From the NCBI RefSeq assembly GCF_002993965.1, contig NZ_POST01000001.1, positions 218,188-252,118 of the forward strand: a stretch of DNA of 33,931 nt. Reading direction: 5' to 3'. The stretch is from Apilactobacillus timberlakei. Its GTDB lineage: Bacteria > Bacillota > Bacilli > Lactobacillales > Lactobacillaceae. How positions within the stretch are numbered: position 1 is the first letter of the stretch; every line of letters starts with the position of its first letter. The notes below the pieces were generated by a model. The model made no database searches. It saw only the letters and a program-made list of their open reading frames with translations, and was not told the DNA's origin. Shown here one piece after another: positions 1 to 33,931 of this stretch. The translations under genes were made by a program, and so were the position numbers.

Positions 1-539
1 CCATATTGGATACGTTCAAATGCATCACCGATAGCATTAGTACCAGAAGCACAAGCAGTAACAATAGCTTGACTAGTGTTTCTGGCATCTAAATTAATAG
101 AAATGTTACCAGCAGCCATATTAATGATTGAATTAGGAACAAAGAATGGTGAAACACGACCTGGTCCCTTTTTACTCATCTTAATAGCTTGTTGTTGAAT
201 AGTGGTTAAACCACCAATTCCTGAACCATAGATAACACCCAGTTCTTTAGGATCATATTCACCCTTTTTCAAACCAGCTTGTTCCATGGCTTCCATTGCT
301 GAATATACAGCGTAGCGTGAAAAGTCATCCATACGTTTGGATACTTTTTTGTCTAAACGTTGCAATGGATCAAAATCTTTAACTTCAGCAGCTAAAGTTA
401 CACCAGTGTTGGATGAATCAAAATGAGTGATTGGTGCAATTCCAGTTTTGGATGCAAAAACGCTGTCTAAGAAACTTTTTGCATCATTACCCATTGGACT
501 TACAGCACCAATACCAGTAATAACTACACGATGTTGCAT
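1..539 (-). CDS. fabF: 3-oxoacyl-ACP synthase II (KAS II), partial at 3' end
   Basis: Condensing enzyme that elongates acyl-ACP with malonyl-ACP in the cytoplasmic type II FAS pathway. Only the first 179 codons are in the window; the rest lies beyond position 1. The translated N-terminus MQHRVVITGIGAVSPMG is typical of FabF, and the nucleophile Cys163 sits in TACASGTNAI. The ATG at 537-539 is preceded by AGGAGG, which overlaps the stop codon of the upstream fabZ, so the two genes are translationally coupled. In lactobacilli as I recall them, fabF lies between fabG and accB; here that place is empty and this is the only fabF seen. The fabZ-fabF pairing resembles the enterococcal fabN-fabO unit. 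Identity is secure; any specialised role is inference. Confidence 0.96.
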   Translation of the reverse strand, partial: MQHRVVITGIGAVSPMGNDAKSFLDSVFASKTGIAPITHFDSSNTGVTLAAEVKDFDPLQRLDKKVSKRMDDFSRYAVYSAMEAMEQAGLKKGEYDPKELGVIYGSGIGGLTTIQQQAIKMSKKGPGRVSPFFVPNSIINMAAGNISINLDARNTSQAIVTACASGTNAIGDAFERIQY

Positions 540-551
540 AAGAATTCCCTC

Positions 552-995
552 CTATTTACGCTTTTCATTTGGAACGATGAAAGTTAATTCTGCTTGGCAA
601 GCCTTTTTGTCGCCAACATATGCAGTACAGTCAACCATTCCCATATTGCTCTTTTGTTTACCCATAGTAACTTCAAAGCGAATAACATCACCGGGACGAA
701 CAATTTTTCTAAATTTAGCTTTCTTAATTTCACCTAAGTAAGCAGTTTTGTCTTTGTATTTTTCACTCTTTAGAATCAAAATTGATGCAACTTGTGCCAT
801 TGATTCAATAATTAAAACACCAGGCATAACTGGATTACCAGGAAAATGACCTTGGAAATAATTTTCATTAATTGTTACGTTTTTAGTAGCAACAATTTTT
901 TCACCAGGAACTAATTCATCAACTTTATCAATGTATAAAATTGGAAATCTGTTAGGAATTAGATCCATAATTTCAGTTGTATTTAAAACACTCAC
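552..995 (-). CDS. fabZ: 3-hydroxyacyl-ACP dehydratase with intact active site
   Basis: Hot-dog-fold dehydratase converting 3-hydroxyacyl-ACP to trans-2-enoyl-ACP. The 147 residues match the family length. The active-site helix is complete: His50 in FQGHFPGNPVMPG and Glu64 in IIESMAQ. Translation begins at a GTG (993-995) with AAGGAG at 1004-1009; no ATG with a site is nearer. It is the first gene of a two-gene unit with fabF and is separated from the main FAS operon by 197 bp. Because the second FabZ-like protein (5547-5963) lacks the catalytic His, this may be the main or only working dehydratase in the window. A FabN-like dehydratase/isomerase is possible, since FabN and FabZ share these residues and differ elsewhere. 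Confidence 0.94.
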   Translation of the reverse strand: MSVLNTTEIMDLIPNRFPILYIDKVDELVPGEKIVATKNVTINENYFQGHFPGNPVMPGVLIIESMAQVASILILKSEKYKDKTAYLGEIKKAKFRKIVRPGDVIRFEVTMGKQKSNMGMVDCTAYVGDKKACQAELTFIVPNEKRK

Positions 996-1105
996 AATAA
1001 GTTCTCCTTAATAATTATTTTATATCTTGTAAAATAATTAACTTAATTTCTAAAATTTAATAACAATAACTAGTTTAACAATGAATAAACATTTTTAAAA
1101 GAATG

Positions 1106-1119
1106 ATAAAACGTTTTAT
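1106..1119. promoter_or_regulatory. Perfect 14-bp palindrome upstream of fabZ-fabF
   Basis: ATAAAACGTTTTAT reads the same on both strands and lies in the 197-bp gap between the PPTase gene and fabZ. Its CG-centred AAACGTTT core recalls LacI/CcpA operators but lacks the outer TG/CA of a cre site. The rest of the gap is AT-rich; I found no clear terminator for the upstream operon. A possible promoter on the minus strand (TTTAAC, 16 bp, TATTAT, near 1140-1170) is weak. Confidence 0.35.
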
Positions 1120-1192
1120 TTAACAATGCCCAATAATATAATTAAAAAATAATAGCACTTGTGTGACAAAGTTAAACAACTATATCAAATTT

Positions 1193-1804
1193 TTATTTAA
1201 AAGTAGCTAAAGTTCCTAAATAATCTGATTCTAAATCAATATTAGTTAATTTAAATTGTTGCCCTAATCGATCAGCAGAAGCTTTGAATTCAGTCTCAAT
1301 ATTCACACTTTTAGCTTTACCAGAAAGGCCAGTTCCAAGTAACTTTAGTATGGCTTCTTTAATTGTCCATAACTTCAAAGTTTCATTACCCTCGTCTTCC
1401 TTAGGTAGTGAACTTAAATGTTTAAGTTCACTATCATTGAAAGCACGAGTAATCCTACGGTAAGAAAATGGACGAATTTTTTCTATATCGACACCAATAT
1501 TTTCGTCACTAATAACTAAAATAACCAAATTATAAGAATTAGAAATATTAAAATAGAAATCGTTAGATTTTAAATATGGTTTACCATGTTTACCGTAATT
1601 AAAAAAATCTCCATTAATTAATTCTTCAATACTAATATTCATATAATCAGCTAAAAGACAATTACCAACAATTGATTGTCTTTTATGATACTTAGTAAAA
1701 TCTACATCAACTTTTTTAAAGATATCTTGATACTTAGGATTATCAATCGTATCTGTAAATATTTGAATATTATTAGGCAAGTAAATGAACACCCTTATCA
1801 GCAT
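1193..1804 (-). CDS. 4'-phosphopantetheinyl transferase, Sfp/AcpT type
   Basis: Transfers the phosphopantetheine arm from CoA to the Ser of acyl carrier protein; as last gene of the FAS operon its likely target is the AcpP at 8133-8378. The 203-residue protein carries the Sfp-type motifs in order: GKPYL, FNISNS (the usual His of FNISHS is Asn), GVDIEKI with the Mg-binding acid, and LWTIKEAILK. The ATG start lies inside the fabI gene, giving a 32-bp overlap. A TTG eight codons downstream has a better-placed AAGGGTG, but using it would remove the first beta strand (IRVFIYL), so I kept ATG. The start is the least certain point; the family is clear. Confidence 0.86.
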   Translation of the reverse strand: MLIRVFIYLPNNIQIFTDTIDNPKYQDIFKKVDVDFTKYHKRQSIVGNCLLADYMNISIEELINGDFFNYGKHGKPYLKSNDFYFNISNSYNLVILVISDENIGVDIEKIRPFSYRRITRAFNDSELKHLSSLPKEDEGNETLKLWTIKEAILKLLGTGLSGKAKSVNIETEFKASADRLGQQFKLTNIDLESDYLGTLATFK

Positions 1805-2534
1805 AAATCAAGTCACCAGTAACACCTGTTGATAAATCACTCATTAAGAATGTAGCAACGTTACCAACTTGTACGGTGTTAACTGATTCGCCATCAACAG
1901 TTCTAGCTTCTGATTCTCTTAATAAATCACCGTGGTTCTTAATACCAGTAACAGCAAGGGTCTTAAGAGCACCAGCTGAAATAGCATTTACACGAATCTT
2001 CTTTGGTCCTAAATCAGTAGCAATGTATCTAACATTTGCTTCTAGTGCTGCTTTAGCAACTCCCATCATATTATATGAAGGAATAGCACGAGTTGATCCC
2101 ATGTAAGTTAGAGTAGCAATACTACCAGATGGGTTCATAATTCTGCTTGCATAACGTGATACTGAAATAAATGAATATGCACTAACATCTTGTGCTAAAT
2201 TGTAACCATCTTTTTCAACATCAATTACGCCACCTTCAAGAGTTTTCTTGTCAGCATATGCAATTGCATGAATTACACCATCAATATTGCCAAATTTTTC
2301 ATGAATTTCATCAAAAGTTTTTTCAACATTTTCATCTTCTGAAACATCACATTGAATCATTGTAGTGCCTTCAGGAACAATTTTATCTAATTGACGCTTT
2401 AGACGATCATTTTGATAAGTCAAAATAACTTCAGCACCATTATCCATCAATGATTGGGCACAACCCCAAGCAATACTACGCTTGTTAGCAACACCCATAA
2501 TAACAATTTTCTTTCCATCTAATAAGTTTGACAT
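1773..2534 (-). CDS. fabI: NADH-dependent enoyl-ACP reductase
   Basis: Catalyses the last reduction of each FAS cycle, trans-2-enoyl-ACP to acyl-ACP. It is an SDR of 253 residues with the FabI-type nucleotide motif GVANKRSIAWG near the N-terminus and the YX(9)YX(6)K catalytic set (Tyr144, Tyr154, Lys161). AGGAGG stands 8 bp before the ATG. It follows accA and overlaps the PPTase gene downstream. The enzyme class is the triclosan target. No FabK flavoprotein is seen in the window, so FabI is probably the enoyl reductase of this operon. Confidence 0.96.
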   Translation of the reverse strand: MSNLLDGKKIVIMGVANKRSIAWGCAQSLMDNGAEVILTYQNDRLKRQLDKIVPEGTTMIQCDVSEDENVEKTFDEIHEKFGNIDGVIHAIAYADKKTLEGGVIDVEKDGYNLAQDVSAYSFISVSRYASRIMNPSGSIATLTYMGSTRAIPSYNMMGVAKAALEANVRYIATDLGPKKIRVNAISAGALKTLAVTGIKNHGDLLRESEARTVDGESVNTVQVGNVATFLMSDLSTGVTGDLIYADKGVHLLA

Positions 2535-2579
2535 TAGATTTGTCCTCCTAAATATTCAAATCAATTTTTAAAAATTACA

Positions 2580-3347
2580 TTAGTTGAATTTACGGTAACG
2601 TGCATGACGTTTTTCCAACAATTCTTCTTTAGGTAATTTCTTAAGTTCATTTATTTTATCAATTAATGCATTCTTAAAGTTTTGCATTGATTCACTATCT
2701 TTTACTTCAGGTACAATTTTATCAATAATTTTATTTGATAATAAATCCTTTGGAGTTAATTGCATTTGTTCAGCAGCATCAGCTGCTTTACTAGAATCTT
2801 TCCATAAAATGGTAGCATAACCTTCTGGTGAAAGAATTGAATAAACACTGTTTTCAAACGCCCAAACAGTATCTCCAACAGCTAGTGCTAAAGCACCACC
2901 ACTGCCACCTTCACCAACAATTACACTAATGTAAGGAACTGAAAGTTTTAGGCCTTGGATAATTGATTGAGCAATCATATATCCTTGACCCTTATATTCA
3001 GCATCTACCCCTGGGTAAGCACCAGGAGTATTAATTAAATTAATGATTGGGCGATTAAATTTTTCAGCCTGCTTCATTAAACGTAAAGATTTACGATATC
3101 CATCAGGTTCAGCTGATCCAAAATGTCTTTCGATATTTTCATCAGTATTGTTACCTTTTTGAATACTAGTAATTGTAACTGGTTCGCCACCAATAGTTCC
3201 AATTCCAGCATAAACTGCGGAATCATCACCATAAGCACGATCACCATGTAGTTCCATAAAATCTTCAGTAATCCCAGCAACCAAGTTTTGGATACTAATT
3301 TTATCAGCACTTCTAGCTGCAAGAACACGATCATATGCTTTTGTCAT
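2580..3347 (-). CDS. accA: Acetyl-CoA carboxylase carboxyltransferase subunit alpha
   Basis: One half of the carboxyltransferase that moves the carboxyl group from carboxybiotin to acetyl-CoA, making malonyl-CoA. The 255-residue protein has the crotonase-like fold signatures ITEDFMELHGDRAYGDD, INTPGAYPGVDAE and GEGGSGGALALAVGD. It is shorter than the E. coli subunit (about 319 residues) at the N-terminus, which is usual in lactobacilli. Its AAGGAGG overlaps the stop of accD, so the two carboxyltransferase subunits are made in coupled fashion. Confidence 0.96.
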   Translation of the reverse strand: MTKAYDRVLAARSADKISIQNLVAGITEDFMELHGDRAYGDDSAVYAGIGTIGGEPVTITSIQKGNNTDENIERHFGSAEPDGYRKSLRLMKQAEKFNRPIINLINTPGAYPGVDAEYKGQGYMIAQSIIQGLKLSVPYISVIVGEGGSGGALALAVGDTVWAFENSVYSILSPEGYATILWKDSSKAADAAEQMQLTPKDLLSNKIIDKIVPEVKDSESMQNFKNALIDKINELKKLPKEELLEKRHARYRKFN

Positions 3348-3357
3348 AATATCCTCC

Positions 3358-4164
3358 TTAATTCCAGGCCAATAATTTGGCTAATACTGATTTCATATTA
3401 GAACGTTTTACAATCGCATCTAAGAAACCGTTTCTTAATAAAGTTTCCGCTCTTTGGAAATCTTTTGGTGGACGTTGTTGAATGGTTTTTTCAATTACAC
3501 GACGTCCAGCAAAACCAATCAATGTGTGAGGTTCTGAAAGGTTAATGTCACCTTCCATTGCATAACTAGCAGTCACTCCACCAGTTGTTGGATCGGTTAA
3601 CACTGATATGTATAACAATCCTTTTGCTGAATGGTCAGAAACTGCTTGAGAAACTTTAGCCATCTGCATTAATGAATGGATACCTTCTTGCATTCTAGCT
3701 CCACCAGAACAAGAAAATACTACTACTGGTAAACATTTTTTAGTACATTCTTCAAATAAACGTGCCAATTTTTCACCAGTTGCAGTTCCTAAGCTCCCCA
3801 TGATAAAGCGCCAGTCCATCACACCTAGTCCAAATTCTTGATTACCAATTTTAGCAATTCCAGTTTGAACACTTTCATTTAAATCAGTAATTTTTTTGGA
3901 TTTTTCTAGTTTTCCAGCGTATTTTTCATCACTTAAAAATCTATTAGGTGCAACAACATCTTCATTAATTGGAGTAAATTCATCACAAGTTAACTTAATG
4001 CGTTCATCTGCACCAAGTCTAAAACCAAATCCACAATTAGGACATACTTTATAAGCACCTAATTTTTTATTGTAAAAATTATCCTTACATATTGGACATT
4101 TTACAAATAAATTATCTGGAATTTGATCCATTAATTCTTGTAAGTCTTCTTTATTTTTTGACAT
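3358..4164 (-). CDS. accD: Acetyl-CoA carboxylase carboxyltransferase subunit beta
   Basis: Partner of AccA in the carboxyltransferase. Residues about 19-41 form a Cys4 zinc ribbon (CPIC...CPNC), followed by the crotonase-like domain with VVVFSCSGGARMQEG and LTDPTTGGVTASYA. At 268 residues it is full length. The ATG lies inside the last codons of accC, a 14-bp overlap, with only a weak Shine-Dalgarno site, which suggests translational coupling to accC. Confidence 0.96.
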   Translation of the reverse strand: MSKNKEDLQELMDQIPDNLFVKCPICKDNFYNKKLGAYKVCPNCGFGFRLGADERIKLTCDEFTPINEDVVAPNRFLSDEKYAGKLEKSKKITDLNESVQTGIAKIGNQEFGLGVMDWRFIMGSLGTATGEKLARLFEECTKKCLPVVVFSCSGGARMQEGIHSLMQMAKVSQAVSDHSAKGLLYISVLTDPTTGGVTASYAMEGDINLSEPHTLIGFAGRRVIEKTIQQRPPKDFQRAETLLRNGFLDAIVKRSNMKSVLAKLLAWN

Positions 4165-5524
4165 TTTTTAACCACTCTTTCAAGAATGATTTTTCAATAT
4201 ACAAATTATTAAAATCTGAGTCATTGAAATGCTTATCTAGTAATAAATCATTTAAGAATTGACGGTTTGTACTTACCCCATCAATTGAAAACTCATTAAT
4301 TACTCGTCTCATTTTTACAACTGCTTCTTTTTTATTAGGCATATGTACAATGATTTTAGCAATCATTGAATCATAGAAAGGCGAAATAGTATCTCCAGAT
4401 TCAACTCCTGAATCAATACGAACACCCTTAGTCCCAAATGGAAAATTAACTCGTTTTAATTTACCTGGTGATGGCATAAAACCATTTTCAGGCTTTTCGG
4501 CATTAATTCGACATTCAATTGCATAACTATCAACGTTAATATCTTTTTGAGTAAATGGTAGTTGTTCACCTGCTGCAACTAAAATTTGATCCTTAATTAA
4601 TTGCACACCGGAAACTTCTTCTGTAACAGTATGTTCAACTTGTAAACGAGTATTCATTTCCATGAAATAAAACTTATTTGTTTTTTCATCAAGTAAAAAC
4701 TCAAAAGTTCCAGTATTTTCGTAACCAATTTCTTTAGTAGCTTTAGCAACTAAACTACCTAAATAATCACGTTGATCTTGAGAAACTTCCATACATGGGG
4801 TTTCTTCAATTATTTTTTGATGTTCTCTTTGTAAAGAACAATCACGTTCAGGGAAATAAACAACATTGCCAAATTGATCAGCAATTACTTGCATTTCAAT
4901 ATGTTTAGCATTGCTTAAATCTTTTTCCATATATAATGAATCATCATTATAAGAAATTTTTGCTTCACGTTTAGTAGTAGTGAAAATTTCTTTTAATTGT
5001 TCTAGGTCATCACACTCGCGAATTCCCTTTCCACCACCACCAGCAGCTGCCTTTAGCATTACTGGATATCCAATTTCATCTGCTAATTTTAGGGCCTCAT
5101 CAAGAGTGTCAATTGACCCATCACTACCAGGAATAGTAGGAACTCCACTATTCTTCATGGCATCCTTTGCATGTGCTTTATTTCCCATTAAATCAATAAC
5201 TTTTGAGCTAGGTCCAATAAATTTAATTGAACATTTTTCACACAATTCAGCAAATTCAGCATTTTCAGATAAGAATCCATATCCAGGATGAATAGCATCA
5301 CTTTTAGTTAAAATAGCAGCATCAATAATTGCAGGTATATTTAAATATGATTCATTGGGTTGTGGTCCTCCAATACATATAGCTTCATCAGCTAACTTAA
5401 CAAACATGCTATCCTTATCAGCAGTTGAATAAACAGCAACAGCTTTAATATTCATTTCATGAAGTGATCTTATAATTTGCACCGCGATTTCACCACGGTT
5501 GGCAATTAAAACTTTTTTAAACAT
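4151..5524 (-). CDS. accC: Biotin carboxylase subunit of acetyl-CoA carboxylase
   Basis: ATP-grasp enzyme that carboxylates the biotin on AccB. Motifs in order: FKKVLIANRGEIA at the N-terminus, the glycine-rich loop KAAAGGGGKGIR, FPERDCSLQREHQK and the active-site region MEMNTRLQVEHTVTE. I start it at the second ATG (MFKK, 457 residues) because AAAGGA is 8 bp upstream of it; the ATG three codons earlier falls directly on that site. It lies between the fabZ-like gene and accD, overlapping accD by 14 bp. Confidence 0.95.
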   Translation of the reverse strand: MFKKVLIANRGEIAVQIIRSLHEMNIKAVAVYSTADKDSMFVKLADEAICIGGPQPNESYLNIPAIIDAAILTKSDAIHPGYGFLSENAEFAELCEKCSIKFIGPSSKVIDLMGNKAHAKDAMKNSGVPTIPGSDGSIDTLDEALKLADEIGYPVMLKAAAGGGGKGIRECDDLEQLKEIFTTTKREAKISYNDDSLYMEKDLSNAKHIEMQVIADQFGNVVYFPERDCSLQREHQKIIEETPCMEVSQDQRDYLGSLVAKATKEIGYENTGTFEFLLDEKTNKFYFMEMNTRLQVEHTVTEEVSGVQLIKDQILVAAGEQLPFTQKDINVDSYAIECRINAEKPENGFMPSPGKLKRVNFPFGTKGVRIDSGVESGDTISPFYDSMIAKIIVHMPNKKEAVVKMRRVINEFSIDGVSTNRQFLNDLLLDKHFNDSDFNNLYIEKSFLKEWLKNVKK

Positions 5525-5546
5525 TTCAGTCATCCTTTATGAAATT

Positions 5547-5963
5547 CTATTCCATTGCAAAAATTAAAGTACCTTCACAAATAACTTCACCATCTCTAAT
5601 GATGGTTCCATGGCCTTCACCAATATTACGTTTTAATTTAGTCATTTCAACGTTTAGTTCTAATTGATCACCAGGACGAAAACTATCTTTGTAAGATGCC
5701 TCTTTAATCCCACCAAAGAAAACATTTTTGCCCTTATATTCAGGCATTGATAACAATGCACAAACACCAGTTTGAGCAAGCATTTCCATAGCAATAGGTC
5801 TAGGCATCCCTAGACTATTGGATGGTTGATTTTGAAAGAACCATTCATTAATGTTTAATAATTTTAGCGCTTTCGCACTTTCACCTGGTTTTACATCAAT
5901 AATTTTATCAATCATTTGAAAAGGAAAACGTTGAGGAATGAAATCATGCACATTATAATCCAA
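5547..5963 (-). CDS. FabZ-like hot-dog protein lacking the catalytic histidine
   Basis: In the accB-accC position where FAS clusters carry fabZ, and recognisably FabZ-like along its length (IPQRFPFQMIDKI; FFGGIKEASYKDSFRPGDQL; INEWFFQ). The active-site segment is altered: where the sister protein at 552-995 has QGHFPGNPVMPG, this one has QNQPSNSLGMPR. Aligned without gaps, Gln46 replaces the catalytic His, while Glu60 (MEMLAQ) remains. The start is TTG (5961-5963) with GAGGAGG overlapping the accB stop. I recall lactobacilli annotated with a 'FabZ family protein' here, so the change may be conserved in the group. It could be a dehydratase with an altered mechanism, a partner subunit for the intact FabZ, or a binding protein. 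Confidence 0.85.
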   Translation of the reverse strand: MDYNVHDFIPQRFPFQMIDKIIDVKPGESAKALKLLNINEWFFQNQPSNSLGMPRPIAMEMLAQTGVCALLSMPEYKGKNVFFGGIKEASYKDSFRPGDQLELNVEMTKLKRNIGEGHGTIIRDGEVICEGTLIFAME

Positions 5964-5965
5964 GA

Positions 5966-6412
5966 TTAATCCTCCTCAACTTCAAAAATTGGTTGATCAT
6001 ATTCAACCATATCTCCATCATTAGCTACTTGTTTAGTAATAGTTCCAGAAATAGGACTCTTAACTTCATTAATAACTTTCATTGCTTCAATCACACAAAC
6101 AGTTTCGCCCTTTTTAACATGATCCCCAACATTTTTATATACTGGTTTTTCAGGACTTGGCGCAAAATAAACAATTCCTACTAATGGAGCTTTAATTTTA
6201 GTAGAATCATTTTGAGAGGCTTTACTTTTAGAAGCATTCTCATTTGTAACTGAAACCGTATTAGATGATGTAGTAGGAGCCATATTTTGTACTGGAGCAT
6301 GTTCTAATTTACTGAAATAAATATCAGTACCATCATCACCAGTAACTTTAAATTCTTTCATACTGGATTTATCAAACTTGTCCATTAAATTTTCAATATC
6401 TTTTTCGTCCAT
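5966..6412 (-). CDS. accB: Biotin carboxyl carrier protein of acetyl-CoA carboxylase
   Basis: Carries the biotin that shuttles the carboxyl group between AccC and the AccAD carboxyltransferase. The N-terminal 40 residues are followed by a flexible Ser/Thr/Asn/Lys-rich linker (about 45-72) and the C-terminal biotinyl domain. The biotin-accepting Lys112 is in VIEAMKVINEV. The ATG is preceded by CAGGAGA. It follows fabG after 46 bp; that gap is where fabF is expected in related clusters, and no fabF remnant is visible there. Confidence 0.96.
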   Translation of the reverse strand: MDEKDIENLMDKFDKSSMKEFKVTGDDGTDIYFSKLEHAPVQNMAPTTSSNTVSVTNENASKSKASQNDSTKIKAPLVGIVYFAPSPEKPVYKNVGDHVKKGETVCVIEAMKVINEVKSPISGTITKQVANDGDMVEYDQPIFEVEED

Positions 6413-6458
6413 CGTTAAATTTCTCCTGTTAATTAAGAATATTCTTACTGAAATTGAA

Positions 6459-7199
6459 CTACATTGTTAATCCACCATCTACAGTGATTACTTGACCGTT
6501 AATATATTCATTATCAATTAGGAATTCAACAACTTGAGCAACTTCATCAGGATTACCAAAACGTCTTGCTGGAATTTGTTCTTCCCAAGCTTTAATATTC
6601 TTTTCACTCAATTTATCAGTCATAGCTGTCTTAATCATCCCTGGGGCAACTGCATTACAACGAATTCCGCGAAGCGATCCTTCCTGTGCAGTGGTCTTAG
6701 TTAATCCAACAAGACCAGCCTTAGTTGATGAATAGTTGGCTTGACCTAAATTACCATGAAGACCTGCAATACTAGACATATTAATAATACTACCCTTACG
6801 AGCCCTTTGCATTTTTTTCATTGCAAATTTAGTCATGTTGAAAGCACCAAATAAATTAGTATTTAAAACTTGCTTAAATGAGTAAGCTTTCATTCTAGTT
6901 AATAAAGTATCTTGAGTAATTCCAGCATTATTGACTAAAACATCAATTTTGCCATACTCATCAATAATACTATCAATCATAGCTTTAGCATCTTCTTCAG
7001 ATGCAACATCACCAGTTAAAACTTCAATTTCATTATCAAAGTTATCTTGTAATGCTTTATTTTCATCATCACTTAATTCACGGTGAGAGTTAACAATAAC
7101 AATATTATTTTTATCTTTGGATAAACGAATAGCATCAGCTAATCCTAATCCTTTAGTTGCACCAGTGATTAAAATAACTCTTTTTTCAGTTTTTTCCAT
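6459..7199 (-). CDS. fabG: 3-oxoacyl-ACP reductase
   Basis: NADPH-dependent SDR reducing 3-oxoacyl-ACP to 3-hydroxyacyl-ACP. It has 246 residues with the cofactor motif TGATKGLG (12-19), NNAG (90-93), the catalytic Ser in MSSIAG (about 142-143), and Tyr156 and Lys160 in YSSTK. A C-terminal INGQVITVDGGLTM completes a typical FabG. The gene starts 2 bp after fabD ends, as expected for an operon member. Confidence 0.95.
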   Translation of the reverse strand: MEKTEKRVILITGATKGLGLADAIRLSKDKNNIVIVNSHRELSDDENKALQDNFDNEIEVLTGDVASEEDAKAMIDSIIDEYGKIDVLVNNAGITQDTLLTRMKAYSFKQVLNTNLFGAFNMTKFAMKKMQRARKGSIINMSSIAGLHGNLGQANYSSTKAGLVGLTKTTAQEGSLRGIRCNAVAPGMIKTAMTDKLSEKNIKAWEEQIPARRFGNPDEVAQVVEFLIDNEYINGQVITVDGGLTM

Positions 7200-7201
7200 G
7201 A

Positions 7202-8101
7202 TTATTCTCCTAACTTATCTAATAAGTCATTTAAGGTATCAACACTTTCTACATTATAAGTGTCAGCTTTCAATGTCTTTTTAGCAAGTTTACTTAGCGT
7301 ATTACCAGGACCAATTTCAATAAATGCATCGATATTTTTATCTTCAATCGATGCAACATCTTGCATAAAATGAGTTGGATTAATTAATTGGTTGGTCAAT
7401 GTTTCCTTGATTGTATCAGTTTTAAATGGTTTAACAGTGGTATTACTAATTACGTCAAATTCTGGTTCATCAAATTCAACTGATTCTAAACGCTTAGCTA
7501 ATTGATCAGAAGCTGGTTGCATTAAAGGAGTATGAGAAGCAACGGATACCTTTAGTGGAATAACACGTTTAGCTCCCTTTTCCTTTAATTCAGTCATTGC
7601 TTTTTGAACGCCTTCCTTAGTTCCACCAATTACAGTTTGTTTTTTAGCATTGTAGTTAGCAGGATAAACGTCATCAATTTGGTCACAAACATTTTTAACA
7701 AAATCAGGACTAACACCTAATACAGCTGCCATAGAACCTGGATTTTGCTTCCCAGCTGCATCCATGTAACGTGAGCGATCATGTACTAGTTTTAGTCCTG
7801 ATTGAAAAGATAGTGCTTTAGCAGCAACTAAAGCACTATACTCACCTAAACTCAATCCCATCATCGCAACAGGTTTGTCCAATTTGTCAGCTAAAATACG
7901 ATAAATTGCTACACTCATCGTTAAAATGGAAATTTGAGTATTATTAGGATTATCAAAAATGTCTGGATCTGCTAAGTTTAAATCTAATGTTTTAGAAGCC
8001 TCGTCAATTGTTTCTTTATAAATAGAATTACTTTTATATAAGTCCTGTCCCATTTCTTTAAATTGACTACCTTGGCCACTAAATAAATAACAAATATTCA
8101 A
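7202..8101 (-). CDS. fabD: Malonyl-CoA:ACP transacylase
   Basis: Loads malonyl groups from CoA onto ACP. The 299-residue protein has FSGQGSQFKEMG at the start, the nucleophile Ser84 in GLSLGEY and His190 in VASHTPL. The initiator is TTG (8099-8101), with AGGAG 9 bp upstream and no competing ATG. It is placed between acpP and fabG, so substrate loading, carrier and first reduction are encoded together. Confidence 0.95.
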   Translation of the reverse strand: MNICYLFSGQGSQFKEMGQDLYKSNSIYKETIDEASKTLDLNLADPDIFDNPNNTQISILTMSVAIYRILADKLDKPVAMMGLSLGEYSALVAAKALSFQSGLKLVHDRSRYMDAAGKQNPGSMAAVLGVSPDFVKNVCDQIDDVYPANYNAKKQTVIGGTKEGVQKAMTELKEKGAKRVIPLKVSVASHTPLMQPASDQLAKRLESVEFDEPEFDVISNTTVKPFKTDTIKETLTNQLINPTHFMQDVASIEDKNIDAFIEIGPGNTLSKLAKKTLKADTYNVESVDTLNDLLDKLGE

Positions 8102-8132
8102 ACTTAAACACTCCTAAATTAATATAAAAATA

Positions 8133-8378
8133 TTATTTGTCTTCAACTTGTTTTGCAACATAATCAACTAATTGTTGAACAGTTGTAATGTCATTATCAG
8201 TATCAATTTCGATATCATATTCATCTTCTAGAGCATCAATAATTTCGAATAAATCTAAACTATCTAAGTCTAGTTCATCTTGGAATTTAGTTTCCATTTT
8301 AATATCATCAGCATTAACATCTGATTGATCTACAACGATTTCTTTTACTTTGTCAAAAATTGCGTTCTTATCTGCCAT
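8133..8378 (-). CDS. acpP: Acyl carrier protein
   Basis: Small acidic four-helix carrier (81 residues) holding growing acyl chains. Ser40 in LDLDSLDLFE is the phosphopantetheine site. The spacing from fabH and to fabD (about 31 bp each) is wider than elsewhere in the operon. GGAG lies about 11 bp before the ATG. The PPTase at the operon end is the natural activating enzyme. Confidence 0.96.
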   Translation of the reverse strand: MADKNAIFDKVKEIVVDQSDVNADDIKMETKFQDELDLDSLDLFEIIDALEDEYDIEIDTDNDITTVQQLVDYVAKQVEDK

Positions 8379-8409
8379 AATACATACACTCCATATATAA
8401 AATAATTTT

Positions 8410-9381
8410 TTAGTATCTTAAAATCATTGTTCCGGTGGTTAATCCACCACCAAAACCCGATAGGACAATAATATCCCCTTTAGCTATTAAACCATTTTCC
8501 ATCATTTCTGACAACAATATTGGTTCACTAGCAGCCGCTGTGTTCCCATAACGATCGATGTTAATTGGAAATTTTTGATCGTCTACTTTCATTTTACGAG
8601 CAACGTTCCTAACTATTCGAGCATTAGCTTGGTGCAAAATAAAATATTTAACATCATTCGCATCAAGGTTTGCTTCACTTAGTGCTTCTTTAATTGAATT
8701 TGGCACGTTCTTAGTAGCAAAATTAAAAACTTCACGACCATCCATATGAAAGTATTGATCAGTTCGATCAGCTACTTTCCCAAAATGTTCATCACCAATC
8801 ATATGACCAGCTAATAGTGCTTTTCCTTGATCACCATAAGTTTTCAAGTTAGAAGCTAAGACTTCTCCACTACCTTGGTTTGAGACTAACATCCCACCAG
8901 CACCATCACCGAATAACACAGCAGTTGTTCGGTCATGCCAATTAATTAACTTACTTAATTGTTCACCACCAATAACAATTCCTAATGAATTAGGTTTGCC
9001 GTTTAATAATGATTGCATGGTATAAGATCCGTAAACAAAACCAGAGCATGCAGCATTAATATCAAAAGCAATTGCTTTATTTGCTCCAATAATACCTTGC
9101 ACAGCTGCTGCCGTTGATGGCGTTTGATAATCAGAAGACATTGTACCAACGATGATAAAATCAATTTGTGAAGCATCAACATTGGCTTTATCTAATAATT
9201 TAGATGCAACCTCAGCACATAAAGAAGTAGTAGTCTCACTAATAGCTACTCGACGTTCTTTGATTCCTGTTCTTCTGCTAATCCATTCATCAGAAGTGTC
9301 CATAATCTCAGCCAAGTCATCATTAGTAACTATCTTTTCAGGAACAGCTTTGGCAGTTGCTTTAATTGAAAAACTGCTCAT
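8410..9381 (-). CDS. fabH: 3-oxoacyl-ACP synthase III (initiating KAS)
   Basis: Starts fatty-acid synthesis by condensing a short acyl-CoA with malonyl-ACP. With the start at MSSFSIK (323 residues) the triad is Cys112 (AACSGF), His250 (HQANARI) and Asn280 (YGNTAAAS). AGAGGAG sits directly before this ATG; an earlier in-frame start at 9405 would add eight residues upstream of that site and is rejected. It is the first gene of the main FAS operon. Related lactic acid bacteria usually have fabT, with or without fabZ, just upstream; here only a 225-bp non-coding region precedes it. Confidence 0.95.
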   Translation of the reverse strand: MSSFSIKATAKAVPEKIVTNDDLAEIMDTSDEWISRRTGIKERRVAISETTTSLCAEVASKLLDKANVDASQIDFIIVGTMSSDYQTPSTAAAVQGIIGANKAIAFDINAACSGFVYGSYTMQSLLNGKPNSLGIVIGGEQLSKLINWHDRTTAVLFGDGAGGMLVSNQGSGEVLASNLKTYGDQGKALLAGHMIGDEHFGKVADRTDQYFHMDGREVFNFATKNVPNSIKEALSEANLDANDVKYFILHQANARIVRNVARKMKVDDQKFPINIDRYGNTAAASEPILLSEMMENGLIAKGDIIVLSGFGGGLTTGTMILRY

Positions 9382-9451
9382 GATATCTCCTCTAAATAAA
9401 ATCAATATTTAATAATTTATTTTTAATATCACTCACTAAGTTTTAAATAAT

Positions 9452-9467
9452 TTGAAACTTTTTTCAA
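9452..9467. promoter_or_regulatory. Inverted repeat upstream of fabH
   Basis: TTGAAA, 4 bp, TTTCAA lies about 70 bp before the fabH start. The arms loosely recall the TTTGA/TCAAA arms of FabT sites in lactic acid bacteria, but spacing and ends do not match what I remember of the consensus. On the minus strand TTGAAA could also serve as a -35 box with a poor -10 17 bp on. Low confidence as an operator. Confidence 0.3.
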
Positions 9468-9489
9468 CTGATATTTATCTTAGATTGTT

Positions 9490-9534
9490 AATTAAAAATA
9501 AAAAATCATTTGTATCCTTGATACAACAATGATT
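9490..9534 (-). terminator. Terminator of the sugar-transporter gene
   Basis: On the minus strand, AATCATTGTTGTATC pairs with GATACAAATGATT (a 2-nt bulge) and is followed by TTTTTTATTTTT. It lies between the end of the transporter gene and the fabH promoter region. Confidence 0.8.
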
Positions 9535-9606
9535 ATATCATATAGATTTCCTAATTTTTAATAAGTTACTATTTTTTTAATTTGTAACGTAATTTATTAT
9601 ATAAAA

Positions 9607-10476
9607 TTAGATTGTTTGAATCAAAATTCCACCTAAAATAATTATTAAAAGTCCCAATAAAGTAAAGAATATATTTCTCTTTCCCTTAACTTCATGAAAT
9701 AATATCATGCCACCTAATGTAGCAACTACAACATCCATCTGAGTTAAGGTAAAACCAGTTGCCACACCATTTAATTTAATGGAAACCAAATAAGCAAAGG
9801 CAGCAATTCCAAAGATAAATCCTAATAATATATTTTCAAAACTAAATTTACTAAATAATGGTTTTTGCATTCGATACTCGGTAATAAACGAAGAAAAAAT
9901 AATGGCTGCAATCACCATTCCAATTGCTTGTGGAAAAATAGCATCTGAACCACTAACATTAGCTAAACGTGGAAAAGCAGAATATCCAATATAACCAAAA
10001 GTACCTATAAATAATATCCAAAATCCATATTTATAACGATGATTAGATTCGGGTACATCTTGTTTACCATTTTTAGTGATTAAAATTATTCCAATAATAA
10101 TTACTAACAGTGCAAAAAAGCCCTTATATTTATCCATTGCTGTAGGCCATTCTTGAAATAAAATAACCGCAGTAATTGGATTTCCAATTAATTGCATTGC
10201 CGTGGATAAAGGTGTTCCTAATGCAATTCCCATCGATTTAAATGCTTGATACTGAGTCATTTGACCAAAAGTCCAGCACATCCCAGAAACAAGACATAAT
10301 ATAAATGGTCGCATCGAAATTTCTGGACGATAAATTAAGTAAACAATTAATGAAACAATAAAAGCACCATAAACCGTTCCACATAATTGGTTGATAGTAG
10401 AGCCTCTGGCTTTTAGTAAAATAATTGGCTGAATTCCCCATAACAAAGCTGGAATTAGCCCAATTAAAATATTCAA
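9607..10476 (-). CDS. GRP-family sugar transporter (GlcU/RbsU type)
   Basis: Ten hydrophobic segments over 289 residues, with the N-terminus MNILIGLIPALLWGIQP typical of glucose/ribose uptake proteins of the drug/metabolite superfamily. Members import sugars such as glucose by proton symport; the actual sugar cannot be read from the sequence. I use the TTG at 10474-10476 because GGAG lies 9 bp upstream and the product then begins as family members do; a TTG five codons earlier overlaps that site. It is monocistronic, with its own terminator at 9490-9534 and a nitroreductase terminator upstream. Confidence 0.85.
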   Translation of the reverse strand: MNILIGLIPALLWGIQPIILLKARGSTINQLCGTVYGAFIVSLIVYLIYRPEISMRPFILCLVSGMCWTFGQMTQYQAFKSMGIALGTPLSTAMQLIGNPITAVILFQEWPTAMDKYKGFFALLVIIIGIILITKNGKQDVPESNHRYKYGFWILFIGTFGYIGYSAFPRLANVSGSDAIFPQAIGMVIAAIIFSSFITEYRMQKPLFSKFSFENILLGFIFGIAAFAYLVSIKLNGVATGFTLTQMDVVVATLGGMILFHEVKGKRNIFFTLLGLLIIILGGILIQTI

Positions 10477-10524
10477 TCCTAAACACTCCAATATTATTTA
10501 ATATATTACTTCTACTTTATCACA

Positions 10525-10559
10525 CAAAAATAGCCCATAGTTATTAACTACGGGCTATT
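10525..10559 (-). terminator. Terminator of the nitroreductase gene
   Basis: AAAATAGCCC and GGGCTATTTT form the outer stem, with TAGTTA/TAACTA continuing it after one mismatch. Read on the minus strand it ends in TTTTTGTG, 10 bp after the stop codon. Confidence 0.85.
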
Positions 10560-10569
10560 TTAAAATGAA

Positions 10570-11226
10570 TTACTTAATTACCTTATAGATTTCATCCATT
10601 GGCTGACGTTTTTTGGGTGTAATGTCTTGATCACGATAACCAAATCCAGCCATTACTGAAACTCCCCATTCTTTAAGATCAATGGCATCATATTTTTCTA
10701 ATACTTTTTCAACATTTTCACGATTGAATCCTTCAATTGGGCAACTATCAATATCTAAAGTAGCAGCCGCATCCATCATATTAGCTAATGGAATGTAGGT
10801 TTGCCTTGCAGACCATTCAAACAATGTCCGTTCATCATTTAATTTAAAATCATTATCTTGAAAATCTTGTAACTTAGCAACGAAAGCTGAGTTAGGATCA
10901 AATGCATGATTTTGCACATCTTCACTGATATGTTGAACGTATTTAGATGTTGGCGTGACATTCTTCTTTGCTAAAATAATAACAAATTTATCAGCACCAT
11001 CTAAACTATTTTGTGCTCCCCAAGCATAATCGTAAATATCTTTTTTTAGATCATTATTTTCAATAAGCAAAAATTTCCATGGAGCAAAGCCCATTGAACT
11101 TGGTGATAAACGAGCTACTTCCATAATTGTTTGCCAATCTTTATCCGATATTTTCTTATCAGGATTGAATTTCTTGGTTGCATATCTTCTATTAGCAACC
11201 TTAATTAATTCTTCATTCTTATTCAT
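10570..11226 (-). CDS. NAD(P)H-dependent nitroreductase family oxidoreductase
   Basis: FMN-dependent nitroreductase of the NfsB/YfkO type, 218 residues. The FMN-binding start NRRYATKKFNPDKKI is followed by ARLSPSSMGFAPWKF, the segment that packs on the flavin, and by a C-terminal GFGYRDQ. Such enzymes reduce nitro compounds, quinones or flavins; the natural substrate is unknown. AAAGGTG precedes the ATG by 10 bp. It is a single-gene unit with promoter 11266-11294 and terminator 10525-10559. Confidence 0.88.
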   Translation of the reverse strand: MNKNEELIKVANRRYATKKFNPDKKISDKDWQTIMEVARLSPSSMGFAPWKFLLIENNDLKKDIYDYAWGAQNSLDGADKFVIILAKKNVTPTSKYVQHISEDVQNHAFDPNSAFVAKLQDFQDNDFKLNDERTLFEWSARQTYIPLANMMDAAATLDIDSCPIEGFNRENVEKVLEKYDAIDLKEWGVSVMAGFGYRDQDITPKKRQPMDEIYKVIK

Positions 11227-11265
11227 TAATTAAATTCACCTTTCTTTTAATTACTAATTGTAAGT

Positions 11266-11294
11266 AGAATACCACCTAAGAAATGATATCGCAA
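11266..11294 (-). promoter_or_regulatory. Promoter of the nitroreductase gene
   Basis: On the minus strand TTGCGA (11289-11294) and TATTCT (11266-11271) are 17 bp apart, about 40 bp before the start codon. Confidence 0.6.
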
Positions 11295-11314
11295 AGAATG
11301 TGACTTAATATAAA

Positions 11315-11343
11315 TTGACTAAAATAAAGCCATTAACTATACT
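11315..11343 (+). promoter_or_regulatory. Promoter of the phosphoglucomutase gene
   Basis: TTGACT (11315-11320), 17 bp, TATACT (11338-11343). A 14-bp inverted repeat, TACTAA-TT-TTAGTA (11340-11353), overlaps the -10 and the expected start site, so repression there is possible. Confidence 0.75.
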
Positions 11344-11383
11344 AATTTTAGTAACATAATTCAGTTTATTGGAGACATTTAAT

Positions 11384-13120
11384 ATGAATTACAAAGAAGA
11401 TTATCAAAATTGGCTTGCTCAAAAGGAGCTTGCTGAATCAGTTAAATTAGATTTACAAAAAATGAAAAATAATGATGAAGAAATTGAAGATGCTTTTGGT
11501 ACTCAAATGTCATTTGGAACTGCCGGTATGCGTGGACTAATGGGTGCTGGTATGAATAGAATGAATATTTATACTGTTAGACAAGCAACTGAAGGCCTTG
11601 CTTCATACATGGATACCTTAGATGATAAACAAAAACAACGTGGCGTTGCCATTAGTTTCGACTCTAGATATCATTCAAAAGAATTTGCTTATGAAACTGC
11701 TCGTGTACTAGGCGCTCATGGAATTAAATCTTTCGTTTTTGATGATATTCGTCCTACTCCAGAACTTTCTTTCACAATTCGTCATTTAAATACATTTGCT
11801 GGGGTAATGATTACAGCCAGCCATAATCCTATGCAATATAATGGTTATAAAATTTATGGCGAAGATGGTGGACAAATGCCACCAAAAGCTTCTGATATGA
11901 TTACTACTTACGCTAGAAAGGCTTCCGATGTATTTACAATTAAAGTAGCAAATATTCGTGATTTAAGAAAACACCAATTACTTGATGTTATTGGTGAAGA
12001 TGTTGATGAAGCATACTTAACCAATGCGCATAAAGTTAATGTTAACCATGAATTAATCCAAGAAGTTGGCAAAGATTTAAAATTTGTTTACACCCCACTT
12101 CATGGAACTGGAAAAGTATTATGTCGTCGTGCATTAGAAAATGCTGGATTTAAGAATTATTCAATTGTTCCAGAACAAACTATTTCTGATCCCGAATTTC
12201 CAACCGTTGATTTTCCTAATCCTGAATTTCCAGAAGCATTTAATTTATCAATTAAATTAGGCAAAAAAGTGGGTGCAGATGTTTTAATTGCAACTGACCC
12301 TGATGCTGATCGTTTAGGCGCTGCAGTTAGACAACCAGATAATTCATATAAATTAATGACTGGTAATCAAATTGCATCCGTACTATTAGATTATATTTTA
12401 AAAGCTAAGCAAGATAATCATGAATTACCAGCAGATGGAATTGTTGTTAAATCAATCGTTTCTACTGAATTAGCAACTAAGATTGCTAATAATTATAATA
12501 TTGAAATGAAAAATGTATTAACTGGCTTTAAATACATTGCTGAACAAATTCATAACTTTGAACAAAATCATGACCACACTTTCCTATTTGGTTTTGAAGA
12601 AAGTTTTGGCTATTTAATTAAACCCTTTGTTCGTGATAAAGACGCTATTCAATCAACAATTTTATTAGCTGAAGTTGCTGCTTATTACAAACAACAAGGT
12701 AAAACATTGTATGATGGTCTTCAATCAATGTACGAAAAATATGGATACTTTAAAGAAAAAACAATTTCTAAAATGTTTGAAGGCATTGATGGAAAAGATA
12801 AAATGGCTAAAATTATGAACGAATTAAGATCTAATCCAATGGATTCCTTTAATAATAGTAAAGTAGTCGCACTAGAAGACTTTGCAACTGCTACTCAAAC
12901 CAATCAAGATGGGTCAACTAAAAAAATTAATTTACCAAAATCAAATGTTTTAAAATATTGGCTTGAAGATGGAACTTGGATTGCTATTCGTCCATCAGGA
13001 ACTGAACCTAAAGTTAAGTTCTATATTGGCACTGAAGATCAAACTCAAGCAAAAGCTAACCAACGACTAGATTCATATGTTAATGCAGTTAACCAGTTAA
13101 TTGAAAAATTAACTAAATAA
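11384..13120 (+). CDS. pgcA: Phosphoglucomutase / phospho-sugar mutase
   Basis: Interconverts glucose-1-phosphate and glucose-6-phosphate, linking glycolysis to UDP-glucose and wall-polymer synthesis. The 578 residues match the Bacillus PgcA-type mutases. Seen in order: TASHNP with the phospho-acceptor Ser146, the Mg-binding DPDADR (305-310), the sugar-binding GFEES, and the C-terminal phosphate-binding RPSGTEPK. The start is the ATG with GGAG 9 bp upstream; the longer frame from a TTG at 11369 would begin before that site. It has its own promoter and terminator. Confidence 0.94.
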   Translation: MNYKEDYQNWLAQKELAESVKLDLQKMKNNDEEIEDAFGTQMSFGTAGMRGLMGAGMNRMNIYTVRQATEGLASYMDTLDDKQKQRGVAISFDSRYHSKEFAYETARVLGAHGIKSFVFDDIRPTPELSFTIRHLNTFAGVMITASHNPMQYNGYKIYGEDGGQMPPKASDMITTYARKASDVFTIKVANIRDLRKHQLLDVIGEDVDEAYLTNAHKVNVNHELIQEVGKDLKFVYTPLHGTGKVLCRRALENAGFKNYSIVPEQTISDPEFPTVDFPNPEFPEAFNLSIKLGKKVGADVLIATDPDADRLGAAVRQPDNSYKLMTGNQIASVLLDYILKAKQDNHELPADGIVVKSIVSTELATKIANNYNIEMKNVLTGFKYIAEQIHNFEQNHDHTFLFGFEESFGYLIKPFVRDKDAIQSTILLAEVAAYYKQQGKTLYDGLQSMYEKYGYFKEKTISKMFEGIDGKDKMAKIMNELRSNPMDSFNNSKVVALEDFATATQTNQDGSTKKINLPKSNVLKYWLEDGTWIAIRPSGTEPKVKFYIGTEDQTQAKANQRLDSYVNAVNQLIEKLTK

Positions 13121-13129
13121 ATTTTATAT

Positions 13130-13170
13130 AGAGTAGTCAGAAATTCAATTTTTCGACTACTCTTTTATTT
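13130..13170 (+). terminator. Terminator of the phosphoglucomutase gene
   Basis: AGAGTAGTC pairs with GACTACTCT across a 16-nt loop and is followed by TTTTATTT, 9 bp after the stop codon. Confidence 0.9.
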
Positions 13171-13203
13171 GTTAATAAATATGTAAATGAGGTAGTTTAT
13201 CTT

Positions 13204-13998
13204 ATGTCAAAACAAACTTTATCCGTTGAAATAGCACCTGACATGTTACAAATAAAATCCATACGATATTATTTAAATAAGTGGCACCCTGACTTTGTAT
13301 CGATCAGTAATTTAAGTCGTTTTTCATTTGATAGTATTATGCAATGCGCAAATTATGTTAAAAAAGAAATAAATATTCCCGTAATTATACACATTACTGG
13401 CATTAATCGCGATAGAAATGAAATTGATAGATTATTAACTCACGTGCATAATAATAATATTCATAATTTATTATTATTACGTGGAGATAATCATGGTCAT
13501 ATTAAGAATGACTTTCCTTATGCAAGTGAATTAGTTAAGTATGTAAAAAGTAAAAATGATGAATTCAAAATAATGGGTGCCTGTTACCCTGAAGTGCATC
13601 CAGAAGCTCAATCTTTGGTTGAAGACATTCAGCACCTAAAAACAAAAGTCAATGCTGGATGCAATCAACTAATCAGCCAAATGTTTTTTGATAACCAAAA
13701 GTATTATCAATTTATAGATGAAACTAAAAAGCAGAATATTAATGTCCCAATATTGGCTGGAATAATGCCAGTTACTGAAATGAAAACTGTTAATTGGCTC
13801 AAAAAAATTAAAATGAACATACCACAATTTATTCAAAATAATAATGACTTAAAACAAGCTGGAATTAATTTTACAATTGAACAAATTAATGATTTATATA
13901 AAAATAATGTTGATGGCATCCACTTGTACACTATGAACAACTGGTCAGCTACAGATGAAATTATTAAAAATATTAAAAGAAGTGAATTAAATGAGTGA
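13204..13998 (+). CDS. metF: Methylenetetrahydrofolate reductase family protein
   Basis: Flavoenzyme family reducing 5,10-methylene-THF to 5-methyl-THF for methionine synthesis. Family marks in the 264 residues: SVEIAP at the start of the barrel, LLLLRGD for flavin binding, GACYPEVHPEA, and GCNQLISQMFFDNQKYYQF. It is about 30 residues shorter than E. coli MetF (296). GAGG lies 12 bp before the ATG. No metE, metH or other methionine gene is nearby. Its last codons overlap the start of the DUF2075 gene by 8 bp, so the two are co-translated. Confidence 0.88.
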   Translation: MSKQTLSVEIAPDMLQIKSIRYYLNKWHPDFVSISNLSRFSFDSIMQCANYVKKEINIPVIIHITGINRDRNEIDRLLTHVHNNNIHNLLLLRGDNHGHIKNDFPYASELVKYVKSKNDEFKIMGACYPEVHPEAQSLVEDIQHLKTKVNAGCNQLISQMFFDNQKYYQFIDETKKQNINVPILAGIMPVTEMKTVNWLKKIKMNIPQFIQNNNDLKQAGINFTIEQINDLYKNNVDGIHLYTMNNWSATDEIIKNIKRSELNE

Positions 13999-15211
13999 AT
14001 TAAACGCAGCTAATGAAAAATTATCACCTAAACATCAATTAACAAAAGAACAGTCTAAGCTAATAAACAAAATAGAAACATTCACTAAGAACCATATTAA
14101 TGATAAAAAGCATGCTATTTTTACAATTTATGGTGATGCTGGAACTGGTAAATCAGTTATTTTAAGTAAATTATTTTATGATATTCAACAAATGAGTAAA
14201 GATAAGGATAGTAAGTTATATCATACTAATAACCATTTCCTAGTTAATCATCCCGAAATACTAAAAGTATATAAAAACATGGCTGGGGATGAAAAAAACG
14301 TATTAAAGAAGAACTTTAATCGCCCCACTTCATTTATTAATAAACTAGACAAAGAAAAAAGATCAGTTGACATTACTGTTATTGATGAAGCTCATTTATT
14401 GCTATCTAGAGGCGATCATTACAATAATTTTTATCAAGAAAACCAATTAAATGAAGTTATTAAACGTTCAAAGGTAACAATTTTAGTATTTGATCATCGC
14501 CAAGTATTAAGGACAAAATCATTCTGGAACTTAGATCGATTGCATAAAGTCATTGACCCATATACAAATGGTGAATATCATTTAACTCATCAATTTAGAA
14601 TGACCGCTAGTGATGAATTGGTTAATTGGATCAATCATTTTACTGATGGTAAATTAGAAGAGATTCCCAAAAATGCTGACGAAAAATATGATTTTAGGAT
14701 TTTTGATAATGCAGAAAAAATGCGCCAAGCAATTATCAAAAGAAATAATCAGGTTGGACTATCTAGGATTGTTTCGACATCTGGTTATCCCTCTACGCTT
14801 GATGGTGGCAAACACTATGTTGTTGAACCAGATTTTAAAATGCCATGGGATCAATATAACTACACGCAAACTCCATGGGCTGAAATTCCAGAAACTATCA
14901 ATGAAGTAGGATCAATGTTCACATGTCAGGGATTTGATTTAAACTATGTCGGTGTAATTTTAGGACCCCCTATTTATTTGGATAAAAATAATATTCAAGT
15001 TAATTTCAATAATTTTACTGATGTTGAATCCTTGAAGAAACGTAAAGACATAAGTGATCCAACTGAATTTAATAAGATTAAAGCACAATTAGTCCTTAAT
15101 TCAGTTAATGTTTTAATGAAACGTGGAGTTAAAGGCCTCTACATTTTTGCACATGATGATAATTTAAGAAATGCATTGATAAAACTTTATAAAAAAATAA
15201 AAAGAGCATAA
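13991..15211 (+). CDS. DUF2075 superfamily-1-like NTPase
   Basis: A P-loop protein of the DUF2075 group (COG3410-like). Visible motifs follow the superfamily 1 helicase order: Walker A GDAGTGKS (48-55), Walker B VIDEAH (Asp132, Glu133), a QFRM arginine motif (201-204), TCQGFDL (311-317) and a motif-VI-like MKRGVKGLYIF (376-386). At 406 residues it is a stand-alone ATPase with no nuclease domain that I can see. Function unknown; nucleic-acid remodelling is the family expectation. It begins 8 bp inside metF, and the repeat GTGAATTAAA at the junction makes SELN appear at both the end of MetF and the start of this protein. Confidence 0.8.
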   Translation: MSELNAANEKLSPKHQLTKEQSKLINKIETFTKNHINDKKHAIFTIYGDAGTGKSVILSKLFYDIQQMSKDKDSKLYHTNNHFLVNHPEILKVYKNMAGDEKNVLKKNFNRPTSFINKLDKEKRSVDITVIDEAHLLLSRGDHYNNFYQENQLNEVIKRSKVTILVFDHRQVLRTKSFWNLDRLHKVIDPYTNGEYHLTHQFRMTASDELVNWINHFTDGKLEEIPKNADEKYDFRIFDNAEKMRQAIIKRNNQVGLSRIVSTSGYPSTLDGGKHYVVEPDFKMPWDQYNYTQTPWAEIPETINEVGSMFTCQGFDLNYVGVILGPPIYLDKNNIQVNFNNFTDVESLKKRKDISDPTEFNKIKAQLVLNSVNVLMKRGVKGLYIFAHDDNLRNALIKLYKKIKRA

Positions 15212-15224
15212 AATTATATGCTCT
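15191..15224 (-). terminator. Terminator for the small minus-strand gene, overlapping the DUF2075 end
   Basis: AGAGCATA (15203-15210) pairs with TATGCTCT (15217-15224). Read on the minus strand it continues into TTTTATTTTTTT, so it serves the small gene ending at 15225. It overlaps the last codons and stop of the plus-strand DUF2075 gene, which has no T-tract of its own here. Confidence 0.8.
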
Positions 15225-15392
15225 CTAAATTCTATTCACATGTAGTGCAACCATAGACAATAATGCAATTAATAAGATGGCTAACATAACTAAAATATAA
15301 GTTTTTCTAGTCATCCTATCCCTAAATTTTTTCAATACAAACATAGTTACTATTAAAATTAGTAAAATAATAATGGTAATTATTTCGGGCAT
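15225..15392 (-). CDS. Small two-helix membrane protein (55 aa)
   Basis: An unrecognised small gene supported by three signals: an ATG with AAGGAGTG 8 bp upstream, a complete 55-codon frame, and a factor-independent terminator starting directly after the stop. The product begins MPEIITIIILLILIV and contains two hydrophobic stretches (about 3-20 and 32-50) joined by a basic loop (KKFRDRMTRK), a layout for a small inner-membrane protein with the loop in the cytoplasm. It is convergent with the DUF2075 gene and divergent from the pectate lyase. Function unknown; no toxin-antitoxin partner is evident. Confidence 0.7.
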   Translation of the reverse strand: MPEIITIIILLILIVTMFVLKKFRDRMTRKTYILVMLAILLIALLSMVALHVNRI

Positions 15393-15448
15393 ATAAAACA
15401 CTCCTTGATTAAAATAATACCATAATAATTAGAAAGGATATATTAAAT

Positions 15449-16687
15449 ATGAAAAAAACTATCACATCAATATTAACTATTGCTTTACTTTCAATTTTAT
15501 TTATTGAAGTTCAAAACACCCCAAAGATAAATGTCGCTAATGCCAGTAAAAAACAAAATATCATTGGATTTGGTAACAACACGACTGGTGGCAATACTAA
15601 CAAACATAAAAATATTTATGTAGTTAAGAATGATAAACAATTAAAAAGGGCATTAAAAGACAAAGTTGCCTCAAGGATCATTTATATTGAGGGCAAAATT
15701 GATATGAATGACGGCAAATCAATGTCTGATTATGCTAAAAATACAGGATATGAGTTTCAAAAATACATGTCAGATTACAATCCAAAAACATATGGTAAAA
15801 AAGAACCAACTGGTAAACAAGAAAATGCTAGAAATTTAGCTCAAAAGAATCAAGCTAAACAAATTGAACTAAAAATACCTGAAAACACATCAATTATTGG
15901 TAAAAAAGATGCTCAAATTAAAAACGCTAATTTAATTATCAAAAAAGATAATGTAATTGTTCAAAATGTTAAATTTACTACCCCTTTTGATTTATTCCCA
16001 CAGTGGGATCCTAAAGATGGCAAAAGTGGTAATTGGAATTCTCAATATGATGCAATTTCAATAAAAAAAGCTAAAAACATTTGGATTGATCACAATTCAT
16101 TTAGTGATGGTAATGGCTATCAATCAGATAATAATGCTAAGGAATATTTTAGTCGTCAATATCAACACCATGATGGCATGGTAGATATAACTGATGGAGC
16201 TAATAATATTTCTGTTAGTTACAACAAATTTGCTAATCATGATAAAACAATGTTAATTGGTAGTTCTGATAGCAAAAAATCAGATTCAAATAAATTAAAT
16301 GTAACCATTTCACATAACTTTTTCTTAAACACTGTTCAAAGAAATCCTCGTGTCCGTTATGGTAAAGTTCAAGTCTTTAACAACTATTATCAAAACAATA
16401 GCGATAATGCTTATAAATTTAGTTATGCAATTGGTGCTGGATTTAAATCTAATATCATTGCACAAAATAATGTTGTCGAGGCCAAAAAGGCAAAAGGTAA
16501 AAAGTTTGTATCAGTCTTTAAAAATGCTCGTTTAACCAATCAAAATAATATATTTAATGGGCATAAAATTAATAATCATTTTGATGTAAAAAAGGCAACT
16601 TGGAAACCAGAATATAAATTCCATTTATTACCTACCAATAAAGTAAAAGCCAGTGTTCTAAATGATTCTGGAAATGTTTTAAATTAA
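15449..16687 (+). CDS. Secreted pectate lyase, polysaccharide lyase family 1
   Basis: Extracellular enzyme cleaving de-esterified pectin by beta-elimination with Ca2+. A signal peptide covers about the first 32 residues (KK, hydrophobic core, cleavage near NVANA-SKK). The right-handed beta-helix domain shows NIWIDHNSFSD (Asp214, His215), acidic calcium-site residues in HHDGMVDIT, VSYNKFANHDKTMLIG and the PL1 signature RNPRVR with the likely catalytic Arg298. At 412 residues the protein is complete, with no anchor or carbohydrate-binding module. GAAAGGA precedes the ATG. Pectate lyase is uncommon in lactobacilli and suggests contact with plant tissue, nectar or pollen. Confidence 0.92.
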   Translation: MKKTITSILTIALLSILFIEVQNTPKINVANASKKQNIIGFGNNTTGGNTNKHKNIYVVKNDKQLKRALKDKVASRIIYIEGKIDMNDGKSMSDYAKNTGYEFQKYMSDYNPKTYGKKEPTGKQENARNLAQKNQAKQIELKIPENTSIIGKKDAQIKNANLIIKKDNVIVQNVKFTTPFDLFPQWDPKDGKSGNWNSQYDAISIKKAKNIWIDHNSFSDGNGYQSDNNAKEYFSRQYQHHDGMVDITDGANNISVSYNKFANHDKTMLIGSSDSKKSDSNKLNVTISHNFFLNTVQRNPRVRYGKVQVFNNYYQNNSDNAYKFSYAIGAGFKSNIIAQNNVVEAKKAKGKKFVSVFKNARLTNQNNIFNGHKINNHFDVKKATWKPEYKFHLLPTNKVKASVLNDSGNVLN

Positions 16688-16688
16688 T

Positions 16689-16728
16689 AAAAAGAACCTT
16701 TCATAATTTAAAATGAAAGGTTCTTTTT
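16689..16728. terminator. Bidirectional terminator between pectate lyase and C39 peptidase genes
   Basis: A perfect 16-bp stem, AAAAAGAACCTTTCAT with its complement, 8-nt loop, and T-tracts on both strands. It serves the two convergent secreted-protein genes. Confidence 0.95.
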
Positions 16729-16740
16729 TTGCTGAATTTT

Positions 16741-17793
16741 TTATTTAACTAAAACTGCTTTACGTCCTTCTTGATTATATAATTTCATAAATTGCTTTGT
16801 AGAAGTCCAGAAAACGGGTTTATTAGTAGTTCTATAAGTTGCCTTCCATGAAGAAGGATCAGCCATTTTAAAGTATCCACGTTTATAACCGACTACTACT
16901 AAAGTATGACCAGTTGCTTTTCTCATACGATATCCAGTTGCAGCAATTACTGGATTTCCATGTTGCACTTCATTAATAATTTTAGTCTTAGAAGCACCGG
17001 TTATATTATATACACCATTATAATATTTTCTACCAAATGGTGCTAATGCACTAGGATAAATGGTCCAATCTTGATTAGTATGATTTACAGCATATGGATT
17101 CCCAACAAATCCCTTATTATGATCATATTTTGCACGAGGCATTTTTTTCAAAAAGCCATTTAAACTAATATTTTCTCCAACACCCTTAGTGGATAAGGCC
17201 ATCTTTAAAGCTGTTGCTTCACAACCATTAGGTGCATCAAATGGAAAATGTTGACTAGTATATGTAAATGGAATTTCATATACATTAGTCGTAGATAAAT
17301 AAGTAGCATTAATCCAACCCTGATCTTGCCCACGATATTTAATTTGATAATAGGTTCTTTCTTTAGCTCTTGCGACATTCGTCAATTGAACTAATTGCCC
17401 TTTCAAGTTTAAAGTCTTTTTCACACGAGTACCACGATTATAAGGACCCACAAATGATTTGATTCCATTAACATTTACATTTCTAGCATTATAGTTAGCT
17501 GCTGAAGAATATGTAAAATTAACATGATCCACAAATTTATTTTTTTCAGCTTCTTTTCTAGCTGCTTCTTGTTTCTCAGCTTCTTGTTTAGCCTGAGCTT
17601 GTTTTTCGCCCTCTTGTTTTTCTTTTTGCTTATCAGCATCGTTATCATTATTTTGACTTTCATTACTGGTAGATTGAGCAGTAGCAATATTATTGCTATT
17701 AGTATCAGCATGTGCCAAAGAAGATTGACCACCTACAACAAATGCAGTAGCTAAAAATAATGCCAATGCAGATGATGACAATATCCTTTTCAT
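16741..17793 (-). CDS. Secreted C39-like cysteine peptidase with SH3-like region
   Basis: Start chosen at MKRILSSSAL (350 residues) because GGAG is 9 bp upstream; the frame extends five codons further without a site. A signal peptide ends near AHA-D (residue 29-30). Then come an Asn/Ser-rich stretch, a Lys/Glu/Gln/Ala coiled-coil-like linker (about 50-90), an SH3-like segment with paired GPYNRGTRVKK and GQDQGWINATYL, and a C-terminal C39_2-type papain-fold domain with the nucleophile Cys in FDAPNGCEATALKMAL, His in GHTLVVVGY and Asp in MADPSSW. Probably a wall-associated peptidase of unknown target; no bacteriocin or ABC exporter is adjacent, unlike true C39 leader peptidases. Confidence 0.82.
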   Translation of the reverse strand: MKRILSSSALALFLATAFVVGGQSSLAHADTNSNNIATAQSTSNESQNNDNDADKQKEKQEGEKQAQAKQEAEKQEAARKEAEKNKFVDHVNFTYSSAANYNARNVNVNGIKSFVGPYNRGTRVKKTLNLKGQLVQLTNVARAKERTYYQIKYRGQDQGWINATYLSTTNVYEIPFTYTSQHFPFDAPNGCEATALKMALSTKGVGENISLNGFLKKMPRAKYDHNKGFVGNPYAVNHTNQDWTIYPSALAPFGRKYYNGVYNITGASKTKIINEVQHGNPVIAATGYRMRKATGHTLVVVGYKRGYFKMADPSSWKATYRTTNKPVFWTSTKQFMKLYNQEGRKAVLVK

Positions 17794-17914
17794 ATATTTC
17801 AACTCCATCCAATTATTATATAACTACAATATAGTACAAAAAGGAAGTAAATAATAATAATAACCATTTATGTAAATAAATTTTAACACTCAGGTAATAT
17901 TATTGTTCTAATGG

Positions 17915-17950
17915 CAAAAAAAGACACAGTAAAGTCATATTTACTGTGTC
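17915..17950 (-). terminator. Terminator of the ABC-F gene
   Basis: On the minus strand GACACAGTAAA pairs with TTTACTGTGTC and is followed by TTTTTT, beginning 11 bp after the ABC-F stop codon. The rest of 17794-17961 is AT-rich with no further gene seen. Confidence 0.9.
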
Positions 17951-17961
17951 CTTATTAATTT

Positions 17962-19587
17962 TTATTTGTATAGTTGTTCTACTTGCTTTTGAATATCGGA
18001 ATTATCCATAAAATCATTATAACTAGTATCAGCTCTTTGGATCATACCTTTATCAGACACTTCAATAATATGATCAGCAATAGTTTGAATAAATTCACGG
18101 TCATGAGAAGTAAAGACAATCGAACCATCAAATGGAATTAAACTATCATTCAATGCAGTAATTGATTCCATGTCTAAGTGGTTAGTAGGATCATCCATAA
18201 TTAAAACATTACCCTTTTGTAACATCATCTTGGATAACATACAACGTACTTTTTCTCCCCCTGATAATACTTTAATTTGCTTTTGAATATTATCACCAGA
18301 GAATAACATACGACCTAAGAAACTACGTAGGAATGGATCATCACTTTCTTCTTTTGAAGCAAATTGTCTTAACCAATCGATAATCGTTAATGAATCATCT
18401 TCGAAATCAGAATTAATATTTCTAGGCATGTAAGAACGACGAGTAGTTTGTCCCCAAACAACTTCACCTGTATCTGGTTCAATTTTACCAGCAATAATTT
18501 GCATTAAAGTAGTAGTAGCTAAATCATTACGACTAGTAATTGCAGTTTTTTCACCAGGACGAAGGGTAAATGTAATATTATCTAAAATCTTCTTACCATC
18601 AATGGTCTTAGATACATTATTAACACTTAATAAGTCGTTTCCTAAGTCACGTTCTTTTTCAAACTTAATAAATGGATATTTACGTGAAGATGGTTTGATA
18701 TCATCTAAGGTAATTTTATCCAATTGCTTTTTACGTGAAGTCGCCTGCTTAGATTTAGAAGCATTAGCTGAGAAACGCGCAATAAATTCTTTTAATTCTT
18801 TAATTTGATCTTCTTTTTTAGCATTTTCATTTTGTTGCATTTTAGTAGCTAATTGACTAGATTTTAACCAAAAATCATAATTACCAACATATAATTGAAT
18901 TTTTTGATAGTCAACGTCACACATCATAGTACATACTTGATTTAAGAAATATCTATCATGAGATACTACAATCGCAATGTTTTCATAATCAGCTAAAAAG
19001 TTTTGTAACCAATCAATAGTATGATTATCCAAACCATTAGTAGGTTCATCAAGTAATAAAATATCTGGATTACCAAATAAAGCTTGTGCAAGTAAGACTT
19101 TAACTTTTTGACCTTCTGTTAATTCACTCATCTTTTGATGATGTAATTCTTCAGGAATTCCAACACTTTGTAACAATTGGGATGCATCAGAATCAGCGTT
19201 CCAACCGTCCATTTCCGCAAATTCACCTTCTAATTCAGCAGCTTTAACACCATCTTCATCAGAAAAATCAGATTTTGCATACAAAGCATCTTTTTCTTTC
19301 ATTATTCGATATAACTTTTCATAACCTTGAATTACAGTATCTAATACTTCATAATCTTCAAAACCATAATGGTCTTGACTTAAACTTGATAAACGTTCAT
19401 TAGGTCCGATTGAGATATTACCACTAGTGGGCTCAATTTTTCCTTCTAGCATCTTCAAAAAGGTTGACTTACCGGCACCGTTGGCCCCAATAACTCCATA
19501 ACAGTTACCAGGCGTGAACTTAAGATTAACATTTTCATATAATTTTTTACCTGAGAAATGTAATCCCATATCTGATACAGTTATCAT
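17962..19587 (-). CDS. ABC-F family ATPase, YkpA/YbiT type
   Basis: Soluble twin-ATPase acting on ribosomes rather than on a membrane channel. Domain 1 has Walker A GANGAGKS, a weak signature LTEGQ and LLLDEPTNGLD. Then comes the linker rich in Lys/Ser/Arg (FSANASKSKQATSRKKQL). Domain 2 has a degenerate P-loop (SRNDLATTT), a canonical LSGGEK and LIMDDPTNHLD, where Asp takes the place of the catalytic Glu. Only one composite ATP site (domain 1 Walker A with domain 2 signature) is therefore canonical. As I recall Bacillus YkpA, this asymmetry is typical of the subfamily. The 541-residue length fits housekeeping members and no antibiotic-resistance subtype is indicated. Confidence 0.9.
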   Translation of the reverse strand: MITVSDMGLHFSGKKLYENVNLKFTPGNCYGVIGANGAGKSTFLKMLEGKIEPTSGNISIGPNERLSSLSQDHYGFEDYEVLDTVIQGYEKLYRIMKEKDALYAKSDFSDEDGVKAAELEGEFAEMDGWNADSDASQLLQSVGIPEELHHQKMSELTEGQKVKVLLAQALFGNPDILLLDEPTNGLDNHTIDWLQNFLADYENIAIVVSHDRYFLNQVCTMMCDVDYQKIQLYVGNYDFWLKSSQLATKMQQNENAKKEDQIKELKEFIARFSANASKSKQATSRKKQLDKITLDDIKPSSRKYPFIKFEKERDLGNDLLSVNNVSKTIDGKKILDNITFTLRPGEKTAITSRNDLATTTLMQIIAGKIEPDTGEVVWGQTTRRSYMPRNINSDFEDDSLTIIDWLRQFASKEESDDPFLRSFLGRMLFSGDNIQKQIKVLSGGEKVRCMLSKMMLQKGNVLIMDDPTNHLDMESITALNDSLIPFDGSIVFTSHDREFIQTIADHIIEVSDKGMIQRADTSYNDFMDNSDIQKQVEQLYK

Positions 19588-19613
19588 TTCATACCTCCAT
19601 CTAATTAAATAAT

Positions 19614-19653
19614 AAAAAACGTCCTTAGTTCTAAATATAGAATCAAGGACGTT
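19614..19653 (-). terminator. Terminator of the SDR gene
   Basis: AACGTCCTT and AAGGACGTT enclose an inner GTTCTA/TAGAAT stem; on the minus strand it is followed by TTTT. It separates the SDR gene from the ABC-F gene. Confidence 0.85.
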
Positions 19654-19720
19654 AATATTTTATTGATTCAATTTATAACTCTGATAACCTTATCACATGC
19701 TAATAAACAACACAAGTTTA

Positions 19721-20374
19721 TTATTGTAGGACATCTGATATGTTCTTGTCACCAGAAGTGATTTCGTAAATATTATTTACAGTATCATCATTACCTAAGA
19801 TTTCAACGACTGAGTTAGCCACATCAGCTCTTGGAATATCCATTTGAGAATCAGATTCACTTGTCAAAATAATTTTACCAGTTTCAGCGTTATTAGTTAA
19901 TGCAGTTGGACGTAAAATAGTGTAGTCTAAGCCACTATTTTTCAAATATGCATCAGCATAATGTTTTGCAACATAGTAACCTGGTAATCCTGAATTAGGC
20001 CAGAAAGCACGATTATCAGCACCAACAGCACTGACCATTACATAACGTTTAATTCCAGCATCTTTAGCAGCAATCATAGTTTTAATGGCACCATCTAAAT
20101 CAATGCTTAAGGTCATATCATCACCTGTAGCTCCACCTGATCCAGCAGAGAAAACAATTGCTTGCGCACCACTTCGTTTAAATGCTGTTGTCATGTTTTC
20201 AGGACTTGATGTTAAATCAAAAAGTGTTGGTTCAACATTTTCCATATCTTTATATTCATCAAATTGATTTTCATTTCTTACACCAGCCAAAGTAGCGTAA
20301 CCTTGCTTGCCTAATTTTTCAACCATTTGTTTACCTACGTGCCCATGAGCACCTACAACGAATACTTTTTTCAT
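19721..20374 (-). CDS. NmrA-like NAD(P)-binding oxidoreductase (atypical SDR)
   Basis: Rossmann-fold protein of 217 residues with the dinucleotide motif GAHGHVGKQ (8-16), a VMVSAVGA strand, and a YYVAKHYADAYL segment with the Tyr/Lys pair followed by GLDYTILRPTAL. Members of this SDR_a5/NmrA group include quinone reductases and redox-sensing proteins; the substrate is not readable. AAAGGAAG precedes the ATG. It is monocistronic, with a perfect palindrome at 20399-20413 just upstream that may be its operator. Confidence 0.83.
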   Translation of the reverse strand: MKKVFVVGAHGHVGKQMVEKLGKQGYATLAGVRNENQFDEYKDMENVEPTLFDLTSSPENMTTAFKRSGAQAIVFSAGSGGATGDDMTLSIDLDGAIKTMIAAKDAGIKRYVMVSAVGADNRAFWPNSGLPGYYVAKHYADAYLKNSGLDYTILRPTALTNNAETGKIILTSESDSQMDIPRADVANSVVEILGNDDTVNNIYEITSGDKNISDVLQ

Positions 20375-20398
20375 TTTAAACTTCCTTTCTTAAAGTAA

Positions 20399-20413
20399 GT
20401 AGTAATATACTAC
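20399..20413. promoter_or_regulatory. Perfect palindrome upstream of the SDR gene
   Basis: GTAGTA-ATA-TACTAC lies 25 bp before the SDR start codon, between the probable promoter and the ribosome-binding site. Position and symmetry suit a repressor dimer; the regulator is not in the window. Confidence 0.45.
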
Positions 20414-20456
20414 CAGTCTATAAATCATATTGAAAATATTTTGTTCATAAAATTAT

Positions 20457-20488
20457 AAAAACGTCTCTAAATTGATAGAGACGTTTTT
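20457..20488. terminator. Terminator of the HesB-fold gene
   Basis: ACGTCTCTA pairs with TAGAGACGT around AATTGA; T-tracts occur on both strands. It follows the minus-strand gene ending at 20526. Confidence 0.9.
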
Positions 20489-20525
20489 ATAAAATTGTTT
20501 TTTCGTTTAATTAAGTCGAGTATTT

Positions 20526-20876
20526 TTATTTAATTTTTCTTTCATCTGAAATTGGAACATTTTCATCAATAATTCCAGCATCGCCAGATAATTGTAAATT
20601 ATTCATCTTAAGATCTAATTTCAAATTTTGATCCATATATGACTTGCTGTATCCCTTAATATAAATTGGTCCAAGATCTGAATCCATGCTTTCATCAAAA
20701 TCATGATCATCTAAATCAGGGTCAACTGCAATGAAATCAAAAGATGTGTCAATTGCACAAGAACCAGCATCAGAATAATTTCCAACACCATCATCTAAAC
20801 TTAAAAATAATTTTGCGTTACCAGAAATATTGTCTTGAATCTTTTTCTTTGCTGCATCTGTAATTGTTAATTTCAT
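20526..20876 (-). CDS. HesB/IscA-fold family protein, single cysteine
   Basis: A 116-residue protein beginning MKLTITDAAKKKIQD, as in the iron-sulfur cluster biosynthesis family. The A-type scaffolds IscA and SufA bind clusters through three conserved Cys; here only Cys40 (AGSCAID) is present and the C-terminal CxC is absent, so a scaffold role is unlikely. It is rich in Asp between 50 and 70. The gene is alone, with a strong promoter (20911-20938), AGGGGG before the ATG and its own terminator. This resembles the YneR-like proteins of Bacilli, whose role is unknown. Confidence 0.78.
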   Translation of the reverse strand: MKLTITDAAKKKIQDNISGNAKLFLSLDDGVGNYSDAGSCAIDTSFDFIAVDPDLDDHDFDESMDSDLGPIYIKGYSKSYMDQNLKLDLKMNNLQLSGDAGIIDENVPISDERKIK

Positions 20877-20910
20877 ATCAATACCCCCTACAATTTATAT
20901 CACAAATTAC

Positions 20911-20938
20911 ATTGTACACGTTATAAATCTTGTGTCAA
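20911..20938 (-). promoter_or_regulatory. Promoter of the HesB-fold gene
   Basis: On the minus strand TTGACA (20933-20938), 16 bp, TACAAT (20911-20916), about 35 bp before the start codon. The -35 matches the sigma-A consensus exactly and the -10 differs at one base. Confidence 0.8.
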
Positions 20939-20972
20939 TGTTTTGTGTACAAAATATTTTAGCATTTATAAA

Positions 20973-22388
20973 TCACTGATTCTGATACCAGTCATATATT
21001 GATCTAGCAACATCTAAATCGATATACTTAGCAAGGATTTCCCCTGAAGTATCTCCTCTTCTCTCAGATATTTTTAAATGAGCTAAATTCTTTTTTTGCA
21101 TCCAAATGCTTTCTCTTAAAGTTATCGATTGAATACAATGCCAATTTATAAAATGTAAATGACGATTAAAGAATCGACAGTTTTCAATCACTAAATCATC
21201 ATTTTTAATAACTTTAACCCCATTATGACGATATCGATAAAATCCGTTAAATATAACTGCAACTAGTATCATTATTTCTATAAAAAAAAACATAGTTAAC
21301 CAATTATTTCCATTTAATAACAATGGTAATGGTAATAAAAGGGTCCACAAACTATTTCTAATAAACAACCAAATCGAATAAGCACGTTGTCCTAATATTT
21401 TAGGATCTTTTGGTGGTAAATTATCAAAAAATTGGTTAGTAATTGTATATAAGTTTTTAGAATTTAAAACCGGAATAACAATAGGATCTTTAGTATTAGT
21501 GCTTTCTTTTCGATCGGAGATAATTGTAATTTTAACAGTTATTAGTTTAAATAAACTTCGAATGATATTTTGTGAAAAGTTAATGCTTTGAATACGCTTA
21601 ATATTTATTCTGAGTGTTTCTTTCTTTAGTAACCCCCGACTGAAAGTTAAGTAGCCATCCTTTTTAGTAAGTGTAAATCGATAGTATTGAATCCATATCG
21701 AGATATAACTAACAACAAAAGCAATTATTAATAAAATAACAATCTCTAGTATAACTATTATAATTCCTTTGCTACCTAAATAATTAAAAAACGCATCCTT
21801 ATACTTAGCAGAGATTGCAAATGAATACCTTTGATAAAATTCAAATAAAATAAATAATCCAAATAAGCCTCTAAAACTAGTTAAAGCAAATAAATTCATT
21901 GAATGATTAGAAATTTTATACTGTGCATCAAAGCTATTATTAACATCTGACTTTGTAATCTTATTTTCAGGTTTCGAGTTAATAGCAACGGATTTTTTAT
22001 TTTCCAATATTTTAGCAACATTCTCATTAACTGCAATTAAATTAATATTGGAATCAGAACGACTAGCATTATCAACAATTACCTCTTCTAAACTAAACGG
22101 TTTCAAAAAGAACCATTGTTTGCGATGAATATTTTGAATTTTTTCATAAGGCATATGTATTTCTTTTTTGAAAAAGATGCCACGCTTTACTAGTAATTGT
22201 TCATCTAAAATAGAATAGCGGTAAGAAAAATAAGCAGCAATGTTATATACAAATAAACAAAGTGCAAAGATTGGAGTTAGCCAAATAATTCTTATCCATA
22301 TACTTATAGCAAATATTCCTATAACTTGAGAAAAATAATTTCTTAAACCAAATAACAATGCTAATGGGTTTAAAAGCTTATTTTGCAT
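20973..22388 (-). CDS. ydbT: Membrane protein with bacterial PH domains, YdbT type
   Basis: A 471-residue integral membrane protein with several hydrophobic pairs (near 20-50, 165-180, 205-235 and 345-390) alternating with bPH2 (DUF304) domains; each domain opens with a run such as YRYSILDEQLLVKRGIFFKKE, YRFTLTKKDGYLTFSRG or GVKVIKNDDLVIENCRF. It overlaps ydbS by 11 bp, the arrangement of Bacillus subtilis ydbST, a sigma-W operon I recall as giving resistance to a cyclic bacteriocin. A similar envelope-defence role is plausible here. It is the last gene of a three-gene operon headed by an alkyltransferase-like gene, which is not part of the Bacillus operon as I know it. Confidence 0.85.
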   Translation of the reverse strand: MQNKLLNPLALLFGLRNYFSQVIGIFAISIWIRIIWLTPIFALCLFVYNIAAYFSYRYSILDEQLLVKRGIFFKKEIHMPYEKIQNIHRKQWFFLKPFSLEEVIVDNASRSDSNINLIAVNENVAKILENKKSVAINSKPENKITKSDVNNSFDAQYKISNHSMNLFALTSFRGLFGLFILFEFYQRYSFAISAKYKDAFFNYLGSKGIIIVILEIVILLIIAFVVSYISIWIQYYRFTLTKKDGYLTFSRGLLKKETLRINIKRIQSINFSQNIIRSLFKLITVKITIISDRKESTNTKDPIVIPVLNSKNLYTITNQFFDNLPPKDPKILGQRAYSIWLFIRNSLWTLLLPLPLLLNGNNWLTMFFFIEIMILVAVIFNGFYRYRHNGVKVIKNDDLVIENCRFFNRHLHFINWHCIQSITLRESIWMQKKNLAHLKISERRGDTSGEILAKYIDLDVARSIYDWYQNQ

Positions 22389-22839
22389 TTTTGGCCTCCA
22401 TTGCTAAATCCATTACTTGTTTTCTAATAAGTTGGGCTTCTTGATGCGTAACTGCTTCAATTTTATGATTATCGCCGGCAGTATCAATATAAACGCTATT
22501 TAATTTTTGTATTCTTAACAAGGGACCTTGATTTAGGTTGACATTTTGTACTCTGGCAATTGGAATGGAAGATAATTTTCTAAAGAAAAAGCCCTTTTGA
22601 ATCTCGACATATTCTTCAGAGATTTTGTATTTATTAAATGCATAACGATATGGAATTAGTGTTAACTCACATATTAATTCAAATATTCCAATACCCAAGA
22701 TGATAAAAGAAAACCAAAGCGGCCATTTAATAAGAGATAATAAGAATCTAGATAGTGCAAATACTAATAGCCAAAAAACAAAAATAATGATTGAAGCCTG
22801 CATCCATATTTTTTTAACATTTTCAGGTAATTTTTTCAT
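22378..22839 (-). CDS. ydbS: Membrane protein with one bacterial PH domain, YdbS type
   Basis: 153 residues: two transmembrane helices (about 13-30 and 38-62) followed by one bPH2 domain starting YRYAFNKYKISEEYVEI, with the conserved FFFRKLSSIPIARVQNVNL and GDNHKIEAV. It starts 4 bp after the alkyltransferase-like gene ends and overlaps ydbT, so all three should be on one transcript. The partner YdbT probably forms a complex with it in the membrane. Confidence 0.86.
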   Translation of the reverse strand: MKKLPENVKKIWMQASIIIFVFWLLVFALSRFLLSLIKWPLWFSFIILGIGIFELICELTLIPYRYAFNKYKISEEYVEIQKGFFFRKLSSIPIARVQNVNLNQGPLLRIQKLNSVYIDTAGDNHKIEAVTHQEAQLIRKQVMDLAMEAKNAK

Positions 22840-22843
22840 AAAA

Positions 22844-23362
22844 CTACTCCTTTTCGATATTTAAAAGATATTTAATAAATGCAGAGCTGTTTCTAAGGCT
22901 GTTTTTATAATCAACACCTGTAATTCGATGACTTGGGATTAAAATAATTAATGGGTTAGATAAAATTGCTTCTTCAACTTGTGATTTACTTTCAGCAAAT
23001 TGATTGGCAAAATCATTTAAATCAATTGTGTCACCATATTTAATGGTAGTAATTTCTGACCATACTTTCTTTTGGAATTCATTACCTATAAAATTCATTG
23101 GTAAGTCAAAATATTTTCGATTACCATCTAAATATTCACGGATTTGAATCTTATATTCTTCGGTTTTCTCATTGCCATATTTAAATTCTGCTGCTAAATT
23201 TGAAAAAAAATCATAAATCTCAGAAATACCACAATTAGGATTATTAACAAAATTTATACCACTATCATTAGCAGTAATTATTAATTGAATATTATTATAT
23301 TCAATCTTATCCCATAATAGTTGTTCCATAAACGTTTTTTCATTCCTATCTATATTGTACAT
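22844..23362 (-). CDS. Alkyltransferase-like (MGMT/Ogt homologue) with Cys-to-Ser active site
   Basis: Homologue of O6-alkylguanine-DNA alkyltransferase: REYLDGNRKYFDLPM, then FQKKVW, then the active-site region NPLIILIPSHRITG. In working enzymes the last motif is PCHR and the Cys accepts the alkyl group; here it is Ser144 (codon AGT). The DNA-binding Tyr is Leu115 in TIDLNDFA and the arginine finger of RAV is Ser127 in SQV. Asn136, His145, Arg146 and the C-terminal Glu170 remain. It therefore cannot repair by the known route and resembles alkyltransferase-like proteins (ATLs) in logic, although ATLs usually keep Tyr and Arg. It leads the operon with ydbS and ydbT. The start is uncertain: ATG at 23362, or 11 codons later (23329). 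Confidence 0.8.
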   Translation of the reverse strand: MYNIDRNEKTFMEQLLWDKIEYNNIQLIITANDSGINFVNNPNCGISEIYDFFSNLAAEFKYGNEKTEEYKIQIREYLDGNRKYFDLPMNFIGNEFQKKVWSEITTIKYGDTIDLNDFANQFAESKSQVEEAILSNPLIILIPSHRITGVDYKNSLRNSSAFIKYLLNIEKE

Positions 23363-23404
23363 ATAAACATATTACCATAGTATTAAGCAGCTACATAGCA
23401 ATAG

Positions 23405-23428
23405 AAAAAAGCAGATAGAAATCTATCT
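23405..23428 (-). terminator. Terminator of the NlpC/P60 gene
   Basis: AGATAGA and TCTATCT form a 7-bp stem with a 2-nt spacer; on the minus strand GCTTTTTTC follows. It begins 4 bp after the stop codon. Confidence 0.75.
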
Positions 23429-23431
23429 CCC

Positions 23432-23908
23432 TTACTTCATAATTCTAGAATATCCAACTGCGTGCCACCAAGGAGCCTTAACATTTTCTCGAACAACGCC
23501 TCTATTTTGTGAATCAATCATTTTTCCTTTTCCAATATACATACCAACATGGTAAATACTGTGTTTACTACCACCAAAGAAAACTAAATCACCTGGTTTC
23601 AAATGATGTTTAGAAACCTTTTTACTACTTTTATATTGACTTTGGGCTGTTCTAGGCAAATTTTTACCAACACCATGTTTATAGACATATTTAACAAATC
23701 CAGAACAATCAAATGATTTGGGACCAGTTGAACCATATACATATTTTTTACCTAATTGTTTTTTTGCAATCTTATAAACTTTATTAAAATTTTCTTGTTG
23801 ACTATGTTCATTCGCAGAAGCTGTCTGCGTGTTAACTATACTAAATGTAAATAAGCCTATTAATAACGATACAAATAATAATATTTTAACCATCGGTATA
23901 GATTTCAT
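23432..23908 (-). CDS. Secreted NlpC/P60 (C40) peptidoglycan endopeptidase
   Basis: Cleaves peptide cross-bridges of the wall. The 158 residues comprise a signal peptide (hydrophobic 8-26, cleavage near ASA-NE) and a single C40 domain with no LysM or SH3 module. Catalytic Cys68 is in FDCSGFVKYVY and His120 in YHVGMYIGKGKM; the third position, usually a His, is Asp in MIDSQNRGVV. AGAAGG lies 8 bp before the ATG. A long inverted repeat at 23946-23975 overlaps its probable -10. It is a one-gene unit. Confidence 0.9.
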   Translation of the reverse strand: MKSIPMVKILLFVSLLIGLFTFSIVNTQTASANEHSQQENFNKVYKIAKKQLGKKYVYGSTGPKSFDCSGFVKYVYKHGVGKNLPRTAQSQYKSSKKVSKHHLKPGDLVFFGGSKHSIYHVGMYIGKGKMIDSQNRGVVRENVKAPWWHAVGYSRIMK

Positions 23909-23945
23909 TTATTTACCTTCTTTATTAATAATATTTTTTCATACG

Positions 23946-23975
23946 TTCTATAATTCAGTATTTAGAATTATAGAA
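23946..23975. promoter_or_regulatory. 30-bp inverted repeat upstream of the NlpC/P60 gene
   Basis: TTCTATAATTC and GAATTATAGAA are perfect 11-bp arms separated by 8 bp. On the minus strand the upstream arm contains TATAAT, a likely -10, about 60 bp from the start codon, so the repeat may be an operator or a 5'-UTR hairpin. Confidence 0.5.
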
Positions 23976-24068
23976 TAGAAACAATACTATTCAGCTACAA
24001 GTAAGTATCAAAATAATTAAAAAACAATTACCAAATGTTACTTAATGGTCTAAAGGGGTAAAAGGTTC

Positions 24069-24074
24069 TATAAT
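24069..24074 (+). promoter_or_regulatory. Probable -10 box of the DUF3290-DUF421 gene
   Basis: TATAAT 37 bp before the chosen TTG start; no good -35 is visible. Transcription would begin near 24081, which argues against the GTG at 24081 as start codon. Confidence 0.5.
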
Positions 24075-24110
24075 ATATATGTGACAAATTTTATTAATAC
24101 AGGTGATTTT

Positions 24111-25415
24111 TTGGATTTCTATTCTTATCATTATTTAACTCACCCTAATACTTTTATCTATTACATATTACTAGTATTAGCACTTATTGTCGGTGGGTTT
24201 ATTATATTCAATGGTTTCAAATATATGCGCGATAGAACCAATCTTAAATATCGTGATATGTTTATCATGCTTATTTTATTTGCGGTATTAGCAATTAGCT
24301 TATTATTCGCTAACATACTGCAACAGAACAATTCTAATAGTCAAAATTCTCAAACGGTTAAAATGGTACAAACGATTAGTAAAAATATGAAAGTACCAAA
24401 ATCAAAAATATATACAAGTAGTACCCAGTTAACTAATGGAATGACAATTTTAATTAACAAAAAATATTATGAAGCTAATTTTAATTCAACTTTTAATAAT
24501 TATAATTTAACTAAAAGTGGTGCAATTGACAATAATGTTAATATTCACAATGATGCAAAATTAAATTTAGGACCAATTAATCAACAATATCTAACTATAT
24601 TCTTCAAATTGTTAATTGGTTTTGTGATGTTAGTAATTCAGATTAATCTTTCTGGAAAGGGTAATTTGGCGCCTTCCAATGCTGTTGATCAATTACAAAA
24701 TTATGTTCTTGGTGGAATTATTGGTGGTATGATTTATAGTGAATCTGTCACTACACTACAATTCTTTATTGTTCTACTAATATGGTCATTAATCATTTTT
24801 GTTAGCAGGATTTTAATTCGACAAAGTCAATTTTTCAAAAAATTGCTTGCTGGTGAGCCTAAGAACATTATTAAGAATGGTTTCATAAATGTTGATACTG
24901 CTTTAAGAAATGGTCTTTCTGCATCCGACTTAGCATTTAAATTAAGAACTCAAGGTGTTCATAATTTTAAAGATGTTCAATCTGCAGTACTTGAACAAAA
25001 TGGACAATTGACAGTTAATACATTTGGCGATGAATCAATGAGCTATCCTGTTATTACCGATGGTAGCGTTAATATGGACGTTCTTGAAAGAATGGGGCAT
25101 AGTGAAGAATGGATTAATGATTTAGTGAAAGATAGTAATAAAGAAATTTCTCAAATTTTTCTAGGCCAATATGTTGATGATCATTTGATAATCATTTCAT
25201 ATCCTACTAAACCAAGAAGACCTTGGTATTATGAATTAGGTGCTCAAATGTCTAATTTTAATTCAAACCATAATCTCACTCCTGATCGAATTAAGAGATC
25301 CAAATCAATGAAAAAGTTGAAAGAGTTTTCTCAAAGAAGACATCACGAAAGCAACAACGATAAAAATAATCAACAAAGTGAAAAAAAGACTCCCAATCAT
25401 CGTAATCGCAAATAA
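24111..25415 (+). CDS. DUF3290-DUF421 fusion membrane protein
   Basis: One 434-residue reading frame that joins two families normally encoded as neighbouring genes in lactobacilli. Residues 1-140 look like DUF3290: start MDFYSYHYLT, two transmembrane helices, then KMVQTISKNMKVPKSKIY. From about 150 a DUF421 (YetF-like) protein follows, with INLSGKGNLAPSNAVDQLQNY, three helices and the soluble domain GLSASDLAFKLRTQG and VLEQNGQLTV. The last 50 residues are a basic, Asn/Lys-rich tail. I start at TTG 24111 because AGGTGA is just upstream and the product then begins as DUF3290 does; the GTG 30 bp earlier lies at the expected transcription start. Function unknown; stress-linked in related bacteria. 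Confidence 0.8.
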   Translation: MDFYSYHYLTHPNTFIYYILLVLALIVGGFIIFNGFKYMRDRTNLKYRDMFIMLILFAVLAISLLFANILQQNNSNSQNSQTVKMVQTISKNMKVPKSKIYTSSTQLTNGMTILINKKYYEANFNSTFNNYNLTKSGAIDNNVNIHNDAKLNLGPINQQYLTIFFKLLIGFVMLVIQINLSGKGNLAPSNAVDQLQNYVLGGIIGGMIYSESVTTLQFFIVLLIWSLIIFVSRILIRQSQFFKKLLAGEPKNIIKNGFINVDTALRNGLSASDLAFKLRTQGVHNFKDVQSAVLEQNGQLTVNTFGDESMSYPVITDGSVNMDVLERMGHSEEWINDLVKDSNKEISQIFLGQYVDDHLIIISYPTKPRRPWYYELGAQMSNFNSNHNLTPDRIKRSKSMKKLKEFSQRRHHESNNDKNNQQSEKKTPNHRNRK

Positions 25416-25423
25416 TTAGATAC

Positions 25424-25460
25424 AAAAATGGCGTTCACAAAAATTGTGAACGCCATTTTT
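25424..25460. terminator. Bidirectional terminator
   Basis: A perfect 17-bp stem (AAAAATGGCGTTCACAA and complement) with a 3-nt loop, between the DUF421 fusion gene and the convergent nitroreductase gene. Confidence 0.95.
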
Positions 25461-25475
25461 AATTATTAAATAAGA

Positions 25476-26078
25476 TTATTTAAATAGTTTAAAACGTTTG
25501 TCATCATCCATGTAATCTTTGTCACCAGCTGGTGATTCAATAGACCCAAAGTCCATTTCACTACGTAATTTCCAGTTTTCAGGAATACCAAATTCCTTAG
25601 TGACATCTTCATCGATTAGTGGATTGTAATGTTGTAAGTTCGCACCAATTCCGTTTTCAGCTAATCCAGTCCAAACAGCATATTGTGCATTACCTTGTGA
25701 TTGTTCTGACCAGTCATAAAAATTGTCTGCATATGCTGGGAATTGATTTTCAAGATCGTGAACAACATCCATATCAGTAAAGTACAATACAGTCCCAAAT
25801 GCATTACTAAATGAATTGATTTTTTCGGTTGTTGCCTTAACAGCATCTTCTGATTTCAAATGTGGTTTTAAATTATTTAATACAATGTCCCATAATTTTT
25901 TATGATAATCATTAAATAAAATAACTGCACGAGTTGATTGACTATTAAATGGAGTAGGAGCTTGTTTAATAGTTTCCTTAATAAAATCAGCAATTTCTTC
26001 AGGAGATTGATCAACGTTTTTACCCAAAGCATAAATTGAACGGCGTTGTTTTTGTAAGTCTAATAAATCTGTCTTCAT
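25476..26078 (-). CDS. Nitroreductase family protein, Frm2/CinD-like
   Basis: FMN oxidoreductase of 200 residues from the Frm2-like nitroreductase branch: QRRSIYALGKN, then QAPTPFNSQSTRAVILF near the flavin, and a C-terminal FGSIESPAGDK. It differs from the first nitroreductase (10570-11226). A known relative, Lactococcus CinD, is copper-induced; I see no copper operator here. The promoter at 26113-26140 has an inverted repeat between its -35 and -10, so repressor control is likely. Confidence 0.86.
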   Translation of the reverse strand: MKTDLLDLQKQRRSIYALGKNVDQSPEEIADFIKETIKQAPTPFNSQSTRAVILFNDYHKKLWDIVLNNLKPHLKSEDAVKATTEKINSFSNAFGTVLYFTDMDVVHDLENQFPAYADNFYDWSEQSQGNAQYAVWTGLAENGIGANLQHYNPLIDEDVTKEFGIPENWKLRSEMDFGSIESPAGDKDYMDDDKRFKLFK

Positions 26079-26112
26079 AAAAAAACATCCCTCTTTCTTA
26101 AATATTAAGTAT

Positions 26113-26140
26113 ATTATATCACTTACTTTTTATAAGTAAA
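26113..26140 (-). promoter_or_regulatory. Nitroreductase promoter with embedded operator-like repeat
   Basis: On the minus strand TTTACT (26135-26140), 16 bp, TATAAT (26113-26118) with TG two bases before. TTACTT-5 bp-AAGTAA (26123-26139) fills the spacer and overlaps the -35, the usual place for a repressor. Confidence 0.65.
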
Positions 26141-26220
26141 GTTTTTTATTTTTTTAAACATTACTATTTATAAATGTTATGATTTAATTATATATTAAAT
26201 ATAATATCGAGGTAAAAAAT

Positions 26221-26544
26221 ATGTTTTATTATCTATTTTTAGGTCTAGCTATTATCGGTGAAATTATCGGTACTAACCTATTAAAAATGTCTATGGGATT
26301 TTCTAGAATCGTACCAGCAATTGGTTCCATAATATCATTTATATTATGTTTTTACTTTTTATCAATTGCTATGATTAAAATTCCTTTAAACATCACTTAC
26401 GCTGACTGGAGTGCAATTGGGATCCTAGTAACTACAATTATCGCAATTTTTGTGTACAAGGAACCAACTAATATTGCATCTATTATTGGAGTTGCATTTA
26501 TCATTGTGGGCGTTATATTGCTAAATCTATTTAGTCCAAAATAA
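26221..26544 (+). CDS. Small multidrug resistance (SMR) transporter
   Basis: 107 residues with four transmembrane helices. Glu14 in LAIIGEIIGTNLLK is the proton/substrate-binding acid of the family, and ITYADWSAIG corresponds to the AYAxWxGxG motif, here with Asp in the variable place and Ala for the first Gly. It probably works as an antiparallel dimer exporting cationic compounds. There is no second SMR gene nearby, so a homodimer is expected. GAGG lies 8 bp before the ATG. It is divergent from the nitroreductase gene, with 142 bp between them. Confidence 0.85.
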   Translation: MFYYLFLGLAIIGEIIGTNLLKMSMGFSRIVPAIGSIISFILCFYFLSIAMIKIPLNITYADWSAIGILVTTIIAIFVYKEPTNIASIIGVAFIIVGVILLNLFSPK

Positions 26545-26578
26545 ATACCGTTAAGTTAATAACCTAACGGTATTTTTT
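26545..26578. terminator. Terminator of the SMR gene
   Basis: ATACCGTTA pairs with TAACGGTAT and is followed by TTTTT. It ends at the stop codon of the convergent trhA gene and has a weaker T-rich run on the other strand. Confidence 0.85.
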
Positions 26579-27248
26579 AAACATATAAATAAATTGAAAA
26601 ATACATCATAATTGTTCCTACAAGTACGAATAAATGCCAGATAACATGACCAAAAGGAATTTGTTTAAAACTATAAATTACGGCTCCTAAAGTAAAGGCA
26701 ATACCTCCAAATAATAGTAAAAAGAAACCATTAACTCCTAAATATTGATATAACCTAACAATGCCTAGAAGGCACATCCACCCCATTACTACATACATCA
26801 CTGTGGATAGAGTTTTATATTTCCCCATCCAAATTGACTTATATACTATTCCCATAATGGTTACTGCCCAAATAATTCCAAAAATAGTCCATCCTAGCCA
26901 TCCTTGAATAGCAACTAAGCAGTATGGAGTATAAGTTCCAGCAATTAGCAGATAAATGGCTGAATGATCAAAAATTTGGAATAATTTTTCAGCACCTGTG
27001 AAATATAAACTATGGAATAAAGTTGATGCTAGATAAAAAAGTATTAACATTCCACCATAAATGGAAAAAGTAGTAATTCGCATAGCACCACCCTCAAATG
27101 AGCCATGTACAATTAAACAAATAGCTCCCGCTATTGCTAATAACACCCCTATTCCATGAGTAATAGCACTAAATATTTCACTTAGTAAAAAATAGTTTTT
27201 ACTACCTACCCAGGTAACATTTTTAGAAATTGTATTATTATTTTTCAT
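26577..27248 (-). CDS. trhA: Hemolysin III / TrhA family membrane protein
   Basis: Seven-helix CREST-superfamily protein of 223 residues. Conserved polar residues are visible in SAITHGIG, STLFHS, FDHSAIYLLIAGTYTP and FGHVIWHLFV, the likely metal-binding set. The family is named for a Bacillus cereus hemolysin, but members are widespread housekeeping proteins linked to membrane energetics and lipid homeostasis, so a toxin role should not be assumed. It is monocistronic. Confidence 0.92.
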   Translation of the reverse strand: MKNNNTISKNVTWVGSKNYFLLSEIFSAITHGIGVLLAIAGAICLIVHGSFEGGAMRITTFSIYGGMLILFYLASTLFHSLYFTGAEKLFQIFDHSAIYLLIAGTYTPYCLVAIQGWLGWTIFGIIWAVTIMGIVYKSIWMGKYKTLSTVMYVVMGWMCLLGIVRLYQYLGVNGFFLLLFGGIAFTLGAVIYSFKQIPFGHVIWHLFVLVGTIMMYFSIYLYV

Positions 27249-27324
27249 TTAATCATTCCTTAAGTATCTTTTATTTATATTATAAAACCACATAATCTAG
27301 TTTTCAATACTAGATGAAAGATTG

Positions 27325-27356
27325 TAAAAAAATAATTCCCAGCAGTGGGAATTATT
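27325..27356 (-). terminator. Terminator of the Apf-like gene
   Basis: AATAATTCCCA and TGGGAATTATT around GCAG; the minus strand continues with a run of seven T. It starts 7 bp after the stop codon. Confidence 0.9.
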
Positions 27357-27362
27357 AATCAT

Positions 27363-27740
27363 TTAATACCAACCATGTGATAACCAAAAACTTTTGGCAC
27401 CAAGCCATGAGCCGTAACGACTATTAGCATAATGATCAGCAGTAAGTTCTTGATTGTGTGCTGAATAGTTTCCGTGATAAGAAGCAATTGATAATTGATA
27501 TTTGCCATAACAAGTGCCATTGCTTGCACTATATGATCCACCTGATTCACGAATAGCAATAAAATGTTTGGCAGCTGCATTAGCAGCAGATAATTTACTA
27601 TGTTTATAACGTCTACCTATATGTACGTTTTGTCTATGTCTAGCATTAGCACTAGCGTTAGTCTGTGGTAATAAAAACAAAATCGCAGCGAATAATGTAA
27701 CTACACTTAAAAGTGATATAAATGCTTTATTCGAATGCAT
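27363..27740 (-). CDS. Secreted Apf/SceD-like wall protein
   Basis: 125 residues: signal peptide (cleavage near ASA-NA, about residue 32) and a C-terminal domain typical of aggregation-promoting factors and related transglycosylases, FIAIRESGGSYSASNG with the presumed catalytic Glu, CYGKYQLS, and an ending YGSWLGAKSFWLSHGWY. It is smaller than most Apf proteins and has no LysM. AAGGAGG precedes the ATG. The WalR-type promoter upstream agrees with a role in wall turnover. Confidence 0.86.
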   Translation of the reverse strand: MHSNKAFISLLSVVTLFAAILFLLPQTNASANARHRQNVHIGRRYKHSKLSAANAAAKHFIAIRESGGSYSASNGTCYGKYQLSIASYHGNYSAHNQELTADHYANSRYGSWLGAKSFWLSHGWY

Positions 27741-27766
27741 ATATGTTTTTCCCTCCTTACAAATTA

Positions 27767-27787
27767 CATAATGTACCTTACATTATG
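27767..27787 (-). other. Hairpin in the 5' leader of the Apf-like gene
   Basis: CATAATGTA-3 bp-TACATTATG, perfect 9-bp arms, between the transcription start and the Shine-Dalgarno site. A second small repeat, GTTTC-TTAC-GAAAC, adjoins it at 27787-27800. It may stabilise the mRNA or bind a regulator. Confidence 0.5.
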
Positions 27788-27801
27788 TTTCTTACGAAAC
27801 G

Positions 27802-27829
27802 ATTATATTAAAGTTACATTTTGTTTACA
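27802..27829 (-). promoter_or_regulatory. Promoter with WalR-type box upstream of the Apf-like gene
   Basis: On the minus strand TGTAAA-5 bp-TGTAAC (27813-27829) fits the WalR (YycF) consensus TGTWAH-N5-TGTWAH exactly and stands 5 bp before TATAAT (27802-27807), replacing a normal -35. WalR controls wall hydrolases in Bacilli, which fits the gene. Confidence 0.7.
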
Positions 27830-27895
27830 TTTCTTTGCAAATTGAAATATATTTACATATTCACCCCATAAATTACCATACTCTAATAATCAACC

Positions 27896-27946
27896 TTGAC
27901 TTTCTAATGAAGTTGCAATATAGTTAGTTACATAAGTAAATAACTA
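27896..27946 (+). promoter_or_regulatory. ABC-transporter promoter and inverted repeat
   Basis: TTGACT (27896-27901), 17 bp, TATAGT (27919-27924). An 11-bp inverted repeat with one mismatch, TAGTTAGTTAC-4 bp-GTAAATAACTA (27921-27946), starts within the -10 and covers the start site, as a repressor operator would. Confidence 0.65.
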
Positions 27947-27967
27947 ATTAATAAAGGAGATTGTATT

Positions 27968-28879
27968 ATGAAAGTGCTTGAAGTAAATAACTTAAATAAA
28001 AAGTTCGGTCAAAAGCAAGCCTTATTCGATGTTACATTTGACGTTGAACCAGGTACTATCTTGGGACTTATTGGTCCTAATGGTGCCGGTAAATCTACAA
28101 TTATGAAAAGCATTGTTGGTTTAATTGATTATAATAACGGATCTATTAAAATTAATGGTGAGTCCTTAACTAAAAACAATCGTAAAGGATTAAAAAATGT
28201 TGGTTCAATGATTGAGTCCCCCGCTCCTTATTTAAGTCTAACTGGCTATCAAAATTTAAAATTATTCAATGATGGGTCAACTACAGAAGGTGAAATTAAA
28301 GAAATTATGAAGGATACACAAATCGATTCCTTCTGTAACCGAAAAGCAAAGAAATATTCATTGGGTATGAAACAACGTTTAGGAATTGCTATTTCATTAT
28401 TAAATCATCCTAAGTTATTGATTTTAGATGAACCTATGAATGGTCTTGATCCTCAATCAACTCATGATTTACGTGACTTGCTATTGAAATTATCAAAACG
28501 TGGTATCAGTGTTCTAATTTCAAGTCATTTACTTGATGAATTAGCTCGTATCGCTGATTACTATGTAGTAATCAATCATGGACGTGTTGTTAAAGAATCA
28601 GATGCTAAATCATTCCTATCAAGTGATAATCAAAATATTAAGTTCGCTACTAATGATACAGAAAAAGCTTATAATGCATTAGTTCAAGCTGGTTTTGAAG
28701 CTAAGATTAATGACAAAGTTGTTGAAATTAAAGACGATGGCGATGCAATGAACAAAGCCTTAGCTGCTTTAAATAATGCTGGTCTTGAAATTCAAGATGT
28801 TTCTAAGGATAAAGCAGATTTAGAAGAATCATTATTGAATTTATTAACTGAAGATAATAAAAAGGAGGAAACTAAATAA
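27968..28879 (+). CDS. ABC transporter ATP-binding protein, BcrA-like
   Basis: Cytoplasmic ATPase of an exporter of 303 residues. Walker A GPNGAGKST, signature SLGMKQRL, Walker B LLILDEPMNGLD and the switch His in SSHLLDE are intact. A C-terminal extension after about residue 215 is acidic and predicted soluble, as in BcrA-type subunits of bacitracin or lantibiotic resistance exporters. AAAGGAG precedes the ATG. Its stop codon shares one base with the start of the next gene, and a second permease lies downstream. No two-component system is adjacent. Confidence 0.9.
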   Translation: MKVLEVNNLNKKFGQKQALFDVTFDVEPGTILGLIGPNGAGKSTIMKSIVGLIDYNNGSIKINGESLTKNNRKGLKNVGSMIESPAPYLSLTGYQNLKLFNDGSTTEGEIKEIMKDTQIDSFCNRKAKKYSLGMKQRLGIAISLLNHPKLLILDEPMNGLDPQSTHDLRDLLLKLSKRGISVLISSHLLDELARIADYYVVINHGRVVKESDAKSFLSSDNQNIKFATNDTEKAYNALVQAGFEAKINDKVVEIKDDGDAMNKALAALNNAGLEIQDVSKDKADLEESLLNLLTEDNKKEETK

Positions 28880-29625
28880 TGTTAACTCTATTAAGACAAG
28901 AAATTTATAAACAAATTCATGGTAAGTTTTATATTGGTTGGCCAATTGTAATGCTATTGGCATCACTAACAGCTGGCTATTTTCTGACATCTGGAAAAGG
29001 AAATGTAGATCATGAAGCATTTGCTTTCAATATATTTAACGATAATATTGATTTAGTCATGATTGCAATGATTGTATTTGCAAGTACAATCATGATTGGT
29101 GATTTTGCCAATAACACAGTTAAGTATCTATTTTCCCGTCAATTCTCTAGGTTACAAATTTTCATTTCTAAATTAATAGTCACAGTTTTTATGTATATTT
29201 ATTTAATCGCAATGAGCTATATTTTTACATTTATCACAAAAATGATTTTTAATCGCTCTGGTGATATGGGAATGAAATATATTAACCAAAATACATTTGG
29301 TATTGCATGGCTACTATTATTACTTCTACCAATGGTAATGTTGGTAAGCAATATTGTTAAAAATAACGGAGTCGCAATTGCACTAGGAATTGTTTTCTTC
29401 TTTGCATCTAGCATGATTAGTGGCTTTTCAATCCTTTTGATGCGAAAATGGGAAATATTAAAATTTAGTCCGTTTAACTTTTTAAATGTATATAACCAAT
29501 TTCTTGATCATGGTACAAAAGCAATGACACATCTTTCATTAACAACGATGGAAATTGGAACTGTTGTATATGCCTTAATTTTCACAGCAATTGCATACGT
29601 TATCTATAATCATAGAAACGTCTAA
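28879..29625 (+). CDS. ABC-2 type permease, first of two
   Basis: 248-residue membrane protein with about six transmembrane helices, beginning LLRQEIYKQIHGKFYIGWP and followed by IMIGDFANNTVKYLFSRQFSR, the coupling region typical of BcrB-like permeases. The start overlaps the ATPase stop by one base (TAATG), so the two are made together. It is probably the direct partner of the ATPase. A terminator follows directly. Confidence 0.84.
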   Translation: MLTLLRQEIYKQIHGKFYIGWPIVMLLASLTAGYFLTSGKGNVDHEAFAFNIFNDNIDLVMIAMIVFASTIMIGDFANNTVKYLFSRQFSRLQIFISKLIVTVFMYIYLIAMSYIFTFITKMIFNRSGDMGMKYINQNTFGIAWLLLLLLPMVMLVSNIVKNNGVAIALGIVFFFASSMISGFSILLMRKWEILKFSPFNFLNVYNQFLDHGTKAMTHLSLTTMEIGTVVYALIFTAIAYVIYNHRNV

Positions 29626-29647
29626 TTAAAATTCAACAATTAAATTT

Positions 29648-29683
29648 AAGCACCCTTTTTATATTAATAAATTGGGTGTTTTT
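29648..29683 (+). terminator. Terminator between the two ABC-2 permease genes
   Basis: AAGCACCC and GGGTGTTT pair with one G-U and are followed by TTT. The stem is modest, so read-through into the second permease gene is likely. Confidence 0.65.
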
Positions 29684-29686
29684 CTA

Positions 29687-29714
29687 TTGACTAGTTACGT
29701 GAACGTGATAAACT
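29687..29714 (+). promoter_or_regulatory. Promoter of the second ABC-2 permease gene
   Basis: TTGACT (29687-29692), 16 bp, TAAACT (29709-29714). The spacer contains the tandem ACGTGA-ACGTGA. Confidence 0.5.
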
Positions 29715-29758
29715 CATGACATGATTAACTTTCGTTAAGGACCTAGGAGGTCAAAAAA

Positions 29759-30556
29759 TTGAGTGATTTATTAAAACAAGAAATGAATAGTCATAATCGT
29801 AAAATTTTTAGTTTTATGGCATTAGGACTATTCATAGTGACTATCATTATGGCAATTACTGGGATGGAAACTAAAACCTTAGATGGTTGGAAATGGATGA
29901 ACCAATTTGGTGCTGTAACTGGTGTTATTGAATTATTAACTACCATTATCGTTGCTACCAGATTTGCCGGACAAGAAAGCAATGCCCAGGTTAAAGAAAA
30001 CATGAAGAATCATAGTAAGTCTTCAATCTTTTTTTCAAAAGTAATTACAATTTTAATTTCATATTTAATTCTACTATTGGTAGCAATTATTGCTGTAATA
30101 TTAATGAAGTACTTAGTGTTCCCTCACAAACCTTTAGCTGGAACTTTAGCCCAAGAATTAAGTTGGGCTGTTCTTGGTAATATTGCTTATTTCTTTATCT
30201 TTCAATCATTTATTATGATGATAATTGGTTTTTGTAAAACTTGGTATGGAGCAATTGCTTTTGGGGTTGCATGTACTTGGATTACAGAAATCATCGCTGG
30301 TATTTTCATGATTTTCATCTATACACACCGTAAATTAATTTACAATCCATTTAATTTCTTTTTCGTTGAAAAGCAAATTCAAGATGGTATGAAACATATG
30401 ATGACTAGATTACAATTACCGATGATTATCAAGGGATCCTTATTGTATGCCCTAATTTTCTTTATAATTGCATTTATTATCTTTGTTCATTTCCGTAAAT
30501 TTAATACGTGGAATGATGATGAAGAAAAGAATAACCAAGATACTAAAGAAGCATAA
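29759..30556 (+). CDS. ABC-2 type permease, second of two
   Basis: 265 residues, about six transmembrane helices, similar in layout to the first permease (DLLKQEMNSHNRKIFSFMALG at the N-terminus, RFAGQESNAQVKENMKNHSKS in the coupling region) but clearly diverged. Initiates at TTG with AGGAGGT 8 bp upstream, a strong site. It ends in a charged tail (DDEEKNNQDTKEA). It could form a heterodimer with the first permease or be an alternative partner for the same ATPase; its own promoter allows a different ratio. Confidence 0.82.
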   Translation: MSDLLKQEMNSHNRKIFSFMALGLFIVTIIMAITGMETKTLDGWKWMNQFGAVTGVIELLTTIIVATRFAGQESNAQVKENMKNHSKSSIFFSKVITILISYLILLLVAIIAVILMKYLVFPHKPLAGTLAQELSWAVLGNIAYFFIFQSFIMMIIGFCKTWYGAIAFGVACTWITEIIAGIFMIFIYTHRKLIYNPFNFFFVEKQIQDGMKHMMTRLQLPMIIKGSLLYALIFFIIAFIIFVHFRKFNTWNDDEEKNNQDTKEA

Positions 30557-30560
30557 TTAA

Positions 30561-30606
30561 CAAATAAGTAAAGCATCGTAAATATTAATTTACGGTGCTT
30601 TATTTG
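30561..30606 (+). terminator. Terminator of the ABC permease gene
   Basis: AAAGCATCGTAAAT pairs with ATTTACGGTGCTTT (one G-U), extended by CAAATAA/TTATTTG. The T-tract is short and interrupted. Confidence 0.75.
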
Positions 30607-30611
30607 TTTGC

Positions 30612-30655
30612 TTGACCAATTTTGATTTAGTGATATATTTTATATTGTATACAAT
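30612..30655 (+). promoter_or_regulatory. Promoter and palindromic operator of the OhrR-type gene
   Basis: TTGACC (30612-30617), 16 bp, TATATT (30634-30639), then the perfect palindrome ATTGTATACAAT (30644-30655) at the expected start site. This fits autorepression by the MarR-family product. Confidence 0.65.
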
Positions 30656-30708
30656 TTATTGATACGCTATACTTTTATACATACTAGCAAAGAAAGGAGT
30701 TATATAAT

Positions 30709-31161
30709 ATGACAAATAAGATCACATTAGATAATCAAATCTGTTTTCAAATTACCAGAGCACACCAATTGTTTAACAAATTTTATCAAGAACCTTTAAG
30801 TAAATTCAATTTAACATATGTTCAATACATTACCCTATTATCATTATGGGAAAAAGATGGGGTTACTGTAAATTATCTTAGCCAAAAATTGGGCTTATCT
30901 AATGGGACATTAACTCCATTATTAAAGCGACTAGAAAAAGCTGGTTGGATTACCAGAACTCGTGATAAAAAAGATGAACGTCGAGTATTAATCAAACTAA
31001 CTGAACATGGTGCTAAACAAGAAGAACCTATTACAAGTACTGTTCAAGGGTGTTTAAATAGTTTAGATTATGATGATAAAACTTTCAACAACACAATGAA
31101 TACTATCTTAGACGTTCAAAATCGCCTTGAAAAATCTGAAGAAGCAAAAGAAAATAGTTAA
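30709..31161 (+). CDS. MarR-family regulator, OhrR-like peroxide sensor
   Basis: A 150-residue winged-helix protein. The N-terminal LDNQICFQITRAHQLF carries Cys12 in the place of the redox-sensing Cys15 of Bacillus OhrR, followed by LTYVQYITLLSLWE with the Tyr residues that hydrogen-bond that Cys. The recognition helix region SNGTLTPLLKRLEKAGWI and the wing DKKDERRVLI are also OhrR-like. A second Cys (TVQGCLN) could form a disulfide as in two-Cys OhrR. No ohr peroxidase gene is in the window. AAAGGAG is 10 bp before the ATG. Confidence 0.85.
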   Translation: MTNKITLDNQICFQITRAHQLFNKFYQEPLSKFNLTYVQYITLLSLWEKDGVTVNYLSQKLGLSNGTLTPLLKRLEKAGWITRTRDKKDERRVLIKLTEHGAKQEEPITSTVQGCLNSLDYDDKTFNNTMNTILDVQNRLEKSEEAKENS

Positions 31162-31177
31162 TGTTGTTTTTATAATA

Positions 31178-31206
31178 TTGACATCTGTCTATTCTCAGTA
31201 TACAAT
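31178..31206 (+). promoter_or_regulatory. Promoter of the T-box permease transcript
   Basis: TTGACA (31178-31183), 17 bp, TACAAT (31201-31206), nearly consensus. The -10 lies in GTATACAATT (31198-31207), a 10-mer that also occurs in the OhrR-type operator at 30647-30656. Confidence 0.85.
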
Positions 31207-31212
31207 TATAAC

Positions 31213-31454
31213 AATTAATGAGAAAAGACATGATTATATTTACTAATGTTTCAGAGAGATTTAGCATTTTCTGTAAGTTAGATCATCATTAAAATATAGT
31301 TACCACTTTTCAAATAATTTGGCGAACAATGCCAAATCAGATTGTTCTGTTAACGACTAATGAGAATATATAGTACTTTTGTGCTATATAAATATGGGTG
31401 GAACCACGTAAACATTACGTCCCTAGTACATTAATTTGTACTAGGGACGTTTTT
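31213..31454 (+). promoter_or_regulatory. T-box riboswitch, specifier ACC (Thr)
   Basis: A full tRNA-sensing leader. Stem I: AATTA/TAATT at the base, a kink-turn-like ATGA/AAA loop, GAAAAG (31222-31227) with CTTTTC (31306-31311), the specifier loop ACATGAT/GTTACCA, then TATATTT/AAATATA and TAATG/CATTA, with AGAGAG and CTGTAAG above. The codon next to the stem and followed by A is ACC (31302-31304). Stem II is a pseudoknot: ATTTGGC-GAACAAT-GCCAAAT, whose loop pairs with ATTGTTC (31341-31347). Stem III is 31367-31390. The T-box TGGGTGGAACCACG is at 31395-31408. The 14-bp terminator is 31417-31450, then TTTT. Uncharged tRNA should permit read-through into the permease gene. Confidence 0.93.
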
Positions 31455-31495
31455 ATTTACTATCAACTCAAATATTTTAAAGAAGGTGAATAGTT

Positions 31496-32869
31496 ATGGC
31501 AGATAAAAATAATAATTTAGAAAGAAAACTTAGTGCTCGTCATATGAAAATGATTGCATTGGGTGGAACTATTGGTGTAGGACTATTTATGGGGGCTAAA
31601 TCAACCATTGATTGGACGGGTCCTTCTGTATTATTAGCATATGGAGTTGCTGGATTATTCTTATATTTAATTATGCGTGCATTAGGAGAAATGTTATATG
31701 TTCATCCTATTACTGGATCATTTTCCCAATTTGCTTCTATGTATATGCATCCCGTTTTTGGTTTCTTAACCTCATGGAGTAATATATTTCAATATTTAGT
31801 CGTTGGAATGTCCGAGGTAATTGCAATTGGTACATATATGCAATTTTGGTGGCCTAATCTGCCTAGTTGGTTACCAGGAATTGTTGCAATTGCTTTCTTA
31901 TGTATAGCCAATTTAATTTCTGTTAGTACATTTGGTGAATTAGAATATTGGTTCGCACTAGTCAAGGTTGTAACTATTGTTGCAATGATTATTGTAGGAT
32001 TGGTTTTAATTATATTTGGCTTTAATGGAATTGGTCCTACTGGTATTTCAAATATTTGGAAATTTGGTTTCTTCGCTCATGGATTTAAAGGGTTCTTCTT
32101 TGCGTTAGCGATTGTAATTGCTTCTTATCAAGGAATTGAATTAATTGGTGTGACCGCTGGAGAAGCTGAAGATCCTAAACATACATTAGTGAAAGCTATT
32201 CAAGATACAATTGGTAGAATCTTAATTTTCTATATTGGTGCTATTTTTGTAATTTTAAGTATTTATCCTTGGGATAAAATTAATTCAATGGGTTCTCCAT
32301 TTGTCGAAACTTTCTCACAAATTGGAATTACATCTGCAGCTTCAATTATTAATTTTGTGGTTGTAACTGCTGCTCTATCCGGATCTAATTCAGGAATTTA
32401 CAGTGCTAGTCGTATGTCATATCTATTAGCACAACATCATCAAATCCCTAAAGTATTTAAGAAATTAAATAAACATGGTGTCCCTTTTGTATCAGTTATT
32501 AGTATTTCATCGGGAATTCTGCTAGGACTTGTATTAAATGTTGTCCTTCCAATGATTAACCCCTCTGCTAATCAAATTTTCGTTTATGTATACAGTTCAT
32601 CTGTATTACCTGGAATGGTGCCTTGGTTTATCATCTTGATTTCACAAATTAGATTTAGAAAACAACATCCAGAAGAATTAAAAGGTCATCCATTTAAAAT
32701 GCCTTTATCACCTTATACAAATTACATTACTTTAATCTTCTTAATTATTACATTAGTATTTATGTTTATTAATGACTCAACAAGAATTCCATTGATTATT
32801 GGTGTTATCTTCTTGATTGTAATGACAGGCATTTACTTCATTAAATATAATAATAAATCTGAAAATTAA
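31496..32869 (+). CDS. Amino-acid permease, AAT/APC family, T-box controlled
   Basis: 457 residues, twelve transmembrane helices. The start LERKLSARHMKMIALGGTIG and GVGLFMGAKSTI give the substrate-binding GGTIGxG of helix 1; ALGEMLYVHPITGSF and GIELIGVTAGEAEDP are AAT-family landmarks. It imports an amino acid with protons; the specifier in its leader points to threonine, which is inference from regulation rather than from the protein. AGAAGGTG precedes the ATG. A close paralogue follows at 33104. Confidence 0.9.
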   Translation: MADKNNNLERKLSARHMKMIALGGTIGVGLFMGAKSTIDWTGPSVLLAYGVAGLFLYLIMRALGEMLYVHPITGSFSQFASMYMHPVFGFLTSWSNIFQYLVVGMSEVIAIGTYMQFWWPNLPSWLPGIVAIAFLCIANLISVSTFGELEYWFALVKVVTIVAMIIVGLVLIIFGFNGIGPTGISNIWKFGFFAHGFKGFFFALAIVIASYQGIELIGVTAGEAEDPKHTLVKAIQDTIGRILIFYIGAIFVILSIYPWDKINSMGSPFVETFSQIGITSAASIINFVVVTAALSGSNSGIYSASRMSYLLAQHHQIPKVFKKLNKHGVPFVSVISISSGILLGLVLNVVLPMINPSANQIFVYVYSSSVLPGMVPWFIILISQIRFRKQHPEELKGHPFKMPLSPYTNYITLIFLIITLVFMFINDSTRIPLIIGVIFLIVMTGIYFIKYNNKSEN

Positions 32870-32889
32870 TAATTATAAACACACAATAA

Positions 32890-32918
32890 TTGACAGATTA
32901 AGATATATATAATATATT
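32890..32918 (+). promoter_or_regulatory. Promoter of the second permease gene
   Basis: TTGACA (32890-32895), 17 bp, TATATT (32913-32918). The transcript would have a leader of about 180 nt. Confidence 0.75.
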
Positions 32919-32924
32919 TCTTAA

Positions 32925-33071
32925 TGCTAAAATTATATAAAAGTAGAAAAGTTTTACTGGGAAGTAGCAATTATTTTATGACCTAAAACTAATAATTTTC
33001 ATTTTAGAATATTTATTAGTAACATTGTTACTCAATCCCTAGTACAATAGATAGTGTACTAGGGATTTTTT
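32925..33071 (+). promoter_or_regulatory. Terminator-bearing leader without T-box, second permease
   Basis: The leader ends in a strong hairpin, TCCCTAGTACA (33036-33046) with TGTACTAGGGA (33055-33065) and six T, which would stop transcription before the gene. Both arms are identical to the core of the T-box terminator upstream of the first permease. No T-box sequence or stem I is present. Possible alternatives: TACTGGGA (32955-32962) can pair with the terminator's 5' arm with one bulge; ACTAATAA/TTATTAGT (32988-32995, 33013-33020) and AGTAAC/GTTACT (33018-33032) exclude each other. Class and ligand unknown. Confidence 0.65.
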
Positions 33072-33103
33072 CTACATAAATATATTATAGGATGGTGAAA
33101 ATA

Positions 33104-33931
33104 TTGGCAGAAAAGAAAAAAGAAGAAGAATTAGAAAGAAAGCTTAGCTCTAGACATATGCAAATGATTGCCCTTGGTGGAACTATTGGTGTAGGACTAT
33201 TTATGGGTGCCAAGTCAACAATTGCTTGGACGGGTCCTTCTGTATTATTAGCATATGGAATTGCTGGAATTTTCTTATACTTGATTATGAGAGCCCTTGG
33301 AGAAATGCTTTATGATAATCCAATTAGTGGTTCATTTTCACAATTTGCTACTGAATATATGCATCCAGTTTTTGGTTATTTAACTGCTTGGAGTAATATT
33401 TTTCAATGGATTGTTGTCGGTATTTCCGAAATGATTGCAATTGGAACATATATGCAGTTCTGGTGGCCAGGAATACCATCATGGGTACCAGGCATCATCG
33501 CGATTGTATTCTTATGTATTGCTAATTTAATCTCTGTTAGCGCATTTGGTGAGTTAGAATACTGGTTTGCACTAATCAAAGTTGTTACTATTATTGCTAT
33601 GATTGTTGTTGGTGCTGTTGTTATTGTCCTAGGTTTCAATGGAGTTGGGCCTACTGGTATTTCTAATTTATGGTCACATGGATTCTTTACAGGTGGTGTT
33701 AAAGGATTCTTCTTTGCTCTATCAATAGTATTTGCTTCTTATCAAGGGATTGAATTAATTGGGGTGACTGCTGGTGAAGCTGAAGATCCTAAACATACTT
33801 TAGTTAAAGCTATTCAAGATACGATTGGCAGAATTTTAATTTTCTACATTGGTTCTATTTTTGTTATGTTAGCAATTTATCCATGGGATAAGATTGTTAA
33901 CATTGGCTCTCCATTCGTTGAAACATTCTCA
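33104..33931 (+). CDS. Amino-acid permease, AAT/APC family, partial at 3' end
   Basis: Paralogue of the preceding permease, open for 276 codons to the window end. It begins at TTG (33104-33106), aligned with the ATG of the first copy and preceded by AGGATGGTGA. After a charged start (AEKKKEEELERKLSSRHMQM) it has the same GGTIGVGLFMGAKSTI, RALGEMLYDNPISGSF and GIELIGVTAGEAEDP. Most residues match the first copy, with differences such as VHPIT versus DNPIS in the second helix region. A duplication is clear; substrate may have shifted. Confidence 0.88.
   Translation, partial: MAEKKKEEELERKLSSRHMQMIALGGTIGVGLFMGAKSTIAWTGPSVLLAYGIAGIFLYLIMRALGEMLYDNPISGSFSQFATEYMHPVFGYLTAWSNIFQWIVVGISEMIAIGTYMQFWWPGIPSWVPGIIAIVFLCIANLISVSAFGELEYWFALIKVVTIIAMIVVGAVVIVLGFNGVGPTGISNLWSHGFFTGGVKGFFFALSIVFASYQGIELIGVTAGEAEDPKHTLVKAIQDTIGRILIFYIGSIFVMLAIYPWDKIVNIGSPFVETFS

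Follow-up and report, generated by a model that had tools for sequence, protein, structure and literature searches.

A full-length Ogt-like protein without the catalytic cysteine, probably a pseudo-alkyltransferase, encoded ahead of ydbS and ydbT in Apilactobacillus timberlakei

Alkyltransferase-like proteins (ATLs), among them Atl1 of S. pombe, the ATL of E. coli and TTHA1564 of T. thermophilus (the last according to the accessible part of PMC7216122), possess an MGMT-like C-domain without the catalytic cysteine. Most of them have a tryptophan at the cysteine site, while the helix-turn-helix (HTH) motif, the tyrosine and the arginine finger are kept and the N-terminal domain is absent (PMC10779285, accessible part). 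For the PH-domain proteins YdbS/YdbT of B. subtilis and DdE/DdF of E. faecalis it is stated, in those sections of PMC8657885 that are accessible, that the DdE/DdF pair is required for the export of a leaderless bacteriocin and that a resistance role was assigned to B. subtilis YdbT without experimental support. In bee-associated lactic acid bacteria some DNA-repair genes were reported in 2024 to be absent (PMC11577768, accessible part); its main text contains none of the terms ogt, methylated-DNA or alkyl. In the literature searched, which lay mostly outside the subscription journals, no prior description of Ogt-like proteins without the cysteine was found for Lactobacillus or Lactobacillaceae, or in connection with TerC.

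The window considered here is a stretch of 33,931 nucleotides from Apilactobacillus timberlakei (positions 218,188 to 252,118 of NZ_POST01000001.1, assembly GCF_002993965.1), and all of its features described below are located on the minus strand. An Ogt/MGMT-like protein is encoded at 22844..23362 (172 amino acids as listed) by an ORF matching PF01035 (E 1.6e-9, 37.9 bits against a Pfam cut-off of 27). It also passes the TIGR00589 ogt model, with 46.7 bits against a cut-off of 46.4, i.e. by 0.3 bits, and could thus be misnamed an active methyltransferase in annotation. Met12 (base 23329) is the likelier start, giving 161 amino acids; a methionine is found there in all 14 homologues of the genus. 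Ahead of the PF01035 part, a segment of about 80 residues can be aligned with Ogts of the family; the Pfam model of the N-domain (PF02870) matches neither this protein nor the intact relative L064, and it does match L049 and L085.

The Ogt-like gene is followed after 4 bp by a ydbS-like gene (22378..22839; 153 amino acids, one bPH_2 domain, E 5.2e-17), whose product is a membrane protein by sequence and homology, and this gene overlaps by 11 bp a ydbT-like gene (20973..22388; 471 amino acids, three bPH_2 stretches, E 2.2e-35), both being assigned by ORF and Pfam. The gap of 4 bp, the existence of the overlap and the undamaged frame of the Ogt-like gene had been given in the first-pass annotation of this DNA, and the ORFs agree with it. 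In sizes, bPH_2 content and gene order the two adjacent genes resemble YdbS/YdbT and DdE/DdF, but the accessible part of PMC8657885 says nothing of an Ogt-like gene upstream of DdE/DdF. The upstream neighbour is an NlpC/P60 gene (23432..23908), which serves as a marker of the locus in several genera, and the downstream neighbour belongs to an iron-sulphur cluster biosynthesis family (20526..20876), both by Pfam and neighbourhood. Between nlpC and the Ogt-like gene lies a weak hairpin with a T run behind it, resembling a terminator (23413..23428); it is not significant, since 36 of 200 shuffles fold equally well (z −0.86), and a separate scan does not list it. A promoter scan yielded 30 sites against 29.7 expected. 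To judge by the spacing, a shared transcript of the Ogt-like gene, ydbS and ydbT is plausible.

By column mapping, the codons of the active-site motif Pro-Ser-His-Arg were placed at 22925..22936, with Ser144 (codon 22931-22933) in the column of the acceptor cysteine. Leu115 stands in the column of the intercalating tyrosine and Ser127 in that of the arginine finger, whereas Asn136, His145, Arg146 and Glu170 are retained; alignments to the Ogt of M. tuberculosis give the same columns, and the residues named in the first-pass annotation are thereby confirmed. The protein is 95% identical to the homologue of A. micheneri and 85% to that of A. quenuiae. Homologues were found in 14 of the 16 Apilactobacillus genomes, G012 and G014 giving no match. 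The cysteine column is occupied by serine (7) or threonine (7) in these 14 proteins, all of which possess the His, Arg, Glu and Asn of the active site, and neither the intercalating tyrosine nor the arginine finger is present in any of them; their active-site loop follows the pattern NPLI-x-x-IP-S/T-HR. From residue 122 to 138, that is, before and into the recognition helix, all 14 have two residues fewer than most Ogts, a shortening also seen in the rows of g26 and g32 displayed in the alignment (genus codes are internal to the analysis, and only g1 is tied to names). Neither the own genome nor the 15 congeners contain a second PF01035 match, and a PF01035 protein with the acceptor cysteine was found in none of the 16 genomes, so that, as far as such searches tell, Apilactobacillus seems to be without an O6-alkylguanine alkyltransferase. 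That Ogt became dispensable through a loss of mismatch repair is ruled out, since MutS is present in 16/16 genomes; UvrA is likewise present in all 16. Among the matches listed, an extra UvrA-like gene of about 850 amino acids beside the usual UvrA (G000:C1:95475-97904, outside the window) was noticed, and an extra one lies over the cut-off (frame total) also in G007, G009 and G010.

Judged by dN/dS, the Ogt-like gene is under purifying selection. The ratio is 0.133, 0.237 and 0.245 for the window against L040, L041 and L038, respectively, 0.148 for L040-L041 and 0.063 for L037-L039; the pair L035-L043, for which the start of L035 was trimmed, gives 0.60 from few changes (dS 0.022). Six neighbouring genes range from 0.03 to 0.27 across three comparisons with the window. 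A sequencing error or a pseudogene is ruled out by this constraint, by the Ser or Thr in 14/14 homologues and by open frames without inner stops. The earlier suggestion that three changes at the functional sites indicate a different job is hence supported at the level of the sequence: the genus has no cysteine, tyrosine or arginine finger, and yet the gene is still under constraint. The gene is not essential, as it is missing from two of the 16 genomes. Synonymous divergence over 20973-23362 is patchy (against L041, dS is 0.20 for ydbT and 0.79 for ydbS; against L040, 0.16 for the Ogt-like gene and 0.68 for ydbT), which suggests recombination between species.

Conservation is distributed unevenly along the protein: in the genus the recognition helix belongs to the least conserved stretches, and the constraint is strongest on the active-site loop. 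Among the 14 sequences of the genus (67 pairs under 80%) pairwise identity averages 0.28 in the recognition helix, 0.24 in the helix before it (residues 92-104) and 0.72 in the active-site loop, compared to 0.55, 0.51 and 0.65 in cysteine-bearing Ogts of the family (28 sequences, 375 pairs); as the preceding helix is even less conserved, the drift is not limited to the recognition helix. In a circular-shift control the contrast of the recognition helix was matched by 6 of 159 shifts in the genus, by 4/159 in g26 and by 84/159 in g37. Pooled pN/pS in the genus (window-L041, window-L038, L037-L039) is 0.10 for the active loop, and the recognition helix has 0.45. Elsewhere this helix has 0.55 in g26, 0.04 in g37 and 0.05 in the Ogts of g19/g15. 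In g14 (L066-L069, L067-L071, L068-L070), the nearest cysteine-bearing genus, it has 0.28, which is not far under 0.45; these two figures come from 20 and 17 non-synonymous changes. The C-domain carries a mean charge of −4.5 in the genus, +4.5 in cysteine-bearing Ogts of the family and +2.7 in g14. Identity of the N-domain is 0.65 in the genus versus 0.64 in the cysteine-bearing g14, so that its conservation is no new feature.

With Ogt/MGMT proteins the window protein thus shares the full-length architecture, the matches to PF01035 and TIGR00589 and the His, Arg, Glu and Asn of the active site, and an intact PCHR Ogt occupies the corresponding yetF-nlpC place in L064; it differs from them in the absence of the cysteine, the tyrosine and the arginine finger, in the two residues missing before the recognition helix and in its acidic C-domain. 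We consider it fairly probable that a former Ogt has turned into a pseudo-alkyltransferase, i.e. a non-catalytic fold that probably no longer reads DNA. With the acceptor cysteine, the intercalating tyrosine and the arginine finger lost, neither base flipping nor repair would be expected, and the drift of the recognition helix together with the acidic C-domain would mean that DNA binding has probably been lost as well, the signs of this being charge and drift. What selection maintains would then be the fold together with its pocket loop and N-terminal domain, and the most likely role would be that of a cytosolic binding protein which engages a protein partner or a small ligand through the retained face.

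A functional ATL, which binds O6-alkylguanine without repairing it and passes it to nucleotide excision repair, would also have an MGMT fold without the cysteine and could retain the His, Arg, Glu and Asn seen in 14/14 homologues; UvrA is available in every genome of the genus, and because no PCHR Ogt was found there a protein flagging the lesion would have a role. However, the N-terminal domain is present and the HTH, the arginine finger and the tyrosine are not conserved, which is the opposite of the situation in ATLs (accessible part of PMC10779285), and the acidic C-domain also speaks against this reading, which we regard as unlikely. At the cysteine site itself the window protein has a serine and the genus serine or threonine, and Atl1 (3gva) is a weak profile match only (E 6e-4). 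Since it differs from the ATLs at each of these points, the window protein is not classed as one of them.

In 13 of the 16 Apilactobacillus genomes ydbS and ydbT directly follow the Ogt-like gene, the gaps measuring 0-27 bp in 13/13 trios, and the association is therefore not confined to one genome. In G005 the Ogt-like gene is located 101 bp ahead of the iron-sulphur gene, and the genome gives no YdbT match. In G012 and G014 the order is nlpC, a lipoprotein DNA/RNA non-specific nuclease, ydbS, ydbT and the iron-sulphur gene, with no Ogt-like match, the nuclease taking the Ogt-like slot (L121 7498-8328; L122 7326-8141). In G014 ydbT is split into two ORFs (L122 5449-6859), ydbS and the nuclease being open there; related nucleases are matched in 16/16 genomes of the genus. 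The absence of the gene from G012 and G014, the fast divergence of parts of the protein and the short gaps to ydbS would suit a remnant heading for loss, kept intact by the recency of its decay or by an aid of its translation to ydbS. This we hold to be improbable, for 14 open frames without inner stops and a dN/dS of 0.06-0.25 in five of six pairs argue against it, and in G005 the gene is kept although a YdbT match is absent.

According to the first-pass annotation the former repair fold is probably co-expressed with two membrane proteins tied to bacteriocin resistance in Bacillus. A resistance role of the PH-domain pair in Bacillus also appears in other reports. The order kept in 13/16 genomes with its short gaps could be taken to indicate a functional module of three genes whose degenerate alkyltransferase would control or support the PH-domain pair, but each side is found alone (G005; G012 and G014), and a YdbT match is missing from 11 of the 13 genomes in other genera that carry a cysteine-less homologue, which makes such a module very improbable. 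Conservation of the trio, which the first-pass annotation proposed to examine beyond close relatives, holds for the genus and fails outside it: in the 13 genomes of four other genera ydbST was beside the cysteine-less homologue in no case, also when all genes within 300 bp on the same strand were considered, and a module conserved beyond the genus is thereby ruled out. In G046 and G119 YdbT is present only at about 370 and 290 kb from the Ogt-like gene, respectively.

No consistent gene partner was found across the cysteine-less loci examined. The downstream neighbour varies with the genus: it is an amino-acid permease at 9/10 loci of g26, a nuclease in g32 and g34, and TerC at 14/14 loci of g37 and in g27. 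In G046 and G048 the Ogt-like gene is overlapped at its end by a nuclease of the same kind as in G012 and G014, and in G119 such a nuclease lies 13 bp downstream of it; as a repair partner the nuclease of G046/G048 is unlikely, both copies having a lipobox-like start by eye. The simplest course would be an ancestral order of nlpC, Ogt-like gene, nuclease and iron-sulphur gene, and an arrival of ydbST before the iron-sulphur gene in Apilactobacillus, after which one of the two, nuclease or Ogt-like gene, would have been lost. Because the genes dissociate in both directions and the Ogt-like gene occurs without ydbST in other genera, the adjacency is no sign of joint function. It looks like a local arrangement of Apilactobacillus that would give co-transcription at most.

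For the family, 397 genomes were searched, of which 331 gave a match; the stretches of about 79, the own genome included, were read for the alignment, and those of G012 and G014 in addition, so that the spread of the cysteine-less forms is known for the sample read. Thirteen further cysteine-less homologues occur in g26 (9), g32 (2), g34 (1) and g36 (1), with Leu, Met, Val, Thr or Asp at the cysteine column, and the one of g36 (L050) keeps Tyr and Arg at the two other columns. In g14, which stands next to these genera, PCHR was present in 7/7 read. An intact relative in the same neighbourhood, which the first-pass annotation would have counted against its claim, exists in part: L064 of g26, at the corresponding yetF-nlpC place, combines PCHR with the Tyr and the Arg, but ydbST is not beside the gene.

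A separate lineage is formed by g37 and g27. At 14 loci of g37 (L049, L096-L108; identical proteins were dropped in one of the sequence readings) the cysteine column holds Ser (9), Asp (4) or Cys (1, L107), while Tyr, Arg and a conserved recognition helix are kept, and the Ogt-like gene overlaps TerC by 14-20 bp in all of them. In g27 (G116, L085 3136-4804) three cysteine-less Ogt-like ORFs lie in tandem with PTHR, PSHR and PTHR, the last overlapping TerC by 4 bp; these copies keep Arg and have Ser at the tyrosine column. A tree of 98 of the 109 aligned rows (the 11 dropped rows, from ten loci, are all PCHR, three of them of fusion length) requires at least five changes of the cysteine state, four of them forced by well supported branches, and a careful tree of 57 rows, made without near-copies, second copies per genome and many genera, requires four, three of them forced. 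One origin of all cysteine-less forms is ruled out (AU p 4.7e-6), so that they arose at least twice in the family; by these trees more origins are possible. A single clade within the group sharing Trp17 (g1, g26, g32/34/36) is not rejected (p 0.161), and independent losses there are consequently not established, though the cysteine-bearing L064 lies inside g26. For the cysteine-less rows of g37/g27 as one clade excluding the cysteine row L107, p is 0.04.

The g37 proteins fit better to an ATL-like job by their residues, though they are full-length, as only the cysteine is lost. We tentatively propose that a further type of pseudo-alkyltransferase, different from the ATLs, exists in the Lactobacillaceae, which would be full-length and would have lost both chemistry and DNA reading, with the old loop binding either another protein or a free ligand resembling a nucleobase; of the at least two cysteine-less lineages, the TerC-coupled g37 would have stopped at an ATL-like state, and in the other DNA reading would have been lost as well. 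Within one family, and partly at one traceable locus, there is a natural series that runs from the intact enzyme over loss of the cysteine only to loss of the DNA-reading residues, and it makes the steps from a suicide repair enzyme to a pseudoenzyme testable. Outside this family, L047 from another family of the order is a cysteine-less PSHR form with neither Tyr nor Arg at the columns; its branch is the longest in the tree, and its placement is uncertain. In one Asp form of g37 (L108) the His is replaced as well, by Gln.
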